From Kaustia mangrovi (GTDB taxonomy: Bacteria; Pseudomonadota; Alphaproteobacteria; Rhizobiales; Im1): a DNA stretch of 64,000 nucleotides. Under the pieces are notes generated by a model. The model was not told the DNA's origin. It saw nothing but the letters and a program-made list of their open reading frames with translations, and did not search any database. Location of the stretch: assembly GCF_015482775.1 (NCBI RefSeq), contig NZ_CP058214.1:1674001-1738000 (forward strand). The letters run 5' to 3'. Positions 1 to 64,000 of the stretch are shown in pieces. Position numbers and translations under genes: made by a program. How positions within the stretch are numbered: the stretch's first letter is position 1; every line of letters starts with the position of its first letter.

Positions 1-728
1 GCGATCGGGAGCTGGTGGCGGCCCGCGCCGAGCACCGACCAGCGATAGTCGTCGCCGAACAGGCGGTCGGCGGTGCGCTTCATATGCGCGACATCCTCCG
101 GGTGCGGACCGATGCCGCCGAGCAGGCCGAACACCGACTGGATGAACAGCGGCGGCTTGACAAGCCCGCGGTCGTAGAAGTGCTTCAGATTGTAGAGATG
201 GCCGATATCGTAGCACTCGAACTCGAAGCGCGTGCCGTTGTCGTAGCAGGTCTCCAGGATGTACTCGATATCCTTGAAGGTATTGCGGAAGACGAGATCG
301 CGCGTGTTCTCCAGATGCTGGCGCTCCCAGTCGTGCTGGAAGTCCTTGTACTTGTCGAGCAGGTGGAACAGGCCGAAATTCATCGAACCCATATTGAGCG
401 AGGCGACCTCGGGCTTGAAGGTCGCCGCCGGCAGGACGCGCTCCTCCACCTTCATATAGGGGCTGCCGCCGGTCGTGATGTTGATGACGGCGTTGGTCTG
501 CTGCTTGATGCGCGGCAGGAAGCGGGCGAAGGCCTCCGGCGTCTGGTCCGGCTTGCCCGTCTTAGGGTCGCGGGCATGAAGGTGCAGCACCGCCGCCCCC
601 GCCTCCGCCGCGGCGAGCGCGTCCGACACGATCTCGTCGGGCGTCACGGGCAGATACTTCGACATTGTCGGCGTGTGAATGGCGCCCGTCACGGCGCAGG
701 TGATCACGACTTTGCGTGCTTGAGCCAT
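1..728 (-). CDS. Beta-keto acid cleavage enzyme (BKACE, DUF849), C-terminus missing
   Basis: Reading leftward from an ATG at 728, 242 codons are open to the window edge, so the C-terminus is missing. The protein begins MAQARKVVITCAVTGA and carries HLHARDP, with His49 and His51 matching the zinc ligands of the BKACE family (Kce type). These enzymes cleave a beta-keto acid with acetyl-CoA, giving acetoacetate and a new acyl-CoA. It lies 10 nt after a carnitine-dehydrogenase-like gene and ends an operon headed by a Liv-type transporter. That pairing is the classical arrangement for carnitine breakdown, where dehydrocarnitine is the keto acid. The family is certain, but the substrate is inferred; 3-keto-5-aminohexanoate or another keto acid is possible. 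Confidence 0.88.
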   Translation of the reverse strand, partial: MAQARKVVITCAVTGAIHTPTMSKYLPVTPDEIVSDALAAAEAGAAVLHLHARDPKTGKPDQTPEAFARFLPRIKQQTNAVINITTGGSPYMKVEERVLPAATFKPEVASLNMGSMNFGLFHLLDKYKDFQHDWERQHLENTRDLVFRNTFKDIEYILETCYDNGTRFEFECYDIGHLYNLKHFYDRGLVKPPLFIQSVFGLLGGIGPHPEDVAHMKRTADRLFGDDYRWSVLGAGRHQLPI

Positions 729-738
729 CTTCGTCTCC

Positions 739-1686
739 CTATTCGCCAATCGTCTTCGCCGCCGCCCGCTTGTGGGCGATGAGCGCCATCAATCGCTTGT
801 CGCGCCATTTCTGGCGGCCTTCGAGCGCGGTGTCGGGAAGGGCCGTGCGGCGGTCGGCCTCGACGCGCTCGAGCACGGGGCCCGCCCAGTCGACGCGCCG
901 CGCCTGGGTCGGCGTGATCCTCTCATAGATGCCCTGATAGCGCTCCACATAGTCGCGCACACCGCCCGGCGCGTTGAGATCGATGGTCTCGAACGGCCCC
1001 ATGAAGCTCCATCTGAGCGCGAGCCCGTCGCGGATGCCGACATCGATATCCTCCGGCGAGGCATAGCCGTCCGCGACCAGCCGGAACGCCTCCTCCAGAA
1101 GCGCGCCCTGCATCCGGTTCATGACGAAGCCGTCGATCTCGCGCCTCATGACGATGGGCTTCTGGCCGACCTCCTCCATCAGGCCGGCGGTCGCGGCCAT
1201 GGCCTCCTCCGCCGTCCAAGGCGCCGGCACGATCTCCGCGGCCGGCACCAGATAGGGCGGGTTGATCGGATGGACCACGAGACAGCGCTCCCGCGTCTTC
1301 AGATGCTCGGTGAAGCGCGACGGCAGGAGCGACGAGGTCGACGAGGCGATGACCGCGTCGCGGGGCGCGGCCTCCTCCAGCTCGGAGAACACCGCGCGCT
1401 TGATGTCGAGGTCCTCCGGCGTGTTCTCCTGGATGTGGCGCGCCCCGTCGAGCGCGTCGCGCAGGCGCGGCTCGGACACGATCCGGCCCAGCACGTCGGA
1501 GGGCCTGGCTCCGTTCAGGAGATCGTAGTCCTCAAGCGTGGGGAGGATCTCCGCAACGTAGTCGCGCGCCCGGTCCAGCGCGGCCCCGTCCCTGTCGAAC
1601 AGGGCGACATCGAGCCCCGCCCGCGCGAAGGAGATCGCCCAGGCCCGCCCGATGAACCCGGACCCGACCACTGCCACTTTCGTCAT
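739..1686 (-). CDS. 3-hydroxyacid dehydrogenase, L-carnitine dehydrogenase / lambda-crystallin family
   Basis: A 315-residue NAD-dependent dehydrogenase. The Rossmann motif GSGFIGRAWA sits at residues 8-17, and HPINPPYLVP in the middle is the signature of the 3-hydroxyacyl-CoA / carnitine / gulonate dehydrogenase group. The length fits the short single-unit members. The predicted reaction is oxidation of a 3-hydroxy acid to the 3-keto acid that the downstream BKACE would cleave. It lies 13 nt after the transporter fusion and 10 nt before the BKACE gene, so the three are probably cotranscribed. Carnitine is the best-known substrate for this pair, but other hydroxy acids cannot be excluded. Confidence 0.82.
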   Translation of the reverse strand: MTKVAVVGSGFIGRAWAISFARAGLDVALFDRDGAALDRARDYVAEILPTLEDYDLLNGARPSDVLGRIVSEPRLRDALDGARHIQENTPEDLDIKRAVFSELEEAAPRDAVIASSTSSLLPSRFTEHLKTRERCLVVHPINPPYLVPAAEIVPAPWTAEEAMAATAGLMEEVGQKPIVMRREIDGFVMNRMQGALLEEAFRLVADGYASPEDIDVGIRDGLALRWSFMGPFETIDLNAPGGVRDYVERYQGIYERITPTQARRVDWAGPVLERVEADRRTALPDTALEGRQKWRDKRLMALIAHKRAAAKTIGE

Positions 1687-1699
1687 GCCGACATTCCCA

Positions 1700-4222
1700 T
1701 CATAGCCACAAAATCTCGCGGCGCAGCTCGTAGTCGGAGGCCAGGGGCCGCGCCGCGCCCCTGTGGATCACCTGGCCGCGCTCCAGCACCACCGCGCTGT
1801 CCGACAGGTTCAGTACGAGGTCGAGATGATGGTCGACGATGACGATCGCGACCTCCTTGCGCAGCCTGTCGAAGGCGTGGAACAGCTCCTCCGTCACCGC
1901 CGGCGACAGGCCCTCGAAAGGCTCGTCGAGCAGCAGGAGGCGCGTGTCGCCCATCAGCGCGCGGGCCACCGACACCATCTGCTGCTCGCCGCCGGAGAGA
2001 TGGTCGGCGGCGACGTCGAGGCGCTCGCCGAGACGGGGGAAGAACTCAAGGACCCGCTCCTCGCTCCAGTGGATCCCCGCTCCGGTCAGGCGCTTCAGGC
2101 GGCCGAGCTCGAGGTTCTGGCGCACCGTCATGCCGTGGAACAGGCCACGCCCCTGGGGCACGTAACCCATGCCGCGCCGGGCGATCTCCGCGGAGGCCAG
2201 GCCGGCGAGGCCCTCGCCCGCGAGCGTCACCGATCCGTTGGCGGGCGGCGCGATGCCGACCAGCGTCTTGAGCAGGGTGGACTTGCCCGCGCCGTTGCGC
2301 CCGAGAAGCGCCACGATCTCGCCCTCGCGCACCGCCATGGAGATGTCGGAGAGGATCCGGCTCTTGCCGTAGAAGGTGTCCACGTCGGCGACGTCGAGAA
2401 GCACCTCCCGGTCCGCGACATCCGCCTCCGGGTCGGTGCGCGAGATCGCCGCCGCGCCGGAGCCGATATAGACCTCCTGGACGCGGGCGTCGGAGCGCGC
2501 ATCCTCCACCGTCCCGTCGACCAGCACCTCGCCATTGCTCATGACGGTCACGGCGTCGGCGAGCTGGAAGACGCGGTCGATATCGTGCTCCACGAGCAGG
2601 ACCGGCAGGGCCCCGGAGAGCTGCTTGACGAGATTGCCGACGCGCTCGCGCTCCGCCGCCGCCAGCCCCGCCAACGGCTCGTCGAGCAGCAGGACACGCG
2701 GCTTCGAGGTGAGCGCCAGCCCCATGTCGAGCAGCCTCTGGCCGCCATAGGACAGGGCGCCGGCCTCCGCCTTCTCCATGCCCTTCACGCCGAGGAAGCG
2801 GGCGATCTCCTCCGTCTCCGCATTGACGGAGGCGATGGAGGCGGCATCGACCCAGGGGTTGAGCCGGCTGGCATGGGTCGCCTGCACGCCAAGGCGGAGG
2901 TTCTCCTCCACCGTCAGCCCCGGGAACAGATTGGTGATCTGGAAGGAGCGCGCGAGCCCCCGGCGGCAGACCGCATGGGGCTCCAGCCCGTCAATGCGCT
3001 CCCCATCGAGCAGCACCGCGCCGCGGTCGGGTGGGAACATGCCGGAGATCAGGTTGAAGACGCTGGTCTTGCCCGCGCCATTCGGTCCGATGAGCGCATG
3101 GAGCGCGCGGTCCTCCACGGTGAAGCTCGCGCCCCGCACCGCCTGGACCGGGCCGAAGCTCTTGGCGACGCCGTCGACGGCGAGCGGCTTGCCGCCGCCC
3201 GGATTGGCCGATTGCAGGAAGGCCGGCAGGGGACCGGCCTCCGCCGCCGACCGGCCCGCCATGGCGGCCGTTCCCTCCTCTTCCCGCCGGAAGGGGGCGA
3301 GCAGGCGGCCGGCCACGCCGACCAGCCCGGTCGGCGAGAAGAAGATGAAGGCGACGAAGAGCAGCCCGAAATAGAGCAGCCAGTCCGGCGTCCACTGCGA
3401 CAGGAACTCCCGGAACAGCACATAGAAGAGCGCGCCGAGGGCGGGGCCCAGAAAGCTCCTCATGCCGCCGATGATGACCATGGCGAGAAGCTCGCCGGAA
3501 AACGCCGGCAGCATGGGATCGGCGGAAGCGAAACGGTGCTGGAACACGAACATCACGCCGGCAAGCGCCGTGACGCCCGCCGACACGGTGAAGCAGATCA
3601 CCTTGTAGGAGGTCGTCGGATAGCCGAGGAAGCGCGCCCGCTCCTCGTTCTCGCGCACCGCGACCAGCACCGTGCCGATGGGCGAGCGCACGAAGCGCTG
3701 CAGCAGGAAGACGACGGCGAAGGCGACGATGGCGACGACGGTGTAATAGGCCCAGTCGCCGCCGAGATCGGCGCCGAACAGATTGCCGCGCGTCACGTTT
3801 CCGATGCCGTTCTCGCCGCCGGTCACGCTCGTCCAGCGGAAGGCGACGGTGAAACCGATCGCGGTCAGGGCGAGGGTGAGCAGCGAGAAATAGACGCCGC
3901 GCCGGCGCAGGATCAGGAAGCCGAGCCCCATGGCGACGATGGCGGTAAGCGCCAGCGCGGCGAGCGCGGGCAGCAGCATCTGGCCCTCGAACAGGTGGCG
4001 CTGGGCGAGCGCCGCCCCATAGGCCCCGAGCCCGAACCACACGCCGTGGCCGAAGGAGATCAGCCCCGTATAGCCGACGAGCAGGTTGAGCGCGAGCGCG
4101 GCCACCGCGAGCAGCACGACATCGGTCGCGGACCCCGTGGTGAGCCCGATGGCGTTCAGCAGGAACGGCAGGACGATGAGGGCCGCGAGGACGACCAGGA
4201 GATTGAGATGACGCATGATCAT
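1700..4222 (-). CDS. LivM-LivG-LivF triple fusion: ABC permease with two ATPase domains
   Basis: One 840-residue protein holds three subunits that are usually separate. Residues 1 to about 315 are a hydrophobic LivM-type permease containing LVGYTGLISFGHG. From about 345 comes a LivG ATPase with Walker A GPNGAGKT (about 379-386), signature LSYGGQ and Walker B LLLDEP. From about 608 comes a LivF ATPase with Walker A GRNGAGKST, signature LSGGEQQ and LLLDEPFEGLSP. There is no stop or frameshift at either junction. The ATG at 4222 is chosen because GGAG precedes it by 7 nt and the upstream livH stops at 4233. Together with LivH and the binding protein it forms a complete importer of the branched-chain amino acid / amide / urea class. 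The downstream enzymes suggest a hydroxy acid or betaine cargo. Confidence 0.92.
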   Translation of the reverse strand: MIMRHLNLLVVLAALIVLPFLLNAIGLTTGSATDVVLLAVAALALNLLVGYTGLISFGHGVWFGLGAYGAALAQRHLFEGQMLLPALAALALTAIVAMGLGFLILRRRGVYFSLLTLALTAIGFTVAFRWTSVTGGENGIGNVTRGNLFGADLGGDWAYYTVVAIVAFAVVFLLQRFVRSPIGTVLVAVRENEERARFLGYPTTSYKVICFTVSAGVTALAGVMFVFQHRFASADPMLPAFSGELLAMVIIGGMRSFLGPALGALFYVLFREFLSQWTPDWLLYFGLLFVAFIFFSPTGLVGVAGRLLAPFRREEEGTAAMAGRSAAEAGPLPAFLQSANPGGGKPLAVDGVAKSFGPVQAVRGASFTVEDRALHALIGPNGAGKTSVFNLISGMFPPDRGAVLLDGERIDGLEPHAVCRRGLARSFQITNLFPGLTVEENLRLGVQATHASRLNPWVDAASIASVNAETEEIARFLGVKGMEKAEAGALSYGGQRLLDMGLALTSKPRVLLLDEPLAGLAAAERERVGNLVKQLSGALPVLLVEHDIDRVFQLADAVTVMSNGEVLVDGTVEDARSDARVQEVYIGSGAAAISRTDPEADVADREVLLDVADVDTFYGKSRILSDISMAVREGEIVALLGRNGAGKSTLLKTLVGIAPPANGSVTLAGEGLAGLASAEIARRGMGYVPQGRGLFHGMTVRQNLELGRLKRLTGAGIHWSEERVLEFFPRLGERLDVAADHLSGGEQQMVSVARALMGDTRLLLLDEPFEGLSPAVTEELFHAFDRLRKEVAIVIVDHHLDLVLNLSDSAVVLERGQVIHRGAARPLASDYELRREILWL

Positions 4223-4232
4223 GGGGCTCCGC

Positions 4233-5147
4233 CTACTCCAGCCGTGCAATCCGCTCGCCGAACAGGCCGCGCGGCCGCAGCAGCAGAACCAGGAACATGA
4301 GGAGATACATCGAGGCTTCCGCCGCGGGCGGGAAGAAATAGACCGTCAGGCCGCGCACCGCGCCGACGAGAAGGGCGGCAAGCACGACGCCCCAGAACGA
4401 GCCGAGCCCGCCGATCACCACCACCACGAAGGCGGCGATCAGGATCTCGTTGCCCATGGCGGGATGGACGCCCGTGATCGGCGCCATGATGCCGCCGGCA
4501 AGCCCCGCAAGCCCGATGCCGAGCGCGGCGACGGCGGTCAGATAGGGCTTGAGCGAGATGCCGAGCGCGCCGACCATGTCGGGATCCTGGATGCCGGCGC
4601 GCACGATCCGCCCGAAGGGGGTGCGCTGGAGCAGATACCAGAGCCCGGCGACGGCGGCCACGGCGACGCCGAGGATCGCGAGGCGATAGCGCGAATAGAT
4701 GAAATCGCCGACGAAGACCTGCCCGCGCAGGAACTCCGGAATGGAGAAGGGCCGCGGCGTCGCGCCGAAGACCATGCGCAGCACCTGCTCGATCACCATG
4801 GCGATGCCGAAGGTCAGGAGCAGGCCGAGCGCCGGGTCGAGCCGGTAGAATTTCCGGAAGAAGACCCGCTCCACCACGATGCCGATCAGCGCGACCGCGA
4901 TGGGCGAGATGACGAAGGCGGCCGGATAGCCGAGCCGGTCGGCGACCGTCACCATGACATAGGCGCCGATGGCGTAGAACCCGCCATGGGCGAGGTTCAC
5001 GATGCCGCCGAGCGAGAAGATCAGCGACAGGCCGAGCGCGATGAGCAGGTAGTAGACGCCGACCAGGAGGCCGTTCGTCAACTGCTCGAGAATGAACACC
5101 AGTTCGATGGGCACGGGGGACGGCTCTTCGGAAAGCGCGTGGGCCAT
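4233..5147 (-). CDS. livH: LivH-type ABC transporter permease
   Basis: A 304-residue inner-membrane permease with about eight hydrophobic segments and the LivH motifs GLSLIFSLGGIVNLAHG (residues 38-54) and GGLGSFWG near the C-terminus. It is the second permease half of the Liv-type importer and pairs with the LivM domain of the fusion starting 10 nt downstream. The assigned ATG at 5147 has no clear ribosome binding site. A GC-rich stem starts at its doorstep (5149-5214), so translation may be limited by that structure or begin at the in-frame GTG at 5114. The true substrate is not readable from this subunit. Confidence 0.9.
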   Translation of the reverse strand: MAHALSEEPSPVPIELVFILEQLTNGLLVGVYYLLIALGLSLIFSLGGIVNLAHGGFYAIGAYVMVTVADRLGYPAAFVISPIAVALIGIVVERVFFRKFYRLDPALGLLLTFGIAMVIEQVLRMVFGATPRPFSIPEFLRGQVFVGDFIYSRYRLAILGVAVAAVAGLWYLLQRTPFGRIVRAGIQDPDMVGALGISLKPYLTAVAALGIGLAGLAGGIMAPITGVHPAMGNEILIAAFVVVVIGGLGSFWGVVLAALLVGAVRGLTVYFFPPAAEASMYLLMFLVLLLRPRGLFGERIARLE

Positions 5148-5148
5148 C

Positions 5149-5214
5149 GGCCCCGGGCGGGAGCCGGCGGCCGGACCCTTCCGGAGAAGGATCGCAGGCC
5201 GGCCGCCCGGGGCC
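5149..5214 (-). other. Intercistronic GC-rich stem-loop between the binding-protein gene and livH
   Basis: The arms at 5149-5160 (GGCCCCGGGCGG) and 5203-5214 (CCGCCCGGGGCC) are perfectly complementary over 12 bp, with a loop of 42 nt that can fold further. The structure sits between the stop of the substrate-binding gene (5229) and the livH start (5147). There is no U-tract, so partial attenuation or mRNA 3'-end protection is more likely than full termination. Similar stems follow the other three binding-protein genes in this window. Confidence 0.65.
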
Positions 5215-5228
5215 CAGGGAGGTTCAGG

Positions 5229-6485
5229 TCACGAGGCGAAGCTGCAGGCGTTCTCCTCGCGCGTCGGCGCGATGACCGTGAGGTCCTCGTCCGCCGCGGG
5301 AACCGGCGCGCCGAGCACCATGAGGTCCCATTCGTCCTGGACCTCGTCGAGAGGCTTGGCGGTCATGGTGTACATTTCCTGGATGAGCTGGTGGTCCCAG
5401 TCGCGGAAATAGCCCGGCCGCCCCTTGAGGATGTCGAGCTCCTTCTGCCCCTCCAGGAACTCCAGGAGCGCGTCGGTCTCCGTCGAGCCCGTCTCGTTCA
5501 TCGCCTGGGCGAGGATCTTGGTGGCGACATAGTCGCCCCAGGCCTGGTTCTCCGGCGGCTTGCCATATTTGGCCGTGAACGCCTCCACGAAGGCCTTCGT
5601 GCCCGGCGTGTCGAGCAGGTGATGCCAGATCACCGGCCACTCGCCGCCGAAATTGCCCTTGCCCGCGCCCCAGGCCACGCCCGTGTCGAAGCCGAATCCG
5701 CCATAGGGGAAGTCGAGCCCGTATTCGGCATACTGCTTGACGAAGTTGGTGATCTGGTTGCCGGCCAGATTGGAGATGATGAGGTCGGGACGCGCCTGCC
5801 GGATCTTCAGGATGTAGCCGGAGAAGTCGGTCGCATCCGTCGGCACGAGATCCTCCCAGGCGACCTCGCCATTGTTTTCGGTCACATAGTTCTTGCCGAC
5901 GCGCGAGAGATCGTGGCCATAGGCGTAGTCGGCGGTCAGGAAGTAGATCTTCTTGCCGTCGATCAGCCCGTTGCGCAGGAAATTGCGCCCGACACCCTTC
6001 ACATATTGCGAATTGCAGGCTTCCACATGGAACATGTAGCGATTGCAGTTCGCCCCGCGCAGCGCGTCGGAATTGCAGCCCGTATTGACGAACAGCACCT
6101 TGTTGCGGTCCGCCACCTGGGAGATGGCGAGCCCCGAGGCGGAGCTGATCTCGCCCACGATGCAGGCGACATTGTCGCGCTCGATATAGCGCTCCGCCTT
6201 GGTCGAGGCCGTGGCCGGGTTGACGCTGTCCTCCATGAGGAGCTCGATCTGCTTGCCGTTGACGCCGCCGCCGGCATTGATCTCCTCCACCGCGAGCTGG
6301 ACGCCCATCTGGGCGTATTCGCCCAGGGGCCCGAGAAAGCCGGTGAGTGGGGTGAGATGGCCGAAGCGGACGGTGTCCGACTGGGCGCGCACGATATGGG
6401 GCTTGGCGATGCCCGCTGCGAGCGCGGCGGCGCCGACACCCTTGATGATCTGACGGCGGTCCGGCCGCTGAAAGCGGTGAGACAT
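5229..6485 (-). CDS. Liv-type substrate-binding protein with Tat-like signal
   Basis: A 418-residue periplasmic binding protein of the LivJ/AmiC (Peripla_BP_6) type. The N-terminus has RRQIIKGVGAAALAAG, a twin-arginine-like signal, and the mature part opens with FGHLTPLTGFLGPLGEY, the usual start of this fold. ATG 6485 is chosen because GGGAGGA lies just upstream; the longer in-frame extension has no support. It is the first gene of the minus-strand operon with livH, the LivMGF fusion, the dehydrogenase and BKACE. Expression probably starts in the 290-nt gap shared with the divergent GntR gene. The ligand is unknown; a carnitine-like or hydroxy-acid compound fits the neighbours. Confidence 0.9.
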   Translation of the reverse strand: MSHRFQRPDRRQIIKGVGAAALAAGIAKPHIVRAQSDTVRFGHLTPLTGFLGPLGEYAQMGVQLAVEEINAGGGVNGKQIELLMEDSVNPATASTKAERYIERDNVACIVGEISSASGLAISQVADRNKVLFVNTGCNSDALRGANCNRYMFHVEACNSQYVKGVGRNFLRNGLIDGKKIYFLTADYAYGHDLSRVGKNYVTENNGEVAWEDLVPTDATDFSGYILKIRQARPDLIISNLAGNQITNFVKQYAEYGLDFPYGGFGFDTGVAWGAGKGNFGGEWPVIWHHLLDTPGTKAFVEAFTAKYGKPPENQAWGDYVATKILAQAMNETGSTETDALLEFLEGQKELDILKGRPGYFRDWDHQLIQEMYTMTAKPLDEVQDEWDLMVLGAPVPAADEDLTVIAPTREENACSFAS

Positions 6486-6585
6486 TCCTATTCCTCCCTG
6501 TCTGCTCGGGCTCGGGGCCATTTCCGGGATTGGCGAACAGATCGCCGGACGGCCCGGACCCACTCGTTTTCCGCGAGCGATGTAT

Positions 6586-6620
6586 TTGACATCTGTGATC
6601 ACAGATGCGAACTCTATAAA
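6586..6620. promoter_or_regulatory. Operator and promoter region between the Liv/BKACE operon and the GntR gene
   Basis: A perfect 18-bp palindrome, CATCTGTGATCACAGATG, lies at 6590-6607. It overlaps a consensus -35 hexamer TTGACA (6586-6591) and is followed by the AT-rich TATAAA at 6615-6620; the spacing to that TATAAA (23 nt) is too long for a standard pair. TGTGATCACA-type palindromes are typical targets of FCD-domain GntR regulators, and such a gene starts at 6776. I infer that it controls both divergent units. The rest of the 6486-6775 gap shows nothing else. Confidence 0.7.
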
Positions 6621-6775
6621 AACGCGGTCTGCCCGTCCTGTCCAGTCTCTTTCCGGCACGGACCGAAAATCGTTTCACGGGGCTGCGGCCCGGCCGGTAG
6701 AACAGGGGCCGGATGCCGCCGGCTCCGGCCTGGCGGTCCGACGACGGGGAGGCGACGAGGCTTTGAGGCTATCGG

Positions 6776-7486
6776 ATGAGCGTTGTTGAGAAGGTCGCGC
6801 GCATTTCCCGCGTGACGCTGGCCGAACGGGTCTATCGGGACCTCAGGGAACTCCTGCTCGCCGGGCAGGTCGCGCCCGGAGAAAAGTTCACCCTCAGGGG
6901 CCTCGCCGACGCGACCGGCACGAGCTCCATGCCGGTCCGCGAGGCCGTCAGCCGGCTCGCCGCGGAGGGTGCCCTGGAAGTCATGCCCAACCGTGCGATC
7001 CGCGTTCCCATCATGACGCGCGAGCGCTTCATGGAGCTGCGCACCATCCGCATGGAGATCGAGGGCCTGGCCGCCGAGATCGCCGCCGGACGCGCCACGC
7101 CCGCCGAGATCGACGAGATCGCCCGCCACCAGAAGGCCTTCGAGGCGGAGAGCAGGAAGGCCGACCCCGACGGCGCGGTGGCACTCAAGGCCAACAAGGA
7201 GCTCCATTTCGCGACCTATCGCGCCGCCGCCATGCCCGCCCTCATGCAGATCATCGAGGGGCTGTGGCTGCAGGTCGGCCCGGTCATCAATTTCGATCTC
7301 CTGGCCAGCGGCCGCCGTCTCCACGCGGTGGAGGCGCACAAGCACCATGCCCGCCTCATCCAGGCGATGCGCGCCCGCGACGGCAAGACGGCCCGCAAGG
7401 CGGTGGCCGACGACATCGCGTCGGCGGCGGAATTCATTCTCGCCAGCGGCAATCTGCCCGGCGCAAGCGATAACGAAGAGACCTGA
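6776..7486 (+). CDS. GntR-family transcriptional regulator with FCD ligand domain
   Basis: A 236-residue regulator. Residues about 12-75 form the winged helix, with LAERVYRDLRELLLAG and SMPVREAVSRLAAEG, the latter containing the conserved recognition helix. The remainder is an all-helical FCD domain with histidines at HFATYRAAAM and HAVEAHKHH that normally bind a metal and the effector acid. It is divergent from the Liv/BKACE operon and lies 14 nt upstream of an SDR gene. The perfect palindrome at 6590-6607 is its likely binding site. It probably senses the transported substrate or an intermediate and relieves repression, but effector and direction of control are inferred. Confidence 0.9.
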   Translation: MSVVEKVARISRVTLAERVYRDLRELLLAGQVAPGEKFTLRGLADATGTSSMPVREAVSRLAAEGALEVMPNRAIRVPIMTRERFMELRTIRMEIEGLAAEIAAGRATPAEIDEIARHQKAFEAESRKADPDGAVALKANKELHFATYRAAAMPALMQIIEGLWLQVGPVINFDLLASGRRLHAVEAHKHHARLIQAMRARDGKTARKAVADDIASAAEFILASGNLPGASDNEET

Positions 7487-7500
7487 ACGGGAGGACATCC

Positions 7501-8277
7501 ATGGAGCTTGGACTTCGAGGCACCAGAGTGCTGGTCACCGCCGGCGCGTCCGGCATCGGGCTGGAGATGGTTCGCGCCTTTCACGCAGAGGGCGCCGCGA
7601 TCGTCGCCTGCGACGTGAACGAGGCCGCCCTGTCGGAGCGCGCAAGCGAGCTGCCGGACGTCACATGGCTGACGGCGGACGTGGCCGACCGCGCCCAGGT
7701 CGAGGGCCTCTTCGACGATGCCGTGGCCAGGCTCGGCGGTCTCGACGTCCTGATCAACAATGCCGGCGTCGCCGGCCCCACGGGCCGCGTGGAGGAGATC
7801 GCGCCGGAGGACTGGGACAGGACGCTTGAGGTGAACATCACCGGCCAGTTCAACTGCGCCCGCCTCGCCGTGCCCCATTTGCGCAAGAGCGACAATCCGA
7901 GCATCGCCAACCTCGCCTCCGCGGCCGGACGGCTGGGCTTTGCCATGCGCTCGCCCTATGCGGCCTCCAAATGGGCCGTGGTGGGGCTCACCAAGTCGCT
8001 CTCCATGGAGCTCGGCGCCGACGGCATCCGGGTCAACGCGCTTCTGCCCGGCTCCGTCGACGGGCCGCGCATCCGCTCCGTCTTCGAGAACAAGGCGAAG
8101 GCGCGCGGCGTGAGCGTCGAGGAGGTCACGAACCAGGCGCTGAGCGCCAGCTCGCTCGGCAGGCTCATCCCGCCCGAGCACATCGCCTCCATGGCCGTCT
8201 ATCTCGCCTCGCCCCTGGGCGCGACCGTCTCCGGCCAGGCGATCAGCGTGTGCGGCGACCTGCAAATGCTTGTATAA
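7501..8277 (+). CDS. Short-chain dehydrogenase/reductase
   Basis: A classical 258-residue SDR. TAGASGIG (residues 13-20) binds the cofactor, NNAG is present, and the catalytic set includes NLASAAGR (Ser) and YAASKWA (Tyr and Lys). GGGAGGA lies 5-11 nt upstream of the ATG. It follows the GntR gene by 14 nt and is probably cotranscribed with it. The neighbours suggest oxidation or reduction of an alcohol group in the substrate handled by the divergent Liv/BKACE operon. SDR substrates cannot be read from sequence. Confidence 0.85.
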   Translation: MELGLRGTRVLVTAGASGIGLEMVRAFHAEGAAIVACDVNEAALSERASELPDVTWLTADVADRAQVEGLFDDAVARLGGLDVLINNAGVAGPTGRVEEIAPEDWDRTLEVNITGQFNCARLAVPHLRKSDNPSIANLASAAGRLGFAMRSPYAASKWAVVGLTKSLSMELGADGIRVNALLPGSVDGPRIRSVFENKAKARGVSVEEVTNQALSASSLGRLIPPEHIASMAVYLASPLGATVSGQAISVCGDLQMLV

Positions 8278-8402
8278 TCCGCCCCGTTCGCAGCGGGCCG
8301 GATTCGAAAGCAAGACCCGGAGTGTTCGCAGGATCGCAAGGCGCCATATTGCGGTAACGACGAGCCGACAGGAGGCTCGGGCAAACCGAATGGAGCGCCA
8401 GG

Positions 8403-9488
8403 ATGAACGAGGTGCAGACGAAACCGAAATCCACGGGACCGGCCTTTGCCAGCGACGACGAGCGCTGGGAGGCCGTCAGGCGCCGCGACCCTGCCGCCGA
8501 CGGCATCTTCTATTACTCCGTGAGGACGACCGGCGTCTATTGCCGGCCGTCCTGCGGATCGCGGCCGAAGCGGCGGGAGAACGTGGCCTTCCACGCAAGC
8601 CCGGACGAGGCCGAGCGCGCCGGCTTCCGCCCCTGCAAGCGCTGCCGGCCGAACGAGGCCCCGCTTGCCCGCAGGCGGGCCGATGCCGTGGCGAAGGCCT
8701 GCCGGCTGATCGACGAGGCGGAGGAGGTGCCGGATCTCGACACGCTCGCCCGCGCCGTCGGCATGAGCCGCTATCACTTCCACCGCGTCTTCAAGGAGGC
8801 GACCGGCCTCACCCCGAAGGCCTATGCCGCCGGACGGCGCGCGGACCGCGTGCGCGAGGAGCTTCCCGGAAGCCAGACCGTGACGTCGGCGATCTACGAT
8901 GCGGGCTTCAATTCGAGCAGCCGGTTCTATGCCAGCGCGGCAGAGGCTCTCGGCATGGCGCCCGGCACCTTCCGCTCCGGCGGCGACGGCGCGACCATCC
9001 GCTTCGCGCTCGGCGACTGCTCGCTCGGCACGATCCTTGTCGCAGCGACTGATAAGGGCATCTGCGCGATCACGCTCGGCGACGATCCGGACGTCCTGCT
9101 GCGCGACCTGCAGGACCGGTTCCCGAAGGCAACCCTCGTCGGCGGCGACCAGGCCTTCGAGCACTGGGTCGCCCGGGTGGTCGGCTTCGTGGAGGAGCCC
9201 GCGGCGGGCCTCGACCTGCCGCTCGATGTGCGCGGAACGGCCTTCCAGCAGCGTGTCTGGCAGGCGCTCACCGAGATCCCGCCCGGCACCACGGCGAGCT
9301 ATGCGGAGATCGCGGAGCGCATCGGAGCGCCGAAGGCGGTGCGCGCGGTGGCACGTGCCTGCGCCTCGAACGCCATCGCGGTCGCGATTCCCTGCCACCG
9401 CGTGGTGCGTTCCGATGGCGGGCTCTCCGGCTATCGCTGGGGCGTGGAGCGCAAGCGCGCCCTGATCGCGCGCGAGGCCGGCTCATGA
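8403..9488 (+). CDS. ada: Ada: bifunctional alkylation sensor/activator and O6-alkylguanine-DNA methyltransferase
   Basis: A 361-residue Ada protein with all modules. Cys47, Cys51, Cys78 and Cys81 have the spacing of the zinc and methyl-acceptor cysteines of E. coli Ada (Cys38, 42, 69, 72). An AraC-type helix-turn-helix with MSRYHFHRVFKEATG follows. The C-terminal methyltransferase domain has the acceptor motif PCHRVV at about residues 330-335. The protein repairs methylphosphotriesters and O6-methylguanine, and when methylated at the N-terminal Cys activates alkylation-response genes. Its stop overlaps the start of a 2OG-Fe(II) oxygenase gene by 4 nt, so the two are probably coupled. Confidence 0.95.
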   Translation: MNEVQTKPKSTGPAFASDDERWEAVRRRDPAADGIFYYSVRTTGVYCRPSCGSRPKRRENVAFHASPDEAERAGFRPCKRCRPNEAPLARRRADAVAKACRLIDEAEEVPDLDTLARAVGMSRYHFHRVFKEATGLTPKAYAAGRRADRVREELPGSQTVTSAIYDAGFNSSSRFYASAAEALGMAPGTFRSGGDGATIRFALGDCSLGTILVAATDKGICAITLGDDPDVLLRDLQDRFPKATLVGGDQAFEHWVARVVGFVEEPAAGLDLPLDVRGTAFQQRVWQALTEIPPGTTASYAEIAERIGAPKAVRAVARACASNAIAVAIPCHRVVRSDGGLSGYRWGVERKRALIAREAGS

Positions 9489-10213
9489 CAGAGACGGTCT
9501 CGATGCCGGCCATCGCCGACCGGGTCGCGGAGATCGACTGGCGGCGGACGGCCGGCGATCTCGATGCGGACGGCTTTGCGGTTCTCCAGGGGCTGCTCGG
9601 GCCGGACGAATGCCGGTCGCTCGCCGCGCTCTACGGGGCGGACGACCGGTTCCGCAGCCGCATCGTCATGGCGCGCCACGGCTTCGGGCGCGGGGAGTAC
9701 CGCTATTTCGCCTATCCCCTGCCCGCGCCGGTCCACGCGCTGCGCACCGCGCTCTATCCGCGGCTCGCCCCCATCGCCAACCGCTGGAACGAGGCGATGC
9801 GGATCGATGTGCGCTATCCGCAAACCCACGAGGCCTTTCTGGCACGCTGCCACGAGGCGGGCCAGACGCGCCCGACGCCGCTCCTGCTGCAATATGGCCC
9901 CGGCGACTACAATTGCCTTCATCAGGACCTCTATGGCGAGCATGTCTTCCCGCTTCAGGTCGCCGTGCTCCTATCGGAGCCGAATCGGGACTTTGCAGGC
10001 GGCGAGTTCGTGCTGACCGAGCAACGCCCGCGCATGCAGTCGCGCGCCATGGTCGTGCCGCTGAAGGCCGGCGACGGCGTCGTCTTCCCCGTGCGCAACC
10101 GGCCCGTCCAGGGCACGCGCGGCCCCTATCGCGTGGTGCTCCGCCACGGCGTGAGCGCGGTACGCTCGGGCCTCAGGCACACGCTCGGCATCATCTTCCA
10201 CGACGCGCAATAG
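9485..10213 (+). CDS. 2OG-Fe(II) oxygenase (Oxygenase-NA / DUF2086 type) coupled to ada
   Basis: A 242-residue protein with a double-stranded beta-helix iron site. LHQD supplies His146 and Asp148, RHGVS at 220-224 the likely second His, and RHTLG at 231-235 an Arg/His pair suited to 2-oxoglutarate binding. It resembles the 2OG oxygenase group proposed from genome context to act on nucleic acids, related to but distinct from AlkB. The ATG overlaps the ada stop by 4 nt, which indicates translational coupling and a role in the alkylation response, probably oxidative dealkylation. The substrate (DNA, RNA or protein) is not known to me. Confidence 0.82.
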   Translation: MTETVSMPAIADRVAEIDWRRTAGDLDADGFAVLQGLLGPDECRSLAALYGADDRFRSRIVMARHGFGRGEYRYFAYPLPAPVHALRTALYPRLAPIANRWNEAMRIDVRYPQTHEAFLARCHEAGQTRPTPLLLQYGPGDYNCLHQDLYGEHVFPLQVAVLLSEPNRDFAGGEFVLTEQRPRMQSRAMVVPLKAGDGVVFPVRNRPVQGTRGPYRVVLRHGVSAVRSGLRHTLGIIFHDAQ

Positions 10214-10254
10214 GCGGCGCGCGCGGCAAGGTGCGCCACCCCTCCCGGAGCATC

Positions 10255-10284
10255 TTGACCATGCGATGCGACGGCCCTTATTGT
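10255..10284 (+). promoter_or_regulatory. Candidate promoter of the cobalamin-regulated btuB transcript
   Basis: TTGACC at 10255-10260 and TATTGT at 10279-10284 are separated by 18 nt, a near-consensus sigma-70 pair. The predicted start, near 10292, lies just before the first conserved element of the riboswitch. Confidence 0.6.
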
Positions 10285-10293
10285 CCCCGACCG

Positions 10294-10516
10294 ATGGTGC
10301 CCTTCGGGGCTTGATAGGGAACACGGTGACGACGCCGCCCGAGCGATCCGCGTCCGGCTGGACGTGCAGCGGATTGCCCGGCTCTTTGCTTCAGGCGCTC
10401 CAGTCCGTGGCTGCCCCCGCAACTGTAAGCGGCATGGCCCCTGCCGACAGGCCACTGGGAACCTCGGGTCCCGGGAAGGCGGCAGGGGATGACGACCGCG
10501 AGCCAGGAGACCTGCC
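10294..10516 (+). promoter_or_regulatory. Cobalamin (AdoCbl) riboswitch upstream of btuB
   Basis: The characteristic conserved pieces appear in order: GGTGCCCTTCGGGGCTTGA, ATAGGGAACACGGTG, the B12 box region CTGCCCCCGCAACTGTAAGC, a CCACTGGG arm, CCGGGAAGG, then GACCGCGAGCCAGGAGACC near 10494-10512. It ends about 140 nt before the btuB start and lies on the same strand. Such elements lower expression of B12 uptake genes when adenosylcobalamin is abundant. The expression platform downstream (10517-10657) was not folded. Confidence 0.95.
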
Positions 10517-10657
10517 ATCGACCGTGGTCACACGCGATCACATCGGGCGGGGTGAACCGATGGGCGTCCTTCCGCAAGTCCCCTCTCACAGGCAGGGATG
10601 ACCGGGAAGACCTCGTTCGCGGGTGACGTGCCACGAGGCAACAGACCCGAGGTCTTC

Positions 10658-12613
10658 ATGGGTACCCTTTCCAGCCGCGCGCGCCGCTCCGCCGCGCTTT
10701 CCACCACCGCGCTCGCCGTTCTCGCCATGCCTTCGGGCGCCCTTGCGCAGGACGCCCTTGCGGGCGACGAGATCGCACTCGACACGATCTCCGTCACCGC
10801 CAATCTCACCGACACGCCGCTCGACCAGGTCGGCAGCGCGGTCACCGTCCTGACCGGCGAGGAGCTGCGCCGGCAGAAGATCACGCTCGTATCCGAGGCC
10901 CTGCGCCAGGTGCCGGGCCTGTCGGTCAACCGGACCGGCCCCACGGGCCAGCTCACCCAGGTGCGCATCCGCGGCTCGGAGGGCAACCAGACCCTCGTCT
11001 TCATCGACGGGATCAAGGCGAACGACCCGTCCGCCGGCTCCGAATTCGACTTCGCCCACCTTCTGGCCGAGGATATCGAGCGCATCGAGGTGCTGCGCGG
11101 ACCCCAGAGCGCGCTCTACGGGTCGGACGCCATCGGCGGCGTCATCAACATCGTCACCCGCAAGGGCCGCGGCGGGCTCCACGGCACCGCATCGGCGCAG
11201 GGCGGCTCCTTCGACACGCTGAAGGGCCACGCCTCCGTCTCCGCCGGCACGGAGACGGTGAACCTTCTCGCGAGCGCCACGGGCTTCCGCACCGACGGCA
11301 TCTCGGTCGCCGACGAGCGGCTCGGCAATTCCGAGAAGGACGGCTACAGGAACGGCACCGTCTTCGCCAAGGCGGGCTTCACGCCGACGGAGAATTTCGA
11401 GCTCACCGGCGTCGCGCGCTACACGAAGTTCCGCACCGACACCGACGCGGAGGCCTTCTATCCCGAATACGGCCATACCGGCCCCGTCGACGCGCTTCAG
11501 GACACCCGGGGCGAGCAGTTCTACGGCCGCGCCCAGGCGCGCCTCACCCTGTTCGACGGCCGATGGGAGCAGGTCGCGGGCTACAGCTATACCGACAATG
11601 ACCGCGACTACCGCGATCTCGACCCCACCGAGGTGACCAGCACCTATAAGGGCCGCATGTCGCGCGTCGACTACCGGTCGAGCGTCTTCTTCGACACGCC
11701 GGACCTGCTCGATGCCGCCCATACCCTGACACTCGCCCTCCAGCACGAGCGCGACAAGGCGATCTCGAAGAGCGCGTGGTCGTCCTTCGACCGCTCCGTC
11801 TCCTCCACAGGCTATATCGGCGAGTACCAGCTCTCCCTCATCGAGGATCTGGTGCTGACCGGCAGCGTGCGCTTCGACGACAACGAGCTCTTCGACAACG
11901 CCACCACCTACCGTGTGACGGGCGCCTACCGGATCGAGGAGACGGGCACCAAGCTGCGCGCCTCCTACGGCACGGGCGTGAAGAACCCGACACTGTTCGA
12001 GCTCTATGGCTACACCAACACCTATCACGGCAATCCGGACCTGAAGCCGGAGAAGGCGGAAGGCTGGGATGCCGGGTTCGACCAGACGCTCCTCGGCGGG
12101 CTCGCGCTCCTCGACGTGACCTATTTCAACCAGCGCATCGGCGATCTCATCACCGGCGCCGGCAACACCTCCGTCAACTTGCCCGGCCATTCCAAAATCG
12201 AGGGCGTGGAGGTCGGCCTCACTGTGGAGCCTGTCGAGAATGTCAGCGTACGCGCCTCCTACACCTATACCCATGGCCGCGATTCGAGCGGCGCGGAACT
12301 CGTACGCCGGCCCGCCAATGTGGCGAGCCTCAACGTCAACTACCGCTTCCTCGACGACCGGGCGAACCTCAATCTCGGCATCGTCTACAACGGCCGGCAG
12401 AAGGACTGGGTCTACAGCGCCGACTATAGCGAGAAGCAGGTGGTTGAGCTCGACGACTACGTGCTCGTCAATCTCGCCGGCAGCTACGAGATCAACCCCA
12501 ACATGGAGGTCTTCGGGCGGCTGGAGAACATTCTCGACGAGCACTATTACGAGGTCTGGGGCTATGCCGAACCCGGCTTCGGCGGCTATGCCGGCGTGCG
12601 GGTGACGTTCTAG
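10658..12613 (+). CDS. btuB: TonB-dependent outer-membrane vitamin B12 receptor BtuB
   Basis: A 651-residue outer-membrane receptor when started at ATG 10658, which has GAGG 5 nt upstream and begins a normal signal peptide ending near GALAQ. An in-frame ATG at 10598 would put 20 extra residues before the signal and is less likely. DTISVTAN near the mature N-terminus fits a TonB box. A plug domain with VRIRGSEGNQTLVFIDG and IEVLRGPQSALYGSDAIGG follows, then a beta-barrel ending in VRVTF, with a terminal Phe. The preceding cobalamin riboswitch supports corrinoid as the ligand. No btuFCD genes are next to it. Confidence 0.93.
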   Translation: MGTLSSRARRSAALSTTALAVLAMPSGALAQDALAGDEIALDTISVTANLTDTPLDQVGSAVTVLTGEELRRQKITLVSEALRQVPGLSVNRTGPTGQLTQVRIRGSEGNQTLVFIDGIKANDPSAGSEFDFAHLLAEDIERIEVLRGPQSALYGSDAIGGVINIVTRKGRGGLHGTASAQGGSFDTLKGHASVSAGTETVNLLASATGFRTDGISVADERLGNSEKDGYRNGTVFAKAGFTPTENFELTGVARYTKFRTDTDAEAFYPEYGHTGPVDALQDTRGEQFYGRAQARLTLFDGRWEQVAGYSYTDNDRDYRDLDPTEVTSTYKGRMSRVDYRSSVFFDTPDLLDAAHTLTLALQHERDKAISKSAWSSFDRSVSSTGYIGEYQLSLIEDLVLTGSVRFDDNELFDNATTYRVTGAYRIEETGTKLRASYGTGVKNPTLFELYGYTNTYHGNPDLKPEKAEGWDAGFDQTLLGGLALLDVTYFNQRIGDLITGAGNTSVNLPGHSKIEGVEVGLTVEPVENVSVRASYTYTHGRDSSGAELVRRPANVASLNVNYRFLDDRANLNLGIVYNGRQKDWVYSADYSEKQVVELDDYVLVNLAGSYEINPNMEVFGRLENILDEHYYEVWGYAEPGFGGYAGVRVTF

Positions 12614-12705
12614 AGCGCTTTCAGGAAAAGTGGCGGGCCTCGCACGGCACGCCGTCGTTCGTGACGCAACCTTGCCGGACCGCCTACGACCAACGGGAGC
12701 AGACA

Positions 12706-13707
12706 ATGACCGAAACCAAGGCACGCGGGGGCTCAGCGCCCCCTCATCACGCGGTATCTGGAGGATTGCGGGGCGGGCTGGAGCCTCGGCACATTCGGCG
12801 CCATCGGCGAGTTCATGCACGACGAGGGCGAGCCGTGCATGCTGGCCGCGGACGGGGACGGCCCGTCGCCATGACGACGGACCGGGGCGGCATCGCGCTC
12901 GATCCGCGCCTGCCCCACCGCGCCGTCGCCTATGAGACGCCCGCCGCCCGCACGCCGCGCTGGAACCACGCCGTCGCCCTGTGCCTGCCGGAGGAGGCCT
13001 GCGCCATGAACCGGCGCCACGCGGTGACCGAGCTCGGCCCCGACACCGGCGCCCTGAGGCCGCGGGACCGCGAGGCGATCCTGTTCGATATGGGCCTCGG
13101 CGCGCCGCAGGCCGATATCTGCGTGCGCACGGCCGATCCGGAGGCGCTCGCCGCGCTGCGCGAGAGCGAGGGCCGCTCGGCGCTCGATCCGGACAATCCG
13201 CTCATGGGCCGGATGCCGACCTTCAGTCCGCATCGCGTCTTCGTCTCGCGCCTCGGGCGGCTGGAGGTCTACCAGCCGATCCCTCCGGCGGACGGGACGA
13301 GCCCGCAAGGCCCGCACACCCATGTCCTGCCGAAGGTGCTCGCCAGCGGCCGGACCCATGCCGCGACCGCGCCCATTCCGGACGGCCTGGTCCCGTGCGC
13401 CCATCTCTTCCCGGCAAATCCGGTGAAGACGATCATGGGCGAGCCGCGCTCCTTCGACCGGGCCGCCCATGACGGTTTCCAAGCGCTGCTCGACGCGTTC
13501 GGCGACGCCCGGCTCCTCGTCGTCAAACGCTCGGTGATCGAGGCCGTGCAGGCGGGCGAGGCGCCCGGCTCCTTCGCCCCACCCGACGACCGTTTCGCGC
13601 GCGCCGCCGTCAAGGTCGCGCTGCGCCAGCTCGCAGGCGCCGGCACGGCCCGCGCCGATGTGCTCGGCGCGTGGGCGGCCCGGTTCGATTCGCCCGGCGA
13701 GGCGTGA
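12706..13707 (+). pseudogene. Uncharacterised conserved protein (DUF6925-like) with two compensating frameshifts
   Basis: ATG 12706 has a good GGGAG site 6 nt upstream. The frame is open from there to 13707, but the residues from about 9 to 53 look nonsensical, rich in Arg, His and Gly. The next frame over the same stretch reads a sensible sequence containing GWSLGTFGAIGEFMHDEGEP, which I recall as typical of the N-terminus of this family. Removing one G from the run at 12727-12731 joins MTETKARG to it, and a second shift between about 12845 and 12870 returns to the original frame at MTTDRGGIAL. The rest, including HRVFVSRLGRLEVYQPIPPADG and GPHTHVLPK, looks intact. It follows btuB by 92 nt and may share B12 control. 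An alternative is a split gene with an ATGA overlap at 12871-12874. Function unknown. Confidence 0.7.
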
Positions 13708-13731
13708 CGCGAGGGGGGCTGCCCCTCCCCT

Positions 13732-14538
13732 CTATGCCGGCTTGCGCTTGCCGCTTGCCAGAACCGCCATCACCAGCAGCAGGCTCAGCGACACCACGAT
13801 CAGGAGCGAGGAGATCGCCGCGATGGTCGGGTCCACCTGATCGCGCAGGGCGAGGAACATCTTGCGGGTGAGCACCGTGTTCTCGCCGCCGGCGATGAAC
13901 AGCCCGATCACCACCTCGTCGAGCGAGGTGATGAAGGCGAAGAGCGCGCCGGAAATCACCGACAGGCGGATCTGCGGCAGGGTGATCAGGAAGAACGCCT
14001 TGGGCCAGGACGCGCCGAGGCTGCGCGCCACGCGCTCCTGCGTCATGTCGTAGGTCTGAAGCCCCGACAGCACCGTCACCACCACGAAGGGCAGGGCGAG
14101 CAGCGTATGCGCGAGCACGATGCCCGCCATGGTGTTGACGAGGCCGAGCTGGATATAGAGGTAGAAGACGCCAATGCCGATCAGGATGACCGGCACCATC
14201 TGCGGCAGGAGCAGCACGAGGTGGAGCAGCCGTGCGAAGCGCGCCTTCGACACATTCAGCGCATAGGCCGCCGCGACGCCGAGCGGGGTGGCGAGCAGCA
14301 CGGTGAGAAAGGCGGCCGTGAAGGAGACCCGCGCGGCGCGCATCCACTCGAAAGTGCCGAAGAAGTGCTCATACCATCGCAGCGACCATTCGCTCGGCGG
14401 GAACTCCAGATATTCCGACGCGGAGAACGAGATCGGCACCACGATGAAGACCGGCGCGATCAGGAAGACAAGCACCAGCACGACCAGCGCATAGAGCCAC
14501 AGGCGTCGGTGATGGGGAATGGGAATCGGGCCGACCAT
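13732..14538 (-). CDS. Polyamine-type ABC transporter permease (PotC-like)
   Basis: A 268-residue inner-membrane permease with about six hydrophobic segments and the cytoplasmic loop around ARSLGASWPKAFFLITLP, which docks on the ATPase (EAA motif region). It is the last gene of the minus-strand operon formed by an FAD oxidase gene, a binding protein, an ATPase and two permeases, and starts 6 nt after the first permease. A spermidine/putrescine or related amine substrate is suggested by the operon. It converges with the preceding plus-strand gene across a 24-nt gap that contains a small GC hairpin. Confidence 0.9.
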   Translation of the reverse strand: MVGPIPIPHHRRLWLYALVVLVLVFLIAPVFIVVPISFSASEYLEFPPSEWSLRWYEHFFGTFEWMRAARVSFTAAFLTVLLATPLGVAAAYALNVSKARFARLLHLVLLLPQMVPVILIGIGVFYLYIQLGLVNTMAGIVLAHTLLALPFVVVTVLSGLQTYDMTQERVARSLGASWPKAFFLITLPQIRLSVISGALFAFITSLDEVVIGLFIAGGENTVLTRKMFLALRDQVDPTIAAISSLLIVVSLSLLLVMAVLASGKRKPA

Positions 14539-14544
14539 GGCGGT

Positions 14545-15459
14545 TCACCCTCTGAATATGCGGTCGAGGCCGGCGAAGCGGTGCACGGCGTAGAAGATCG
14601 CGAAGACCGCCAGCAGCAGCACCAGCCCGAGCGCGCTGCCCGAGCCCCAGTCGAAATAGACCGAGACGTTCTGCTGGATCTTCATCGACACCATGGTCAC
14701 GCGCCCGCCGCCGAGGATCGCCGGCGTCACATAGAAACCGAGACTCAGGATGAAGACGAGCAGCGTGCCGGCGATCAGGCCCGGCATGGACAGCGGCAGG
14801 AACACCCGGAAGAAGGCCTGGATGGGCGAGGCGCCGCAACTCGTCGCCGCGCGGATCAGATCCCCGTCGATGGTGCGCAGCGTCGCATAGAGCGGCAGCA
14901 CCAGGAAGGGCAGCATGATGTGGACCATGCCGATCATGGTGCCGGTGAAATTGTGCACCAGCCGCAAGGGCTCGTCGATGAGGCCCGCCGAGATCAGCGC
15001 GTCGTTGATCACGCCGCGCCTCTGCAGCAGCACAAGCCAGGCATAGGTGCGCACGAGCAGCGACGTCCAGAACGGGATCACCACGAAGGCGAGCCCGACG
15101 GTGGCGAGCCGTGGCGGCAACTGGGCGAGCAGATAGGCCACCGGGTAGCCGAGCAGGATGCACAGCACCGTGACCGCGACGCTCACCTCGAAGGTGGTGC
15201 GGAAGATCGCGGCATAGGCCGGATAGTCGATCATGCGCTGGAAATTCACCAGGCTGCTCTCGCCGCCGGACACGAAGGCCAGCGCGAACAGCCAGCCGAC
15301 CGGCACGAGCAGAAGGCCCGTCACCACGATGAGCGCGGGCACCGAAAGGCCCAGGATCTGCCGTTTCTCGCGCCGCCCGTCGCGGACAAACGCCGCCTCG
15401 TTCAGGGCCGGTGCGCCCGCGGCGGGCGGTGTGGCGATGCTGTCTGTTGTGCTGGCCAT
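14545..15459 (-). CDS. Polyamine-type ABC transporter permease (PotB-like)
   Basis: A 304-residue permease with a cytoplasmic N-terminal leader of about 40 residues, then about six hydrophobic segments. The loop IRAATSCGASPIQAFFRVFLPLSMPG matches the EAA coupling region of this family. It begins 4 nt after the ATPase gene and ends 6 nt before the second permease, consistent with one operon encoding a complete PotABCD-type importer. Confidence 0.9.
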   Translation of the reverse strand: MASTTDSIATPPAAGAPALNEAAFVRDGRREKRQILGLSVPALIVVTGLLLVPVGWLFALAFVSGGESSLVNFQRMIDYPAYAAIFRTTFEVSVAVTVLCILLGYPVAYLLAQLPPRLATVGLAFVVIPFWTSLLVRTYAWLVLLQRRGVINDALISAGLIDEPLRLVHNFTGTMIGMVHIMLPFLVLPLYATLRTIDGDLIRAATSCGASPIQAFFRVFLPLSMPGLIAGTLLVFILSLGFYVTPAILGGGRVTMVSMKIQQNVSVYFDWGSGSALGLVLLLAVFAIFYAVHRFAGLDRIFRG

Positions 15460-15463
15460 GGCG

Positions 15464-16531
15464 TCAGGCGTCCCTCACCACCACACTGTCTTCAGGGTGC
15501 AGGCCGAGGCGCACCGCCTCGCCGCTCTCGGGCAGCCCGGAGAGCACGCCGTGGCCCGTGCTCTTGCGCACGGCGATGCGCTGGCCGTCGGCAAGGCGCA
15601 CGGCGATGAGCACGCTCTCGCCCTGGAAGACGACGTCCTCCGCCTTGCCCTCCAGCACATTGTGGCCGCCCGTCTCGCCGTCGAGCAAAGCGAGCTTTTC
15701 CGGGCGCACGACCAGATAGTGGCGCGCGCCCTCCCCGCGCGGCGGCTGCGACAGCCGGACGGGCCGCCCGCCAAGCGCCAGCTCCCCACCGCCGCCGGCA
15801 TCCAGCGCGACGAAGTAGGATTCGCCGATGAAGTCCGCCACGAAGCGATCCGACGGCGCCTCGTAGATCTCGCGCGGCGGGGCGACCTGGCAGAGCGCGC
15901 CATGGTTCATCACCGCCACGCGGTCCGACATGGTGAGCGCCTCGCGCTGGTCGTGCGTCACATAGACGGTGGTCATGCCGAGGCGCTGATGGAGGTGCTT
16001 GAGCTCCACCTGCATCTCCTCGCGCAGCTTCTTGTCGAGCGCCGAGAGCGGCTCGTCCATGAGCAGGATCTCCGGCTCGAACACCATGGCGCGGGCAAGC
16101 GCCACGCGCTGGCGCTGGCCGCCGGAGAGCTGGTCGACGCGCCGGTCGATGAACTGTTCGAGCTGGACGAGGCGCAGGGCCTCGCGCACGCGCTTGTCGG
16201 CCTCCGCCTGGCCGACCTTGCGCAGACGCAGCGGGAAGGCGACATTGCCCGCGACATCCATATGCGGAAACAGCGCATAGTTCTGGAACACCATGCCGAT
16301 ATTGCGCTTGTGCGGCGGCGTGCGCAGGATTTCCCGCCCCGCCACCTTAATGCTGCCGCGGTCGGGGCGGATGAAGCCCGCCATGATCATCAGCAGTGTG
16401 GTCTTGCCGGAGCCCGACGGCCCGAGCAGGGTCAGGAACTCGCCGGCCTCGATATCGAGGTCGATGGACCCAAGCGCGACGAAATCGCCATAGGTCTTGC
16501 GCACGTCGCGGATCGCGATCGGATTGGCCAT
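15464..16531 (-). CDS. Polyamine-type ABC transporter ATPase (PotA-like)
   Basis: A 355-residue ATPase: Walker [10 protein letters not shown], signature LSGGQRQR, Walker [13 protein letters not shown], and a C-terminal TOBE-type regulatory domain of about 120 residues, as in PotA. It energises uptake through the two permeases encoded immediately downstream. A strong hairpin (16588-16628) separates it from the upstream binding-protein gene, which would let the binding protein be made in excess of the ATPase. Confidence 0.93.
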
Positions 16532-16587
16532 GAGGCGTTACACAACCTTTTGAAATACCGAAACAATGACGGCGCGAAGCACGATCC

Positions 16588-16628
16588 CCCCGCCCTCCCG
16601 TCGCCCGGTCGGCAAGGGGAGGGCGGGG
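16588..16628 (-). other. Intercistronic stem-loop between the polyamine binding-protein gene and the ATPase gene
   Basis: CCCCGCCCTCCC at 16588-16599 pairs perfectly with GGGAGGGCGGGG at 16617-16628 around a 17-nt loop. It lies in the 135-nt gap after the binding-protein stop at 16667 and before the ATPase start at 16531. It lacks a U-run, so a role in transcript stability or partial attenuation is more likely than full termination. Confidence 0.65.
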
Positions 16629-16666
16629 CCGTGTGAACAGGCTTCACGCGCGGATGATCGCGGTCT

Positions 16667-17698
16667 TCACTGCTGGATCATCGCGTCCCAGCGCTCGAGG
16701 ATCTCCGCGCCGTTCTCGCCCCACCACTCGGCGTCGATCACGAGCTGGTTCTTGATGTTCTCCGGCGAGGAGTTGATGGCCTTCTTCTCCTCCTCGGTGA
16801 GCACGTCGAGCTCGAAAGCCTTCTGGTTGACCGGCCCGTAATTGATGTATTTCGGCAGCATGGCCTGCTGCTTGGCCGACACGAAATGCGCAATCGCCTT
16901 CTGGGCGAGCTCCTTGTTGGGGGCACCCTTCGGGATCGCCAGGCAATCGGCGTTGAGCGCGCCCTGATTGTAGGTGTAGCCCGCCTTCGCGCCGTCGCCC
17001 ATCGCCGCGGAGAGGCGGCCGTTCCAGATGCCGATCATGTCTACCTCGCCATCCTTGATGAGCTGGGCCGACTGGGCGCCGGACGTCCACCAGGTGGTGA
17101 TGTCGCCCTTGATCTCCTCCATCTTCTTGAAGGCCCGCTCCACATCGAGCGGATAGACCTCGTCGATCGGCACGCCGTCGGCCATGAGCGCGATCTCGAG
17201 CTGCACCTGGGGCTGGCCGCGCAGCGAGCGCAGGCCGGCGAACTTTTCCGTGTCCCAGAAATCGGCCCAGCTCTTGGGCGGGTTCTCAACCGTATCGGTG
17301 TTCCAGGCGAGGATCGTCGAGTAGTAGATGATGCCGATCCAGTCATCGTGGACGAGCGCCTTGTCGATCCCCTCCGCCTCGATGACGGAGTAGTCGAGCG
17401 GCTCGAACAGGCCTTCCTTCGCGCCGATCGCGCATTCGGTGGCGCCGAGGTCGACCACGTCCCACGTCACCGCGCCGGAGCGCACCTGGACGCGCACCTC
17501 CGCAAGGCCGGACAGCGTCGCCTCGTTGATGGTGACGCCGAGCTCCTTGGCCGTCGGGTCGAAGAGCGCCTTGCGCTGGGCGTCCTGATAGGCGCCGCCC
17601 CACGAGGCGACGGTGATGCTGTCCGCCGACTGGGCCGGGCCGGCCGCGAGCGCCGTGGCCGCGGCCGCCGCCATCAGTGTCATCCGGTATGAAATCAT
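16667..17698 (-). CDS. Polyamine-type periplasmic substrate-binding protein (PotD/PotF-like)
   Basis: A 343-residue extracellular solute-binding protein with a Sec signal ending near GPAQSAD. The mature protein opens SITVASWGGAYQDAQRKA, characteristic of the PotD/PotF and related family-1 binding proteins. ATG 17698 is preferred over the GTG at 17707 because GGTGAGGAG lies 8 nt upstream of it. The operon partners (an FAD amine oxidase, PotABC-like proteins and a PuuR-like regulator) suggest putrescine, spermidine or a related amine. Many paralogues bind other amines or opines, so the exact ligand is open. Confidence 0.9.
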   Translation of the reverse strand: MISYRMTLMAAAAATALAAGPAQSADSITVASWGGAYQDAQRKALFDPTAKELGVTINEATLSGLAEVRVQVRSGAVTWDVVDLGATECAIGAKEGLFEPLDYSVIEAEGIDKALVHDDWIGIIYYSTILAWNTDTVENPPKSWADFWDTEKFAGLRSLRGQPQVQLEIALMADGVPIDEVYPLDVERAFKKMEEIKGDITTWWTSGAQSAQLIKDGEVDMIGIWNGRLSAAMGDGAKAGYTYNQGALNADCLAIPKGAPNKELAQKAIAHFVSAKQQAMLPKYINYGPVNQKAFELDVLTEEEKKAINSSPENIKNQLVIDAEWWGENGAEILERWDAMIQQ

Positions 17699-17742
17699 GG
17701 TCCTCACTCCTCACCTGTTTTCCGCGTGTTCGATACTGTGTC

Positions 17743-19056
17743 TCATGCCGTCTTCGCGGCTTCCCACCTGTCGCGCAGGCGGTAGTACCGGACGAGCCCC
17801 TCGAGCACCGGCCGGTAGAAACCGTGGAACCTGATCGGCTGCACGGATGTCACGGGGAAGGGCAGCTCTTCGGCCGGCGTCCCGCTTGCAAGATCGGCCA
17901 GGATGCGCCCCATCTGCGTCGTCATCGCCACGCCGCGGCCATTGAAGCCGAGCGCGGCATAGACCCCGGGCGCCAGCGCATTGAGATGCGGCAGATGGTC
18001 CGCGGTGACCGCGACGCGGCCCGACCAGACATACTCCATCTCGACATCGCCAAGCTGGGGGAACATTTCCTCGATCCAGCCCTTGAGGGTCCGGCCGTCC
18101 TCGAAGGTTGGCCGGTCGGTGAAGGGCGAGCGCCCGCCCATCAGCAGGCGGCCGTGGGAATCGAGGCGGAAATAGCGCAGGAGCCGGCGCGAGTCGGAAA
18201 CCACATGCCCTTCCGGCAGGACCGTCCGGCGCAGGTTTTCCGACAGCGGCACGGTGGCGATCTGGAAGCTGTAGACGGGAATGACCGAGCGCTCGAGCCC
18301 CGGCCAGAGGGCGTCCGTATAACCATTGGTGGCGAGGATGACGGTCGCCGCCGTGACCGATCCCCCGGGGGTCTCCACGCGCCAGCCCTTGGCGGACCGG
18401 GAAAGCTTGGTCGCGGGCGTCGCGGCGAAGATGCGCGCGCCGTTGCCGGCGGCCACGCGCGCCAGCTCGCGGGCATAGCTCAGCGGTTGCAGGCCGCCGC
18501 CTCGCGGATCGGCCCAGCCGCCGACATAGCCCTTGCCGCCGATGAGCCGCGTGGCCTCCGCCCCGTCGAGCGCGCGGGCGGCGACGCCGCGCGCCTGCCA
18601 TTGCCGGGCACGCCGCGTCAGCGTCTCGAGGCTCTTGCGCCCGAAGGCCGCCTGGATCCAGCCCCGGCGGTCGGCCTCGCAGTCGAGCCCGTAACGTGCG
18701 ACGATGTCGAACACGACATCGGGCGCCTCGCCCGCCGCCTTGGCCATGCGCCCGCCGAGATCGGCGCCGAACATGGCCTCCAGTTCGTCCGGATCGTATT
18801 TGAGCCCCGGAATGACCTGTCCGCCATTGCGGCCCGAGGCGCCCCAGCCGGGTTCGGCCGCCTCGATGACGGCCACATCGATACCGCGTTCACTGAGGTG
18901 AAGGGCCGTGGACAGTCCCGTAAACCCGCCACCGACCACCGCGACCTCGGTCGCGATATCGTCCTCGAGGGCGTCGAAACGCTTCGGCGCGACAGCAGTC
19001 GCGGCCCAGAGCGACCGGGGCAGGGTTGGAGCCTGGAGTTCACGGATTTGCGTCAT
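17743..19056 (-). CDS. FAD-dependent oxidoreductase, gamma-glutamylputrescine oxidase (PuuB/OrdL)-like
   Basis: A 437-residue DAO-family flavoenzyme. The FAD-binding motif GGGFTGLSTALHLSERG lies near residues 41-57, and GWGASGRNGGQV follows about 25 residues later, as in PuuB. The C-terminal GFNGRGVAMTTQMG closes the FAD site. PuuB oxidises gamma-glutamylputrescine, releasing ammonia and hydrogen peroxide. ATG 19056 is chosen because the longer frame would start with TTG. The gene heads the minus-strand operon with the polyamine-type importer, so uptake and oxidation of the same amine is likely. No glutamate-putrescine ligase is present in the window. Confidence 0.85.
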   Translation of the reverse strand: MTQIRELQAPTLPRSLWAATAVAPKRFDALEDDIATEVAVVGGGFTGLSTALHLSERGIDVAVIEAAEPGWGASGRNGGQVIPGLKYDPDELEAMFGADLGGRMAKAAGEAPDVVFDIVARYGLDCEADRRGWIQAAFGRKSLETLTRRARQWQARGVAARALDGAEATRLIGGKGYVGGWADPRGGGLQPLSYARELARVAAGNGARIFAATPATKLSRSAKGWRVETPGGSVTAATVILATNGYTDALWPGLERSVIPVYSFQIATVPLSENLRRTVLPEGHVVSDSRRLLRYFRLDSHGRLLMGGRSPFTDRPTFEDGRTLKGWIEEMFPQLGDVEMEYVWSGRVAVTADHLPHLNALAPGVYAALGFNGRGVAMTTQMGRILADLASGTPAEELPFPVTSVQPIRFHGFYRPVLEGLVRYYRLRDRWEAAKTA

Positions 19057-19072
19057 CGCCAGCGTCGCCCAA

Positions 19073-19131
19073 ATGAAAGCCAACTTCGCTTATATGAAAG
19101 CGTTGTGCTATACTGTTTCATAATAGTGAAA
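19073..19131. promoter_or_regulatory. Divergent promoter/operator region between the PuuB-like and XRE-cupin genes
   Basis: The 95-nt gap is AT-rich and holds the direct repeat ATGAAAGC at 19073-19080 and 19094-19101, and an inverted repeat TTTCA (19116-19120) / TGAAA (19127-19131). TATACT at 19109-19114 is a plausible -10 for the plus-strand regulator gene. Four TGAAA-type half-sites in 60 nt suggest binding by the adjacent XRE-cupin regulator, an inference from position. Confidence 0.6.
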
Positions 19132-19151
19132 TTCGGGAACCGCCGTCAACC

Positions 19152-19769
19152 ATGAGACTGACGCCCCCCTCCCCCATCGCAACGGCCCGGCCGGAGGCCT
19201 CCCAGGACGAGGACCGCGCCCTCGGCCGCGCCATCCGGGACATCCGCCAGGCACGCGGACTGTCGCTGAAGGACGTCGCAGACGGCGCCGGCGTGTCCGT
19301 CGGCCTGCTGAGCCAGATCGAGCGCGGCCTGTCCTCGCCGTCGATCCGCGCCCTGCGCGCGGTCTGCGCGGTGCTGGACGTTCCCGTTCACGCCCTCTTC
19401 GAGAGCCCGGCCGCGGTGATCGAGGAGGACAGCCGGCGCATCGTGCGGGCCGGCGACCGCCGCAGCCTCGACTTCGGCGCCAAGGCGATGGTCAAGGAGC
19501 TTCTGACGCCCGACGAGGAGGGCGCGCTGCAGGTCATGGAGGTGATCCTCGGGCCCGGCGGCGGATCGGGCGAGGAGCCCTACAGCCACGAGGGCGAGGA
19601 AGCCGGCGTCGTGCTGCGCGGGCGCATGGAGCTCTATGTCGACGGCACCACCTACCGCCTTGGCGAGGGCGACGCCTTCCGCTTCGAGAGCACCCTGCCC
19701 CACATGTTCCGCAATGCGGCCCGCTCCACCACCCGCGTCCTGTGGATCGTGACGCCGCCCGTCTATTAG
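19152..19769 (+). CDS. XRE-family regulator with C-terminal cupin domain (PuuR-like)
   Basis: A 205-residue regulator. Residues about 25-80 form an XRE helix-turn-helix (LSLKDVADGAGVSVGLLSQIERG) and the C-terminal half is a cupin with EEPYSHEGEEAGVVLRG and LPHMFRN, carrying the metal-ligand-type histidines and glutamates. This architecture is that of PuuR and its relatives, which repress amine catabolism until the amine or its derivative binds the cupin. It is transcribed away from the PuuB-like/PotDABC-like operon, with shared half-sites in the 95-nt gap. Effector identity is inferred. Confidence 0.88.
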   Translation: MRLTPPSPIATARPEASQDEDRALGRAIRDIRQARGLSLKDVADGAGVSVGLLSQIERGLSSPSIRALRAVCAVLDVPVHALFESPAAVIEEDSRRIVRAGDRRSLDFGAKAMVKELLTPDEEGALQVMEVILGPGGGSGEEPYSHEGEEAGVVLRGRMELYVDGTTYRLGEGDAFRFESTLPHMFRNAARSTTRVLWIVTPPVY

Positions 19770-20183
19770 GGCGCTGTCATATCCGGTTGCCGCCTTGGGC
19801 GCATGGCGGTCTGCGGCCCCGGATCGGGCTGCCATCGGGTGAACGCGCCCGATGGCGGACGATCTCCCGAGGCGATCTATTGGCGGCCAGCCGAATTCCA
19901 GGCTCCCGCCTTTGCGGGAGCGAGCGGCAGGACGCAAGTCAGTCCCGTCCCATAGCTCTCATCCGCGCTTGCCCCTTACCGCTCATCCGCGCTCGCCCCT
20001 TACCGCTCATGCCCGCGCAGGCGGGCATCCATCCGGCGGCGCGTCCATTTGCAACGAACGGCCGCCATGGATTGCCGGGACAAGACCGGCAATGACGACC
20101 GGGGCATAGTTCCGAATCCAGCCCATCGCGCACCAGGGCAATTCGTGATCCCGCCTGTCCGGTGCCGCACCGGCTGCTGCCGT
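19770..20183. repeat. Intergenic region with REP-like palindromes and a 24-bp tandem repeat
   Basis: No gene is credible in these 414 nt. A palindrome GCTCCCGC-cttt-GCGGGAGC lies at 19902-19921 and ATGCCCGC-gcag-GCGGGCAT at 20009-20028. Two adjacent 24-nt units beginning CTCATCCGCGCT lie at 19958-19981 and 19982-20005, differing at one position. GGATTGCCGGGACAAGACC at about 20079-20097 resembles the short dispersed palindromes common in alphaproteobacterial intergenic DNA. The first palindrome recurs almost exactly at 31915-31934. Confidence 0.75.
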
Positions 20184-21131
20184 TCAGGCCGCCATATGCG
20201 CGCCCGACAGCGCGCAGACGAGCTCTATGAACTCGCCCGCCGGTCCGGTGAGCTCGTCGCCCTTGCGGGTGATGATGCCGTAATCCTCAAGCCGCCTGTC
20301 GAGCGGGACGGGCAGCAGGGCCAGAAGGCCGTGCTCGACATATTCGCGCACCACCGAATGGGCGAGCACGGCGATCATGTCGCTCGCCTGCAAGAGCTTC
20401 ATGGTCGCGAAGACGGAGGTCGTCTCGATGACATTGCCGGGCGTGGCGATGTCGTAGCGCCCGAAGATCTCCTCGATATATTGCCGCGTGGGGCTGGTCA
20501 GCGGATGCATGATCCACGGCCAGTCGGCGAGGTCCGCGAGGGTGAGGTGGGCCCGCGACAGGAGCGGATGCCTCGGGCTCACCACCAGATGAAGGGGCTC
20601 CGTCGTCAGCGGCGTGAAGCTGAAGATATTGTGCTGGTGGGCGCTCGTGAACCGGCCGATCACCAGGTCGAGCCGCCTCTCCTCGAGCGCCGCGAGCAGC
20701 CGGTCGCTCGTCTGCGCGACGATCTTGACGGTCAGCCGGGGCCGGCGCTCCTTCAGCCTGAGGATGGCGAGCGACAGCATGTCGGGCGCGGGGTCGACGA
20801 TGGCGCCGATCAGCAGGTTGCCGTAGCCGCCATGCTGGATGTTGGCGAGCTCGTCGACGAAGCGCTCCGTGGCGTTGAGCGTCTGCTGGGCATAGCGGAT
20901 GACGACCCCGCCGAGCTCGGTCGGGCGCATGTCGCGCGGCAGGCGCTCGAAGATCGCGAAGCCGAAGATCTGCTCGACATCCTGCAGGATCTTGCTCGCC
21001 GCGGGCTGCGTCATGCTCATCAGGTCGGCGGCCTGGTGCATGTTGTGGGTGCGCGCGAGCGTATCGAGCAGGACGAGATGCTTGAACTTCAGCCGCTTGG
21101 CGAGGTTTCCCGCCGACAATGCGGTGCTCAT
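20184..21131 (-). CDS. LysR-family regulator, GbpR-like
   Basis: A 315-residue LysR protein. The helix-turn-helix is at about residues 15-75 (NMHQAADLMSMTQPAASKILQDVE), followed by a LysR substrate-binding domain. The N-terminal extension and the LKFKHLVLLDTLARTHN motif resemble GbpR, which controls a sugar-binding-protein gene in Azospirillum and Agrobacterium. GGAG precedes the ATG. It is the last minus-strand gene after the DenD-like gene, with a 77-nt gap that contains the AT-rich TGGTATTAAT, so it may have its own promoter. It probably controls the sugar or sugar-acid operon upstream. Confidence 0.88.
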   Translation of the reverse strand: MSTALSAGNLAKRLKFKHLVLLDTLARTHNMHQAADLMSMTQPAASKILQDVEQIFGFAIFERLPRDMRPTELGGVVIRYAQQTLNATERFVDELANIQHGGYGNLLIGAIVDPAPDMLSLAILRLKERRPRLTVKIVAQTSDRLLAALEERRLDLVIGRFTSAHQHNIFSFTPLTTEPLHLVVSPRHPLLSRAHLTLADLADWPWIMHPLTSPTRQYIEEIFGRYDIATPGNVIETTSVFATMKLLQASDMIAVLAHSVVREYVEHGLLALLPVPLDRRLEDYGIITRKGDELTGPAGEFIELVCALSGAHMAA

Positions 21132-21208
21132 GGACCGTCTCCATCCCGCAATAACAGAATGGAATTAATACCAGATCCGCTTAGCGAAATCGATTATCGC
21201 GACCGGCC

Positions 21209-22210
21209 TTACCCTTGAGCGAGGGCCTTCTGGGCGGGCAGGTCGTCCTCCACGAAGGCGGCGATCATCTCGTCGATGCTGCGGTCGCCGACAAGGCCGA
21301 GCTTGGCCGCCCGGCTCGCCTCCATGCGCGCGGGCCAGTGGTCGACGATGCTCTGGATGTGATCGTCGCGCTGCCACTTGATGCGGTCGACGGCCTCGCG
21401 TCCGCCGGCGCGCTCCAGCCCCTCCACCATCTCGCCGATGGTGACGCTGATCGACGGCAGGAGGATGCGCCGCTCCGCGCCGAGGCGTGCGGAGTTCATG
21501 TTGTGCAGCGTCATCAGGCAATCGATGAGTCGGCGCGGCGAAAGGATCGCCATGCGGCTGCGCGGCTCCACGGGACAGATCGTCTCCACGCCCGACAGCG
21601 GCTCGCGCAGGATGGAGGAGGCGAAGGTCGAGGCCGCCTTGTTCGGCTTGCCCGGGCGCACGACGATGGTCGGCAGGCGAACGGCGCGCCCGTCGACGAT
21701 GCCCCTGCGGCTGTAATCGTTCACCAGAAGCTCGCCGCAGGCCTTCTGCGCCCCGTAGGAGGTGCGCGGGTCGGGCGGTGTCAGGTCGTCGACCAGCACC
21801 GGCGGCTCGCCGCCATAGACCGCGCAGGACGAGGCGAAGACGAGCCGCGGCGGAGCGGAGAGCTTGCGGCAGGCGTCGATCACGGCGCGCGTCCCGTCGA
21901 GATTGACACGCAGGCCCAGATCGAGATCGGCCTCCGCCGCCGCGCTCACCACCGCGGCGAGATGGAACACGCTGCCCGTGCCCTCCGCGATCACGCCCTC
22001 GACGGTGGCGCGGTCGGAGATGTCGCCGGCGACCGCGCGCACGCGGCGGTCGTCGGGCAGCGGCGGAACGGGGTCTGTCTGGTCGAACACCACGATCTCG
22101 GAGATCTCGCGCATCGCCCCGTCGGGGCCTGCGGCCTCCCCGTCCCTCAACAGCCTGTCGACCAGCTTGCGGCCGACGAAGCCGGCGCCTCCGGTAATCA
22201 CAACGCGCAT
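21209..22210 (-). CDS. NAD-dependent epimerase/dehydratase-family dehydrogenase, D-erythronate dehydrogenase (DenD)-like
   Basis: A 333-residue extended SDR. ATG 22210 has GGAGA upstream and begins MRVVITGGAGFVGRKL, placing the Rossmann glycine motif at the N-terminus; the catalytic SSCAVYGG and YGAQKACGE follow. RAVRLPTIVVRPGKPNKAAS is typical of DenD-type proteins. DenD oxidises D-erythronate to 2-keto-D-erythronate. Here the partners are a pentonate-type dehydratase and a sugar-type ABC importer rather than the OtnK/OtnC/OtnI proteins of the erythronate route, so another aldonate or lactone may be the substrate. Confidence 0.83.
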   Translation of the reverse strand: MRVVITGGAGFVGRKLVDRLLRDGEAAGPDGAMREISEIVVFDQTDPVPPLPDDRRVRAVAGDISDRATVEGVIAEGTGSVFHLAAVVSAAAEADLDLGLRVNLDGTRAVIDACRKLSAPPRLVFASSCAVYGGEPPVLVDDLTPPDPRTSYGAQKACGELLVNDYSRRGIVDGRAVRLPTIVVRPGKPNKAASTFASSILREPLSGVETICPVEPRSRMAILSPRRLIDCLMTLHNMNSARLGAERRILLPSISVTIGEMVEGLERAGGREAVDRIKWQRDDHIQSIVDHWPARMEASRAAKLGLVGDRSIDEMIAAFVEDDLPAQKALAQG

Positions 22211-22298
22211 CTGAGCGTCTCCCTGATTGTCTCCGGCCCTCCACGGTCGGGGTCGGCGGCGCAAGACCGATGCCGCCCCCGTGCCGTGGAGCGAGGCC

Positions 22299-24083
22299 TC
22301 AATGGTTGTCCCGCGCGATCCCAAACCGTTCGTCGATGCGCTGATACTTCACCGCATTCTCCAGGACGCCGCCTTCGGCGAGCTGGCCGACATGGTTGCG
22401 ATAGATCTCCTGCCACGGCGTCTGGTTGACGAAGTCCGGCAGCTTGAGCGCCTTGCGCCGCGCCTCGAGCTCCTCTTCGGGGAGCAGGATATCGGCGCTG
22501 CGCCTGTTCAGGTCGATGCGGATCCGGTCGCCGGTCTCCAGGATGGCGAGCCCGCCGCCGACCGCCGCCTCCGGCGAGGCATTCAGGATCGACGGGCTGC
22601 CCGAGGTCCCGCTCTGGCGCCCGTCGCCGATGCAGGGCAGCTCGGAGACGCCCTCGCGGACCAGCGCGTCCGGCGGCAGCATGTTCACCACCTCCGCCGA
22701 GCCCGGATAGCCCACCGGCCCGCAATAGCGAATGACGAGCACGCAGGTCTCGTCGATCCCGAGCTCGGGATCGTTGATGCGGTGGTGGTAATCCTCCGGC
22801 CCGTCGAACACGATGGCGCGCGCCTCGAAGGCGTTCTCGTCGCCCGGACGGCACAGATAGCGCTTGCGGAAATCCTCCGAGATGACCGAGGTCTTCATGA
22901 TCGCGCTGTCGAACAGCGTGCCCTTGAGCACGGCGAATCCGGCCTGCGTCATGAGCGGCTTGTCATAGGAGCGGATGACCTCCGGATCGACGATGCGGGC
23001 ATCGCGGTTGTTCTCCGCGACCGTCCGGCCGGTCACCGTCATGGCGTCCTCGCGGACCTTGCCGTGGCGCATGAGCTCCGCGATCACCGCCGGCAGGCCG
23101 CCGGCCCGGTAGTAGCCCTCCCCGAGGAAGCGCCCGGCGGGCATCATGTCGACGATCAGCGGGATCTGGTAGCCTATGGCGTCCCAGTCGTCATTGGTGA
23201 GCTCGACCCCCATATGGCGCGCGATCGCATTGAGGTGGATCGGGCAGTTGGTCGAGGCGCCGATGGCCGACGCGCAGACGATGGCGTTCTCGAAGGCCTC
23301 GCGCGTCATGATCCCCGACGGCCTCAGATCCTCGTGCACCATCTCCACGATGCGCCGGCCCGTGGCATGGGCCATCTGGCCGCGTTCGCGATAGGGCGCG
23401 GGGATCGCCGCGCAGCCGGGCAGCGACATGCCGAGCGCCTCGGCCATGGCGTTCATGGAGCTCGCCGTGCCCATGGTGTTGCAGTGGCCGACGCTCGGCG
23501 CGGACTCCGACACGAGATCGATGAACTGGTCGTAGGTGATCTCGCCGGCGGCATGGCGGCGGCGGGCCTCCCAGACCACGGTGCCCGAGCCCACGAGCTC
23601 GCCCTCGAAATAGCCGTCGAGCATCGGCCCGCCGGAGAGCACGATGGCCGGGATGTTGACGGTGGCCGCCCCCATCAGCATGGCGGGCGTGGTCTTGTCG
23701 CAGCCCGTGGTCAGCACCACCCCGTCGATCGGGTAGCCGTAGAGCACCTCCACGAGCCCCAGATAGGCGAGATTGCGGTCGAGCGCGGCGGTCGGGCGCT
23801 TGCCGGTCTCCTGGATGGGATGGACCGGGAACTCGAAGGGAATGCCGCCGGCGTCGCGGATGCCGGCGCGGACCCGCTCGGCCAGCTCGATGTGATGGCG
23901 GTTGCACGGCGAGAGGTCGCTGCCCGTCTGCGCGATGCCGATGATCGGCTTGCCGGACTGGAGCTCCTCGCGCGTGAGACCGTAATTGAGGTAGCGCTCC
24001 AGATAGAGCGCGGTCATGCCCGGATTGTCGGGATTGTCCCACCAGGCCTGCGAGCGCAGCCTCGGTTTGCCGTTCTGAGCCAT
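22299..24083 (-). CDS. IlvD/Edd-family sugar-acid dehydratase (pentonate dehydratase type)
   Basis: A 594-residue iron-sulfur dehydratase. Cys60 (SDLSPCN), Cys128 ([10 protein letters not shown]) and Cys201 ([11 protein letters not shown]), with Lys130, align one residue off from the [2Fe-2S] ligands and metal-site lysine of the Rhizobium L-arabinonate dehydratase. The length also suits the pentonate branch rather than true dihydroxy-acid dehydratase. The reaction is dehydration of an aldonate to its 2-keto-3-deoxy derivative. The gene lies between the permease gene and the DenD-like gene on the same strand. L-arabinonate, D-xylonate or a related acid is likely; the exact sugar is open. Confidence 0.88.
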
Positions 24084-24146
24084 AGGACGACGTACTCCAA
24101 CGTTTGCGATCTGGTCAAAAGGAGAGCATGCGGGATCCCGCGAGGG

Positions 24147-25115
24147 TCACTCCTTCACGGCCCCCGTCATGCTCGAAACGTAATGCTCGACGAAGAACGA
24201 GTACAGTATCGCGACCGGAAGCGACCCCATAAGCGCACCCGCCATGAGCGAGCCCCAGTGATAGACGTCGCCCTCCACGAGCTCCGTCACCACCCCGACC
24301 GGGACGGTCTTGTGCTCCGACGAGGAGATGAAGGTCAGCGCGTAGATGAACTCGTTCCAGGACAGGGTAAAGGCGAAGATGCCCGCCGAGATCAGCCCCG
24401 GCACCGCGAGCGGCAGCATGATCTTGATGAGGATCTGCAGGCGCGTCGCCCCGTCGATCAGCGCGCATTCCTCCAGCTCGTAGGGGATGGACCGGAAGTA
24501 GCCCATGAGCAGCCAGGTGCAGAACGGAATGAGGAAGGTCGGATAGGTGAGGATCAGCGCCCAGTTGGAATCGAACACCCCGTAGGCATAGACGAGCGTG
24601 GCCAGCGGAATGAACAGGATGGAGGGCGGCACCAGATAGGCGAGGAAGATGGTCAGCCCCGCCGTGCGCGCGCCCTTGAAGCGCAGCCGCTCGATCGCAT
24701 AGGCCGCGCAGACCGCGCAGAACAGCGACAGGAAGGTCGCCGCGACCGACACCACCATGGTGTTCCACAGCCAGGTCGGATAGCTCGTCTCGAAGAACAG
24801 CTTGTAGACATTGGCAAGCGTCGGATTGGAGACCCAGAAGGGGCTGAAATCCTCGTAATTGTAGAGCTCCTCGTTCGATTTGAACGTGGTGATCGTCATC
24901 CAGTAGAACGGGAAGAGCAGGATGAAGAGGAAGATCGCCAGGGGAATGTAGACGGTCACCACCTTGCGCGGGATGGAGGCGAGATAGTCCATGCCGCCCC
25001 GGGCGCTGCGTTCCTCCTCGCGGGCCTGCCGGCGCCTGGCGAGCCAGCCCTTGGTGACGTCCGCGCCGGTGTCGCGGGACTGTTCGGTCCGGTCTGTCAT
25101 CTGGTTGTCCGCCAT
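24147..25115 (-). CDS. Sugar ABC transporter permease (CUT1, MalG type)
   Basis: A 322-residue permease with a hydrophilic N-terminal tail of about 50 residues, six hydrophobic segments and the EAA loop ECALIDGATRLQILIKIMLPLAVPG. ATG 25115 is chosen because GGAGGAG lies about 10 nt upstream and the preceding permease gene stops at 25121; the longer in-frame reading overlaps that gene. It pairs with the MalF-type permease in a carbohydrate importer of the CUT1 class. The substrate is inferred from the adjacent sugar-acid enzymes. Confidence 0.92.
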   Translation of the reverse strand: MADNQMTDRTEQSRDTGADVTKGWLARRRQAREEERSARGGMDYLASIPRKVVTVYIPLAIFLFILLFPFYWMTITTFKSNEELYNYEDFSPFWVSNPTLANVYKLFFETSYPTWLWNTMVVSVAATFLSLFCAVCAAYAIERLRFKGARTAGLTIFLAYLVPPSILFIPLATLVYAYGVFDSNWALILTYPTFLIPFCTWLLMGYFRSIPYELEECALIDGATRLQILIKIMLPLAVPGLISAGIFAFTLSWNEFIYALTFISSSEHKTVPVGVVTELVEGDVYHWGSLMAGALMGSLPVAILYSFFVEHYVSSMTGAVKE

Positions 25116-25120
25116 GGGTC

Positions 25121-26074
25121 TCAGTCTCCTCCGCCCTGCTGCCAGCGCCGGCGCTGGAGGCCGAAATAGCTGAACATGATCGCCGCGAGCAGGAAGGGGA
25201 TCATCGCCACCGCGATGGCCGCGCCCTCGCCGAGCTGCCCGCCCGGGATCGCCCGCTGGAAGCTCAGGGTCGCCATGAGGTGGGTGGCGTTGAGCGGCCC
25301 GCCGCGGGTCAGGACGTAGATGAGCTGGAAATCGGTGAAGGTGAACAGCACGGAGAAGGTCATCACCACCGCGATGATCGGGGTGAGCATCGGGAAGGTG
25401 ATGAACCGGAAGCGCTGCCACGGGCTCGCCCCGTCGATCACCGCCGCCTCGTAGAGCGATTGCGGGATCGTCTGCAGGCCGGCGAGCAGCGTGATCGCGA
25501 CGAACGGTATGCCGCGCCAGACATTGGCCGCGATGACGCTGGCGCGCGCCATGTCCGGGTCGCCGAGGAAATTGATGTAGTGGTCGATCACGCCGAGCTG
25601 GATCAGCGTCCAGGAGATGATCGAGAACTGGCTGTCATAGATCCACCAGAAGGCGATGGCCGACAGCACCGTCGGCACGATCCAGGGAAGCAGGACGATG
25701 GCCCTGAGAAACGCCTTGAACGGCAGGTGGTTGTTGAGCAGGAGCGCCAGCCACAGCCCCAGCCCGAATTTCACGATGCTCGCCACCACCGTGTAGAGGA
25801 AGGTGTTGAAGACCGACAGCCAGAACACGCTGTCGTCGAACAGGAACTCGTAGTTCTCCAGCCCGATGAAGACGCCGGCGCGGCCGATGCGCGTGTCGGT
25901 CAGGCCGAGCCACACGCCGAGCCCCAGCGGATAGGCGAGCAGCAGGATCAGCACCGTCGCCGCGGGCAGCATGAAGAGCACGCCGAGAAAGGTCCGGTTC
26001 TGGCCGAGCCGCGCCGCAAGCCCGACGCTGTCTGCCTGAGCCCCGGTCCCCTGTGTCGCCGTCTGAAGCGCCAT
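25121..26074 (-). CDS. Sugar ABC transporter permease (CUT1, MalF type)
   Basis: A 317-residue permease. ATG 26074 has GAGG about 7 nt upstream and starts a short cytoplasmic tail before the first hydrophobic segment, FLGVLFMLPAATVLILLL. The coupling loop EAAVIDGASPWQRFRFITFPML is clear. It lies 5 nt upstream of the second permease gene. A hairpin (26091-26125) separates it from the binding-protein gene. Confidence 0.92.
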   Translation of the reverse strand: MALQTATQGTGAQADSVGLAARLGQNRTFLGVLFMLPAATVLILLLAYPLGLGVWLGLTDTRIGRAGVFIGLENYEFLFDDSVFWLSVFNTFLYTVVASIVKFGLGLWLALLLNNHLPFKAFLRAIVLLPWIVPTVLSAIAFWWIYDSQFSIISWTLIQLGVIDHYINFLGDPDMARASVIAANVWRGIPFVAITLLAGLQTIPQSLYEAAVIDGASPWQRFRFITFPMLTPIIAVVMTFSVLFTFTDFQLIYVLTRGGPLNATHLMATLSFQRAIPGGQLGEGAAIAVAMIPFLLAAIMFSYFGLQRRRWQQGGGD

Positions 26075-26090
26075 CGTCCATCCTCGTCTT

Positions 26091-26125
26091 GCCGGCGCGC
26101 CCCGGATTGGGCGGGCCGCGCCGGC
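26091..26125 (-). other. Intercistronic stem-loop between the sugar binding-protein gene and the first permease gene
   Basis: GCCGGCGCG (26091-26099) pairs with CGCGCCGGC (26117-26125) around a 17-nt loop. It lies in the 70-nt gap after the binding-protein stop at 26145 and ends 17 nt before the permease start at 26074, close to the permease ribosome binding site. It has no U-tract. It is one of four such stems behind binding-protein genes in this window. Confidence 0.6.
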
Positions 26126-26144
26126 GTTTGTCCCCGGTCCGGGC

Positions 26145-27467
26145 TCAGACCCTGTAGTAGCGTTCCGCCCGCTTGGCGGCGCGTTCGGCCGCCTCCTTCG
26201 GCGTGCGGTCGCCCGAGGCGGCCTCGGCGAACATGTTGACCACGATGTAATCCGCCATCGCGGCCGCCGAGGCATAGCCGAGATCGCCCGAATAGCCGTT
26301 CCACAGCATGTTCTTCACGCAGTCGCGATAGGGCGTGTTCTTGGGATCGTCGGTCCACACCGGGTTCGACGCATAGGCGTCCAGCGGATGGGAGATGTAG
26401 CCCTGGGCGGCCTGCTGCCAGGGCTCATACTGCTCCTTCTCCCACATGAAGCGGAGATATTCCTTCGCCGCATTGGGATATTTCGTGTAACCGAACACCA
26501 TGGCCTGGGTGAACAGATGGAGCTCGGTGGGATGGCCCACGGGCCCGATCGGCATGTTCACGTGGTTGATGTCCTTGGCGATCTCCTTCATGGCCGGGTC
26601 GTCGGAGTGGCTGGCCGCGTAGTAGACGGAGATCCCGTTGATGGTCGCGCCCACATCGCCCGCGAGGAACGCCTTGTTGTTGTTGGGGTCGAGCCAGGAC
26701 AGCGTGCCGGGGATGAAGTTCTCATAGAGCTCCTTCACATATTCCAGCGCGTTGACCGTCTCCTGGCTGTTGAGCACCACATTGTTGTCCTCGTCGACCA
26801 TCTTGCCGCCGAAGCCCCACAGAATGGTGTGGGTCCAGCCATTGCCGTCGCCGACCGCATTGCCGAGCGCGAGCCCCATGGGATGGCCGTTGGCCTTGAG
26901 CTTCTTCGCGCAGTCGAGCACTTCCTGATAGTCGGTCGGGAAGGTCTCGTAGCCGGCCTCCTGCACCCAGCTCTGGCGGTAGACCGTGCAGGCGCCCGAG
27001 GCGCCGAGCGGCAGGCCGATCCACTCGCCGCCGCGCATGCCGTAGCGCTGGGCCGCGTCGTACCAGCCGCCATACTTGCCGCCGAGATATTCCGCCAGAT
27101 CGGTCACGGGCACCAGCTTGTCGGGATACTGATGCGGGTCGTCGAACCAGCCGACGATGATGTCGGGCCCGGAGCCGACATTGGCCGCCACGGCCGCCTT
27201 CGGCCTGACATCCTCCCACGACTCGCTGTCGACGCGGACGGGAACGCCGGTCATCTCGGTGAACTTCTTGGTGTTCTCCATCCACAGGCGCTCGTCGCCC
27301 TCAACGAAGCGCCGCCATCTCAGAACCCGGAGCTCCGCCCCCTCCTCGGGCTCGAAGCTCAGCGTGTTCTGCGCCTGCGCGGAGCCCATGCCGATCAGCC
27401 GGGATCCCGCAAGGCCGGCGGTGACCGCCGCACCCGATTTCAGAAGATCGCGTCTCGTAAAGCCCAT
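26145..27467 (-). CDS. Sugar ABC transporter substrate-binding protein with Tat-type signal
   Basis: A 440-residue family-1 extracellular solute-binding protein. The N-terminus MGFTRRDLLKSGAAVTAG is a twin-arginine signal and SAQAQN the probable cleavage region. GGGAGGA lies 6 nt upstream of the ATG. Tat export suggests folding before secretion. It follows the ATPase gene by 76 nt and precedes the two permease genes, completing a CUT1 importer. The ligand is probably a sugar or sugar acid matching the dehydratase and DenD-like enzyme; it is not readable from sequence. Confidence 0.9.
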   Translation of the reverse strand: MGFTRRDLLKSGAAVTAGLAGSRLIGMGSAQAQNTLSFEPEEGAELRVLRWRRFVEGDERLWMENTKKFTEMTGVPVRVDSESWEDVRPKAAVAANVGSGPDIIVGWFDDPHQYPDKLVPVTDLAEYLGGKYGGWYDAAQRYGMRGGEWIGLPLGASGACTVYRQSWVQEAGYETFPTDYQEVLDCAKKLKANGHPMGLALGNAVGDGNGWTHTILWGFGGKMVDEDNNVVLNSQETVNALEYVKELYENFIPGTLSWLDPNNNKAFLAGDVGATINGISVYYAASHSDDPAMKEIAKDINHVNMPIGPVGHPTELHLFTQAMVFGYTKYPNAAKEYLRFMWEKEQYEPWQQAAQGYISHPLDAYASNPVWTDDPKNTPYRDCVKNMLWNGYSGDLGYASAAAMADYIVVNMFAEAASGDRTPKEAAERAAKRAERYYRV

Positions 27468-27543
27468 TGTTTCCTCCCAGGTTTATAGCGCCGGTTGTCC
27501 GGCGGTTCTCGCCCTTTTGCGGGCGATATTGCTGCGCGCCCGG

Positions 27544-28614
27544 CTACAGGCGCCCGCCCGTTCGGGCGTCGAAGACATGCGCGGTCGCCAGCCGCGGCTC
27601 GAGCCGGATCTCCTCGCCCGGCGCGAAAGTGTGGCGTTCGTCGAACATGGCGCAGATATCGGTGCCCGCCATCCGGCAGAAGACGAGCGTGTCCGCCCCC
27701 GTCGGCTCGATGACGACGACCTCCGCGGCGATCCCCTGGCCATCGGCGGCGATGTCGAGATGCTCCGGGCGCATGCCATAGACCACGGCCTGCCCGGTCT
27801 CCCCCGTCACGTCCTTCGGCGCGGGAATGCGCGTGTCGTCGCCGGCGACCACGAACACCGCGTCGCCGTCGCGCTCGAGCCGGCCCTCGATGAAGTTCAT
27901 CGCCGGCGAGCCGATGAAGCCCGCCACGAACATGTTGGCCGGCCGATCGTAGAGTTCCAGCGGCGCCCCGATCTGCTCCACATAGCCGTCCTGCATGACC
28001 ACGATCCGGTCGGCCATGGTCATGGCCTCCACCTGGTCGTGGGTTACATAGACCGAGGTCGTCTTCAGCCGCTGGTGCAGCGCCTTGATCTCGGTGCGCA
28101 TCTGCACGCGCAGCTTGGCGTCGAGATTGGAGAGCGGCTCGTCGAACAGGAACACCTGCGGGTCGCGCACGATGGCGCGCCCCATGGCCACGCGCTGGCG
28201 CTGGCCGCCGGAAAGCTGGCGGGGATAGCGGGCGAGATAGTCCTGGAGCCCGAGAATGTCGGCCGCGCCGTTGACGCGCTCGTCGATCTTCGCCTTGTCG
28301 ACGCCCGCGAGCTTCAGCGAGAACGACATGTTGTCGTAGACCGTCATGTGCGGATAGAGCGCGTAATTCTGGAACACCATCGCGATGTCGCGCTGCTTGG
28401 GCGGCACGCGATTGACGATGCGCCCGCCGATGGAGATGTCGCCGCTGGTGATCTCCTCCAGCCCGGCGACCATTCTCAGCAATGTGGACTTGCCGCAGCC
28501 GGACGGCCCCACCAGCACGACGAACTCGCCATCGCCGATGCCGATGTCTATGCCGTGGAGAACCTCGTGCACGCCGAAGCGCTTGATGACGCCTGCAATG
28601 TCGACCGATGCCAT
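27544..28614 (-). CDS. Sugar ABC transporter ATPase (UgpC/MsmK type)
   Basis: A 356-residue ATPase with Walker A GPSGCGKST, signature LSGGQRQR, Walker B VFLFDEPLSNLD and a C-terminal OB/TOBE region, as in MalK, UgpC and MsmK. ATG 28614 begins MASVDIAGVIKRFG with GGAG 11 nt upstream. It is the first gene of the minus-strand operon running through the binding protein, two permeases, the dehydratase and the DenD-like gene. A well-formed promoter with an embedded inverted repeat lies about 215 nt upstream. Confidence 0.92.
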   Translation of the reverse strand: MASVDIAGVIKRFGVHEVLHGIDIGIGDGEFVVLVGPSGCGKSTLLRMVAGLEEITSGDISIGGRIVNRVPPKQRDIAMVFQNYALYPHMTVYDNMSFSLKLAGVDKAKIDERVNGAADILGLQDYLARYPRQLSGGQRQRVAMGRAIVRDPQVFLFDEPLSNLDAKLRVQMRTEIKALHQRLKTTSVYVTHDQVEAMTMADRIVVMQDGYVEQIGAPLELYDRPANMFVAGFIGSPAMNFIEGRLERDGDAVFVVAGDDTRIPAPKDVTGETGQAVVYGMRPEHLDIAADGQGIAAEVVVIEPTGADTLVFCRMAGTDICAMFDERHTFAPGEEIRLEPRLATAHVFDARTGGRL

Positions 28615-28971
28615 TATGCCCGTACTCCGATCACGCCGACCGGCGCACAAGGCGCCCTGAAAGACTGGTATGACGGATCGATAGCGACGATTGCAGGACA
28701 CACCTGCAGCACGGCTGCGGCTTCATGCAGTCTCCTCCCGTTTGATGGCGGACCCTTCTGGGCGGGCCCGTCCGCTCCGCTGCCCGGTCTCGACGACTCT
28801 TGTGGCAAGGCTTGTTGCAAACGAGATTATGAACGCTTCCGATAAGCGTCCAATAACATTTGACGGCCAATCAATTCCTGTTCGTTATCGCAACAGGACA
28901 GAATCGCGCCGCACCGCCCGTCCGGAATGCGGACCGGGAGGCCCGGGCGCACGCGTCGCGGTGCTGTCCCG
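28615..28971. promoter_or_regulatory. Intergenic region holding the sugar-acid operon promoter
   Basis: No credible gene lies in these 357 nt. On the minus strand a -35 TTGGAC (28848-28853) and a -10 CATAAT (28826-28831) are 16 nt apart. The inverted repeat ACGCTT-ccgat-AAGCGT (28833-28849) fills that spacer, an ideal place for a repressor. The long leader (about 200 nt) from this promoter to 28614 is otherwise unremarkable. The remaining part, to the end of the hydrolase gene at 28972, shows no clear terminator. Confidence 0.65.
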
Positions 28972-30819
28972 TCAGGCGTCGGCCGGCGCCGGTCTCAGCG
29001 GCAGAACGAGCCGCGACGGGTGCGTTTTCCCGCGCCCGACCGACAGGAGCGGCGGGCGGCCATGCGGGGTGTGCTCGAAGTGATCGGCGTCCGCCCCGGC
29101 GATCGACAGGCGGATCCGGCTGCCCGCGTGGAACATCCACGATGTGGGAAGGAAGGCGAAGCGGAAGAGCTCCATCCGGCCGGGCTCGAGCGGTCGGGCA
29201 TCCTCGCGGGTGAAGGAGCGATAGGGCCAGCTCGTGCGATGATGGGCCGGCGCCGGCCGTTCCCGGCGATGCAGTGCACGCAGCACGCCCTCGGTGACGT
29301 AGCGCACCGTCCCGTCTTCCTCGACGTCGGACAGATAGACATGCAGCGCGGCATCCGGCTCGCTCGATGACAGCCACAGCTTCACGACCGCATGGCCGGT
29401 GAGCTCGGCATCGCCGGCAAGCGGCTGCGAGGTGTAGTTCAGCATGGCCGCGTCGCGCCCCTGCCAGTCGGTATAGTAGTCGCGGGTGTCGAGCCCGGCG
29501 ATGCGTTCATAGCGCGTGCGATGCCCGGTCCCGAGGCTGAAATCGGTCTGGTAGGCGTCGACGCCATCCTCCTGCTCCGTCTCCGCCAGGACGCCGTCGC
29601 CGAGATGGAAGATGGCCGTCTCCTCGAAGGGCGGCCACTGCTTCGCGGAGCGCCAGCGCTCGTCGTTCATCGTGAAATAGTGGACGCGGTTCTCTGCCCC
29701 GGCCCCCGTGTCGCGCCCCATCAGGTGCTCGTCGAAGAAGCGCAGCACCGCGCCCAGAAGCGCGAACTGCGAGTCCGCGGTTTCCCTGCGCGGAGAGACA
29801 TTGACGCGCGCGCCGTGGTCCCAGGGCCCGAGCAACAGCTCGCCCGGATTGCCGTCGAGCGTCAGGAAGCGCGAGATCGAGCCGTTCGCGTAGCCCGCGC
29901 CGTCCATCCAGCCGGAGACGGAGAGCACGGCGACATCCGGCGCGATCCCGTCGCGGTAGCGATAGGGGCTGAAGGCCGCGGAGGTGAAGTCCGGATCGTA
30001 TGGCAGGGCATCGTCCTTGAACCGGAACTCGGTGATGAAGCTCGGCATGCGGAAATTGGCGAGATGCTCGGCGACGGCGGCACGGGCGAGCGAGCCGTCC
30101 GCGTCCTCGTCCACCGGCTGGGGGCCATCGAGCCCCGGATCGCGGAAATAGGCGAACTGGGCAAGGAGGTCCCGCCGGTCGTGATCGAGCGCGACCATCA
30201 GCTCGTCATAGGTCTTCGCGAGCTGGTTGAGCAGCAGGCCGCCCGGATAATAGTGATCGGAATAGGTGTCCCAGACGGCGAAGAGCGGCGCGATGGCCTT
30301 CACCGCGGGATGGCCCGTGCTCGCCAGGAAATCGCAGGCCGCGCCGAGATAGGACACCCCCGTCGCCCCGATGGCGCCGTCCGACCAGTCCTGGGCGACG
30401 ATCCAGTCCGCGATCTCGCGGTAGTCCTCCCGTTCGCGCGGCGAACGGAAGCTGTCGCGCGTGCCGAAGCTCGCGCCCGTGCCGCGCACATCGACGACGA
30501 CAAGCGCATAGCCGCGCGGAACGAAGAAATCGCGGTACTTGCCCGCATTGGGGCTCGGCTCCGTGCCCTCCGCGCCGGGCTTCAGCCTGAACCGCCGGTA
30601 ATAGGGGGTGAACAGCACGATGGCCGGAACGGGCCGCGGCCCGTTCCGGCCATCGGCGGCTTCGGGAAGGTAGACATCGACCGCGAGTCGGCATCCGTCC
30701 GACATGGTCACGTAGCGCGACGACGGCGCCTCGGGAAGCCGGCAGGCGACCTCGCGCCGCGCCACATAGTCGGCGGGCGCCAGTCGCCAAGCCGTGCTCG
30801 CCCTGTCACTGTCCGACAT
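28972..30819 (-). CDS. CocE/NonD-family serine hydrolase
   Basis: A 615-residue X-Pro dipeptidyl-peptidase/CocE-type hydrolase. ATG 30819 follows AGGGGGAG, and the longer frame upstream of it is unsupported. The nucleophile Ser156 lies in TGVSYLG (GxSYxG), the conserved VVVDVRGTGASFGT precedes it, and GPWDHGARV supplies the probable catalytic His. A C-terminal jelly-roll beta domain of about 200 residues follows. The family hydrolyses acyl esters or amides; cocaine esterase and glutaryl-7-ACA acylase are examples. There is no signal peptide, so it acts in the cytoplasm. A divergent SDR gene starts 220 nt away; the natural substrate is unknown. Confidence 0.88.
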   Translation of the reverse strand: MSDSDRASTAWRLAPADYVARREVACRLPEAPSSRYVTMSDGCRLAVDVYLPEAADGRNGPRPVPAIVLFTPYYRRFRLKPGAEGTEPSPNAGKYRDFFVPRGYALVVVDVRGTGASFGTRDSFRSPREREDYREIADWIVAQDWSDGAIGATGVSYLGAACDFLASTGHPAVKAIAPLFAVWDTYSDHYYPGGLLLNQLAKTYDELMVALDHDRRDLLAQFAYFRDPGLDGPQPVDEDADGSLARAAVAEHLANFRMPSFITEFRFKDDALPYDPDFTSAAFSPYRYRDGIAPDVAVLSVSGWMDGAGYANGSISRFLTLDGNPGELLLGPWDHGARVNVSPRRETADSQFALLGAVLRFFDEHLMGRDTGAGAENRVHYFTMNDERWRSAKQWPPFEETAIFHLGDGVLAETEQEDGVDAYQTDFSLGTGHRTRYERIAGLDTRDYYTDWQGRDAAMLNYTSQPLAGDAELTGHAVVKLWLSSSEPDAALHVYLSDVEEDGTVRYVTEGVLRALHRRERPAPAHHRTSWPYRSFTREDARPLEPGRMELFRFAFLPTSWMFHAGSRIRLSIAGADADHFEHTPHGRPPLLSVGRGKTHPSRLVLPLRPAPADA

Positions 30820-31039
30820 TCGCTTAAACTCCCCCTCGAACCCCGCAAGCCGGGGCAGAGTTAGGCCACAGCACGCACGGCCCGTCAACGGCACGGTCTG
30901 CCCCTTGCGGATGCGGCGATGTTTGCGAAATGGCCGTGTCCCATTATTCTCCTTGCCCGACACGATCTCCCGAGGGGCATGGCATCCCGCGATGCCGGCA
31001 GGCACACCCGCCCCATGACGGCAGACAGACGGAGGAAAC

Positions 31040-31783
<744 letters not shown>

Positions 31784-32068
31784 CCCCGGCACTCCATCGG
31801 ATGCTTGCCGCACATGGCAGGCTCCGCATGGATGCCCGGAACGAACCCGGGCATGACGGGAAGAGAGACCTGGACCGCTCCCGAGACTGCCGAGCGCAAG
31901 GCAACACCCCCTGGGCTCCCGCCTTCGCGGGAGCGAGCGGGGGAGCGCTGGCGCTGGCCCTTCCCCTTGCTCCGTTTCCCTCCCCGTCATCCCCGCGAAA
32001 GCGGGGATCCAGAGTGTCGGGCCAAGGGGTGCGGCCCGCGAGGCCTCGCCCCCATGGAACGCCCCGCC
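31784..32068. repeat. Intergenic region rich in REP-like palindromes
   Basis: Three palindromes occur in 285 nt: ATGCCCGG...CCGGGCAT (31832-31854), GCTCCCGC-cttc-GCGGGAGC (31915-31934) and ATCCCCGC-gaaa-GCGGGGAT (31989-32008). The second is nearly identical to the one at 19902-19921. They lie between two converging genes and may act as weak transcription barriers. Such dispersed short palindromes are common in alphaproteobacteria. No gene is seen. Confidence 0.75.
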
Positions 32069-34753
32069 CTACACCGTCACCGACATGGTCACGATACCGT
32101 CCTCGGCGCTTTCCGCCGTGCGCGTGAAGCCCAGCTCGTGGGTCATCTGCAGCATGGCCCTGTTGCTCTTCAGGATATCGCCGAACACGCTCGCGATGCC
32201 CTTCTTCCGGGCATAGGCCAGAAGCTCCGACATCATCGCATAGCCAAGCCCCTGCCCCTTGAGGTCGGAGCGCACGATGATGGCGTATTCGGCGGCCTCG
32301 TTGTCGGGGTCGGCGGCAAGGCGGGCGATGCCGCAGATCTCGTCGGCCGGTTCGCCGTCGGCGCCGACGGGCTGGGCGACGAAGACCATCTCGCGGTCAT
32401 AGTCGATCTGCGTCATGCGCGCGGCGAAGGCATGGGTGAAGACCCCGATGGAGGCGAAGAAGCGCATCCTGATATCCTCCAGCGAACAGCGCTTCAGCAT
32501 CTCCACCGCCCGGGCCTCGTCCTCGGGGCGCACGGGTCTCAGCAGATAGTCCGTCCCGCCGCGCGTCGCGATCGTGCGGGCGAGATCGTGCGGATAGGGC
32601 GCGATGGCAAAGCGCCGCGTCCCCTCGCGCTCCGGCGCCTTCACCACGACGCGCGCGTCGAGCGCGACGACGCCCTTCTCGTCGGCGAGCAGCGGATTGA
32701 TGTCGAGTTCGACGACCTCCGGCAGGTCGGCGGCAAGGTCTGCGAGGCGGATGAGGGTATGCTCGATGGCCGCCCGGTCGGCCGCTGGCCTGTCGCGGTA
32801 CCCCGCCAGGAGGCGTGAGATCCGCGTGCGGGCGATCATGTCGCTGGCCAGCACGGAGTTGAGCGGCGGAAAGCCGATGGCGCGGTCGCCGATGACCTCC
32901 ACCGCCGTGCCGCCCTGGCCGAAGAGCACGATGGGCCCGAAGACCGGGTCGCTGGCGAGCCCGGCGATCAGCTCGACCGCGCCCGGCCGGCGCACCATTT
33001 CCTGCACGGTGAAACCGGTCAGCCTCGCCTGCGGGCTGTTGCCGGCCACGACCTTGAGCATGTGCCGTGCCTGCTCGCCGACCGCCTCCGGCGTCTCCAG
33101 GTCGAGCGCCACGCCGCCGACATCGGACTTGTGGGTGATGTCGGGCGACAGGATCTTCAGCGCGACCGGCGCCCCAATGGCGCGCGCGGCCTCCTCCGCC
33201 TCCTGCGGGCTGGCGACGATATGGGTTGCCACCGTGGAGATGCCGTAGGCGCGCAGGAGCGCCTTGGCCTCCGGCTCGTTGAGCGTGTCGCGCCCCTCGC
33301 CGAGCACGTCGGAGACGATCTTGCGCGCCGCCTCCAGATCCGGCCTCGTCGACGCCCGCTCGTCCGGCGTCTCCATGAGGAGGGCCTGGTTGCGCCGGTA
33401 ATGGACGAGATGGGAATAGGCGCGCACCGCCTCCTCCGGCGTCTCGAAGGTCGGGATGTTGTGGGCGGCGAATGTCCGGCGCGCATCCGCGGCGGCGCCG
33501 TCTCCGAGCCAGGCGGTGATCGCCGCCACGTCGGGATGCTCCTTGAGGGTCTCCACGACGGCCTGGCCGGCCTCGCGGCTGTCGGCCACCGCCGTCGGGC
33601 AGTTGAGCACCAGAAGCGCGCCCTTGCGGTGGCTGCCGACGAGCCCCTCCAGGGCTGCGGTATAGCGTGCGCCGGGCGCGTCGCCGAGAATGTCGACCGG
33701 GTTGCCCCGCGACCAGGCGTCGGGAAGGACGGCGTTCAGCCGCTCGACCTCCTCCTCCGTCAGCGCGGGGAGATCGATCCCCTGCTCGGCCGCCATGTCG
33801 GCCGCCAGCACGCCGACGCCGCCGCCATTGGTCACGATGGTGAGGTCCTCGCCCCGGGGCTTGAGCCCCGCACCGAGGATCGCGATGGCCTCGAACAGCT
33901 CGCCGAGCTCCTTCACGCGCAGAAGCCCCGCGCGGGCGAACGCCGCATCGTAGACTGCATCGGCCCCGGCCAGCGCCCCCGTATGAGACAGCGCCGCCTT
34001 GGCGCCGGCCGCCGAACGGCCGACCTTGACGACGACCACCGGCTTGGTGCGCGAGGCCATGCGCGCCGCGCTCATGAACTTGCGCGCATGGGCAATGGAT
34101 TCGACATAGAGCACGATGGAGCGCGTCTGCGGGTCGAGCGCCAGATAGTCGAGCAGGTCGCCGAAATCGACATCCGACTTGTCGCCGAGGGAGACGAGGT
34201 GGGAGAAGCCGATGCCGCGCGAGCGGGCCCAGTCCAGCACCGCGATGGCGACGGCGCCGGACTGGCTCAGAAAGGCGATGTCCCCCGGCTTCGCGCCGAC
34301 ATGGGCGAAGGTCGCGTTGATGCCTTTGTGCGGCGACATGATGCCGAGGCAGTTCGGCCCGAGGATGCGCATGAGATGCGGGCGCGCGGCGTTGAGCATC
34401 TCCTGCCTGAGCGCCCGGCCCTCCGCGCGCTCGCCCTCGCCGAAGCCCGCTGTGATAACCACCGCCGCGCGGCAGCCGCGCTCGCCGAGCTCCTTCACCA
34501 CGCCCGGCACCGTCGCCGGCGGCGTGGCGATAATGGCGAGGTCGGGCGTCTCCGGCAGCTCCGCGATGGAGCGGAAGTTGCGCACCGAGTGGATCGCCTC
34601 CTCCTTCGGGTTGACCGGGAGCACCGCCCCCTCGAACCCGCCCTCGAAGAGGTTGCGAGCGAGCACCGACCCGACCGACCTGGCGCGGTTGCTGGCCCCG
34701 ATCAAGGCAATGGTCTTCGGCTTGAACAGGGCGTCGAAATTGCGGATGGACAT
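32069..34753 (-). CDS. PatZ-type protein: CoA-binding, ATP-grasp and GNAT acetyltransferase
   Basis: An 894-residue multidomain protein matching the size of E. coli PatZ. Residues about 1-460 resemble the alpha part of ADP-forming acetyl-CoA synthetase, beginning with a CoA-binding Rossmann domain (IALIGASNRARSVGSVLARN). About 470-690 is an ATP-grasp beta part, and the last 200 residues are a GNAT domain with GLGYAMMSELLAYARKKG. PatZ/Pat proteins acetylate lysines of central enzymes such as acetyl-CoA synthetase, and the synthetase-like parts are usually inactive and regulatory. ATG 34753 is preferred; upstream is only a GTG extension. The gene appears to stand alone. Confidence 0.87.
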   Translation of the reverse strand: MSIRNFDALFKPKTIALIGASNRARSVGSVLARNLFEGGFEGAVLPVNPKEEAIHSVRNFRSIAELPETPDLAIIATPPATVPGVVKELGERGCRAAVVITAGFGEGERAEGRALRQEMLNAARPHLMRILGPNCLGIMSPHKGINATFAHVGAKPGDIAFLSQSGAVAIAVLDWARSRGIGFSHLVSLGDKSDVDFGDLLDYLALDPQTRSIVLYVESIAHARKFMSAARMASRTKPVVVVKVGRSAAGAKAALSHTGALAGADAVYDAAFARAGLLRVKELGELFEAIAILGAGLKPRGEDLTIVTNGGGVGVLAADMAAEQGIDLPALTEEEVERLNAVLPDAWSRGNPVDILGDAPGARYTAALEGLVGSHRKGALLVLNCPTAVADSREAGQAVVETLKEHPDVAAITAWLGDGAAADARRTFAAHNIPTFETPEEAVRAYSHLVHYRRNQALLMETPDERASTRPDLEAARKIVSDVLGEGRDTLNEPEAKALLRAYGISTVATHIVASPQEAEEAARAIGAPVALKILSPDITHKSDVGGVALDLETPEAVGEQARHMLKVVAGNSPQARLTGFTVQEMVRRPGAVELIAGLASDPVFGPIVLFGQGGTAVEVIGDRAIGFPPLNSVLASDMIARTRISRLLAGYRDRPAADRAAIEHTLIRLADLAADLPEVVELDINPLLADEKGVVALDARVVVKAPEREGTRRFAIAPYPHDLARTIATRGGTDYLLRPVRPEDEARAVEMLKRCSLEDIRMRFFASIGVFTHAFAARMTQIDYDREMVFVAQPVGADGEPADEICGIARLAADPDNEAAEYAIIVRSDLKGQGLGYAMMSELLAYARKKGIASVFGDILKSNRAMLQMTHELGFTRTAESAEDGIVTMSVTV

Positions 34754-34833
34754 GGGCGGCTCGTTCCCCGGATCGACCTGCACCCGGATGGGTCCACCTG
34801 AGTGCAGAAAGGTCGATCGTTCTCAAAGTGTCA

Positions 34834-34871
34834 GAGCAACTCATCTGCGTCCGGCCGGACGCAGGTTGCTC
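34834..34871. other. Large imperfect inverted repeat (perfect 20-bp core) upstream of the PatZ-like gene
   Basis: The core CTGCGTCCGGCCGGACGCAG at 34845-34864 is a perfect palindrome. The flanking GAGCAAC (34834-34840) and GTTGCTC (34865-34871) extend the pairing after a 4-nt bulge. It lies in the 212-nt gap between the oxidoreductase stop (34966) and the PatZ-like start (34753), both on the minus strand. No U-tract follows on either strand, so it could be a transcript-end hairpin of the upstream operon or a regulatory site for the PatZ-like gene. Confidence 0.6.
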
Positions 34872-34965
34872 CAGGTTGGCGACCCGACCCTATCGGAGAC
34901 ATGCGAACGGGCCTTGAGACAGGTCAATTGAGGCGTGCAACCCGGCCATCCTCACGCAAGCGCCC

Positions 34966-36069
34966 TCAAGCGTAAAGGGCGTCCGGAACGAGCACGATCT
35001 TGCCGACATATCCCTTTGCGAGAAACACCTCCTGCGCCGTCACGATCTCGCTCAGCGGATAGGTTTCCGCAACCAGCGGGCGGACCTCGCCGCGCTCGAT
35101 ATAGCCGACGAGATTGGCGAAGACCTCGCGCTCCAGCACCGCGCAGCCATGGAGCGAGAGGTCCTTCAGATAGAGCGTTCGGATATCCATCTCCACCAGC
35201 GGCCCGCCGATCGCGCCGGCAACGGCATAGCGCCCGCCGCGCCTGAGGATCGTGGGCACATGCGGCCAGACAGGGCCACCGACGAGATCGACGACCACGT
35301 CGACGCTCTCCGGCCCGAGCACGCCCGCGAGATCGGCATCGCGCTCGAACAGCCGGGCCGCCCCGAGCGCGCGGACGGCATCCGCCTTCGCCCGCCCGGT
35401 CACGGCCAGAACCTCCGCGCCGCGCCGTGCGGCGAGCTGGACCGCGGCGGACCCCACGCCGCCGGACGCGCCCGTCACGAGCACGCGCTCGCCCGCCTGG
35501 AGACCGGCACGCGTGAGCATGTTCTCCGCCGTCGACCAGGCGCAGGGGAAGGAGGCGAGCTCGACATCGCTCAAGGGGCTGTCGATCCTGTAGGCATGGA
35601 CGGCCGGCACGGCCACGTAGTCGGCGAACCCGCCATCGCATTCAGACCCCAGGAACCAGCAGCGATAGGGCGCCCAGCCGACCGGCTCGCGAAGGCACGG
35701 CTCCACCAGCACGCGCTCGCCGATGCGCTCCCGCGCGACGCCCTCGCCGACCGCCTCGATCCGGCCGCACACATCGATGCCCTGGATGCGCGGAAAGCTC
35801 AAGGCGGAGCCCGCCCAGCTCGCATCCCCGTCATCCGCGCCGGAGAAGCCGGCCGCGCCGCCCTCCCCGGTGGTTCCCTCCGTCACGGCCTTGGAGTACC
35901 AGGCGATGCGCGTATTGATGTCGGTATTGTTGATCGCCGACGCGCCGACGCGGACCAGCACCTCGCCCGCGCGCGGCTCGGGAACCGCCACGTCGGTGCG
36001 GACCTTGAGCCTGTCGAGCCCGCCATGGCCCGTGAGCAGGACCGCCTGCATGGTGTCGGGATGGCTCAT
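34966..36069 (-). CDS. Quinone-oxidoreductase-like zinc-type alcohol dehydrogenase (MDR superfamily)
   Basis: A 367-residue medium-chain dehydrogenase/reductase. The N-terminal GroES-like domain has AGEVLVRVGASAINNTDIN and GIDVCGRIEAVGEGV, and the cofactor domain VLVTGASGGVGSAAVQLAARRG. The usual catalytic zinc ligands are not obvious, so it is closer to the quinone oxidoreductase branch. The ATG overlaps the stop of the alpha/beta hydrolase gene (ATGA at 36066-36069), which implies coupled translation. The probable cofactor is NADP(H). The substrate is unknown. Confidence 0.85.
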   Translation of the reverse strand: MSHPDTMQAVLLTGHGGLDRLKVRTDVAVPEPRAGEVLVRVGASAINNTDINTRIAWYSKAVTEGTTGEGGAAGFSGADDGDASWAGSALSFPRIQGIDVCGRIEAVGEGVARERIGERVLVEPCLREPVGWAPYRCWFLGSECDGGFADYVAVPAVHAYRIDSPLSDVELASFPCAWSTAENMLTRAGLQAGERVLVTGASGGVGSAAVQLAARRGAEVLAVTGRAKADAVRALGAARLFERDADLAGVLGPESVDVVVDLVGGPVWPHVPTILRRGGRYAVAGAIGGPLVEMDIRTLYLKDLSLHGCAVLEREVFANLVGYIERGEVRPLVAETYPLSEIVTAQEVFLAKGYVGKIVLVPDALYA

Positions 36070-36914
36070 GCCTTCTCTCCCTGCCGTGTCTTGAGAAAAC
36101 CGTCGATCTCCGCCGCGACGGCGTCCGGCGCGTCCTCCATGACGAAATGGCCGGCATCGGGGATGGCTGTCAGCCCGGCGCCAGTGTCGGCGGACAGCCG
36201 CCGCGCCCAGTCCAGCGGCTGCCAGTCGTCCTGCGCGCCCCAGACGATGCGCACAGGCATGGCCAGCCGGCCGAGCTCCGGCGTGATCTCTTGCGTATAG
36301 CGGCTGTCGTAATGGGCGACCTGGTGGCGGAAGAACGAGGTCTGCCCGAGATCCCCGCGGAGGGGCCGGAGATAGGCCTCGAGCACATTGCCGCTCATGC
36401 GCGCCTTGTCGTGAACCGTCATGCGGAGCTGGCGCGTCAGCAGCGCCTCGAACTCGTCCTGAGGGATCGACGCCCCGCCATTGGGATAGGTCTCGATGAT
36501 CTTCCGCCAGGTCGGCGAGGGCCAGGAATCGTAGCACGGTGCGTCGATGACGGTCAGGCTGCGCACGCGCCGTGGCTCGTGGACCGCGAGGCGCAGGCCG
36601 ATGGAGCCGCCGAGGTCGTGGCCGACGATGTCGGCCTCCTCCAGCCCCCAGCTATCCAGCAGCCGGACAAGGAGCGTCTCCTGCGCGGCGACCGACGTAT
36701 CCGCGTCGAGCGGGCGTTCCGAGGCGCCGTAGCCCAAGAGATCGAAGAGGTGGACGCTGCGGCCCGAGGCGACGAGTCGCGGCACGATCTCGCGCCAGAT
36801 GACACTGTGGGACGGTGTCCCGTGGATCAGCACCACCGGCTCGCCCGCACCGTGCACGCCGCAGGCGATGCGATGGCCGCCGATGATCCGGTTGTCGTTC
36901 AGAAGGGTTGGCAT
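36066..36914 (-). CDS. Alpha/beta-fold hydrolase with Asp nucleophile motif (epoxide hydrolase / haloalkane dehalogenase-like)
   Basis: A 282-residue alpha/beta hydrolase. HGTPSHS gives the oxyanion region, and GHDLGGSIG places Asp at the nucleophile position, as in haloalkane dehalogenases, fluoroacetate dehalogenases and epoxide hydrolases. GAQDD and PDAGHFVMED carry the probable acid and the catalytic His. ATG 36914 has GAGGAG 7 nt upstream. It is cotranscribed with the oxidoreductase and faces a divergent LysR gene, with an inverted repeat between. An Asp nucleophile suggests C-O or C-halogen cleavage, but some family members have other activities. Confidence 0.85.
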   Translation of the reverse strand: MPTLLNDNRIIGGHRIACGVHGAGEPVVLIHGTPSHSVIWREIVPRLVASGRSVHLFDLLGYGASERPLDADTSVAAQETLLVRLLDSWGLEEADIVGHDLGGSIGLRLAVHEPRRVRSLTVIDAPCYDSWPSPTWRKIIETYPNGGASIPQDEFEALLTRQLRMTVHDKARMSGNVLEAYLRPLRGDLGQTSFFRHQVAHYDSRYTQEITPELGRLAMPVRIVWGAQDDWQPLDWARRLSADTGAGLTAIPDAGHFVMEDAPDAVAAEIDGFLKTRQGEKA

Positions 36915-36928
36915 GGCTTCGCTCCTCA

Positions 36929-36949
36929 CATGGTTCGGCCGGAACCATG
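36929..36949. promoter_or_regulatory. Probable LysR operator in the hydrolase/LysR divergent gap
   Basis: CATGGTTC (36929-36936) and GAACCATG (36942-36949) are perfect 8-bp arms separated by GGCCG. The site lies 15 nt upstream of the hydrolase start and 59 nt upstream of the LysR start. It fits the dyad form (T-N11-A) typical of LysR recognition sites, and the 93-nt gap contains no better candidate. Confidence 0.65.
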
Positions 36950-37007
36950 GCGGGGCTGGACACAGAAAGAAAACGAGTTATCCTCGCCCTCACCAGAAAG
37001 ATTTGTC

Positions 37008-37895
37008 ATGAGTAATTCCATGCGCCTCGAAATCCCCCATTTGCGGGCCTTCGTCACGGTGGCGCGGCTTGGCAGCTTCACGCGCGCCGCCGAACGGCTC
37101 AATCTCACCCAGTCGGCGATCAGCTGGCAGGTCAGGCGGCTGGAGGAGCGCGTCGGCCACCTCCTGCTCGACCGCGCCCATGACGGTATCCGCCCCACCG
37201 CGCACGGGCGCGACCTCCTGGGCGATGCCGAACATATTCTCGCAACCCACGACCGGGCGGTCGACAAGCTGCGCCGCTCCGACCTGGAGGGCCGCGTGCG
37301 CTTCGGCTGCGCGGAGGACCTCATCGCGGAACGGCTCGCTGCCGTTCTCAGCCGGTTCCGCCGGCTTCATCCAGGCGTGCGCCTTGAGGTGGTGGTCGAT
37401 GCGAGCGCCACCCTAAAGGACCGCGTGGAGGCGAGGGACCTCGACACGGCCATCATCCAGCAGCCCTCTGGCGAGACCTGCGGGCGCCATCTCTGGAGCG
37501 AGCAGGCGCTCTGGGTGCGCGGCCCCGGAACGGCCATCGACATGTCGGCGCCCCTGCCGCTGGTCACCTTCGGGTCGGCCTGCATCTATCGGGCGGCGGC
37601 CAGCGCTGCACTGGCACGGGCGGGCCTGTCCTGGTTCCCCGTGCTCGAATGCTTCTCCATAGCCGGCGTCCGCACCGCCATCGCCGCCGGCATCGGACTC
37701 GGCGTCCTCGCCGGGCGCCATCTCGATTCGAGCATCGAGGCCATTGCGCAGGACGGCCCGCTGCCGCGCCTGCCGGAGAACGACTTCGTGCTCACCGGCC
37801 CGGAGCCGGAGGCCGGCACCCCGCTCGCCATCCTCACCGAACTCATGCTGGAAGAGTTGACACAGCCCGGCCAGCCGGCTGAAGTCGCCGCCTGA
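37008..37895 (+). CDS. LysR-family transcriptional regulator
   Basis: A 295-residue LysR regulator. Residues about 5-65 contain the winged helix (SFTRAAERLNLTQSAISWQVRRLEE), followed by an effector-binding domain. The ATG at 37008 follows AGAAAG; upstream in-frame codons belong to the opposite-strand hydrolase and are not used. Its divergent placement and the dyad at 36929-36949 suggest it controls the hydrolase/oxidoreductase pair and itself. The effector is unknown. Confidence 0.88.
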   Translation: MSNSMRLEIPHLRAFVTVARLGSFTRAAERLNLTQSAISWQVRRLEERVGHLLLDRAHDGIRPTAHGRDLLGDAEHILATHDRAVDKLRRSDLEGRVRFGCAEDLIAERLAAVLSRFRRLHPGVRLEVVVDASATLKDRVEARDLDTAIIQQPSGETCGRHLWSEQALWVRGPGTAIDMSAPLPLVTFGSACIYRAAASAALARAGLSWFPVLECFSIAGVRTAIAAGIGLGVLAGRHLDSSIEAIAQDGPLPRLPENDFVLTGPEPEAGTPLAILTELMLEELTQPGQPAEVAA

Positions 37896-37919
37896 CACCG
37901 TTTCAGGAGGAAGACCGGG

Positions 37920-38399
37920 ATGGCAGACAGCCGCGAGACAGCCGGCCTGTTCGTGCGCCGCGTCCGGCCGGCGGATCGCGCGGTCTGGGAGCCGATGTGG
38001 GCGGACTACGTCTCCGCCGTCGACTCAGACCCCGGCGCGGTGGCGACGGAGGCGACATGGCGCCGCCTGAACGATCCCGACAGCGCCATTGTCGGCTGGA
38101 TCGGCGGGCGCGCAGACGGCCCGGCGGAAGGCTTCGTCAACTGCGTGCTCCATCCCAACACCTTCAGCGACCGCCCGGTCTGCTATCTGGAAGACCTCTA
38201 TGTGGCGCCCGCCGCGCGCGGCAGCGGGCTCGCCGCCCTGCTCATCGACACGGTGATCGAGACCGGTTGCCGAGAGGGCTGGGCGCGCGTCTACTGGCAC
38301 ACGATGGAGGACAACTACCGGGCCCGCTCGCTCTATGACCGCTACGGGCGGCACACCGGCTATGTCCGCTATCAGGTCATTCCCGGCGACCGCGCCTGA
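37920..38399 (+). CDS. GNAT-family N-acetyltransferase
   Basis: A 159-residue acetyltransferase. YLEDLYVAPAARGSGLAALLIDTVIE is the central beta4/alpha3 element, with the R/Q-x-x-G-x-G/A acetyl-CoA loop. The C-terminal YWHTMEDNYRARSLYDRYG is a usual GNAT ending. AGGAGGA lies upstream of the ATG. It is 24 nt after the LysR gene on the same strand and may be cotranscribed. Its 3' end overlaps the converging ccoS gene by 23 nt. The substrate amine or protein is unknown. Confidence 0.82.
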   Translation: MADSRETAGLFVRRVRPADRAVWEPMWADYVSAVDSDPGAVATEATWRRLNDPDSAIVGWIGGRADGPAEGFVNCVLHPNTFSDRPVCYLEDLYVAPAARGSGLAALLIDTVIETGCREGWARVYWHTMEDNYRARSLYDRYGRHTGYVRYQVIPGDRA

Positions 38400-38610
38400 C
38401 TTGCTGAGTTTCCCGGGCCTCCCGAGCGTCCTTACCCTCCCGGGCGTCCTTGCCCTTCGGGGCCGGCTTGTCCTCCTCGTCGTCGAGGATCCGGGCGGCG
38501 GAGCCCTCCAGGTCGTCGAACTGGCCGGACCGCAGCGCCCAGATGAAGGCGGCAAGCCCGATTGCGCCGAGGAACAGCGCGACGGGTATGAGCACCAGGA
38601 GCATGTTCAT
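38377..38610 (-). CDS. ccoS: CcoS, cbb3 oxidase maturation protein
   Basis: A 77-residue protein with one N-terminal membrane segment, LVLIPVALFLGAIGLAAFIWAL, followed by SGQFDDLEG, the CcoS/FixS signature. CcoS is needed with CcoI for loading copper into the cbb3 oxidase. The ATG overlaps the ccoI stop by 4 nt, and it is the last gene of ccoNOQPGHIS. The tail is lysine- and arginine-rich, with a short internal repeat (GKDARE twice), and the coding end overlaps the converging GNAT gene at 38377-38399. Confidence 0.9.
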   Translation of the reverse strand: MNMLLVLIPVALFLGAIGLAAFIWALRSGQFDDLEGSAARILDDEEDKPAPKGKDAREGKDAREARETQQVRRGRRE

Positions 38611-40922
38611 GCCGCGCGCCTTTGCGAGGCCTCGTCGACCGCGGGCCGGCCGGCCCGGCTGCCGGCGCCCTGCCCGGCGAGCCCGCCCGCGCCGAACCGC
38701 AGCCTGAGCGCATTCGCGGTCACCACGAGCGAGGACGACGACATGGCCACCGCCGCCACCAGCGGCGAGGCATGGCCCAGAACCGCGATCGGCACCGCGA
38801 TCAGATTGTAGAGCACCGCCAGCGCGAAATTCTCGTGCACCACGCGCAGCGCCCGCCGCGCCATATCGCGTGCGGCAAGCACCGGGGCAAGCGACAGGCC
38901 GGTAAAGACGAGATCGGCGGCAGTGCGCCCGATATCGGAAGCCGAGGCCGGCGCCATGGAGGCATGGCCCGCCGCGAGCGCCGGCGCGTCGTTGATGCCG
39001 TCGCCGACCATCAGCACCTTGCGGCCCGCCGCCGCGAGCGACTGCACATAGGCGACCTTGTCCTGCGGCGTCCAGCGCGCCTTGTACTGTGCGACACCGA
39101 GCCGCCGGGCGACGGCCCTGACGGCGGAGGGACGGTCGCCGGACAGGATCTCGATCCGGTGGCCTTCCGCCTTCAGCGCCTCGACGACGGGGCCGGCATC
39201 CGGGCGCATGGCGTCCTCGAAGGTGAAGACCGTCGCCGGGTGCCCGCCGATCCTCAGGCAGAGCTCCAGCCGGCCGTCCTCGCCGTCATCCCTGTCCCCG
39301 TCGCCATCCTCCAGCCCGCACCACAGCCGGCTGCCGAGGCGCACCGTCTCGCCGTGCCACTGCGCGGTCAGCCCGGCGCCGGCATGTTCCTCCACGCCCG
39401 CGACGTCGGCGGGCCGGATGCCGCGCGACTGTGCGGCCTCGAACAGCGCGACCGACAGGGGATGCCGGCTCATGCGGGCGAGCCCCGCCGCCACCGCCAG
39501 GCCGCTCGCGTCGACGGCGGCCGGCCCGACGAGCTCCGGCTGGCCGAGCGTCAGCGTTCCGGTCTTGTCGAACACCACCGTGTCGACGGCGGCGAGCCGC
39601 TCCAGCGCCGCGCCGTCCTTCACCATCACGCCATTACGGAACAGCACGCCGGAGGCGACCACCTGCACGACAGGCACCGCGAGCCCCAGCGCGCACGGAC
39701 AGGTGATGATGAGCACCGAGATCGCCACGAAGAGCGCAGTATGCCAGTCGCCACCCGTGGCCGCGAGCCAGCCGAGGAAGGTGAGCCCGGCGACGATGTG
39801 CACGAGCGGGGCATAGAGGGCCGCCGCGCGGTCGGCGATGCGCACATAGCGCGTCTTGCCGGTCTCCGCGGCCTCCATGAGCCGGATGACCTCCGCAAGG
39901 AAGGTGCTCTCGCCGGCGGCGGAGACGCGGATGAGCACAGGCCCCGTGAGGTTGAGGACGCCCGCATGCACCGTGTCGCCGGCGGCGACCTCCTCCGGCA
40001 TGGTCTCGCCCGTGACGAGCGATCGGTCGAGGCTGGTCGCCCCCTCCACGATCTCGCCGTCGGCCGGCACGCGCTGGCCGGCCGCGACCGCGACCGTCAT
40101 GCCGGGCTGGAGCCTGGAGGCGGGCATGAAGCTCTGGGAACCGTCCGCCGCCACGACGGTGGCGCCGGTCGCGTTGAGCGCCATGAGCTGGGCAACCGCG
40201 GAGCGCGCCCGCGCGCGCATCATGTGGTCGAGATAGCGCCCGACGAGCAGGAAGAAGAGCAGCGTGACGGAGGCGTCGAAATAGGCCTCCTCGCCACGCA
40301 CGATGGTCTCGTGCAGGCTCATGCCGGCAGCCAGGATCACCGCCAGCGAGATCGGCACGTCCATGTTGAGCCGGCCGTGGCGCAGGGCCGCAACTGCGGA
40401 GCGGTAGAAGGGCCGGCCCGCGAAGATGACCGTCGGCAGGGCGATCAGCGCGGAGATCCAGTGGAAGAGATCGCGCGTCGCGTCCTCCGCCCCCGACCAG
40501 ACGGAGACCGACAGCAGCATGATGTTGCCCGCCGCGAACCCCGCCACGGCGAGCGCGCGCAGGAGCTCCGTCTTCTGGGCGTCCTCGTTCGCCGCCCCCA
40601 GCATGTCGGGATCGAAGGGCTGGACCTGATAGCCGAGCGCGGCGATGCACTCGACGATCGTCTCGGCATCCGTCTCGTCCGCGCGCCATTCGACCGCGAC
40701 GCGCCGCGTCGACAGGTTGACCCGGCCAAGCGTGACCCCCGGCAGCGCGGCGAGCGCCTTCTCGATGCGGCCGATGCAGCCCGCGCAGTGAATGCCCGGC
40801 ACGAGCAGATCCAGATGCCGCACCCCGTCGCCCGCGTCGCGCACCCACTGGTCGAGCGCGTCCGGCCCCTGAAGGGCCGCGGTGGCGACATCGCCGGCAA
40901 GCGGGCTGCCGCAGCAGGTCAT
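38607..40922 (-). CDS. ccoI: CcoI/FixI, copper-translocating P1B-type ATPase for cbb3 assembly
   Basis: A 771-residue heavy-metal P-type ATPase. The N-terminus has MTCCGS, then a metal-binding domain with GIHCAGC (Cys46, Cys49). The membrane site has CPCALG, the phosphorylation site is DKTGTLT, and the hinge is VGDGINDAPALAAG. CcoI delivers copper to the CuB site of the cbb3 oxidase. It begins 4 nt after ccoH and overlaps ccoS by 4 nt. It probably belongs to the CopA2/FixI branch because of this context. Confidence 0.94.
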   Translation of the reverse strand: MTCCGSPLAGDVATAALQGPDALDQWVRDAGDGVRHLDLLVPGIHCAGCIGRIEKALAALPGVTLGRVNLSTRRVAVEWRADETDAETIVECIAALGYQVQPFDPDMLGAANEDAQKTELLRALAVAGFAAGNIMLLSVSVWSGAEDATRDLFHWISALIALPTVIFAGRPFYRSAVAALRHGRLNMDVPISLAVILAAGMSLHETIVRGEEAYFDASVTLLFFLLVGRYLDHMMRARARSAVAQLMALNATGATVVAADGSQSFMPASRLQPGMTVAVAAGQRVPADGEIVEGATSLDRSLVTGETMPEEVAAGDTVHAGVLNLTGPVLIRVSAAGESTFLAEVIRLMEAAETGKTRYVRIADRAAALYAPLVHIVAGLTFLGWLAATGGDWHTALFVAISVLIITCPCALGLAVPVVQVVASGVLFRNGVMVKDGAALERLAAVDTVVFDKTGTLTLGQPELVGPAAVDASGLAVAAGLARMSRHPLSVALFEAAQSRGIRPADVAGVEEHAGAGLTAQWHGETVRLGSRLWCGLEDGDGDRDDGEDGRLELCLRIGGHPATVFTFEDAMRPDAGPVVEALKAEGHRIEILSGDRPSAVRAVARRLGVAQYKARWTPQDKVAYVQSLAAAGRKVLMVGDGINDAPALAAGHASMAPASASDIGRTAADLVFTGLSLAPVLAARDMARRALRVVHENFALAVLYNLIAVPIAVLGHASPLVAAVAMSSSSLVVTANALRLRFGAGGLAGQGAGSRAGRPAVDEASQRRAA

Positions 40923-40926
40923 CGGG

Positions 40927-41403
40927 TCACTCCTCGACGAGGATGCGGAAGATCTTGCGATAGGTCCGCCCGCCGGCGTCGCGCGCCGTCACCTCCACGC
41001 CCCATTGCCCGGGTTCCAGCGCGAGCGCGGAGCGGTAGCGCCCGCCGGCCTCGGCCAGCGTCACGCTGCGCGCCCCGTCCTCATGGGTCGGGCGGCTCAC
41101 CTGCGCCTCGACGGCAAGGCCCGCAATCGGCTGGCCGGACTTGCCCGTCATGTCGAGCACGAGCGCGCCGTCCTCGTAGCCGACGGCGCTCGTCCAGCCC
41201 AGCGCCCTCTGCGCACGCGCCGCCTTCAGCGCATCGTTGAAATGCTGGCTCGCCACATAGCTGTTCTTCACCACCAGGCCCGTCCAGCTCCGGTTCGCGA
41301 AGACCGCGAGCGCCAGGTTCACCGAGATGATGACGCCAAAGAAGACACAGACGATGCCCAGCATGTGCCAACCGGTGAACCGTCTCTCAATTGCGCGTCC
41401 CAT
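40927..41403 (-). CDS. ccoH: FixH/CcoH, cbb3 assembly membrane protein
   Basis: A 158-residue protein with one N-terminal membrane segment, GWHMLGIVCVFFGVIISVNLALA, and a periplasmic beta-rich domain of about 110 residues, the FixH layout. YVASQHFND is a conserved FixH stretch. FixH associates with the cbb3 complex during its assembly. It sits between ccoG and ccoI as usual. Confidence 0.9.
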   Translation of the reverse strand: MGRAIERRFTGWHMLGIVCVFFGVIISVNLALAVFANRSWTGLVVKNSYVASQHFNDALKAARAQRALGWTSAVGYEDGALVLDMTGKSGQPIAGLAVEAQVSRPTHEDGARSVTLAEAGGRYRSALALEPGQWGVEVTARDAGGRTYRKIFRILVEE

Positions 41404-41436
41404 GGGCCTCGTCCCGATCCGTCTCGCCGTCGTGCC

Positions 41437-42942
41437 CTATCGTTCGGGCGCGTAGAAGATGGCGCTGTAGGTGCTCTGCTCGTCGCTGTCGGTGTCGCGC
41501 ACGATGAAGCGGAAATCCTCCCGCTCGCCGGTCACGGCGTCCTTCGGCTGGTGCACGTAGATCCTGAGCTGGCGCAGCTTGTCGGGCTCGACCTCGATGC
41601 GCGCAACCTCCTGCGTCAGGGTCTCCGCGCCGGCCGCCTCGACCTGCATGAAGGCGCCGTCGAGCCCGTCCAGGCTGACGGTGAAGACGCGCGGGCGCGC
41701 CTGCATGTTGAGGATCTTGACCGTGTAGCCATTGCGGATCGAGCCGTCCGACAGCGTCACATGGAGCGGGTTGCGGTCGTGGAGGACATTCACGTCGAGC
41801 CGGTCGCGCATGCCTAAATGGATCAGCATGGCGATGCCGGCAAGCGACCACAGCGCCAGATAGACCATGGTGCGCGGGCGCACGAAGGACCGCCATGTGG
41901 TCTTCACCGTCTCGCCCGCCGCCCGGCGGCTGTATTCGCTGAAGGTCGAGTACGAGATAAGCCCGCGCGCCCGGCCGATCTTGTCCATCACCCCGTTGCA
42001 GGCGTCGATGCACAGCGCGCAGGTGATGCATTCGAGCTGCTGGCCCTCGCGGATGTCGATGCCCATGGGGCAAACCGCCACGCACTGGTTGCAGTCGATG
42101 CAGTCGCCCACGGCGCGTTCGTCCGCATTCGCCTTCTTGGACAGCTTGCCGCGCGGCTCGCCACGCCAGTCATTGTAGGTGACGGTCAGCGAGTCCTCGT
42201 CGAGCATCGCCGCCTGGATACGAGGCCACGGGCACATATAGGTGCAGACCTGCTCGCGCATGAAGCCCGCGAGCACATAGGTCGTCGCGGTCAGGACGGC
42301 GACCGTCGAATAGGCGACGAAGGGCGCCTCCCCCTCGACGAAGTTCAGCGCCAGCGTCGGCGCGTCGGCGAAATAGAAGATCCACGCGCCGCCGGTCGCC
42401 ATGGCGATGAGAAGCCAGATGGCATGCTTGGTGACGAACTTGCGCGCCTTGTCGAAGCTCCATGACGCCTTGTCGAGCTTGATGCGCTGGTTGCGGTCGC
42501 CCTCCACCCAGCGCTCGACCACCAGGAAGAGATCCACCCACACGGTCTGCGGGCAGGTATAGCCGCACCAGGCGCGCCCGACCGTTGAGGTGATCAGGAA
42601 CAGCCCGACGCCCGCCATGATCAGCAGCCCGGCGATATAATAGAATTCCTGCGGCCAGATCTCGACGAAGAAGAAGTAGAACCGGCGATTGGCGAGATCC
42701 ACGAGAACCGCCTGATCGGGGGCATAGGGTCCCCGGTCCCAGCGCAGCCACGGCGTCAGGTAGTAGATGCCGAGCGTGATGGCCATGATCCACCACTTCA
42801 GGCTGCGGAACGTCCCGTGCGTGCGCTTCGGGAAGACCTTGACCCGTGCCTGATAGAGCTTGCGCCGTTCCTTGGAGTTGACCGCCTCGACATCCACCGT
42901 GTCGACGGCGCCCGGCTCCAGGCGATTGATGATCTCGGTCAT
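41437..42942 (-). CDS. ccoG: CcoG/FixG/RdxA, iron-sulfur copper reductase for cbb3 assembly
   Basis: A 501-residue membrane protein with five or so hydrophobic segments and two cysteine clusters for [4Fe-4S] centres, CIDCNQCVAVCP and CITCALCIDAC, plus WCGYTCPQTVW and CTYMCPWPR. A C-terminal periplasmic Ig-like domain follows, as in FixG. CcoG reduces copper for delivery to the oxidase. ATG 42942 begins MTEIINRLEPG and is preferred over a non-ATG extension. The stop precedes ccoH by 33 nt. Confidence 0.94.
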   Translation of the reverse strand: MTEIINRLEPGAVDTVDVEAVNSKERRKLYQARVKVFPKRTHGTFRSLKWWIMAITLGIYYLTPWLRWDRGPYAPDQAVLVDLANRRFYFFFVEIWPQEFYYIAGLLIMAGVGLFLITSTVGRAWCGYTCPQTVWVDLFLVVERWVEGDRNQRIKLDKASWSFDKARKFVTKHAIWLLIAMATGGAWIFYFADAPTLALNFVEGEAPFVAYSTVAVLTATTYVLAGFMREQVCTYMCPWPRIQAAMLDEDSLTVTYNDWRGEPRGKLSKKANADERAVGDCIDCNQCVAVCPMGIDIREGQQLECITCALCIDACNGVMDKIGRARGLISYSTFSEYSRRAAGETVKTTWRSFVRPRTMVYLALWSLAGIAMLIHLGMRDRLDVNVLHDRNPLHVTLSDGSIRNGYTVKILNMQARPRVFTVSLDGLDGAFMQVEAAGAETLTQEVARIEVEPDKLRQLRIYVHQPKDAVTGEREDFRFIVRDTDSDEQSTYSAIFYAPER

Positions 42943-42952
42943 TCGCGGACTC

Positions 42953-43822
42953 TCATTCCCCGCCGCCAAGTGAGTGGACGAACAGCACGAGCTGCTTGAT
43001 GGTCACCGGATCGAGCCGTCCGCTCCAGGCCGGCATGACGCCATGGCGCGGCGCGTTCACCTGCGCCACGATCGAGGCCTTGTCGCCGCCATAGAGCCAG
43101 ATGGCATCGTTGAGGCGCGGCGCACCGAGCTCCTGGCTGCCCTGCCCCTTGTCACCGTGGCAGACGGCGCAATTGTCAGTATACACCGCCGCGCCGGCCT
43201 GTGCCGCTGCGGCATCGTGATCCTGGCCGGACAGGGACAGGACGTACTCCGCCACGTCGTTGACCTGCGTGCGGTCGAGCATGCCGTCGCGCCCGAAGGC
43301 CGGCATCTGGGAGAGCCGCGTGTCCTCGTCCGCCTCGTAGCGAATGCCGTGGCGCACCGTGGTGTAGATGTCGTCGAGCGTCCCGCCCCACAGCCAGGAA
43401 TCGTCGTTGAGGTTCGGATAGCCTTCGAAGCCCTGCGCACCCGAGCCGTGGCACTGCACGCAGTTGACCGCGAAGGCGGAACGGCCGCCGGCCACGGCGA
43501 ACTGGTAGAGCTCCGGATCCTGGGCGATCTCGCCGAGCGACAGCTCGTTGATCTTCGTGAGATACTGGCTCTGCTCCTGCTCCACCCCGGCGAGCGTGGT
43601 GGTCAGGTCGGCCCGGCTCGACCAGCCGAGCACGCCCCTCGTGGCCCCGTCGACCAGCGGCCAGGCGGGATAGAGCACGGTATAGCCGATGGCCCAGATG
43701 ATGGTCGCGTAGAACGTCCACAGCCACCAGCGCGGGAGCGGCGTGTTCAGTTCCTTGATGCCGTCCCACTCATGGCCGGTCGTCTCCGTCCCGGTGATCT
43801 CGTCAGTCTCGGGCTTGGCCAT
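42953..43822 (-). CDS. ccoP: CcoP, diheme c-type subunit of cbb3 cytochrome oxidase
   Basis: A 289-residue protein with a CcoP N-terminus (HEWDGIKELNTPLPRWW) before a membrane segment, and two heme c sites, CVQCH and CAVCH, in the periplasmic part. It passes electrons from the cytochrome bc1 complex or soluble cytochromes to CcoO. ATG 43822 with GAGG upstream is preferred to ATG 43840. The start lies 20 nt inside the 3' end of ccoQ, so translation is coupled. Confidence 0.95.
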   Translation of the reverse strand: MAKPETDEITGTETTGHEWDGIKELNTPLPRWWLWTFYATIIWAIGYTVLYPAWPLVDGATRGVLGWSSRADLTTTLAGVEQEQSQYLTKINELSLGEIAQDPELYQFAVAGGRSAFAVNCVQCHGSGAQGFEGYPNLNDDSWLWGGTLDDIYTTVRHGIRYEADEDTRLSQMPAFGRDGMLDRTQVNDVAEYVLSLSGQDHDAAAAQAGAAVYTDNCAVCHGDKGQGSQELGAPRLNDAIWLYGGDKASIVAQVNAPRHGVMPAWSGRLDPVTIKQLVLFVHSLGGGE

Positions 43823-43985
43823 TCTTCGGATCCTCGTCATTGTCCTTCAGCGGGATCTGCGCGTCGCGCTCGTACTTCTTCTTCGAGCCGGGGCGGAACA
43901 CGAATGCGATCACCCCGACGAAGATCACGAACAGGAAGACCAGCCCCCAGGTGTCTGCAAAATGGCGCAGTGCGTCGTAATCCAT
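43803..43985 (-). CDS. ccoQ: CcoQ, small cbb3 oxidase subunit
   Basis: A 60-residue protein with a single membrane segment, TWGLVFLFVIFVGVIAFVFRPG, followed by a charged tail. This is the standard size and form of CcoQ, which stabilises the oxidase. It lies 4 nt after ccoO and overlaps the ccoP start by 20 nt. Confidence 0.93.
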   Translation of the reverse strand: MDYDALRHFADTWGLVFLFVIFVGVIAFVFRPGSKKKYERDAQIPLKDNDEDPKNGQARD

Positions 43986-43989
43986 GGGC

Positions 43990-44724
43990 TCACCTCAGAT
44001 TGGCGTCGGCCTGGAAGGAGGAGAAGTCCACCAGCGTGCCGAGCATCTGCAGATAGGCGACCAGCGCGTCCATCTCCGTGATCCGGCCGGGATCGCCGTC
44101 ATAGTCGCGGACCTGGACATTGCCGTAGCGCTCCACGAGGCCGCCGACACCGTCGGAATCGGGGTTCGCCTGGGCCAGGGCGTCCTGGCGGGCCTCGGCG
44201 ATCATCTCGTCGGTATAGGGCACGCCCACGGCCCGGTTGGTCTTCAGGTGATCGGCCAGGTCGTCCAGCCTGAGCGGCGTCTCCGCGAGGAAGGCGTAAG
44301 GCGGCATGACCGATTCCGGCACCAGCGAGCGCGGGCTCTTCAGGTGCTGGACGTGCCAGGCATCCGAATAGCGCCCCCCGACCCGGGCGAGATCCGGCCC
44401 CGTGCGCTTGGAGCCCCACTGGAAGGGATGGTCGTACATGCTCTCCGCGGCCAGGCTGTAATGGCCGTAGCGTTCCACCTCGTCGCGGAACGGGCGGATC
44501 ATCTGGCTATGGCAGAGATAGCAGCCCTCGCGCACATAGACATTGCGTCCGGCGAGCTCGAGCGGCGTGTAGGGACGCATGCCCTCCACCTTCTCGATGG
44601 TGTTCTGCAGGTAGAAGAGCGGGGCGATCTCCACGATGCCGCCGATGGTCACGACGAAGAACGACAGGACCAGAAGCAGGGTCGCGTTCTTCTCGATCGT
44701 TGCGTGGGTAAATCTCTTGATCAT
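43990..44724 (-). CDS. ccoO: CcoO, monoheme c-type subunit of cbb3 cytochrome oxidase
   Basis: A 244-residue protein. One N-terminal membrane segment ([22 protein letters not shown]) anchors a periplasmic heme c domain with [12 protein letters not shown], and the distal Met is likely in SVMPPYAF. It receives electrons from CcoP and passes them to CcoN. ATG 44724 begins [13 protein letters not shown], with AGGA 8 nt upstream. It starts 17 nt after the ccoN stop. Confidence 0.95.
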
Positions 44725-44741
44725 CGTTCCGGTCCTGCCCC

Positions 44742-46379
44742 TCACTCGGCCGGCACTGCGGAGACGCGCGGGGCCCCCATGGGCGCCTCCTCGCGGACGT
44801 CGCCCCGCACCGTGCGGTAGATGTTGTAGGCCATGATCAACGCGCCGGTGAGGTAGAGAACGCCGCCGAACGCGCGGATGACATAGAAGGGATGCATGGC
44901 CGCCACGGTCTCCGCGAAGGAGTAGACGAGGAAGCCGAGGCCATCATATTCGCGCCACATGAGCCCCTGCATGATGCCGGACACCCACATCGCCGCGGCG
45001 TAGAGCACGATGCCCAGCGTCGCCAGCCAGAAGTGCCAGTTCACCAGCCTCAGCGAATAGAGCTCCTGACGCCCCCACAGCTTCGGCACGAGGTAGTAGA
45101 CGGCGCCGAAGGACACCATGCCGACCCAACCGAGCGCGCCGGAATGGACGTGGCCGATGGTCCAGTCGGTGTAGTGCGACAGCGAGTTCACCGCCTTGAT
45201 GGACATCATCGGACCCTCGAAGGTCGACATGCCGTAGAAGGCGACCGAGATGACCAGCAGACGCATCACCGGGTCGGTCCGGAGCTTGTCCCAGGCGCCC
45301 GACAGCGTCATGAGGCCGTTGATCATGCCGCCCCAGGAGGGCATCCACAGCATGATCGAGAACACCATGCCGAGCGTCTGCGCCCAGTCGGGCAGCGCGG
45401 TGTAGTGGAGATGGTGCGGACCGGCCCAGATATAGAGGAAGATCAGCGCCCAGAAGTGGATGATGGACAGCCGGTAGGAATAGACCGGCCGCTCCGCGCG
45501 CTTGGGCACGAAATAATACATCATGCCGAGGAAGCCGGCGGTCAGGAAGAAGCCCACCGCGTTGTGGCCGTACCACCACTGGGTCAGCGCGTCCTGCACG
45601 CCGGAGAACAGCGAATAGCTCTTCGACCCCATCAGCGAGACTGGCACGGCGAGATTGTTGATGACGTGCAGCATCGCGATGGTCACGATGAAGGAGAGGT
45701 AGAACCAGTTCGCCACGTAGATATGCGGCTCCCGGCGCTTCAGGATCGTGCCGAAGAAGACTGCGAGATAGGCGACCCAGACGAGGGTCAGCCACAGGTC
45801 GACATACCATTCCGGCTCGGCATATTCCCGGCTCTGCGTCACACCCAGCACATAGCCGGAGGCCGCCAGCACGATGAAGAGCTGGTAGCCCCAGAACACG
45901 AACCAGGCGAGATTGCCGAAGGCGAGCCGCGCCCGGCAGGTCCGCTGGACCACGTAGAAGCTGGTCGCCATCAGCGCATTGCCGCCGAAGGCGAAGATGA
46001 CCGCGGAGGTGTGGACCGGCCGGAGCCTGCCGAAGGTCGTCCATGGCAGATCCAGATTGAGCAGCGGATAGGCGAGCTGGAACGCGATCAGGACGCCCAT
46101 CAGGAAGCCGACGATGCCCCAGAACACCGTGGCGATGACGCCGGCGCGGATGACGCCGTCCAGATAGCGCGATTCGACGTCTTCCTTCGCCGCCGGGCGG
46201 GCCTCGGCGGAGAAGTCCACCTTGCGCAGCGTGTAGATGATCATGCCGGCCAGAGCCGCGAACACGATCCAGGCATGCGCGGCAAACAGCACATCGTGCG
46301 CCTTGGCGGCAAAGATGAGCGCAATGACCGCGGCGAGCCCCATCACGGCGATAGAGGTGATCTGCCCTGTGACTGCCAT
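44742..46379 (-). CDS. ccoN: CcoN, catalytic subunit of cbb3-type cytochrome c oxidase
   Basis: A 545-residue heme-copper oxidase subunit with twelve or more hydrophobic segments and the conserved histidines of the low-spin heme and the heme b3/CuB site ([22 protein letters not shown] and [15 protein letters not shown]). It reduces oxygen at low tension with high affinity. ATG 46379 follows GAGGA. It is the first gene of ccoNOQPGHIS. An FNR/FixK box lies 120 nt upstream, in the gap shared with hemN. Confidence 0.96.
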
Positions 46380-46498
46380 TCCAAGTCCTCTCGCATGTCG
46401 TGGCGGTGCGCTTTCGACCCCGTCGCGCACCCGCCGCCCCCGCCTCGATACTTGCCGGGGCATTCAGCAGCTTGTCTCGCAGGCCGTGTAGCTCAGCT

Positions 46499-46512
46499 TT
46501 GATTTGGATCAA
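46499..46512. promoter_or_regulatory. FNR/FixK box (perfect) between ccoN and hemN
   Basis: TTGATTTGGATCAA is a full match to the TTGAT-N4-ATCAA anaerobox. It lies between the divergent ccoN and hemN genes and is the likely activation site for both. On the plus strand its centre (46505.5) would place an FNR class II transcription start near 46547, upstream of the hemN ATG at 46583. Confidence 0.9.
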
Positions 46513-46533
46513 ACCTAAGGAGCACCGGACGCG

Positions 46534-46547
46534 TTGACGCAGGTCAA
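46534..46547. promoter_or_regulatory. Second FNR/FixK-like dyad near hemN
   Basis: TTGACGCAGGTCAA (TTGAC-N4-GTCAA) is a perfect dyad with one change per arm from the anaerobox. It lies 21 nt downstream of the first box and would overlap the -10 or start region of a hemN transcript driven from that box. It may limit hemN expression or help on the ccoN side. The same dyad form recurs at 51448-51461. Confidence 0.6.
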
Positions 46548-46582
46548 TGTCGGCCCTCGCGCGCCGTGCAATGGGGTATGCC

Positions 46583-47947
46583 ATGACCAGACAGCTCCCC
46601 CTTGCCGACCTCATTCGCAAGTATTCCGCACCCGTTCCGCGGTATACGAGCTACCCGACCGCCCCGCATTTTCACGGCGATGTCGGCCCCGAACGCTATG
46701 CGGAATGGCTGCGCGCCATCCCCGAGAGCGGCGATGTGTCGCTCTATGTGCATATCCCCTTCTGCGACACGCTATGCTGGTTCTGCGGCTGCCACACCAA
46801 GATCGTGCGCCGCTACGAGCCGGTGCTGGCCTATCTCGAACGGGTGCGCGAGGAAGCCGCCCTCGTCTCCGCCCATCTGCCGGAGGGCGCACGCCTCTCC
46901 CACATCCATTGGGGCGGCGGGTCGCCGACATTGCTCGAGGCCGACGAGATCGCCTCTGTTGCACAATCGTGCAAGAACATCCTGCCCTGCACGGACGATG
47001 CGGAATTCGCCGTCGAGATCGACCCGCGCGACCTCGACGACGAGCGCATCGCGGCGCTGGCGGAGGCCGGCGTGAACCGCGCGAGCATCGGCGTCCAGGA
47101 CTTCGATCCCGAGGTCCAGCGCGCGATCAACCGCATCCAGAGCCTGGAGCTCACCGCGGCATGCGTGGGGAAGCTGCGCGGGGCCGGCATCGCGAGCATC
47201 AACATGGATCTGCTCTACGGCCTGCCCTTCCAGACGGAGGACAGCCTTGCGGAAACCCTGAGGCACGCCATCGCGATGGATCCCGACCGCATCGCGATGT
47301 TCGGCTATGCCCATGTGCCCTGGCTCAAGACCCACCAGCGGCTCATCCCGGAGGACGCCCTGCCCTCGCCGCTTGCGCGCCTGAACCAGTTCGCCATGGC
47401 CTGCGACGTGCTGGAGGCGGCCGGCTACATGCGCGTCGGCCTCGACCATTTCGCCAAGGCCGACGACCCCCTCGCCATCGCCGCGCAGGCCGGCACCCTC
47501 AACCGGAACTTCCAGGGCTACACCACCGATTCGGCGGCCAGCCTGATCGGGCTCGGCGCGTCCGCCATCGGCTCCCTGAACGAGGGCTACATCCAGAACC
47601 TCGTGCCGATCCACGACTATATGCGCAGCGTCGAGGCGGGCGAGCTGCCGGTCGCGCGCGGCATCGCGCTCAGCGAGGACGACCGCATCCGCCGCCATGT
47701 CATCCAGCGGCTGATGTCGGGCTTCGTCTTCTCCCGCTCCGAGCTGGAGCGCCATTTCGGCAGCGCCGCGCGGGCGGTGATCTCCGAGGCCACCCGCATG
47801 GAGGATTTCGAGCGCGACGGCCTCATCGCGCCGACGCCGGACGGCTTCCTCGTGACCAGGACCGGCCGGTTCTTCGTGCGCGCGGTCGCAGCCCGCTTCG
47901 ACGCCTATCTCGCGCGCCGGACGGCACGCCATTCCCTGGCGGTGTAA
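46583..47947 (+). CDS. hemN: HemN, oxygen-independent coproporphyrinogen III oxidase
   Basis: A 454-residue radical SAM enzyme. HIPFCDTLCWFCGC places the [4Fe-4S]/SAM cysteines at residues 61, 65, 68 and 70, one residue off from the E. coli HemN positions. It converts coproporphyrinogen III to protoporphyrinogen IX without oxygen, so heme synthesis can continue as the cbb3 oxidase is induced. ATG 46583 is chosen because it lies after the predicted FNR-dependent start; ATGs at 46547 and 46571 are in frame. The divergent ccoN promoter shares its control region. Confidence 0.93.
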   Translation: MTRQLPLADLIRKYSAPVPRYTSYPTAPHFHGDVGPERYAEWLRAIPESGDVSLYVHIPFCDTLCWFCGCHTKIVRRYEPVLAYLERVREEAALVSAHLPEGARLSHIHWGGGSPTLLEADEIASVAQSCKNILPCTDDAEFAVEIDPRDLDDERIAALAEAGVNRASIGVQDFDPEVQRAINRIQSLELTAACVGKLRGAGIASINMDLLYGLPFQTEDSLAETLRHAIAMDPDRIAMFGYAHVPWLKTHQRLIPEDALPSPLARLNQFAMACDVLEAAGYMRVGLDHFAKADDPLAIAAQAGTLNRNFQGYTTDSAASLIGLGASAIGSLNEGYIQNLVPIHDYMRSVEAGELPVARGIALSEDDRIRRHVIQRLMSGFVFSRSELERHFGSAARAVISEATRMEDFERDGLIAPTPDGFLVTRTGRFFVRAVAARFDAYLARRTARHSLAV

Positions 47948-48018
47948 GGCGGGCCCGGCGACCGTATGCCGTCGGGTCTCAGGCAGGAGTGCGATCCGAA
48001 GACCGGGGAACTTCGGTG

Positions 48019-50769
48019 CTATCCCGGCACACTTGAAGGCGCCGTTTCCAGCCTCCGCCAGACCGCCTTGGCGATCTCCATGATCAGGATCAGCGACAGG
48101 GCGGCCGGCACCAGCATCAGCCATGTGTCGACCGCGATGGGCGCGACATCCAGGACATCGCTCAGCCCGGGAATGAAGGCGGCAGAGATATGCACCGCCT
48201 GGGCGCCGATGGCGGCGATGACCACCGGCCAGTTGTGGCTGAAGGGGATGCGGAAGGTGGACCGCGTCTCCGAGCGGCAGTTGAAGACATGGGCGTTCTC
48301 GAAGGCCACCATCAGGAAGAGCAGCACGTTGCGCGCCTCGAACTCGCTCCACCCCATGGAGAGCGCCCAGGCGAAGACCCCGTAGGAGACGAGCCCCATA
48401 TAGATGCCGGAGACCGCGCTCTCCCCGATCATCAGGCGGTCGAAGATCGGTTCGCGCGGCGGCCGCGGCGGACGGTTCAGGAGCCCCGGCTCGCGCCGCT
48501 CGAAGGCCAGAGCCACATCCTGCCCGCCATTGGTCACCACATTGAGCCAGAGAAGCTGGACCGCGGTCAGCGGTATCGGCAGGCCGGTGAAGATCGCCGC
48601 CATGAACATCACAACCTCCGCCGCGCCCGTGGAGATCATCAGATAGACGACCTTGCGGATATTGGCGTAGGCCGCGCGCCCTTCCTCGATGCCGGCGACG
48701 ATGGAGGCGAAATTGTCGTCCGTCAGGACGAGGTCGGCGGCGTCCCGGGCGACATCGGTCCCGCCGCGGCCCATGGCGACGCCGAGATCGGCGCGCCGGA
48801 GCGCCGGGGCGTCGTTCACCCCGTCGCCGGTCATCGCGACGATCTCGCCGGCCGCCTTCAGCGCATTGACGATATCGACCTTCTGCGACGGCTCCACGCG
48901 CGCGAAGACGGACGCGCCGGCGAGCAGCGCCTTCAACTCGCCGGGGCGGTCGGCGAGACGGAGGATGTCGTGCCCGGTCACCACGTCGTCGCGGTCGCGG
49001 GCGATACCCAGTTCGCGCGCGATGGACAGGGCCGTCGCGGCATGGTCGCCGGTGATCATCTTCACCTTGACGCCGGCCCGGAGACAGTGGGCGACCGCCT
49101 GGGCCGCCTCCGGCCGCAGCGGGTCGATGAAGCCGACAAGCCCGATGAGGGTGAGCTCGCGAAGCTCCGGCTCCATGCCCCGCCATCCGGGCTCGCCCGG
49201 CGCGGCACGGAGCGTCCGCCCGGCAATGGCGATCACGCGGTATCCGGCCGCCGCCAGCTCCTCCGCGGCACGATAGGCCTCCGCCCGCCCGGCCTCCTCG
49301 CACAGCGGGACGATCACCTCCGGCGCACCTTTCATCTGCAGCCGGCAACCGTCCTCGCCGGCATTGACCGTCGCCGCGAAGCGCCGTTCCGCGGAGAAGG
49401 GGATCTCCGCATGGCGCGGCGCGGCCGCGCGCAGCGCCGCGATCTCCAGGCCCGCCTTCTCCGCCAGCACCAGGAGCGCCAGGTCGAGCGTGTCGCCCGA
49501 ACCGCCATCCACCCCGTCGTCCGGATCGCGCTCGGCATCGTTCACCGTCGCGCCGGCGCGGGCGAGCGCCACGACGTCCTTGGCGTCATGGGACGGCAGG
49601 GGCGCGCCCTTCCAGTGGAAGACGCTGCTGACATCGTAGCCCCCGCCGCCGACCTCCACGGTCCCGAGGCGCGGAAGCCAGAGCCTGGAGGCGGTCAGCC
49701 GGTTGACGGTCAGCGTGCCCGTCTTGTCGGTCGCCACGACGGTGCACGCGCCGAGCCCCTCCACGGCGGGCAGGTGGCGCACGATCACATTGCGGCGCGC
49801 CATGCGAGCCGTCGCGATGGACAACGCAACCGTCACCGCGACCGGCACGCCCTCCGGAATGATCGAGACAGCAAGAGCGATGGCGATGAAGAAGGTGTCG
49901 CGAAACGGCGCGCCCACGGAGAGCTGCTGAAGGATGAGCCCGGCGACGATCGCGATCGCGATTGCCCCGATAACGTTGGAGAAACGCTGCAGGCGCCGCG
50001 TCAGGGGCGGTACGACGGCCGGCCCGTGCAGGGCCTTCGCGATACGGCCGAGCTCGGTTGCCCCGCCGGTCGCCACCACGAGGCCCTCGGCGCGCCCCCT
50101 CTGCACGGTCGAGCCCGCAAACAGCATGGTCCGGCGCTCGGCCAGCAGCGTGGCCTCGTAGAGACGGGCCTCCGCCGTCTTGGCGACCGGCACGGATTCG
50201 CCGGTCAGCGAGGCCTCGTCGGCCGACAGGTCGGCGGATGACAGCAGGCGGATATCGGCGGGAACCCTGTCGCCGGCATCGATCAGGACGACATCGCCCG
50301 GCACGAGCGCGGCGGCGTCCATCCGCCGGACGCGCCCGTCGCGGCGCACGCGGCTTGCCACCTGGATCACGGAGCGCAGAGCGGAGAGATTGGCCTGCGC
50401 GCGCCACTCCTGGACCGTGCCCACCGCAGCGTTGATGACGAGAACGATGAAGATGAAGACGGCGTCGGCGAGCTCGTTGAGAACCAGAGCGACCGAGCCC
50501 GCGATCAGGAGGAGGTAGATGAGAGGGTTGGCGAACTGGGCGACGATGACGTCGGCCAGCGTGCGCTCGGGCGCGGCCGGCAACGCGTTGCCACCATACC
50601 GCGCGAGGCGCTCGGCGGCCTCCTCGCTCGACAGCCCTCCGCGATCCGTATCGAGCCGCCGCGCGGCCTCCGCGGCGTCCAGCGCATGCCAGGCGCTGTG
50701 CGGCGCTTCGTCCGGGACGCGACTGCCGCCGGGCTCTTCCGGGTGCTCGCGTATGGGTGGGAGCTCCAT
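48019..50769 (-). CDS. P2-type cation-transporting ATPase
   Basis: A 916-residue P-type ATPase. The N-terminus carries the cation-ATPase N domain (GLSSEEAAERLARYGGNALP). TGES is the actuator, the membrane site has IPEGVPVAVTVALS, the phosphorylation site is DKTGTLT, and the hinge is TGDGVNDAPALRRADLG. This is the calcium-pump-like P2 type, where calcium, magnesium, sodium/potassium or manganese are possible; the ion cannot be decided here. It is downstream of hsp20 on the same strand, 127 nt away, and converges with hemN. Its place in a low-oxygen island suggests expression with those genes. Confidence 0.88.
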   Translation of the reverse strand: MELPPIREHPEEPGGSRVPDEAPHSAWHALDAAEAARRLDTDRGGLSSEEAAERLARYGGNALPAAPERTLADVIVAQFANPLIYLLLIAGSVALVLNELADAVFIFIVLVINAAVGTVQEWRAQANLSALRSVIQVASRVRRDGRVRRMDAAALVPGDVVLIDAGDRVPADIRLLSSADLSADEASLTGESVPVAKTAEARLYEATLLAERRTMLFAGSTVQRGRAEGLVVATGGATELGRIAKALHGPAVVPPLTRRLQRFSNVIGAIAIAIVAGLILQQLSVGAPFRDTFFIAIALAVSIIPEGVPVAVTVALSIATARMARRNVIVRHLPAVEGLGACTVVATDKTGTLTVNRLTASRLWLPRLGTVEVGGGGYDVSSVFHWKGAPLPSHDAKDVVALARAGATVNDAERDPDDGVDGGSGDTLDLALLVLAEKAGLEIAALRAAAPRHAEIPFSAERRFAATVNAGEDGCRLQMKGAPEVIVPLCEEAGRAEAYRAAEELAAAGYRVIAIAGRTLRAAPGEPGWRGMEPELRELTLIGLVGFIDPLRPEAAQAVAHCLRAGVKVKMITGDHAATALSIARELGIARDRDDVVTGHDILRLADRPGELKALLAGASVFARVEPSQKVDIVNALKAAGEIVAMTGDGVNDAPALRRADLGVAMGRGGTDVARDAADLVLTDDNFASIVAGIEEGRAAYANIRKVVYLMISTGAAEVVMFMAAIFTGLPIPLTAVQLLWLNVVTNGGQDVALAFERREPGLLNRPPRPPREPIFDRLMIGESAVSGIYMGLVSYGVFAWALSMGWSEFEARNVLLFLMVAFENAHVFNCRSETRSTFRIPFSHNWPVVIAAIGAQAVHISAAFIPGLSDVLDVAPIAVDTWLMLVPAALSLILIMEIAKAVWRRLETAPSSVPG

Positions 50770-50855
50770 GAGCGCACAAGTGCCCGAAAGACCGAGGGGT
50801 GTCCACCGGCTTCGCCGGTCCCGGCCTGCCGCACGAGCCGATCCGTTCGCCGGTC

Positions 50856-50888
50856 GGGCCGCCCCCGGAGAGGGGGCCGGGGCGGCCC
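50856..50888 (-). terminator. GC-rich stem-loop after hsp20
   Basis: GGGCCGCCCC (50856-50865) pairs with GGGGCGGCCC (50879-50888), with a 13-nt loop, 9 nt after the hsp20 stop on the minus strand. There is no U-run, so it may attenuate rather than end transcription into the downstream ATPase gene. A second small stem, CCGGC-ttc-GCCGG, lies nearby at about 50809-50821. Confidence 0.5.
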
Positions 50889-50896
50889 GCCTGCGG

Positions 50897-51373
50897 TCAC
50901 GAGGTCGGCTTCACCTCGATTTTCCTGCTTTCGGCAGCAGCAGGTTTCTTGATCTTCACGGTGAGAACGCCCTTCGACATGGTTGCCTCGACATTGGCCG
51001 GGTCGATGCCCGACGGCAGCTCAAGGGACCGCGAGAAGGCGCCGTAGCTGCGCTCGACAAGGTGGAAGTCCTTGTCCGTCTTCTCGGTTTCCGCCTTCTT
51101 CTCGCCCTTGATGGTGAGGACGTTGTCGACGAGCGTCACATCGACATCCTTCTCCTCAAGACCCGGCAGCTCCGCGGTCAGCTCGATCTCGCCATCGGTC
51201 TCCGACACGTCCATGCTCGGCGTCAGGCCGGCGGAGCCGAAGCTGGGCAGCCCCGACCTGAAATCGTCGAACAGGCTGTCGATCTCGCGCTGCAAGCTGC
51301 CGAACGGGTTGCTCTGGCGGCCCAGAAGATCCGTCCGGCCGCGGTGGCTTGGAGTCAGGGACCTGAGTTTCAT
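50897..51373 (-). CDS. Hsp20-family small heat-shock protein
   Basis: A 158-residue alpha-crystallin-type chaperone. The ATG at 51373 follows GGAGG. The core has MDVSETDGEIELTAELPGL and FSRSLELPSGID, with the VLTVKIKK element near the end. The N-terminal part (NPFGSLQREIDSLFDDF) is the usual oligomerising arm. Hsp20 proteins hold unfolding proteins in a soluble state. A FNR/FixK-like dyad at 51448-51461 lies 75 nt upstream, which would place hsp20 under the adjacent FixK-like regulator. Confidence 0.9.
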   Translation of the reverse strand: MKLRSLTPSHRGRTDLLGRQSNPFGSLQREIDSLFDDFRSGLPSFGSAGLTPSMDVSETDGEIELTAELPGLEEKDVDVTLVDNVLTIKGEKKAETEKTDKDFHLVERSYGAFSRSLELPSGIDPANVEATMSKGVLTVKIKKPAAAESRKIEVKPTS

Positions 51374-51447
51374 CGGGAAGCCTCCTTCTCTCTGAAGCAT
51401 TCATCCCACATCGATCAAAGAAGACATCGATTGAGATGTGTCCGGCA

Positions 51448-51461
51448 TTGACCTGCGTCAA
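51448..51461. promoter_or_regulatory. FNR/FixK-like dyad upstream of hsp20
   Basis: TTGACCTGCGTCAA (TTGAC-N4-GTCAA) lies in the 111-nt gap between the FixK-like gene stop (51485) and the hsp20 start (51373). A class II transcription start on the minus strand would fall near 51413, giving a leader of about 40 nt. The -10 region is not well formed. Confidence 0.65.
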
Positions 51462-51484
51462 TGGGGAGAGCGGGTCGCGAGAGG

Positions 51485-52168
51485 TCAGGCGGCGAGCCGG
51501 ACCGGACCGACGCGAACCCTGCGCGAGCCCTCCAGAGAAATCGCGCCCGTCTCCTGGAGCTGGGTCATCGTGCGCGACACGGTCTCGATGGTGAGGCCGA
51601 GATGGTCGGCGATGTCCTGGCGCGACATCGGAATGTCGATGACCGCCGCATCGCACTGGCGCTCCGCCGCGCTGGCGAGAAAGGCCATGACACGCTCGCG
51701 CGCACTCTTGCGCCCGAGCAGCACCATGTGCTCGTGCAGCCGGCCGAGCTCGCGGGTCGCCGCGATCCACAGGGCGCTGCCGAGCTCGGCGTCGCGGCCG
51801 GCCGCCGCCATCAGCGCCGCGCGCTTGACGATCACGACCCGGCACGGCGTCACCGCCTCCGCGGAGAAGGTGTGATTGGCGCAGGGCTCGAAGCCGAAGA
51901 CGTCGCCGGGGAAGTGGAACTCGCCGATCTGGCGGCGGCCATCCTCGAGGAACTTGCAGGTGCGCACGACGCCGGAGACGACCTTGTAGACATAGTCGGC
52001 GGGCTCCTCCTCGGCGAAGAGCTCCTCGTTGCGCTCGAACGACATGGCGCTGCCCATCATGGCGAGCGTGTCGCCGAGAACGTCGCCGGACATCTCCGGA
52101 GCCGCCGCATTGCCCGCGACATACGGGGAGACGCCGTCCGCTGCTTCGTAAAGATGACTGTTCAACAT
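51485..52168 (-). CDS. Crp/Fnr-family regulator without Fe-S cysteine cluster (FixK-like)
   Basis: A 227-residue regulator. Residues about 45-140 form a cyclic-nucleotide-type beta-barrel (FHFPGDVFGF). The helix-turn-helix near 180-205 reads SRQDIADHLGLTIETVSRTM, with the E-x-x-S-R recognition pattern (Glu195, Ser198, Arg199) that reads TTGAT half-sites. The N-terminal cysteine cluster of FNR is missing, so oxygen sensing must come from elsewhere, most likely FixLJ. Cys172 lies near the DNA-binding domain, a position comparable to the redox-sensitive Cys of FixK2. It is divergent from the receiver-only gene, with a TTGAT box between them. Confidence 0.9.
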   Translation of the reverse strand: MLNSHLYEAADGVSPYVAGNAAAPEMSGDVLGDTLAMMGSAMSFERNEELFAEEEPADYVYKVVSGVVRTCKFLEDGRRQIGEFHFPGDVFGFEPCANHTFSAEAVTPCRVVIVKRAALMAAAGRDAELGSALWIAATRELGRLHEHMVLLGRKSARERVMAFLASAAERQCDAAVIDIPMSRQDIADHLGLTIETVSRTMTQLQETGAISLEGSRRVRVGPVRLAA

Positions 52169-52319
52169 GGCCGTAATCCCCTGTTCGCTGAAGTGATGCT
52201 CAAGGGATAGGACAGACGGGGCACGGGCAAAATTCGGATATTGCCCTTAAGGGGAATCCCGTAATTGCCGAGGGGTGGGCCAGTCTCGATTATCCTGCGG
52301 CGCATTCCCCGGCCATTCA

Positions 52320-52333
52320 TTGATCTTGGTCAA
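52320..52333. promoter_or_regulatory. FNR/FixK box upstream of the receiver-only gene
   Basis: TTGATCTTGGTCAA (TTGAT-N4-GTCAA) lies in the gap between the FixK-like gene and the receiver-only gene. TAATGT at 52357-52362 is a fair -10, and the resulting start near 52369 puts the box centre at about -42, ideal for FNR class II activation of the plus-strand gene. Confidence 0.75.
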
Positions 52334-52423
52334 GGGCCTCCGGTCCCCTCAGGCCGTAATGTGCGAACAGACGCCGAGGCGGCAGGGTCCGCAGCACCGG
52401 CCTTGAGTCGAACGAGGACAACA

Positions 52424-52783
52424 GTGAAGCCGACCATCCTCATTGTCGAAGACGACAAGGCCGTCCGCGAATCCCTGCGGATGGTTCTGGAGGTCTATGG
52501 CTACACGGTGGAGGAGTTCGCCACCGGCGAGGATCTCATCGAACGCGCCGAGCCGGTCGACGGCGCCTGCATCATTCTCGACATCCATCTGCCCGGAGCG
52601 AGCGGGATCGAGACCCTGGAGAGGCTGCGCGCGCACAGCGGGCCGTTCAACGCCATCCTGGTGTCGGCGCGCGCGACCGACCGGATGCAGAACGACGCCC
52701 GGCGCCTTCACGCGCTGGCCCTGTTCAGCAAGCCGGTGGATATCGACCGCCTTCTCGGCACGATCTCCGCTCTCGAGCAGTGA
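52424..52783 (+). CDS. Single-domain response regulator receiver, possible FixT-like
   Basis: A 119-residue receiver domain and nothing else. VEDD gives the acidic pair, ILDIHLPG the phosphorylatable Asp, LVSAR the Thr/Ser position, and FSKPVD the conserved Lys. GTG 52424 is the start, with AGGA 5 nt upstream. A box with a -10 at the right distance indicates FixK-type activation. In Caulobacter and Sinorhizobium, FixT is a small receiver protein, FixK-activated, that inhibits FixL; this gene has the right context. It has a single Cys, unlike the multi-Cys Caulobacter FixT, so homology is not assured. Confidence 0.8.
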   Translation: MKPTILIVEDDKAVRESLRMVLEVYGYTVEEFATGEDLIERAEPVDGACIILDIHLPGASGIETLERLRAHSGPFNAILVSARATDRMQNDARRLHALALFSKPVDIDRLLGTISALEQ

Positions 52784-52801
52784 GCGGGACCCCGCCTCCG
52801 G

Positions 52802-53431
52802 TCACCCCACCTCCCCGTCGATGCCCCCCTGGACGATGAAGGCCATGCGCACCACCTGAGAGAGGCTCGAGGCCTCCAGCTTGTGCATGACGTTCGCCCG
52901 GTAGATCTCGACCGTTCGCGGGCTGATTCCGAGATCGTGGGCGATGATCTTGTTGGGGTGGCCGGCGACCAGCCCGTCGAAGACCTGGCGCTCGCGCTCC
53001 GTCAGCGTGTCGAGCCGGGTGCGGATCTCCGCCCGGCTGTCCTCCTGGTGCTGCGCCCTGGAGCGGAATTCGAGCGCGGAGCGGATCGCGGCGATCATGC
53101 GCTCGTCGTCGAACGGCTTCTCGATGAAGTCGAAGGCCCCCGCCTTCAGGGCCTCCACCGCGAGCGGCACGTCGGAATGGCCGGTGATCACGATCACGGG
53201 CAGGAACTTGTCGACCTCGCGCATATGGTGCAAGAGCTCGATGCCCGTCATTCCGGGCATGCGCACATCGGTCACGATGCAGGCGAAACCGAGGGAAGGG
53301 AGGGTCTCCAGGAAAGAGTCCGCAGAGTCGTGGCCGACGACCTCGAATCGCTCCGCCGCCAGCAGGAAGGCAAGCGAATCCCTCATCGCCTCGTCGTCGT
53401 CGATGACGTGGACGAGTCCCGCGCTACTCAT
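52802..53431 (-). CDS. fixJ: FixJ-like response regulator
   Basis: A 209-residue two-domain regulator. The receiver has acidic DDD at 11-13, Asp55 in TDVRMPG, ITGHSD and EKPFDD, and the C-terminal LuxR-type helix-turn-helix reads [23 protein letters not shown] 53431 follows GGAGA and overlaps the fixL 3' end by 8 nt. Phosphorylated FixJ activates fixK and other targets under low oxygen. It converges with the receiver-only gene, 18 nt apart. Confidence 0.92.
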
Positions 53432-54992
53432 CGGTATTCTCTCCATCGATCCGCGGCAGGGTGAAAGTGAATATGGTACCGCCCTGCGGATTCGGCTCAA
53501 CCCATATGCGTCCGCCATGGGCCTCCACGATGGTGCGGCAGATCGACAGGCCGACCCCCATGCCGTGCGGCTTCGACGTCACGAAGGGCTGGAACAGCTT
53601 GGCCGCCACATCCTCGTCGAGCCCGATCCCGGTATCGATGACGCTGATTCTCGCATAGCCGTCCCCGGCCTCGCCGGTCGCGATGGTGACATTGCGGCGC
53701 GGGCATCCCTCCACCGCCTCCACGGCATTGCGCATCAGATTGAGCAGCACCTGCTGGACCTGGACCTTGTCGGCGAACACCGTATCGACTGCAGAATCGA
53801 GCTGGAAACGGACCCTGACGGCGTGTTCCTTCGCCCCCACAAGGGCAAGCGCCCCGGCTTCCTCGATGATCTTGGCAAGACTCTCGACCGAGCGCTCGCT
53901 CTCACCGCGCGACATGAACTCGCGAAGACGGGTGATGATCTGGCCGGCCCGCAGCGCCTGGGCCGCCGCACGGTCCAGCGCGCCCACCAGCGTCTCCCTG
54001 GGCGGTGTCTCGCCGCTCTCCAGGAGCCGCTGGCAGCCCTTGAGATAGTTGGAGATCGCACTCAGCGGCTGATTGAGCTCATGGGCGAGGTTGGAGGCCA
54101 TCTCGCCCATGGCCGTCAGGCGGGAAATATGGACGAGCTCCGTCTGCAGCTCCTGGAGGCGCGCTTCGGTCTCCTGGCGTTCCGTCAGGTCCCGGATGAA
54201 CCCCGTGAAATAGCGATGCTCGCCGTTGTTCATCTCCCCGACATTGAGCTCCAGCGGGAAGGTCGATCCGTCCTTGCGCTCGCCGACCACGACGCGGCCG
54301 ATGCCGATGATCCGCCGCTCGCCCGTCTCCAGATAACGCGAGATATAGACGTCGTGCGCCTCGCGATAGGGCGACGGCATGAGCATGGACACATTCCGCC
54401 CGACCACCTCCTCGGCGGCATAGCCGAACTGCTTTTCCGCCGCGGGCGAGAAGAACTGGACAATACCCTGCGGGTCGATCACCACCACGGAGTCCGGAAC
54501 CGTCTCCAGAATGGAAGTCAGATGCGCCTCGCGCGCCCGCAGCGCGCTGACGGTCGCCTCCTGCTCGCCCATGTCGCGCACGACCTTGACGAAGCCCGCC
54601 GTCCGGCCCTCCGCATCGAGGAGCGGCGTGGTGACGGCATTGGCGACGTAGGTCGACCCATCCTTGCGCCGCCGCACCCCCTGGTCCTCGCAGCGGCCGG
54701 TCCGCTCGGCGAGCGCGAGCTGCTGGGCGACCTTGTCCGCCGCCCGGTCCTCCGGCAGGAACGCCATGGAGATGTGCTGTCCGACCGCCTCTTCCCGGGA
54801 CCAGCCGGCGATCCGTTCGGCACCGGTATTCCAGCCCTTGACGATGCCGCCGGTGTCCACGACGACGATCGCATAGTCGGTAATGGCGTCGGCCACACGG
54901 TCATGGCCATCCGCGCCGTCCATCGGACCGGTTATCGCCGAATTCTCACTCAAGAGGCTCCTCGTCGCCCATGCTTTGCAAGACTGTGACAT
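53424..54992 (-). CDS. fixL: FixL, heme-PAS oxygen-sensing histidine kinase
   Basis: A 522-residue sensor kinase if started at ATG 54992. Two PAS domains (about 30-145 and 155-270) precede the H box [20 protein letters not shown]...AHELNQPL (phospho-His about 304) and the ATPase domain. In the second [12 protein letters not shown] gives His213 and GIGR gives Arg233, the spacing of the heme His200 and Arg220 of Bradyrhizobium FixL. It binds heme, is inhibited by oxygen and phosphorylates FixJ. There is no membrane segment, so it is soluble. The start is uncertain: TTG 54953 has GAGGAG 4 nt upstream, and TATAGT at 55017-55022 is a fair -10. Confidence 0.92.
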
Positions 54993-55613
54993 CCGGATTC
55001 GACGCCGCAGCGCCAGACTATAGCCCGGATCGATCCGTTGCGCATGTGCACTGCAGCAATCTCATTTCACGCATTCATGCCGATGCAAAGTACAAAAATC
55101 GCCGCAAACGGAAATCGATGCCAGTGGGAACCGCCGCGGATCACCGGATATCGCCGGTGTCGCGCAGGGCGGACGGCGAAATGCGAGGCCCGCTCGAATA
55201 CGGGCAGAGTGGCGGAACGCCGCATAGCGCGCGCTCTCTCCGCCCACGTCCCTCACTTGCCCTGCATCCGCGCGGTCTTCCAGCGCGCCCCTGTCGAGGA
55301 CCACAGTTGTGCCGAGGTTGCAGGGCCGTTTTCAATCGTCTTTCGCGCGTTATTTTCCTGAATTGTACTGATACTATTTTTCGAGAAACCTGAAAATTCG
55401 TGGCACATACTGAAAAAATTCCGCCAATTGTTGCATTTCGACAGAGAACCTTGCTAAATCCCCGGCGGGCAAGGACGCACATCCGTGTCCGACACCTGTT
55501 CCGGCGCGCCGATCCGCTGCGTTCCGACCGCTGCATATTCCATCGCAACCAGACCCGCAGCGCCGGGCGGACCGCGCGCAACGCCAATCCGAGAAACAAG
55601 GGGAGACCCGTTC
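54993..55613. other. Long intergenic region between fixL and the amino acid transporter genes
   Basis: These 621 nt contain no credible gene; the codon pattern of the open frames is poor. TATAGT (55017-55022, minus strand) is the only clear fixL -10 candidate. The stretch 55320-55460 is unusually AT-rich for the window and probably holds the promoter of the binding-protein gene, with TACTAT at 55372-55377 as a candidate -10. No FNR-type box was seen. Confidence 0.55.
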
Positions 55614-56450
55614 ATGAAAACCGTCTGGCAGAAGCTCGCATGCCTGACCGGCGCCGCACTGATGGTGGCTGCCGCGGGCGCGGCATCCGCGCAGGAGAAG
55701 CTGGTCGCCGGCGTCGAGGCCGCGTTCCCGCCCTGGGCCTATGTGGAGGATGGCGAGTACAAGGGCATCGCCATCGACGCCATGCGCGCCATCGCCGAGG
55801 ACCAGGGGCTCGACGTCGAGTTCAAGGACCTGCCGTGGCCCTCTCTCATCCCCGCGCTGGCGCAGGGCAAGATCGACCTTCTCGTCACCGGCCTCAACGT
55901 GACGCCGGAGCGCGCGAAGGTGCTCGACTTCTCCATTCCCTGGTGGGAGAACGACGACGAAGTGCTGGTCGCCGACGACAGCGAACTCAATGTCGCGACC
56001 GCGCTGTGCTGCGGCGCCACGATCGGCGCGCAGGGCGGTTCCACCCAGTACAAATGGCTCGACGAGAACCTCGCCAAGGCCGACGGCGTCGACGTCACGG
56101 TGCGCGGCTACGAGGACTATGTCACCGCCGTGGAGGACATGCTGACCGGGCGCATCGATTCCGTCGTCACCTCCACCGACACCGCGGAGGACTTCATCGC
56201 CAAGGGACGGCCGATCAAGATCATCGGCACGATCCAGCAGAACCAGCCCCAGGCGCTGGCCGTCAAGGAGGGCGACCCGAACGAGCTTCTCGCCAAGCTC
56301 AACAAGGGGATCGTGAACCTCTACAAGTCGGGCAAGTGGGAGGAGATCGTCCACGAATACGCGCCGCAGTCGACGATCCGCCCGATCCCGACCTCCATGC
56401 CGGACTTCGTGGATTCCTACAAGAAGCCGATTCCCGGCTACGACGGCTGA
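55614..56450 (+). CDS. Polar amino acid ABC transporter substrate-binding protein
   Basis: A 278-residue family-3 binding protein. A Sec signal ends near GAASAQ. KLVAGVEAAFPPWAYVEDGEYKG and VTGLNVTPERAKVLDFSIPW are the diagnostic stretches of this fold, and the C-terminal LAKLNKGIVNLYKSGKWEEI is the usual hinge end. ATG 55614 has GGGAG upstream. It delivers an amino acid, opine or related compound to the two permeases. A strong hairpin lies 14 nt after its stop. Two adjacent Cys (ALCCGAT) are unusual for the family and may form a disulfide. Confidence 0.92.
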   Translation: MKTVWQKLACLTGAALMVAAAGAASAQEKLVAGVEAAFPPWAYVEDGEYKGIAIDAMRAIAEDQGLDVEFKDLPWPSLIPALAQGKIDLLVTGLNVTPERAKVLDFSIPWWENDDEVLVADDSELNVATALCCGATIGAQGGSTQYKWLDENLAKADGVDVTVRGYEDYVTAVEDMLTGRIDSVVTSTDTAEDFIAKGRPIKIIGTIQQNQPQALAVKEGDPNELLAKLNKGIVNLYKSGKWEEIVHEYAPQSTIRPIPTSMPDFVDSYKKPIPGYDG

Positions 56451-56463
56451 CACAGGAGCCGCA

Positions 56464-56495
56464 CCGCCCCGGGGCCGCAAGCGGCCCCGGGGCGG
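56464..56495 (+). other. Intercistronic 15-bp stem-loop after the amino acid binding-protein gene
   Basis: CCGCCCCGGGGCCGC (56464-56478) pairs perfectly with GCGGCCCCGGGGCGG (56481-56495) around an AA loop. It starts 14 nt after the binding-protein stop at 56450, and the permease gene begins at 56642. No U-run follows. GCCGGGCATGACGGGGAGAG at about 56551-56570 resembles half of the REP-like palindrome at 31832-31854. Confidence 0.7.
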
Positions 56496-56641
56496 GCCCC
56501 ATACCGAGCATGGTGTCTTCGCGATAACGCCTCCCCCGTCTCCGCATCCTTGCCGGGCATGACGGGGAGAGGCAGGCCCAGCCGGGCGAACGGCCGGCGG
56601 CCGGTCGCGACGGCACCCCGCGTCAAGCAGAGGTTCACCCC

Positions 56642-57325
56642 ATGGACGACGGCGCCATCTGGTCCGTGATCGTCTCCCAGATGCCCTATCTGCTCACGGG
56701 CCTGTGGATCGGCATCAAGCTTCTGGCCGCCCTTCTGGCGCTCGGGCTCGTGCTGGGCCTCGTCATCGCGCTGATGGAGGTCTACGGCCACTGGAGCCTG
56801 AAGGCGCTCGGCATCCTGTTCGAGCGCGTGTTCAGGGGCATTCCGGCCATCGTGCTGCTGCTCCTATTCTACTATGGAGTGGGCGGGTACGTGGAGCTGT
56901 CCTCCTTCGCCGCCGCCGTGCTCGCACTCGGCCTGCGCTCCACCGCCTACCAGTCGCAGATCTTCCGCGGCGCCATCCAGGCGGTCCCGCAGGGCCAGCT
57001 CGTCGCGGCCCGCGCAATGGGCATGAGCATGCCGCGCGCCATTGGCGAGATCGTCCTGCCGCAGGCATTGCGCCATGCCATCGGGCCCTGGACGAACGAA
57101 TTCTCCAGCGAGCTCAAGGCGACCTCGCTCGCCTATGTCATCGGCGTGGTCGAGCTCACGCGGCAGGCCAAATACATCATCTCGAACACACAGGGGAATA
57201 TCTTGCTGATCTTCGCTGTGGTCGGGCTTCTCTATTTCATCGTGAACTGGGCCGGAAACCGCGTTCTCTACCGCCTGGAGGACAGGCTCGCGGTCCCGGG
57301 CTTCGAGCGGAGGGACGCGGCATGA
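56642..57325 (+). CDS. Amino acid ABC transporter permease (first)
   Basis: A 227-residue HisM/GlnP-type permease with five hydrophobic segments. GLRSTAYQSQIFRGAIQAVPQGQLVAARAMGM is the coupling loop, typical of polar amino acid transporters. The stop overlaps the ATPase start (ATGA at 57322-57325). It pairs with the second permease, encoded after the ATPase. Confidence 0.92.
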   Translation: MDDGAIWSVIVSQMPYLLTGLWIGIKLLAALLALGLVLGLVIALMEVYGHWSLKALGILFERVFRGIPAIVLLLLFYYGVGGYVELSSFAAAVLALGLRSTAYQSQIFRGAIQAVPQGQLVAARAMGMSMPRAIGEIVLPQALRHAIGPWTNEFSSELKATSLAYVIGVVELTRQAKYIISNTQGNILLIFAVVGLLYFIVNWAGNRVLYRLEDRLAVPGFERRDAA

Positions 57326-58080
57326 CGAGTCTTCTGGAGGTTCGCGACCTTCACAAGCGCTATGGCGAGACGGAGGTGCTGAAAGGCGTCTCGCTCGCGC
57401 TGGAGCGCGGCCAGTCCAAGGTGGTCATGGGACCGTCGGGAACGGGCAAATCGACGCTCCTGCGCTGCATCAACCACCTCAATCCGCCGGATGCGGGCAC
57501 GGTCCTCCTCGACGGCGAGGAGCTCACCGCGCGCAACCTGAACGCCATGCGCCAGCAGATCGGCTTCGTGTTCCAGGACTTCAACCTGTTCACCCATTTG
57601 CGCGCGCTCGACAATGTGCGCATCGGGCCGATGAAGATCCTGGGGACGGACCGCAAGGCGGCGACGGAGCTCGCCATGACGGAGCTCGACCGCGTCGGCC
57701 TCGCCGACAAGGCCGACAGCTACCCGGCGGAGCTCTCCGGCGGCCAGCAGCAGCGCGTCTCCATCGCCCGCGCGCTCGCCATGCAGCCCAAGGTCATCCT
57801 GTTCGACGAGCCAACCTCCGCGCTCGACCCGGAACTCACCGGCGAGGTCGTCTCGGTCATGAAGCAGCTCGCCGCCGACGGCATGACCATGCTGGTGGTC
57901 AGCCACGAGCTCGGCTTCGCGCGCTCCGCAGCCGACGAGATCGTGTTCATGGACGGCGGCCACATCGTCGAGCAGGGCCCGCCGGATCGCCTGTTCACCG
58001 CGCCCGAACACGAGCGCACGCGCAGCTTCCTGCAGGTCATCGCCGCCCATGACCATCAGGGCGATGGAGGGACCGCATGA
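57322..58080 (+). CDS. Amino acid ABC transporter ATPase (GlnQ/HisP type)
   Basis: A 252-residue ATPase: Walker A GPSGTGKST, signature LSGGQQQR, Walker B VILFDEPTSALDPE, all typical of the GlnQ family. It overlaps the first permease gene by 4 nt and the second by 4 nt, so the three genes are coupled. It powers the importer fed by the family-3 binding protein. Confidence 0.94.
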   Translation: MTSLLEVRDLHKRYGETEVLKGVSLALERGQSKVVMGPSGTGKSTLLRCINHLNPPDAGTVLLDGEELTARNLNAMRQQIGFVFQDFNLFTHLRALDNVRIGPMKILGTDRKAATELAMTELDRVGLADKADSYPAELSGGQQQRVSIARALAMQPKVILFDEPTSALDPELTGEVVSVMKQLAADGMTMLVVSHELGFARSAADEIVFMDGGHIVEQGPPDRLFTAPEHERTRSFLQVIAAHDHQGDGGTA

Positions 58081-58748
58081 GCGAGTTCGTCGACTTCGCC
58101 CTGGAGCACCTGCCCTACATCCTCGAGGGCCTGCCGATCACGCTCGGCCTGTGGGTGATCGCCATGGCCATCGGCTTCTGCTTCGGGCTGGTGCTGGCCT
58201 GGGCGCGCATCTATGGCGGGCGCCTCGCCTATGGCGCGGCGACGGTCTATGTGGAGGTGTTCCGCGGCACGCCCATGCTGGTGCAGATGCTGTTCATCTA
58301 TCTGGGCCTGCCGGAGATCGGCATCGTGCTCGACCCGTTCACCGCGGCGGTGGTCGCCATCGGGCTCAACACCTCCGCCTACCAGGCCGAATATTTCCGC
58401 GGCGCGATCCGCTCCATCCCGAGAGGCCAGATGGCGGCGGCGCGCGCCATGGGCATGAGCGACCTGGAAGGCCTGCGCTATATCGTGCTGCCCCAGGCCC
58501 TGCGCCGGGTCATCCCGCAATGGTCGAACGAGGCGATCCTGGAGCTCAAATTCACCTCCATCGCGTTTGCCATCGGCGTCTCGGAGATCACCGCACGCGC
58601 GGAGACGGTGGGGTTCACCACCTTCCGGTTCTTCGAGGTCTTCATGATCGTTGCGGTCATCTATTTCGTGCTGACCGGCACGGTCGCCCAGCTCCTCTAC
58701 TGGCTGGAGATCCGCACGCGCATTCCCGGCCTGTCCCAGACCGGCTGA
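58077..58748 (+). CDS. Amino acid ABC transporter permease (second)
   Basis: A 223-residue permease. VEVFRGTPMLVQMLFIYLG and the loop SAYQAEYFRGAIRSIPRGQMAAARAMGM are typical of GlnP/HisQ proteins. It starts 4 nt inside the ATPase gene. Two different permeases make a heterodimeric channel. The porin gene begins 227 nt downstream, with a gap that shows no terminator. Confidence 0.92.
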   Translation: MSEFVDFALEHLPYILEGLPITLGLWVIAMAIGFCFGLVLAWARIYGGRLAYGAATVYVEVFRGTPMLVQMLFIYLGLPEIGIVLDPFTAAVVAIGLNTSAYQAEYFRGAIRSIPRGQMAAARAMGMSDLEGLRYIVLPQALRRVIPQWSNEAILELKFTSIAFAIGVSEITARAETVGFTTFRFFEVFMIVAVIYFVLTGTVAQLLYWLEIRTRIPGLSQTG

Positions 58749-58975
58749 GGTCCGCCGGACGCCTCTGTGACTCGAAAGACACACACCGGCACAATTGTCT
58801 CCCGACACTGCCGCTAATCCCGCCGTGGACATTGACCGGACGCACCCGGCTGGGACAAAAGGCTGTGTACGTGTCATCTCGTACCGCCCTGCGCAAAGCT
58901 CTTCGAACATCGGGGAAAGAGGCAGGAATTCGGGGTGCCGCCAACTCCAGAAGAGAGAGTGGGAGAACAGACATT

Positions 58976-60448
58976 ATGACGAACTCCAAGTGGCTCCGTC
59001 GGGCGCTGCTGGGCGGTGTGGCGGTTACCGTCATGTCGACCGGCGCACAGGCCGATGAGCTGACCGCCCTGAAGGCGCAGCTCCAGGCTCTGCAGTCCCG
59101 TGTGAACCAGCTCGAAGCCCAGCCGGCTGCGTCCTCGCAGCTGCCGGAGGGTGCGAGCTTCATCACCTTCAAGCGCGGCACCGAGGCGACCGCCGACTGG
59201 AACACGGCGCGCGTCGGCGACGCGGTTCCGAACGACCGCGGCTTCACCATCGCCATCACGCCGACCGCCGACCTGCCGGCGCCGGTCCACGAGGTGACGG
59301 TCTCCGGTTACGTCAAGGGCGACGTGATCTACGACTTCAACCAGGATCTCGGCAACGCCTTCAGCTTCACCGGCATCACCGACGACCCGGACAGCGCCGA
59401 GCATATCCGTCTGCATGCCGAGCAGTCGCGCTTCCGCATCAAGTCGCGGTCCGACACCTCCATCGGCCAGATCCGCACCCTGATCGAGGGCGATTTCTGG
59501 GGCGGCGACTTCCGCCTGCGCCACGCCTGGGGCGAGTGGGACATGACGCCGAACCTGACCCTCGGTGTCGGTCGGTACTGGCGCAACTTCATGTCGCTGA
59601 TCACCGGCGTCTCGACGGTCGACTTCAACGGCCCGATCGGCCTGATCGGCACGTCGCGCAACAACCAGGTTCGCCTGACCTATCATGACGGCCCGATGGA
59701 GTTCGCGGTCTCGATCGAGGACCCGACCGGCGATTCGAGCCAGGGCAACGGCAACGACCTGCTGACCGGCGTGCTCGGCACCTTCACGACCGGCTCGCCC
59801 ACCACGACCATTTCGGTTGAGACCGGCGGCGCGTCGGACAACCTGCCGGACCTCAATGCCCGCTTCCAGTACTCCGCTCCGGGCGGCTGGGAGTTCCTGG
59901 TCTCCGGCATGCTGCGTAACTTCCACACCGATGGCGATCTCGGCTTCGATGGCGACAGCGCTCTCGGCTGGGCCGTCCAGGGTGCGGTGAACTTCAATCT
60001 CGGCGACATCGCCACGCTGACCACCTCGGTCATGTATGGCGACGGCATCGGCAACTACCTCTACGGTGCGAGCTACGGTGCCTATGTCGACCTCAACGGC
60101 GACATCAAGACCATCGAGGGTCTCGGCGTCTTCGCCGGCCTGTCCTTCGACGTCACCGAGGCGACGACGTTCAATGTCGGCTGGGGCTGGGCCAAGATGA
60201 ACTCCGGCGACACGCGCAAGGCGGCCGATCTCTACGGCGAAGAGATGAACCGCGAGATCATGAGCGTGCATGCCAACGTCATGTGGCAGCCGGTCCGCGA
60301 GATGCGCCTGGGCTGGGAAGTCATCTGGGCCGACCGCAAGTATCGCGACGGCGGCGGCTACGATGCGGCCACCGACACGGTGCTCGACGGCTCCAACGAG
60401 CACGGCGACGCCTGGCGCGCCCAGTTCGGTGCGTGGTTCTTCTTCTGA
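58976..60448 (+). CDS. DcaP-like outer-membrane porin
   Basis: A 490-residue porin. A Sec signal ends near GAQADE. A coiled-coil-like helix with LTALKAQLQALQSRVNQLEAQ follows, as in the DcaP trimeric porin family, and the rest is a beta-barrel ending with WFFF and its terminal Phe. GGGAGA lies 9 nt before the ATG. The codon choice differs from its neighbours: many T-ending codons (GGT, GCT, CGT) appear, as expected of a highly expressed gene. It is followed by a strong terminator. It may admit the solutes taken up by the adjacent ABC system. Confidence 0.87.
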   Translation: MTNSKWLRRALLGGVAVTVMSTGAQADELTALKAQLQALQSRVNQLEAQPAASSQLPEGASFITFKRGTEATADWNTARVGDAVPNDRGFTIAITPTADLPAPVHEVTVSGYVKGDVIYDFNQDLGNAFSFTGITDDPDSAEHIRLHAEQSRFRIKSRSDTSIGQIRTLIEGDFWGGDFRLRHAWGEWDMTPNLTLGVGRYWRNFMSLITGVSTVDFNGPIGLIGTSRNNQVRLTYHDGPMEFAVSIEDPTGDSSQGNGNDLLTGVLGTFTTGSPTTTISVETGGASDNLPDLNARFQYSAPGGWEFLVSGMLRNFHTDGDLGFDGDSALGWAVQGAVNFNLGDIATLTTSVMYGDGIGNYLYGASYGAYVDLNGDIKTIEGLGVFAGLSFDVTEATTFNVGWGWAKMNSGDTRKAADLYGEEMNREIMSVHANVMWQPVREMRLGWEVIWADRKYRDGGGYDAATDTVLDGSNEHGDAWRAQFGAWFFF

Positions 60449-60478
60449 GAACCGCTCAGACAGACAGCCTGAAATCGG

Positions 60479-60514
60479 CCGGTCCGGGCAACATGCCCGG
60501 GCCGGTTTTCTTTT
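60479..60514 (+). terminator. Intrinsic terminator of the porin gene
   Basis: CCGGTCCGGGCA (60479-60490) pairs with TGCCCGGGCCGG (60494-60505), with a 3-nt loop and one G-T wobble, followed by TTTTCTTTT. It lies 30 nt after the porin stop. It is the best-formed intrinsic terminator in the window. Confidence 0.93.
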
Positions 60515-60597
60515 GGAGACGCACCATCCGAAGGTCGCGCGGTCCCGTACCGAACAGCGCGGGTCACACTCGGCGATAATGCTTCCGGGAAGACGAT

Positions 60598-60613
60598 GGC
60601 GGGGCGCCCCGCC
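60598..60613 (-). terminator. GC hairpin just after the SDR gene, weak terminator candidate
   Basis: GGCGGGGCGCCCCGCC is a perfect 16-bp palindrome, 6 nt after the SDR stop at 60620 (minus strand). There is no U-tract. It lies between the two converging genes and may act in both directions. Confidence 0.45.
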
Positions 60614-60619
60614 GCCGGG

Positions 60620-61378
60620 TCAGGCCTGGCCGCGCAGGGCCGGCAGGCCGACGCCGGTGCTCTCGAACCCGCCGTCGGACGCGACGATCTGGCCCGTCAC
60701 ATAGCTCGCCTTGGGCGAGCACAGGAACACGATGACCTCCGCGATCTCGTCCTCCGATCCGTAACGGTTGAGCGGGATCGCATCGTGATAGGCCGCGATA
60801 ATCTCCGGCGTGTGGACGGCCATGGCGAGCTTGGTGCGCACCGGGCCCGGACAGACGCAATTGGCCCTGATCCCGTATTCGCCGAGCTCTGCCGCCTGCT
60901 GCCGAGTGAGCTGGATCACCGCCGCCTTTGAGGTGCCGTAGGCGACACGGAGCGTGGAGGCGCGAAGCCCCGAGATCGACGCGATGTTGACGATGGAGCC
61001 CCGGGAGGCCTTCAGGGCGGGCGTCGCCGCCTGGGACATGAGGAACACACCGTCGAGATTGGTCTCCATGACCCGGCGCCAGCGCGCGAAGTCCGTCTCC
61101 TCGATGGGCCCGAAATCGGCCACACCGGCATTGTTCACCAGCGCGTCGAGCCCGCCATGGGTCCCGGCGACCTCGCCGATAGCGGCGTCCACCTCGTCGG
61201 GCTTGGAGACATCGCAGACGATGGGCAGGGCATTCTCCAGCCCGGCCGCTGCCTCCTCAAGAGCCGGCGCGTCCCGGTCGATCATCGCGACCTTCCAGCC
61301 CTCGCGCAGGAACAGCTTCGTGGTCGCAAGGCCGATTCCGCGCGCCGCGCCGGTCACCAGGGCTGTTCTGAGCGTCAT
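60620..61378 (-). CDS. Short-chain dehydrogenase/reductase
   Basis: A 252-residue SDR with TGAARGIG near the N-terminus, NNAG, the catalytic NIASISGL and YGTSKAAV, and the CPGPVRT loop. ATG 61378 lies just after AGAGGA. It is downstream of another SDR gene and a TRAP transporter on the same strand, separated from that SDR by 50 nt. The pair may oxidise or epimerise the TRAP substrate. The actual substrate is not known. Confidence 0.85.
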   Translation of the reverse strand: MTLRTALVTGAARGIGLATTKLFLREGWKVAMIDRDAPALEEAAAGLENALPIVCDVSKPDEVDAAIGEVAGTHGGLDALVNNAGVADFGPIEETDFARWRRVMETNLDGVFLMSQAATPALKASRGSIVNIASISGLRASTLRVAYGTSKAAVIQLTRQQAAELGEYGIRANCVCPGPVRTKLAMAVHTPEIIAAYHDAIPLNRYGSEDEIAEVIVFLCSPKASYVTGQIVASDGGFESTGVGLPALRGQA

Positions 61379-61428
61379 CCGTCCGTCCTCTGTTGAAATG
61401 GTCCGCGACCGCGGGCCCGGGGCGCCCG

Positions 61429-62232
61429 TCAGGGCGCAGCATTTCCCATCAGCAATCCCATCCCGCCATCGACCCTGAGATCGACGCCGGTGATGAAGCC
61501 GGCCGCGTCGGAGGCCAGGAACAGCGCGGCCTCCGCCACGTCCCACGCCGCGCCCTGCCGCTTCATCGGCACCTGGGCGGCACGGCCCGCGCGCACCGCC
61601 TCCGCATCGGAGGAGGTCGCCACATGGGCGAGCACATGGGGCGTGTCGATCATGCCCGGAAGCACCGTGTTGGCACGCACGCCACGCGCGGCATATTCCG
61701 CCGCCACGCTGCGCGCAAGCCGCCCGAGGGCTGCCTTGGACGCCTCGTAGCCGGCATAGGGATAGGGCCCGCTGAGCTCTGCGGCAAGCGTGGAAATATA
61801 GACGATGGCCCCGCCGCCGTCGCGCTCGAGCACCGGCAGGGCGGCCTGCGTCAGGTGGAAAGCCGCATCGAGATTGACGGAGAAGACGCGCTGCCAGTCC
61901 GCGAACGGCGTGTCCTCCACCCCGCCTCTCGTGGAGATGCCGATATTGAAATGCAGGATATCGAGGCCGCCGAACGCCACCTCCGCCGCCTCGATCGCGG
62001 CCTTCGCCTCGGCTGGCACGACCATGTCGCCGACAAAGGGCTCCGCCTCGTGCCCCTCGCCGCGGATCAGCCCGACGGTCTCCATGACGGCCGCCTCGTC
62101 GCGGTCGACGGCGAGCACCCGCGCGCCCTCGCGCGCATAGAGAACGGCGGAGGCCTTGCCGTTGCCCCAGCCCGGCCCGACCGCTCCGGCGCCGATCACG
62201 GCGACCCGCTTGCCCTGGACGCGTCCGGTCAT
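61429..62232 (-). CDS. Short-chain dehydrogenase/reductase with altered NNAG motif
   Basis: A 267-residue SDR. The Rossmann motif is GAGAVGPGWGNG at about 14-25, where the typical first glycine triplet is altered, and the usual NNAG is replaced by HFNIGIS. The catalytic YEASKAAL and the C-terminal FITGVDLRVDGG are normal. The ATG overlaps the stop of the TRAP large permease gene by 4 nt, so translation is coupled. It presumably acts on the transported acid. Confidence 0.83.
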   Translation of the reverse strand: MTGRVQGKRVAVIGAGAVGPGWGNGKASAVLYAREGARVLAVDRDEAAVMETVGLIRGEGHEAEPFVGDMVVPAEAKAAIEAAEVAFGGLDILHFNIGISTRGGVEDTPFADWQRVFSVNLDAAFHLTQAALPVLERDGGGAIVYISTLAAELSGPYPYAGYEASKAALGRLARSVAAEYAARGVRANTVLPGMIDTPHVLAHVATSSDAEAVRAGRAAQVPMKRQGAAWDVAEAALFLASDAAGFITGVDLRVDGGMGLLMGNAAP

Positions 62233-63596
62233 TGCATCACCATCTGCGGAAGCCTGAGCGCGATCTCCGGGAAGGCGATCACAAGACCGAGGACCAGGAG
62301 CTGGACCAGCACGAAGGGCAGCACGCCGCGATAGATGTCGCGCATGGGCAGGCTGTCGCCCGCCGCCCCCTTCAGATAGAAGAGCGCGAAGCCGAATGGC
62401 GGCGTCAGGAAGCTCGTCTGGAGGTTGAGCGAGACGAGGATCGCGAACCAGTAGATCATCTCCGCCTTGGCGACATGGTCGCCCAGATCCATCACCTCCA
62501 CGATGGGGGCGAAGATCGGCAGCATGATCAGCGTGATCTCGATCCAGTCGAAGAAGAAACCCATGGCGAAGATCATCGCCATGATGGCGAACAGCAGCCC
62601 CCATTCGCCGAAGGGCAGCGCACGCGCCAGCTCCACGATGAAATGCTCGCCGCCGACCTTGCGGAAGATGTAGGAGAAGGCGGTCGCACCCACGAAGATG
62701 AAGAAGAGCATGCCGAGCGAGCGGATCGAGCCGTTCATCGAGGCCTGCAGCGTGTCCCGGTCGAGCCTGCCGCGCAGCAGGCCGAGCAGGAGCGCGGCGG
62801 CCACGCCCACGCCGGAGGCCTCCGTCGGCGTCGCGATGCCGCCGAGGATCGAGCCCAGAACGGCAACGATCATCACCAGCGGCGCGAGCACCGATTTCAG
62901 CGTCTCCAGCCACAGGCCCCTCGCCTCCTCCGCGCCGAGCGGCGGCGCCTTCGGCGCAAGCTGCGGCTGCAGGAAGGAGCGCACGACGATATAGGCCACA
63001 TAGCACACCGACAGCAAAAGCCCCGGCAGGAGCGCGGCGATGAACAGGTGGCCGAGCGAGACCGACAGGAGGTCGCCCATGAAGACTAGCATCACCGACG
63101 GCGGGATGAGGATGCCGAGCGTGCCGGCGGAGGCGACGGTGCCCGCCGAGAGCCCCTTGTCGTAGCCGCGCTCGAGCATTGTGGGGACGGCGAGCATGGT
63201 GAGCATGACCACCGAGGCGCCGATGATGCCGGTGGCCGCCGCCAGGATCGTGCCCATGAGGACCACCGCCAGCGCCAGCCCGCCGGGGATCGCGCGCATG
63301 AGCCGCTGCAATGTCAGGAGCAGGTCTTCCGCGATCCGGGTCTTCTCCATGATCAGCCCCATGAAGATGAACATGGGCGCTGCGACCAGCACGGCATTGT
63401 CGATGGTGCCGGAGAAGATCCGGTTGGGGATGAGGGTCGCGTGAATGAGGCGCATGTCGCCGGTCCACACGGCGAGCAGGCCGAAGACCAGCGACACGCC
63501 CATCAGCATGATCGCCACGGGCGCGCCGGAGAACAGCGCGACGATCAGCGATACGAACATCGCGCCCGGCAGGGCTGAGGAGACGATCTCCGCCAT
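62229..63596 (-). CDS. TRAP transporter large permease (DctM family)
   Basis: A 455-residue membrane protein with about eleven or twelve hydrophobic segments and typical DctM stretches such as GTLGILIPPSVMLVFMG and FDWIEITLIMLPIFAPI. TRAP transporters use a sodium gradient to bring in organic acids. It follows the small permease by 3 nt and overlaps the SDR gene by 4 nt. The binding protein is not in this window and probably lies upstream of the right edge. Confidence 0.92.
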   Translation of the reverse strand: MAEIVSSALPGAMFVSLIVALFSGAPVAIMLMGVSLVFGLLAVWTGDMRLIHATLIPNRIFSGTIDNAVLVAAPMFIFMGLIMEKTRIAEDLLLTLQRLMRAIPGGLALAVVLMGTILAAATGIIGASVVMLTMLAVPTMLERGYDKGLSAGTVASAGTLGILIPPSVMLVFMGDLLSVSLGHLFIAALLPGLLLSVCYVAYIVVRSFLQPQLAPKAPPLGAEEARGLWLETLKSVLAPLVMIVAVLGSILGGIATPTEASGVGVAAALLLGLLRGRLDRDTLQASMNGSIRSLGMLFFIFVGATAFSYIFRKVGGEHFIVELARALPFGEWGLLFAIMAMIFAMGFFFDWIEITLIMLPIFAPIVEVMDLGDHVAKAEMIYWFAILVSLNLQTSFLTPPFGFALFYLKGAAGDSLPMRDIYRGVLPFVLVQLLVLGLVIAFPEIALRLPQMVMQ

Positions 63597-63599
63597 CGC

Positions 63600-64000
63600 T
63601 CAGCGCTCCCAGGGGTCGCGCAGGAGATCGGGGCGCCTGAGCGCCACGACGGTCCGCATGAGGACGGAGAGCCCGCCGAGAATGGTCAGCACCGCGCCGA
63701 TGGGGATCGCCGACTTGATGATCCAGCGGTCCGGCAGCCCGACGCCGCCGGGGCTGCCCTCGCCACGCACGAAGGCCCGCCAGGTGAAGTCCGTGCCGAA
63801 CCACACCAGAAGCGCCATGAACGGGATCAGGAATGCCACGATGGCGAAGATCTCGATCCGGAACCGGGTCGCGGGCCGCATGTTGCTGGAGAACAGGTCG
63901 ATGCGCACATGCGCGTTCTCGATATAGGCCCAGCCGAAGCACAGGACCGCAATGGCACCGTGGAGATGCCATTCCAGCTCCTGCAGCTTGAAGGACCCTG
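63600..64000 (-). CDS. TRAP transporter small permease (DctQ family), N-terminus missing
   Basis: Open in frame to the right edge (133 codons), so the N-terminus lies outside. FKLQELEWHLHGAIAVLCFG, next to the edge, is a typical DctQ stretch, and VRIDLF and three membrane segments follow. Apparent starts such as that near 63908 are internal. It lies 3 nt before the large permease gene. With DctM it forms the membrane domain of the TRAP transporter. Confidence 0.85.
   Translation of the reverse strand, partial: GSFKLQELEWHLHGAIAVLCFGWAYIENAHVRIDLFSSNMRPATRFRIEIFAIVAFLIPFMALLVWFGTDFTWRAFVRGEGSPGGVGLPDRWIIKSAIPIGAVLTILGGLSVLMRTVVALRRPDLLRDPWER

Follow-up and report, generated by a model that had tools for sequence, protein, structure and literature searches.

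The fixLJ-fixK locus of Kaustia mangrovi (order Rhizobiales, class Alphaproteobacteria) raises the question of what is done there by a gene for a lone receiver domain, which sits between fixK and fixJ-fixL, and whether its product acts back on the sensor FixL. We analysed a window of 64,000 nt, this being the whole stretch of DNA under study (NZ_CP058214.1, positions 1,674,001-1,738,000, forward strand), to which the coordinates below refer. The features at issue are as follows.

51485..52168, minus strand: fixK (CRP/FNR family), transcribed away from the receiver gene
52248..52263, minus strand: FixJ-site-like sequence TACGGGATTCCCCTTA upstream of fixK, with 4 mismatches in 16 to the FixJ site given in PMC4999443
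52320..52333, plus strand: FixK/FNR-type box TTGATCTTGGTCAA, exact, 91-104 nt upstream of the receiver gene
52357..52362, plus strand: -10-like hexamer TAATGT, read from the sequence
52414..52418, plus strand: Shine-Dalgarno-like GAGGA, 5 nt ahead of the GTG, by reading
52424..52783, plus strand: receiver-only gene, GTG start, stop at 52781-52783, product of 119 aa
52802..53518, minus strand: fixJ, converging on the receiver gene with a gap of 18 nt
53424..54992, minus strand: fixL, a PAS-PAS-HisKA-HATPase kinase

The first-pass annotation had described a receiver-only protein adjoining fixJ-fixL, and both points were confirmed, together with frame, coordinates and length: Pfam assigned to the 119-aa product a single domain, Response_reg, at residues 5-114 (79.9 bits). 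Among NCBIfam models, fixJ was recovered as the FixJ equivalog (308.8 bits, above the cut-off of 255); the best matches of fixL (FixL-Rhizob, 609.7 bits) and fixK (FixK-Caul, 222.7 bits) lay below their cut-offs of 850 and 300, correspondingly, and that of the receiver was FixJ with 66.2 bits, far below the cut-off. The predicted model of the receiver has the standard receiver fold (mean pLDDT 95.5). A fold search with this model returned from the PDB a list of ordinary receivers, headed by StyR, in which B. japonicum FixJ came 28th and 47th, and gave no functional clue.

As to the control of the gene, the FixK operator is given as TTGA-N6-TCAA (PMC13327599), to which TTGATCTTGGTCAA fits exactly. 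Allowing up to one mismatch, TTGATNNNNNTCAA was matched 17 times in the window against 3.26 expected (both strands, the palindrome being counted twice), and the looser TTGN8CAA was not commoner there than by chance (5 matches against 3.93 expected). TAATGT lies one base off the -10 position expected for a box centred at -41.5; it is weak by itself, since a generic sigma-70 scan picked up no promoter-like site here. The earlier proposal of a FixK-type box followed by a -10 therefore held for the box, which is exact and passes the comparative control described below, and less so for the -10. FNR and DNR proteins are reported to bind virtually the same sequence as FixK (PMC2908626). Searching the window genome with the FnrL model, we found one clear FNR-like protein, the product of the window fixK (106.1 bits; next 35.9), and because it is the only good match in the genome, FixK is the protein most likely to act at the box. 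Upstream of fixK, the 16-mer resembles the FixJ site to a degree (four mismatches or fewer) that arose in 5 cases when the intergenic stretch was base-shuffled 1000 times.

Further FixK-type boxes were seen elsewhere in the window. Two, TTGATTTGGATCAA and TTGACGCAGGTCAA (46499-46512 and 46534-46547), lie between a COX1-family (ccoN-like) gene (44742-46463, minus strand) and a hemN-like radical-SAM gene (46547-47947, plus strand); another, TTGACCTGCGTCAA (51448-51461), immediately precedes an Hsp20 gene (50897-51400, minus strand), Hsp20 being listed in a predicted FixK regulon (PMC2908626), and TTGAGACAGGTCAA is found at 34914-34927.

For the comparative control, 397 genomes of the order were searched for FixL at E 1e-110, and 75 genomes matched at 81 places. 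Beyond the window itself there were 80 places, of which 79 were taken in (the one in G279 was left out); with the window they make 80 order-level FixL loci; a class-level search at E 1e-80 contributed 39 more, with five further places left out, and L172, which gave no FixL, was left out of the counts. A receiver-only ORF stood beside fixJ in at least 53 of the 80 order-level loci, a floor because strongly degenerate receivers under the profile threshold may be missed: 51 lie in the fixJ strand and two are inverted (the window and G333). In the remainder, no receiver was found in 23 loci and no fixJ in 4. At class level, 16 of the 39 FixL loci carried such a gene beside fixJ. Together with the one of S. 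meliloti pSymA (L052) and the one of G130 (L132, found via its receiver), these make the 71 receivers compared here; in the whole set of 121 survey rows, 45 were without a receiver found and 6 without a fixJ found. These loci are not independent, some genomes giving two or three and related species recurring. Of the 70 receivers adjacent to fixJ, 67 run in the fixJ strand, whereas that of the window is convergent with fixJ. It should be added that a FixL scan of named genomes gave four loci, of which the single usable one (Phenylobacterium, L173) had no receiver found beside fixJ.

Within 300 nt upstream, the exact operator was present for 36 of the 71 receivers, and a version with at most one mismatch for 59; base shuffles of the same stretches would yield 0.05 and 2.35. 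As control, the stretch before fixJ in these 71 loci gave 0 and 4, and by this comparison the box is above chance. Exact boxes fall 65-147 nt before the receiver start, which is approximate (profile start less five residues). Box-like sites also precede fixL (4/70 exact, 21/70 at one mismatch or fewer) and fixK (4/62 and 11/62). All 36 exact boxes belong to the order of the window genome; the 16 class-level receivers have none exact and ten with one mismatch. This is strong evidence that the FixLJ-linked receivers of the order, as a class, are targets of FixK or a like regulator, in line with the published FixK dependence of RPA4249 (PMC2908626). Receivers with FixK-type boxes thus adjoin fixLJ in many species, and feedback receivers at this place are common and already known (FixT; Bll2758, RPA4249). 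The window receiver is a real and probably FixK-controlled member of this widespread kind.

The sole cysteine of the protein, Cys49 (codon 52568-52570, plus strand), is the first residue of strand 3, four before Asp53. The first-pass annotation had set it, as a single Cys that remains, against the several cysteines of the Fe-S cluster in Caulobacter FixT. This argument failed. The four-Cys Fe-S motif is described as confined to Caulobacter FixT (PMC7078487), so its lack is the normal state; with one Cys overall, the window receiver does not carry it, and across 123 scanned loci none of the ORFs of 80-189 aa contains C-x2-C-x2-C-x4-C. The Cys49 position holds Cys in 66 of the 71 FixLJ-linked receivers and in 109 of 116 FixJ proteins, and in 2 of 26 other receiver rows of the window genome (one row being a truncated duplicate gapped there). 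Being common to FixJ and the receivers, the single Cys is therefore an old feature of the FixJ/FixT stock, and a relic of an Fe-S motif is rejected; a lone Cys in proteins of this type should accordingly not be read as the trace of an Fe-S sensor since lost. S. meliloti FixT has two cysteines spaced C-x4-C, the second of which aligns with Cys49, and this spacing is that of C59-C64 in Caulobacter FixT, whose cysteines were placed via the S. meliloti spacing. C64 is reported as broadly conserved in FixT, its mutation weakening inhibition (PMC7078487). Of the 28 receivers in which acid pair, Asp or Lys is missing, all but one keep the strand-3 Cys, 27 in number (L055 was set aside, as trimming had cut its row), and this retention suggests a use of the residue apart from phosphorylation.

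The phosphorylation pocket is where the window receiver departs from the studied FixT proteins. The acid pair Glu9-Asp10, the phospho-acceptor Asp53, Ser81 and Lys103, whose roles are those usual in receiver domains, are all intact and make a complete pocket, which is kept in all four members of the clade described below. Across the survey, 43 of the 71 receivers keep acid pair, Asp and Lys (42 counted, plus L055, whose pocket is whole by eye despite a duplication), and 28 have lost at least one of them. FixT inhibits FixL (PMC7078487), and FixT of both S. meliloti and C. crescentus is described as devoid of the acid pair and not phosphorylated (PMC9430884). The window receiver has not lost the acid pair before helix 1 and for this reason should not be called FixT; it may work like FixT all the same. 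Of the earlier suggestion of a FixT-type feedback inhibitor, the role thus survives as the best guess, given the box, the fixLJ-fixK setting, the receiver-only build and the survey, and the name does not. The companion suggestion of a phosphate sink is upheld as to the whole pocket, which contrasts with the acid pair lost in characterised FixT; a sink is a reasonable proposal on these residues, and the protein still looks able to accept phosphate, unlike the brakes studied in vitro. In a search covering mostly open-access papers, we found no phosphorylation test reported for a phospho-competent receiver of this kind.

As to descent, the window receiver forms a clade with the receivers of G333 (57% identity) and G130 (43%) and an orphan in G019 (50%), supported at 100/96 in a 63-row tree and at 100/90 in a 126-row tree, in which the backbone was unresolved and the bootstrap had not settled. 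A search of the 397 order genomes gave 16 with a match at 1e-18, four of them being the clade members and the other 12 showing at most 40% identity; family searches around G333 (28 genomes) and G019 (10 genomes) gave weaker matches, which lie outside the trees. The receivers of G333 and G130 are both inverted beside fixJ, like that of the window. The box is present in the two members with both fixL and fixJ, exact in the window and with one mismatch in G333. In G130 (L132), where fixJ is present and no fixL-like gene was found within 11 kb, no box at one mismatch or fewer occurs within 300 nt upstream of the receiver; the orphan of G019 (L010) has none in about 580 nt, and fix genes are absent within 1.5 kb of it. 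In G130 the most FixL-like kinase (42% identical) is encoded on another contig. In the closest relative, that of G333 (L055, 6058-6552), 13 residues are duplicated in tandem (GLETLARMRARN repeated) after helix 3.

Outside the clade, the receiver of L222, from another order, comes next (99/86); its gene stands after fixL-fixJ in the same orientation, and further near relatives from other orders are likewise encoded after fixJ-like genes. Among eight near relatives (L157, L158, L160, L166, L222, L225, L227 and L228), exact boxes were absent from the 300 nt examined, and a one-mismatch match occurred only at L227. The receiver of G002, from the same family and another genus, groups with the Rhizobiales type (99/96) and is divergent from fixK, about 9 kb from fixLJ, with no upstream box at one mismatch. 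In the 63-row chosen set a branch (89/89) has all receiver-only rows on the same side, apart from L226_R, which was set aside after the tree was seen; in the 126-row tree they are not monophyletic, and a constraint keeping them in a single group was not rejected (p-AU 0.206). On a profile of same-strand receivers the window receiver scored 105.4 bits, against 76.8 on a FixJ profile and against 92.5 for an unrelated regulator of the same genome on the former. L142, likewise inverted beside fixJ, falls among Rhizobiales-type rows in the 126-row tree, so the inversion probably arose more than once.

We doubt, and offer only as speculation, that the lineage swapped its Rhizobiales FixT-type receiver for a phospho-competent one of different stock, reversed between fixJ and fixK and newly brought under FixK, so that the loop would have been wired twice with differing chemistries. 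Replacement by a foreign receiver is a possibility and not a result, because placing the window clade within Rhizobiales-type receivers was not rejected (p-AU 0.088). Were it true, one feedback loop would have two chemistries, kinase blocking and phosphate draining.

Concerning function, we lean, with some reserve, towards a single-domain receiver that is induced by FixK, can be phosphorylated and damps FixL. In this view the pathway of the sensor itself probably switches the receiver gene on, and the product is most likely a brake on FixL. When oxygen falls, FixL would phosphorylate FixJ, and FixJ-P would turn on fixK; FixK would then bind the box at 52320-52333 and raise expression of the receiver, which could bind FixL through a FixJ-like docking face and lower FixJ-P by taking the phosphate itself, by blocking FixL, or by both. 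The gene, its box, the recurrence over many loci and the whole pocket are seen directly; we infer the use of the box by FixK, the binding of the receiver to FixL, and the sign and chemistry of the effect. Helix 1 is the usual kinase-docking helix. Over the 71 loci, its identity to the FixJ of the same locus is 0.465 against 0.281 for the rest of the domain, and compared with other receivers of the window genome the values are 0.248 and 0.219. In the window receiver, 6 of 13 helix 1 residues are those of its FixJ, a figure that two other receivers of the genome also reach, and helix 1 is thus too weak to serve as proof of FixL docking.

Three other explanations were weighed. A pure anti-kinase in the manner of FixT would block FixL autophosphorylation and take no phosphate, the pocket standing idle. 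Both studied FixT proteins are reported to act so, with phosphorylation not seen (PMC7078487, PMC9430884), and nearly all of the pocket-deficient receivers retain the Cys whose Caulobacter counterpart matters for activity; against this, acid pair, Asp, Ser and Lys are kept throughout the four-member clade, which suggests that they are used, and we regard this reading as rather unlikely. A receiver that accepts phosphate could equally carry the signal onward. FixL would then phosphorylate it and the phospho-form would bind some other target, as DivK or CpdR do, feedback not being its job; the pocket would suit this, as do the receiver-only proteins of other orders that are encoded after fixJ-like genes and lack an exact FixK box. 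The FixK box of the window, however, would make such an adaptor the product of the pathway that it serves, and the genes next to it offered no evident target, which leaves this explanation improbable to a similar degree. Least credible of all is a receiver with no function in FixLJ control, kept by chance or drifting. The rarity and scattered occurrence of the clade, the duplication in the G333 relative and the position of one relative away from fix genes would agree with it; the pocket residues unchanged in all four members, and the box in both members whose locus has fixL and fixJ, speak against it, and we give it very little credence.

If the phospho-competent members indeed brake FixL as sinks, feedback in a widespread oxygen circuit would run on two chemistries; the kinds to compare, according to the survey, are the receivers with the pocket kept and those with it lost. 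The matter touches on Bradyrhizobium diazoefficiens, where FixK2 reduces its own expression in a way that a 2022 paper described as unidentified, naming bll0330, another response regulator, as a candidate (PMC9104804).

Among known systems, FixT of S. meliloti and C. crescentus is likewise a receiver-only protein of the FixLJ pathway. The S. meliloti gene, annotated fixT in other S. meliloti records, also lies between fixJ and fixK, and its product shares the Cys before strand 3; the aligned proteins are 26% identical. A tblastn search with the window receiver against 40 kb around this pSymA gene gave no match at 1e-4, and FixT membership by direct similarity was rejected; plasmid-wide, 1113 records matched, with identity of at most 40.2% among the 60 listed. 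The retained acid pair separates the window receiver from FixT of both species, and Caulobacter FixT adds the four-Cys motif that is missing here. Bll2758 of B. diazoefficiens and RPA4249 of Rhodopseudomonas palustris were compared by description. The former is a response regulator encoded between fixLJ and fixK2 (PMC4070659), is listed in a table row among microoxia-responsive genes (PMC6515984), and a fixK2'-lacZ reporter with a bll2758 deletion exists (plasmid pMB1109, PMC9104804); the latter depends on FixK for expression, belongs to an ortholog group labelled "response regulator receiver protein, FixJ" (PMC2908626) and is called homologous to FixT (PMC13327599). With Bll2758 the window receiver shares the placement between fixJ and fixK, and it has a complete pocket. 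Receivers of the same order with a fixJ-receiver-fixK layout share the strand of fixJ and branch in other groups of the tree, whereas that of the window is inverted. Osp of Rhodobacter sphaeroides is also receiver-only and feeds back on a kinase, but it acts on CckA and is described as without the acid pair and not phosphorylated (PMC9430884). The receiver domain of FixJ has the same fold, the helix 1 motif and the Cys before strand 3, in a protein with the DNA-binding domain that the window receiver lacks. Against this background, the receiver of Kaustia mangrovi is distinguished by its small clade, its intact phosphorylation pocket and the reversed placement of those clade members that stand beside fixJ.
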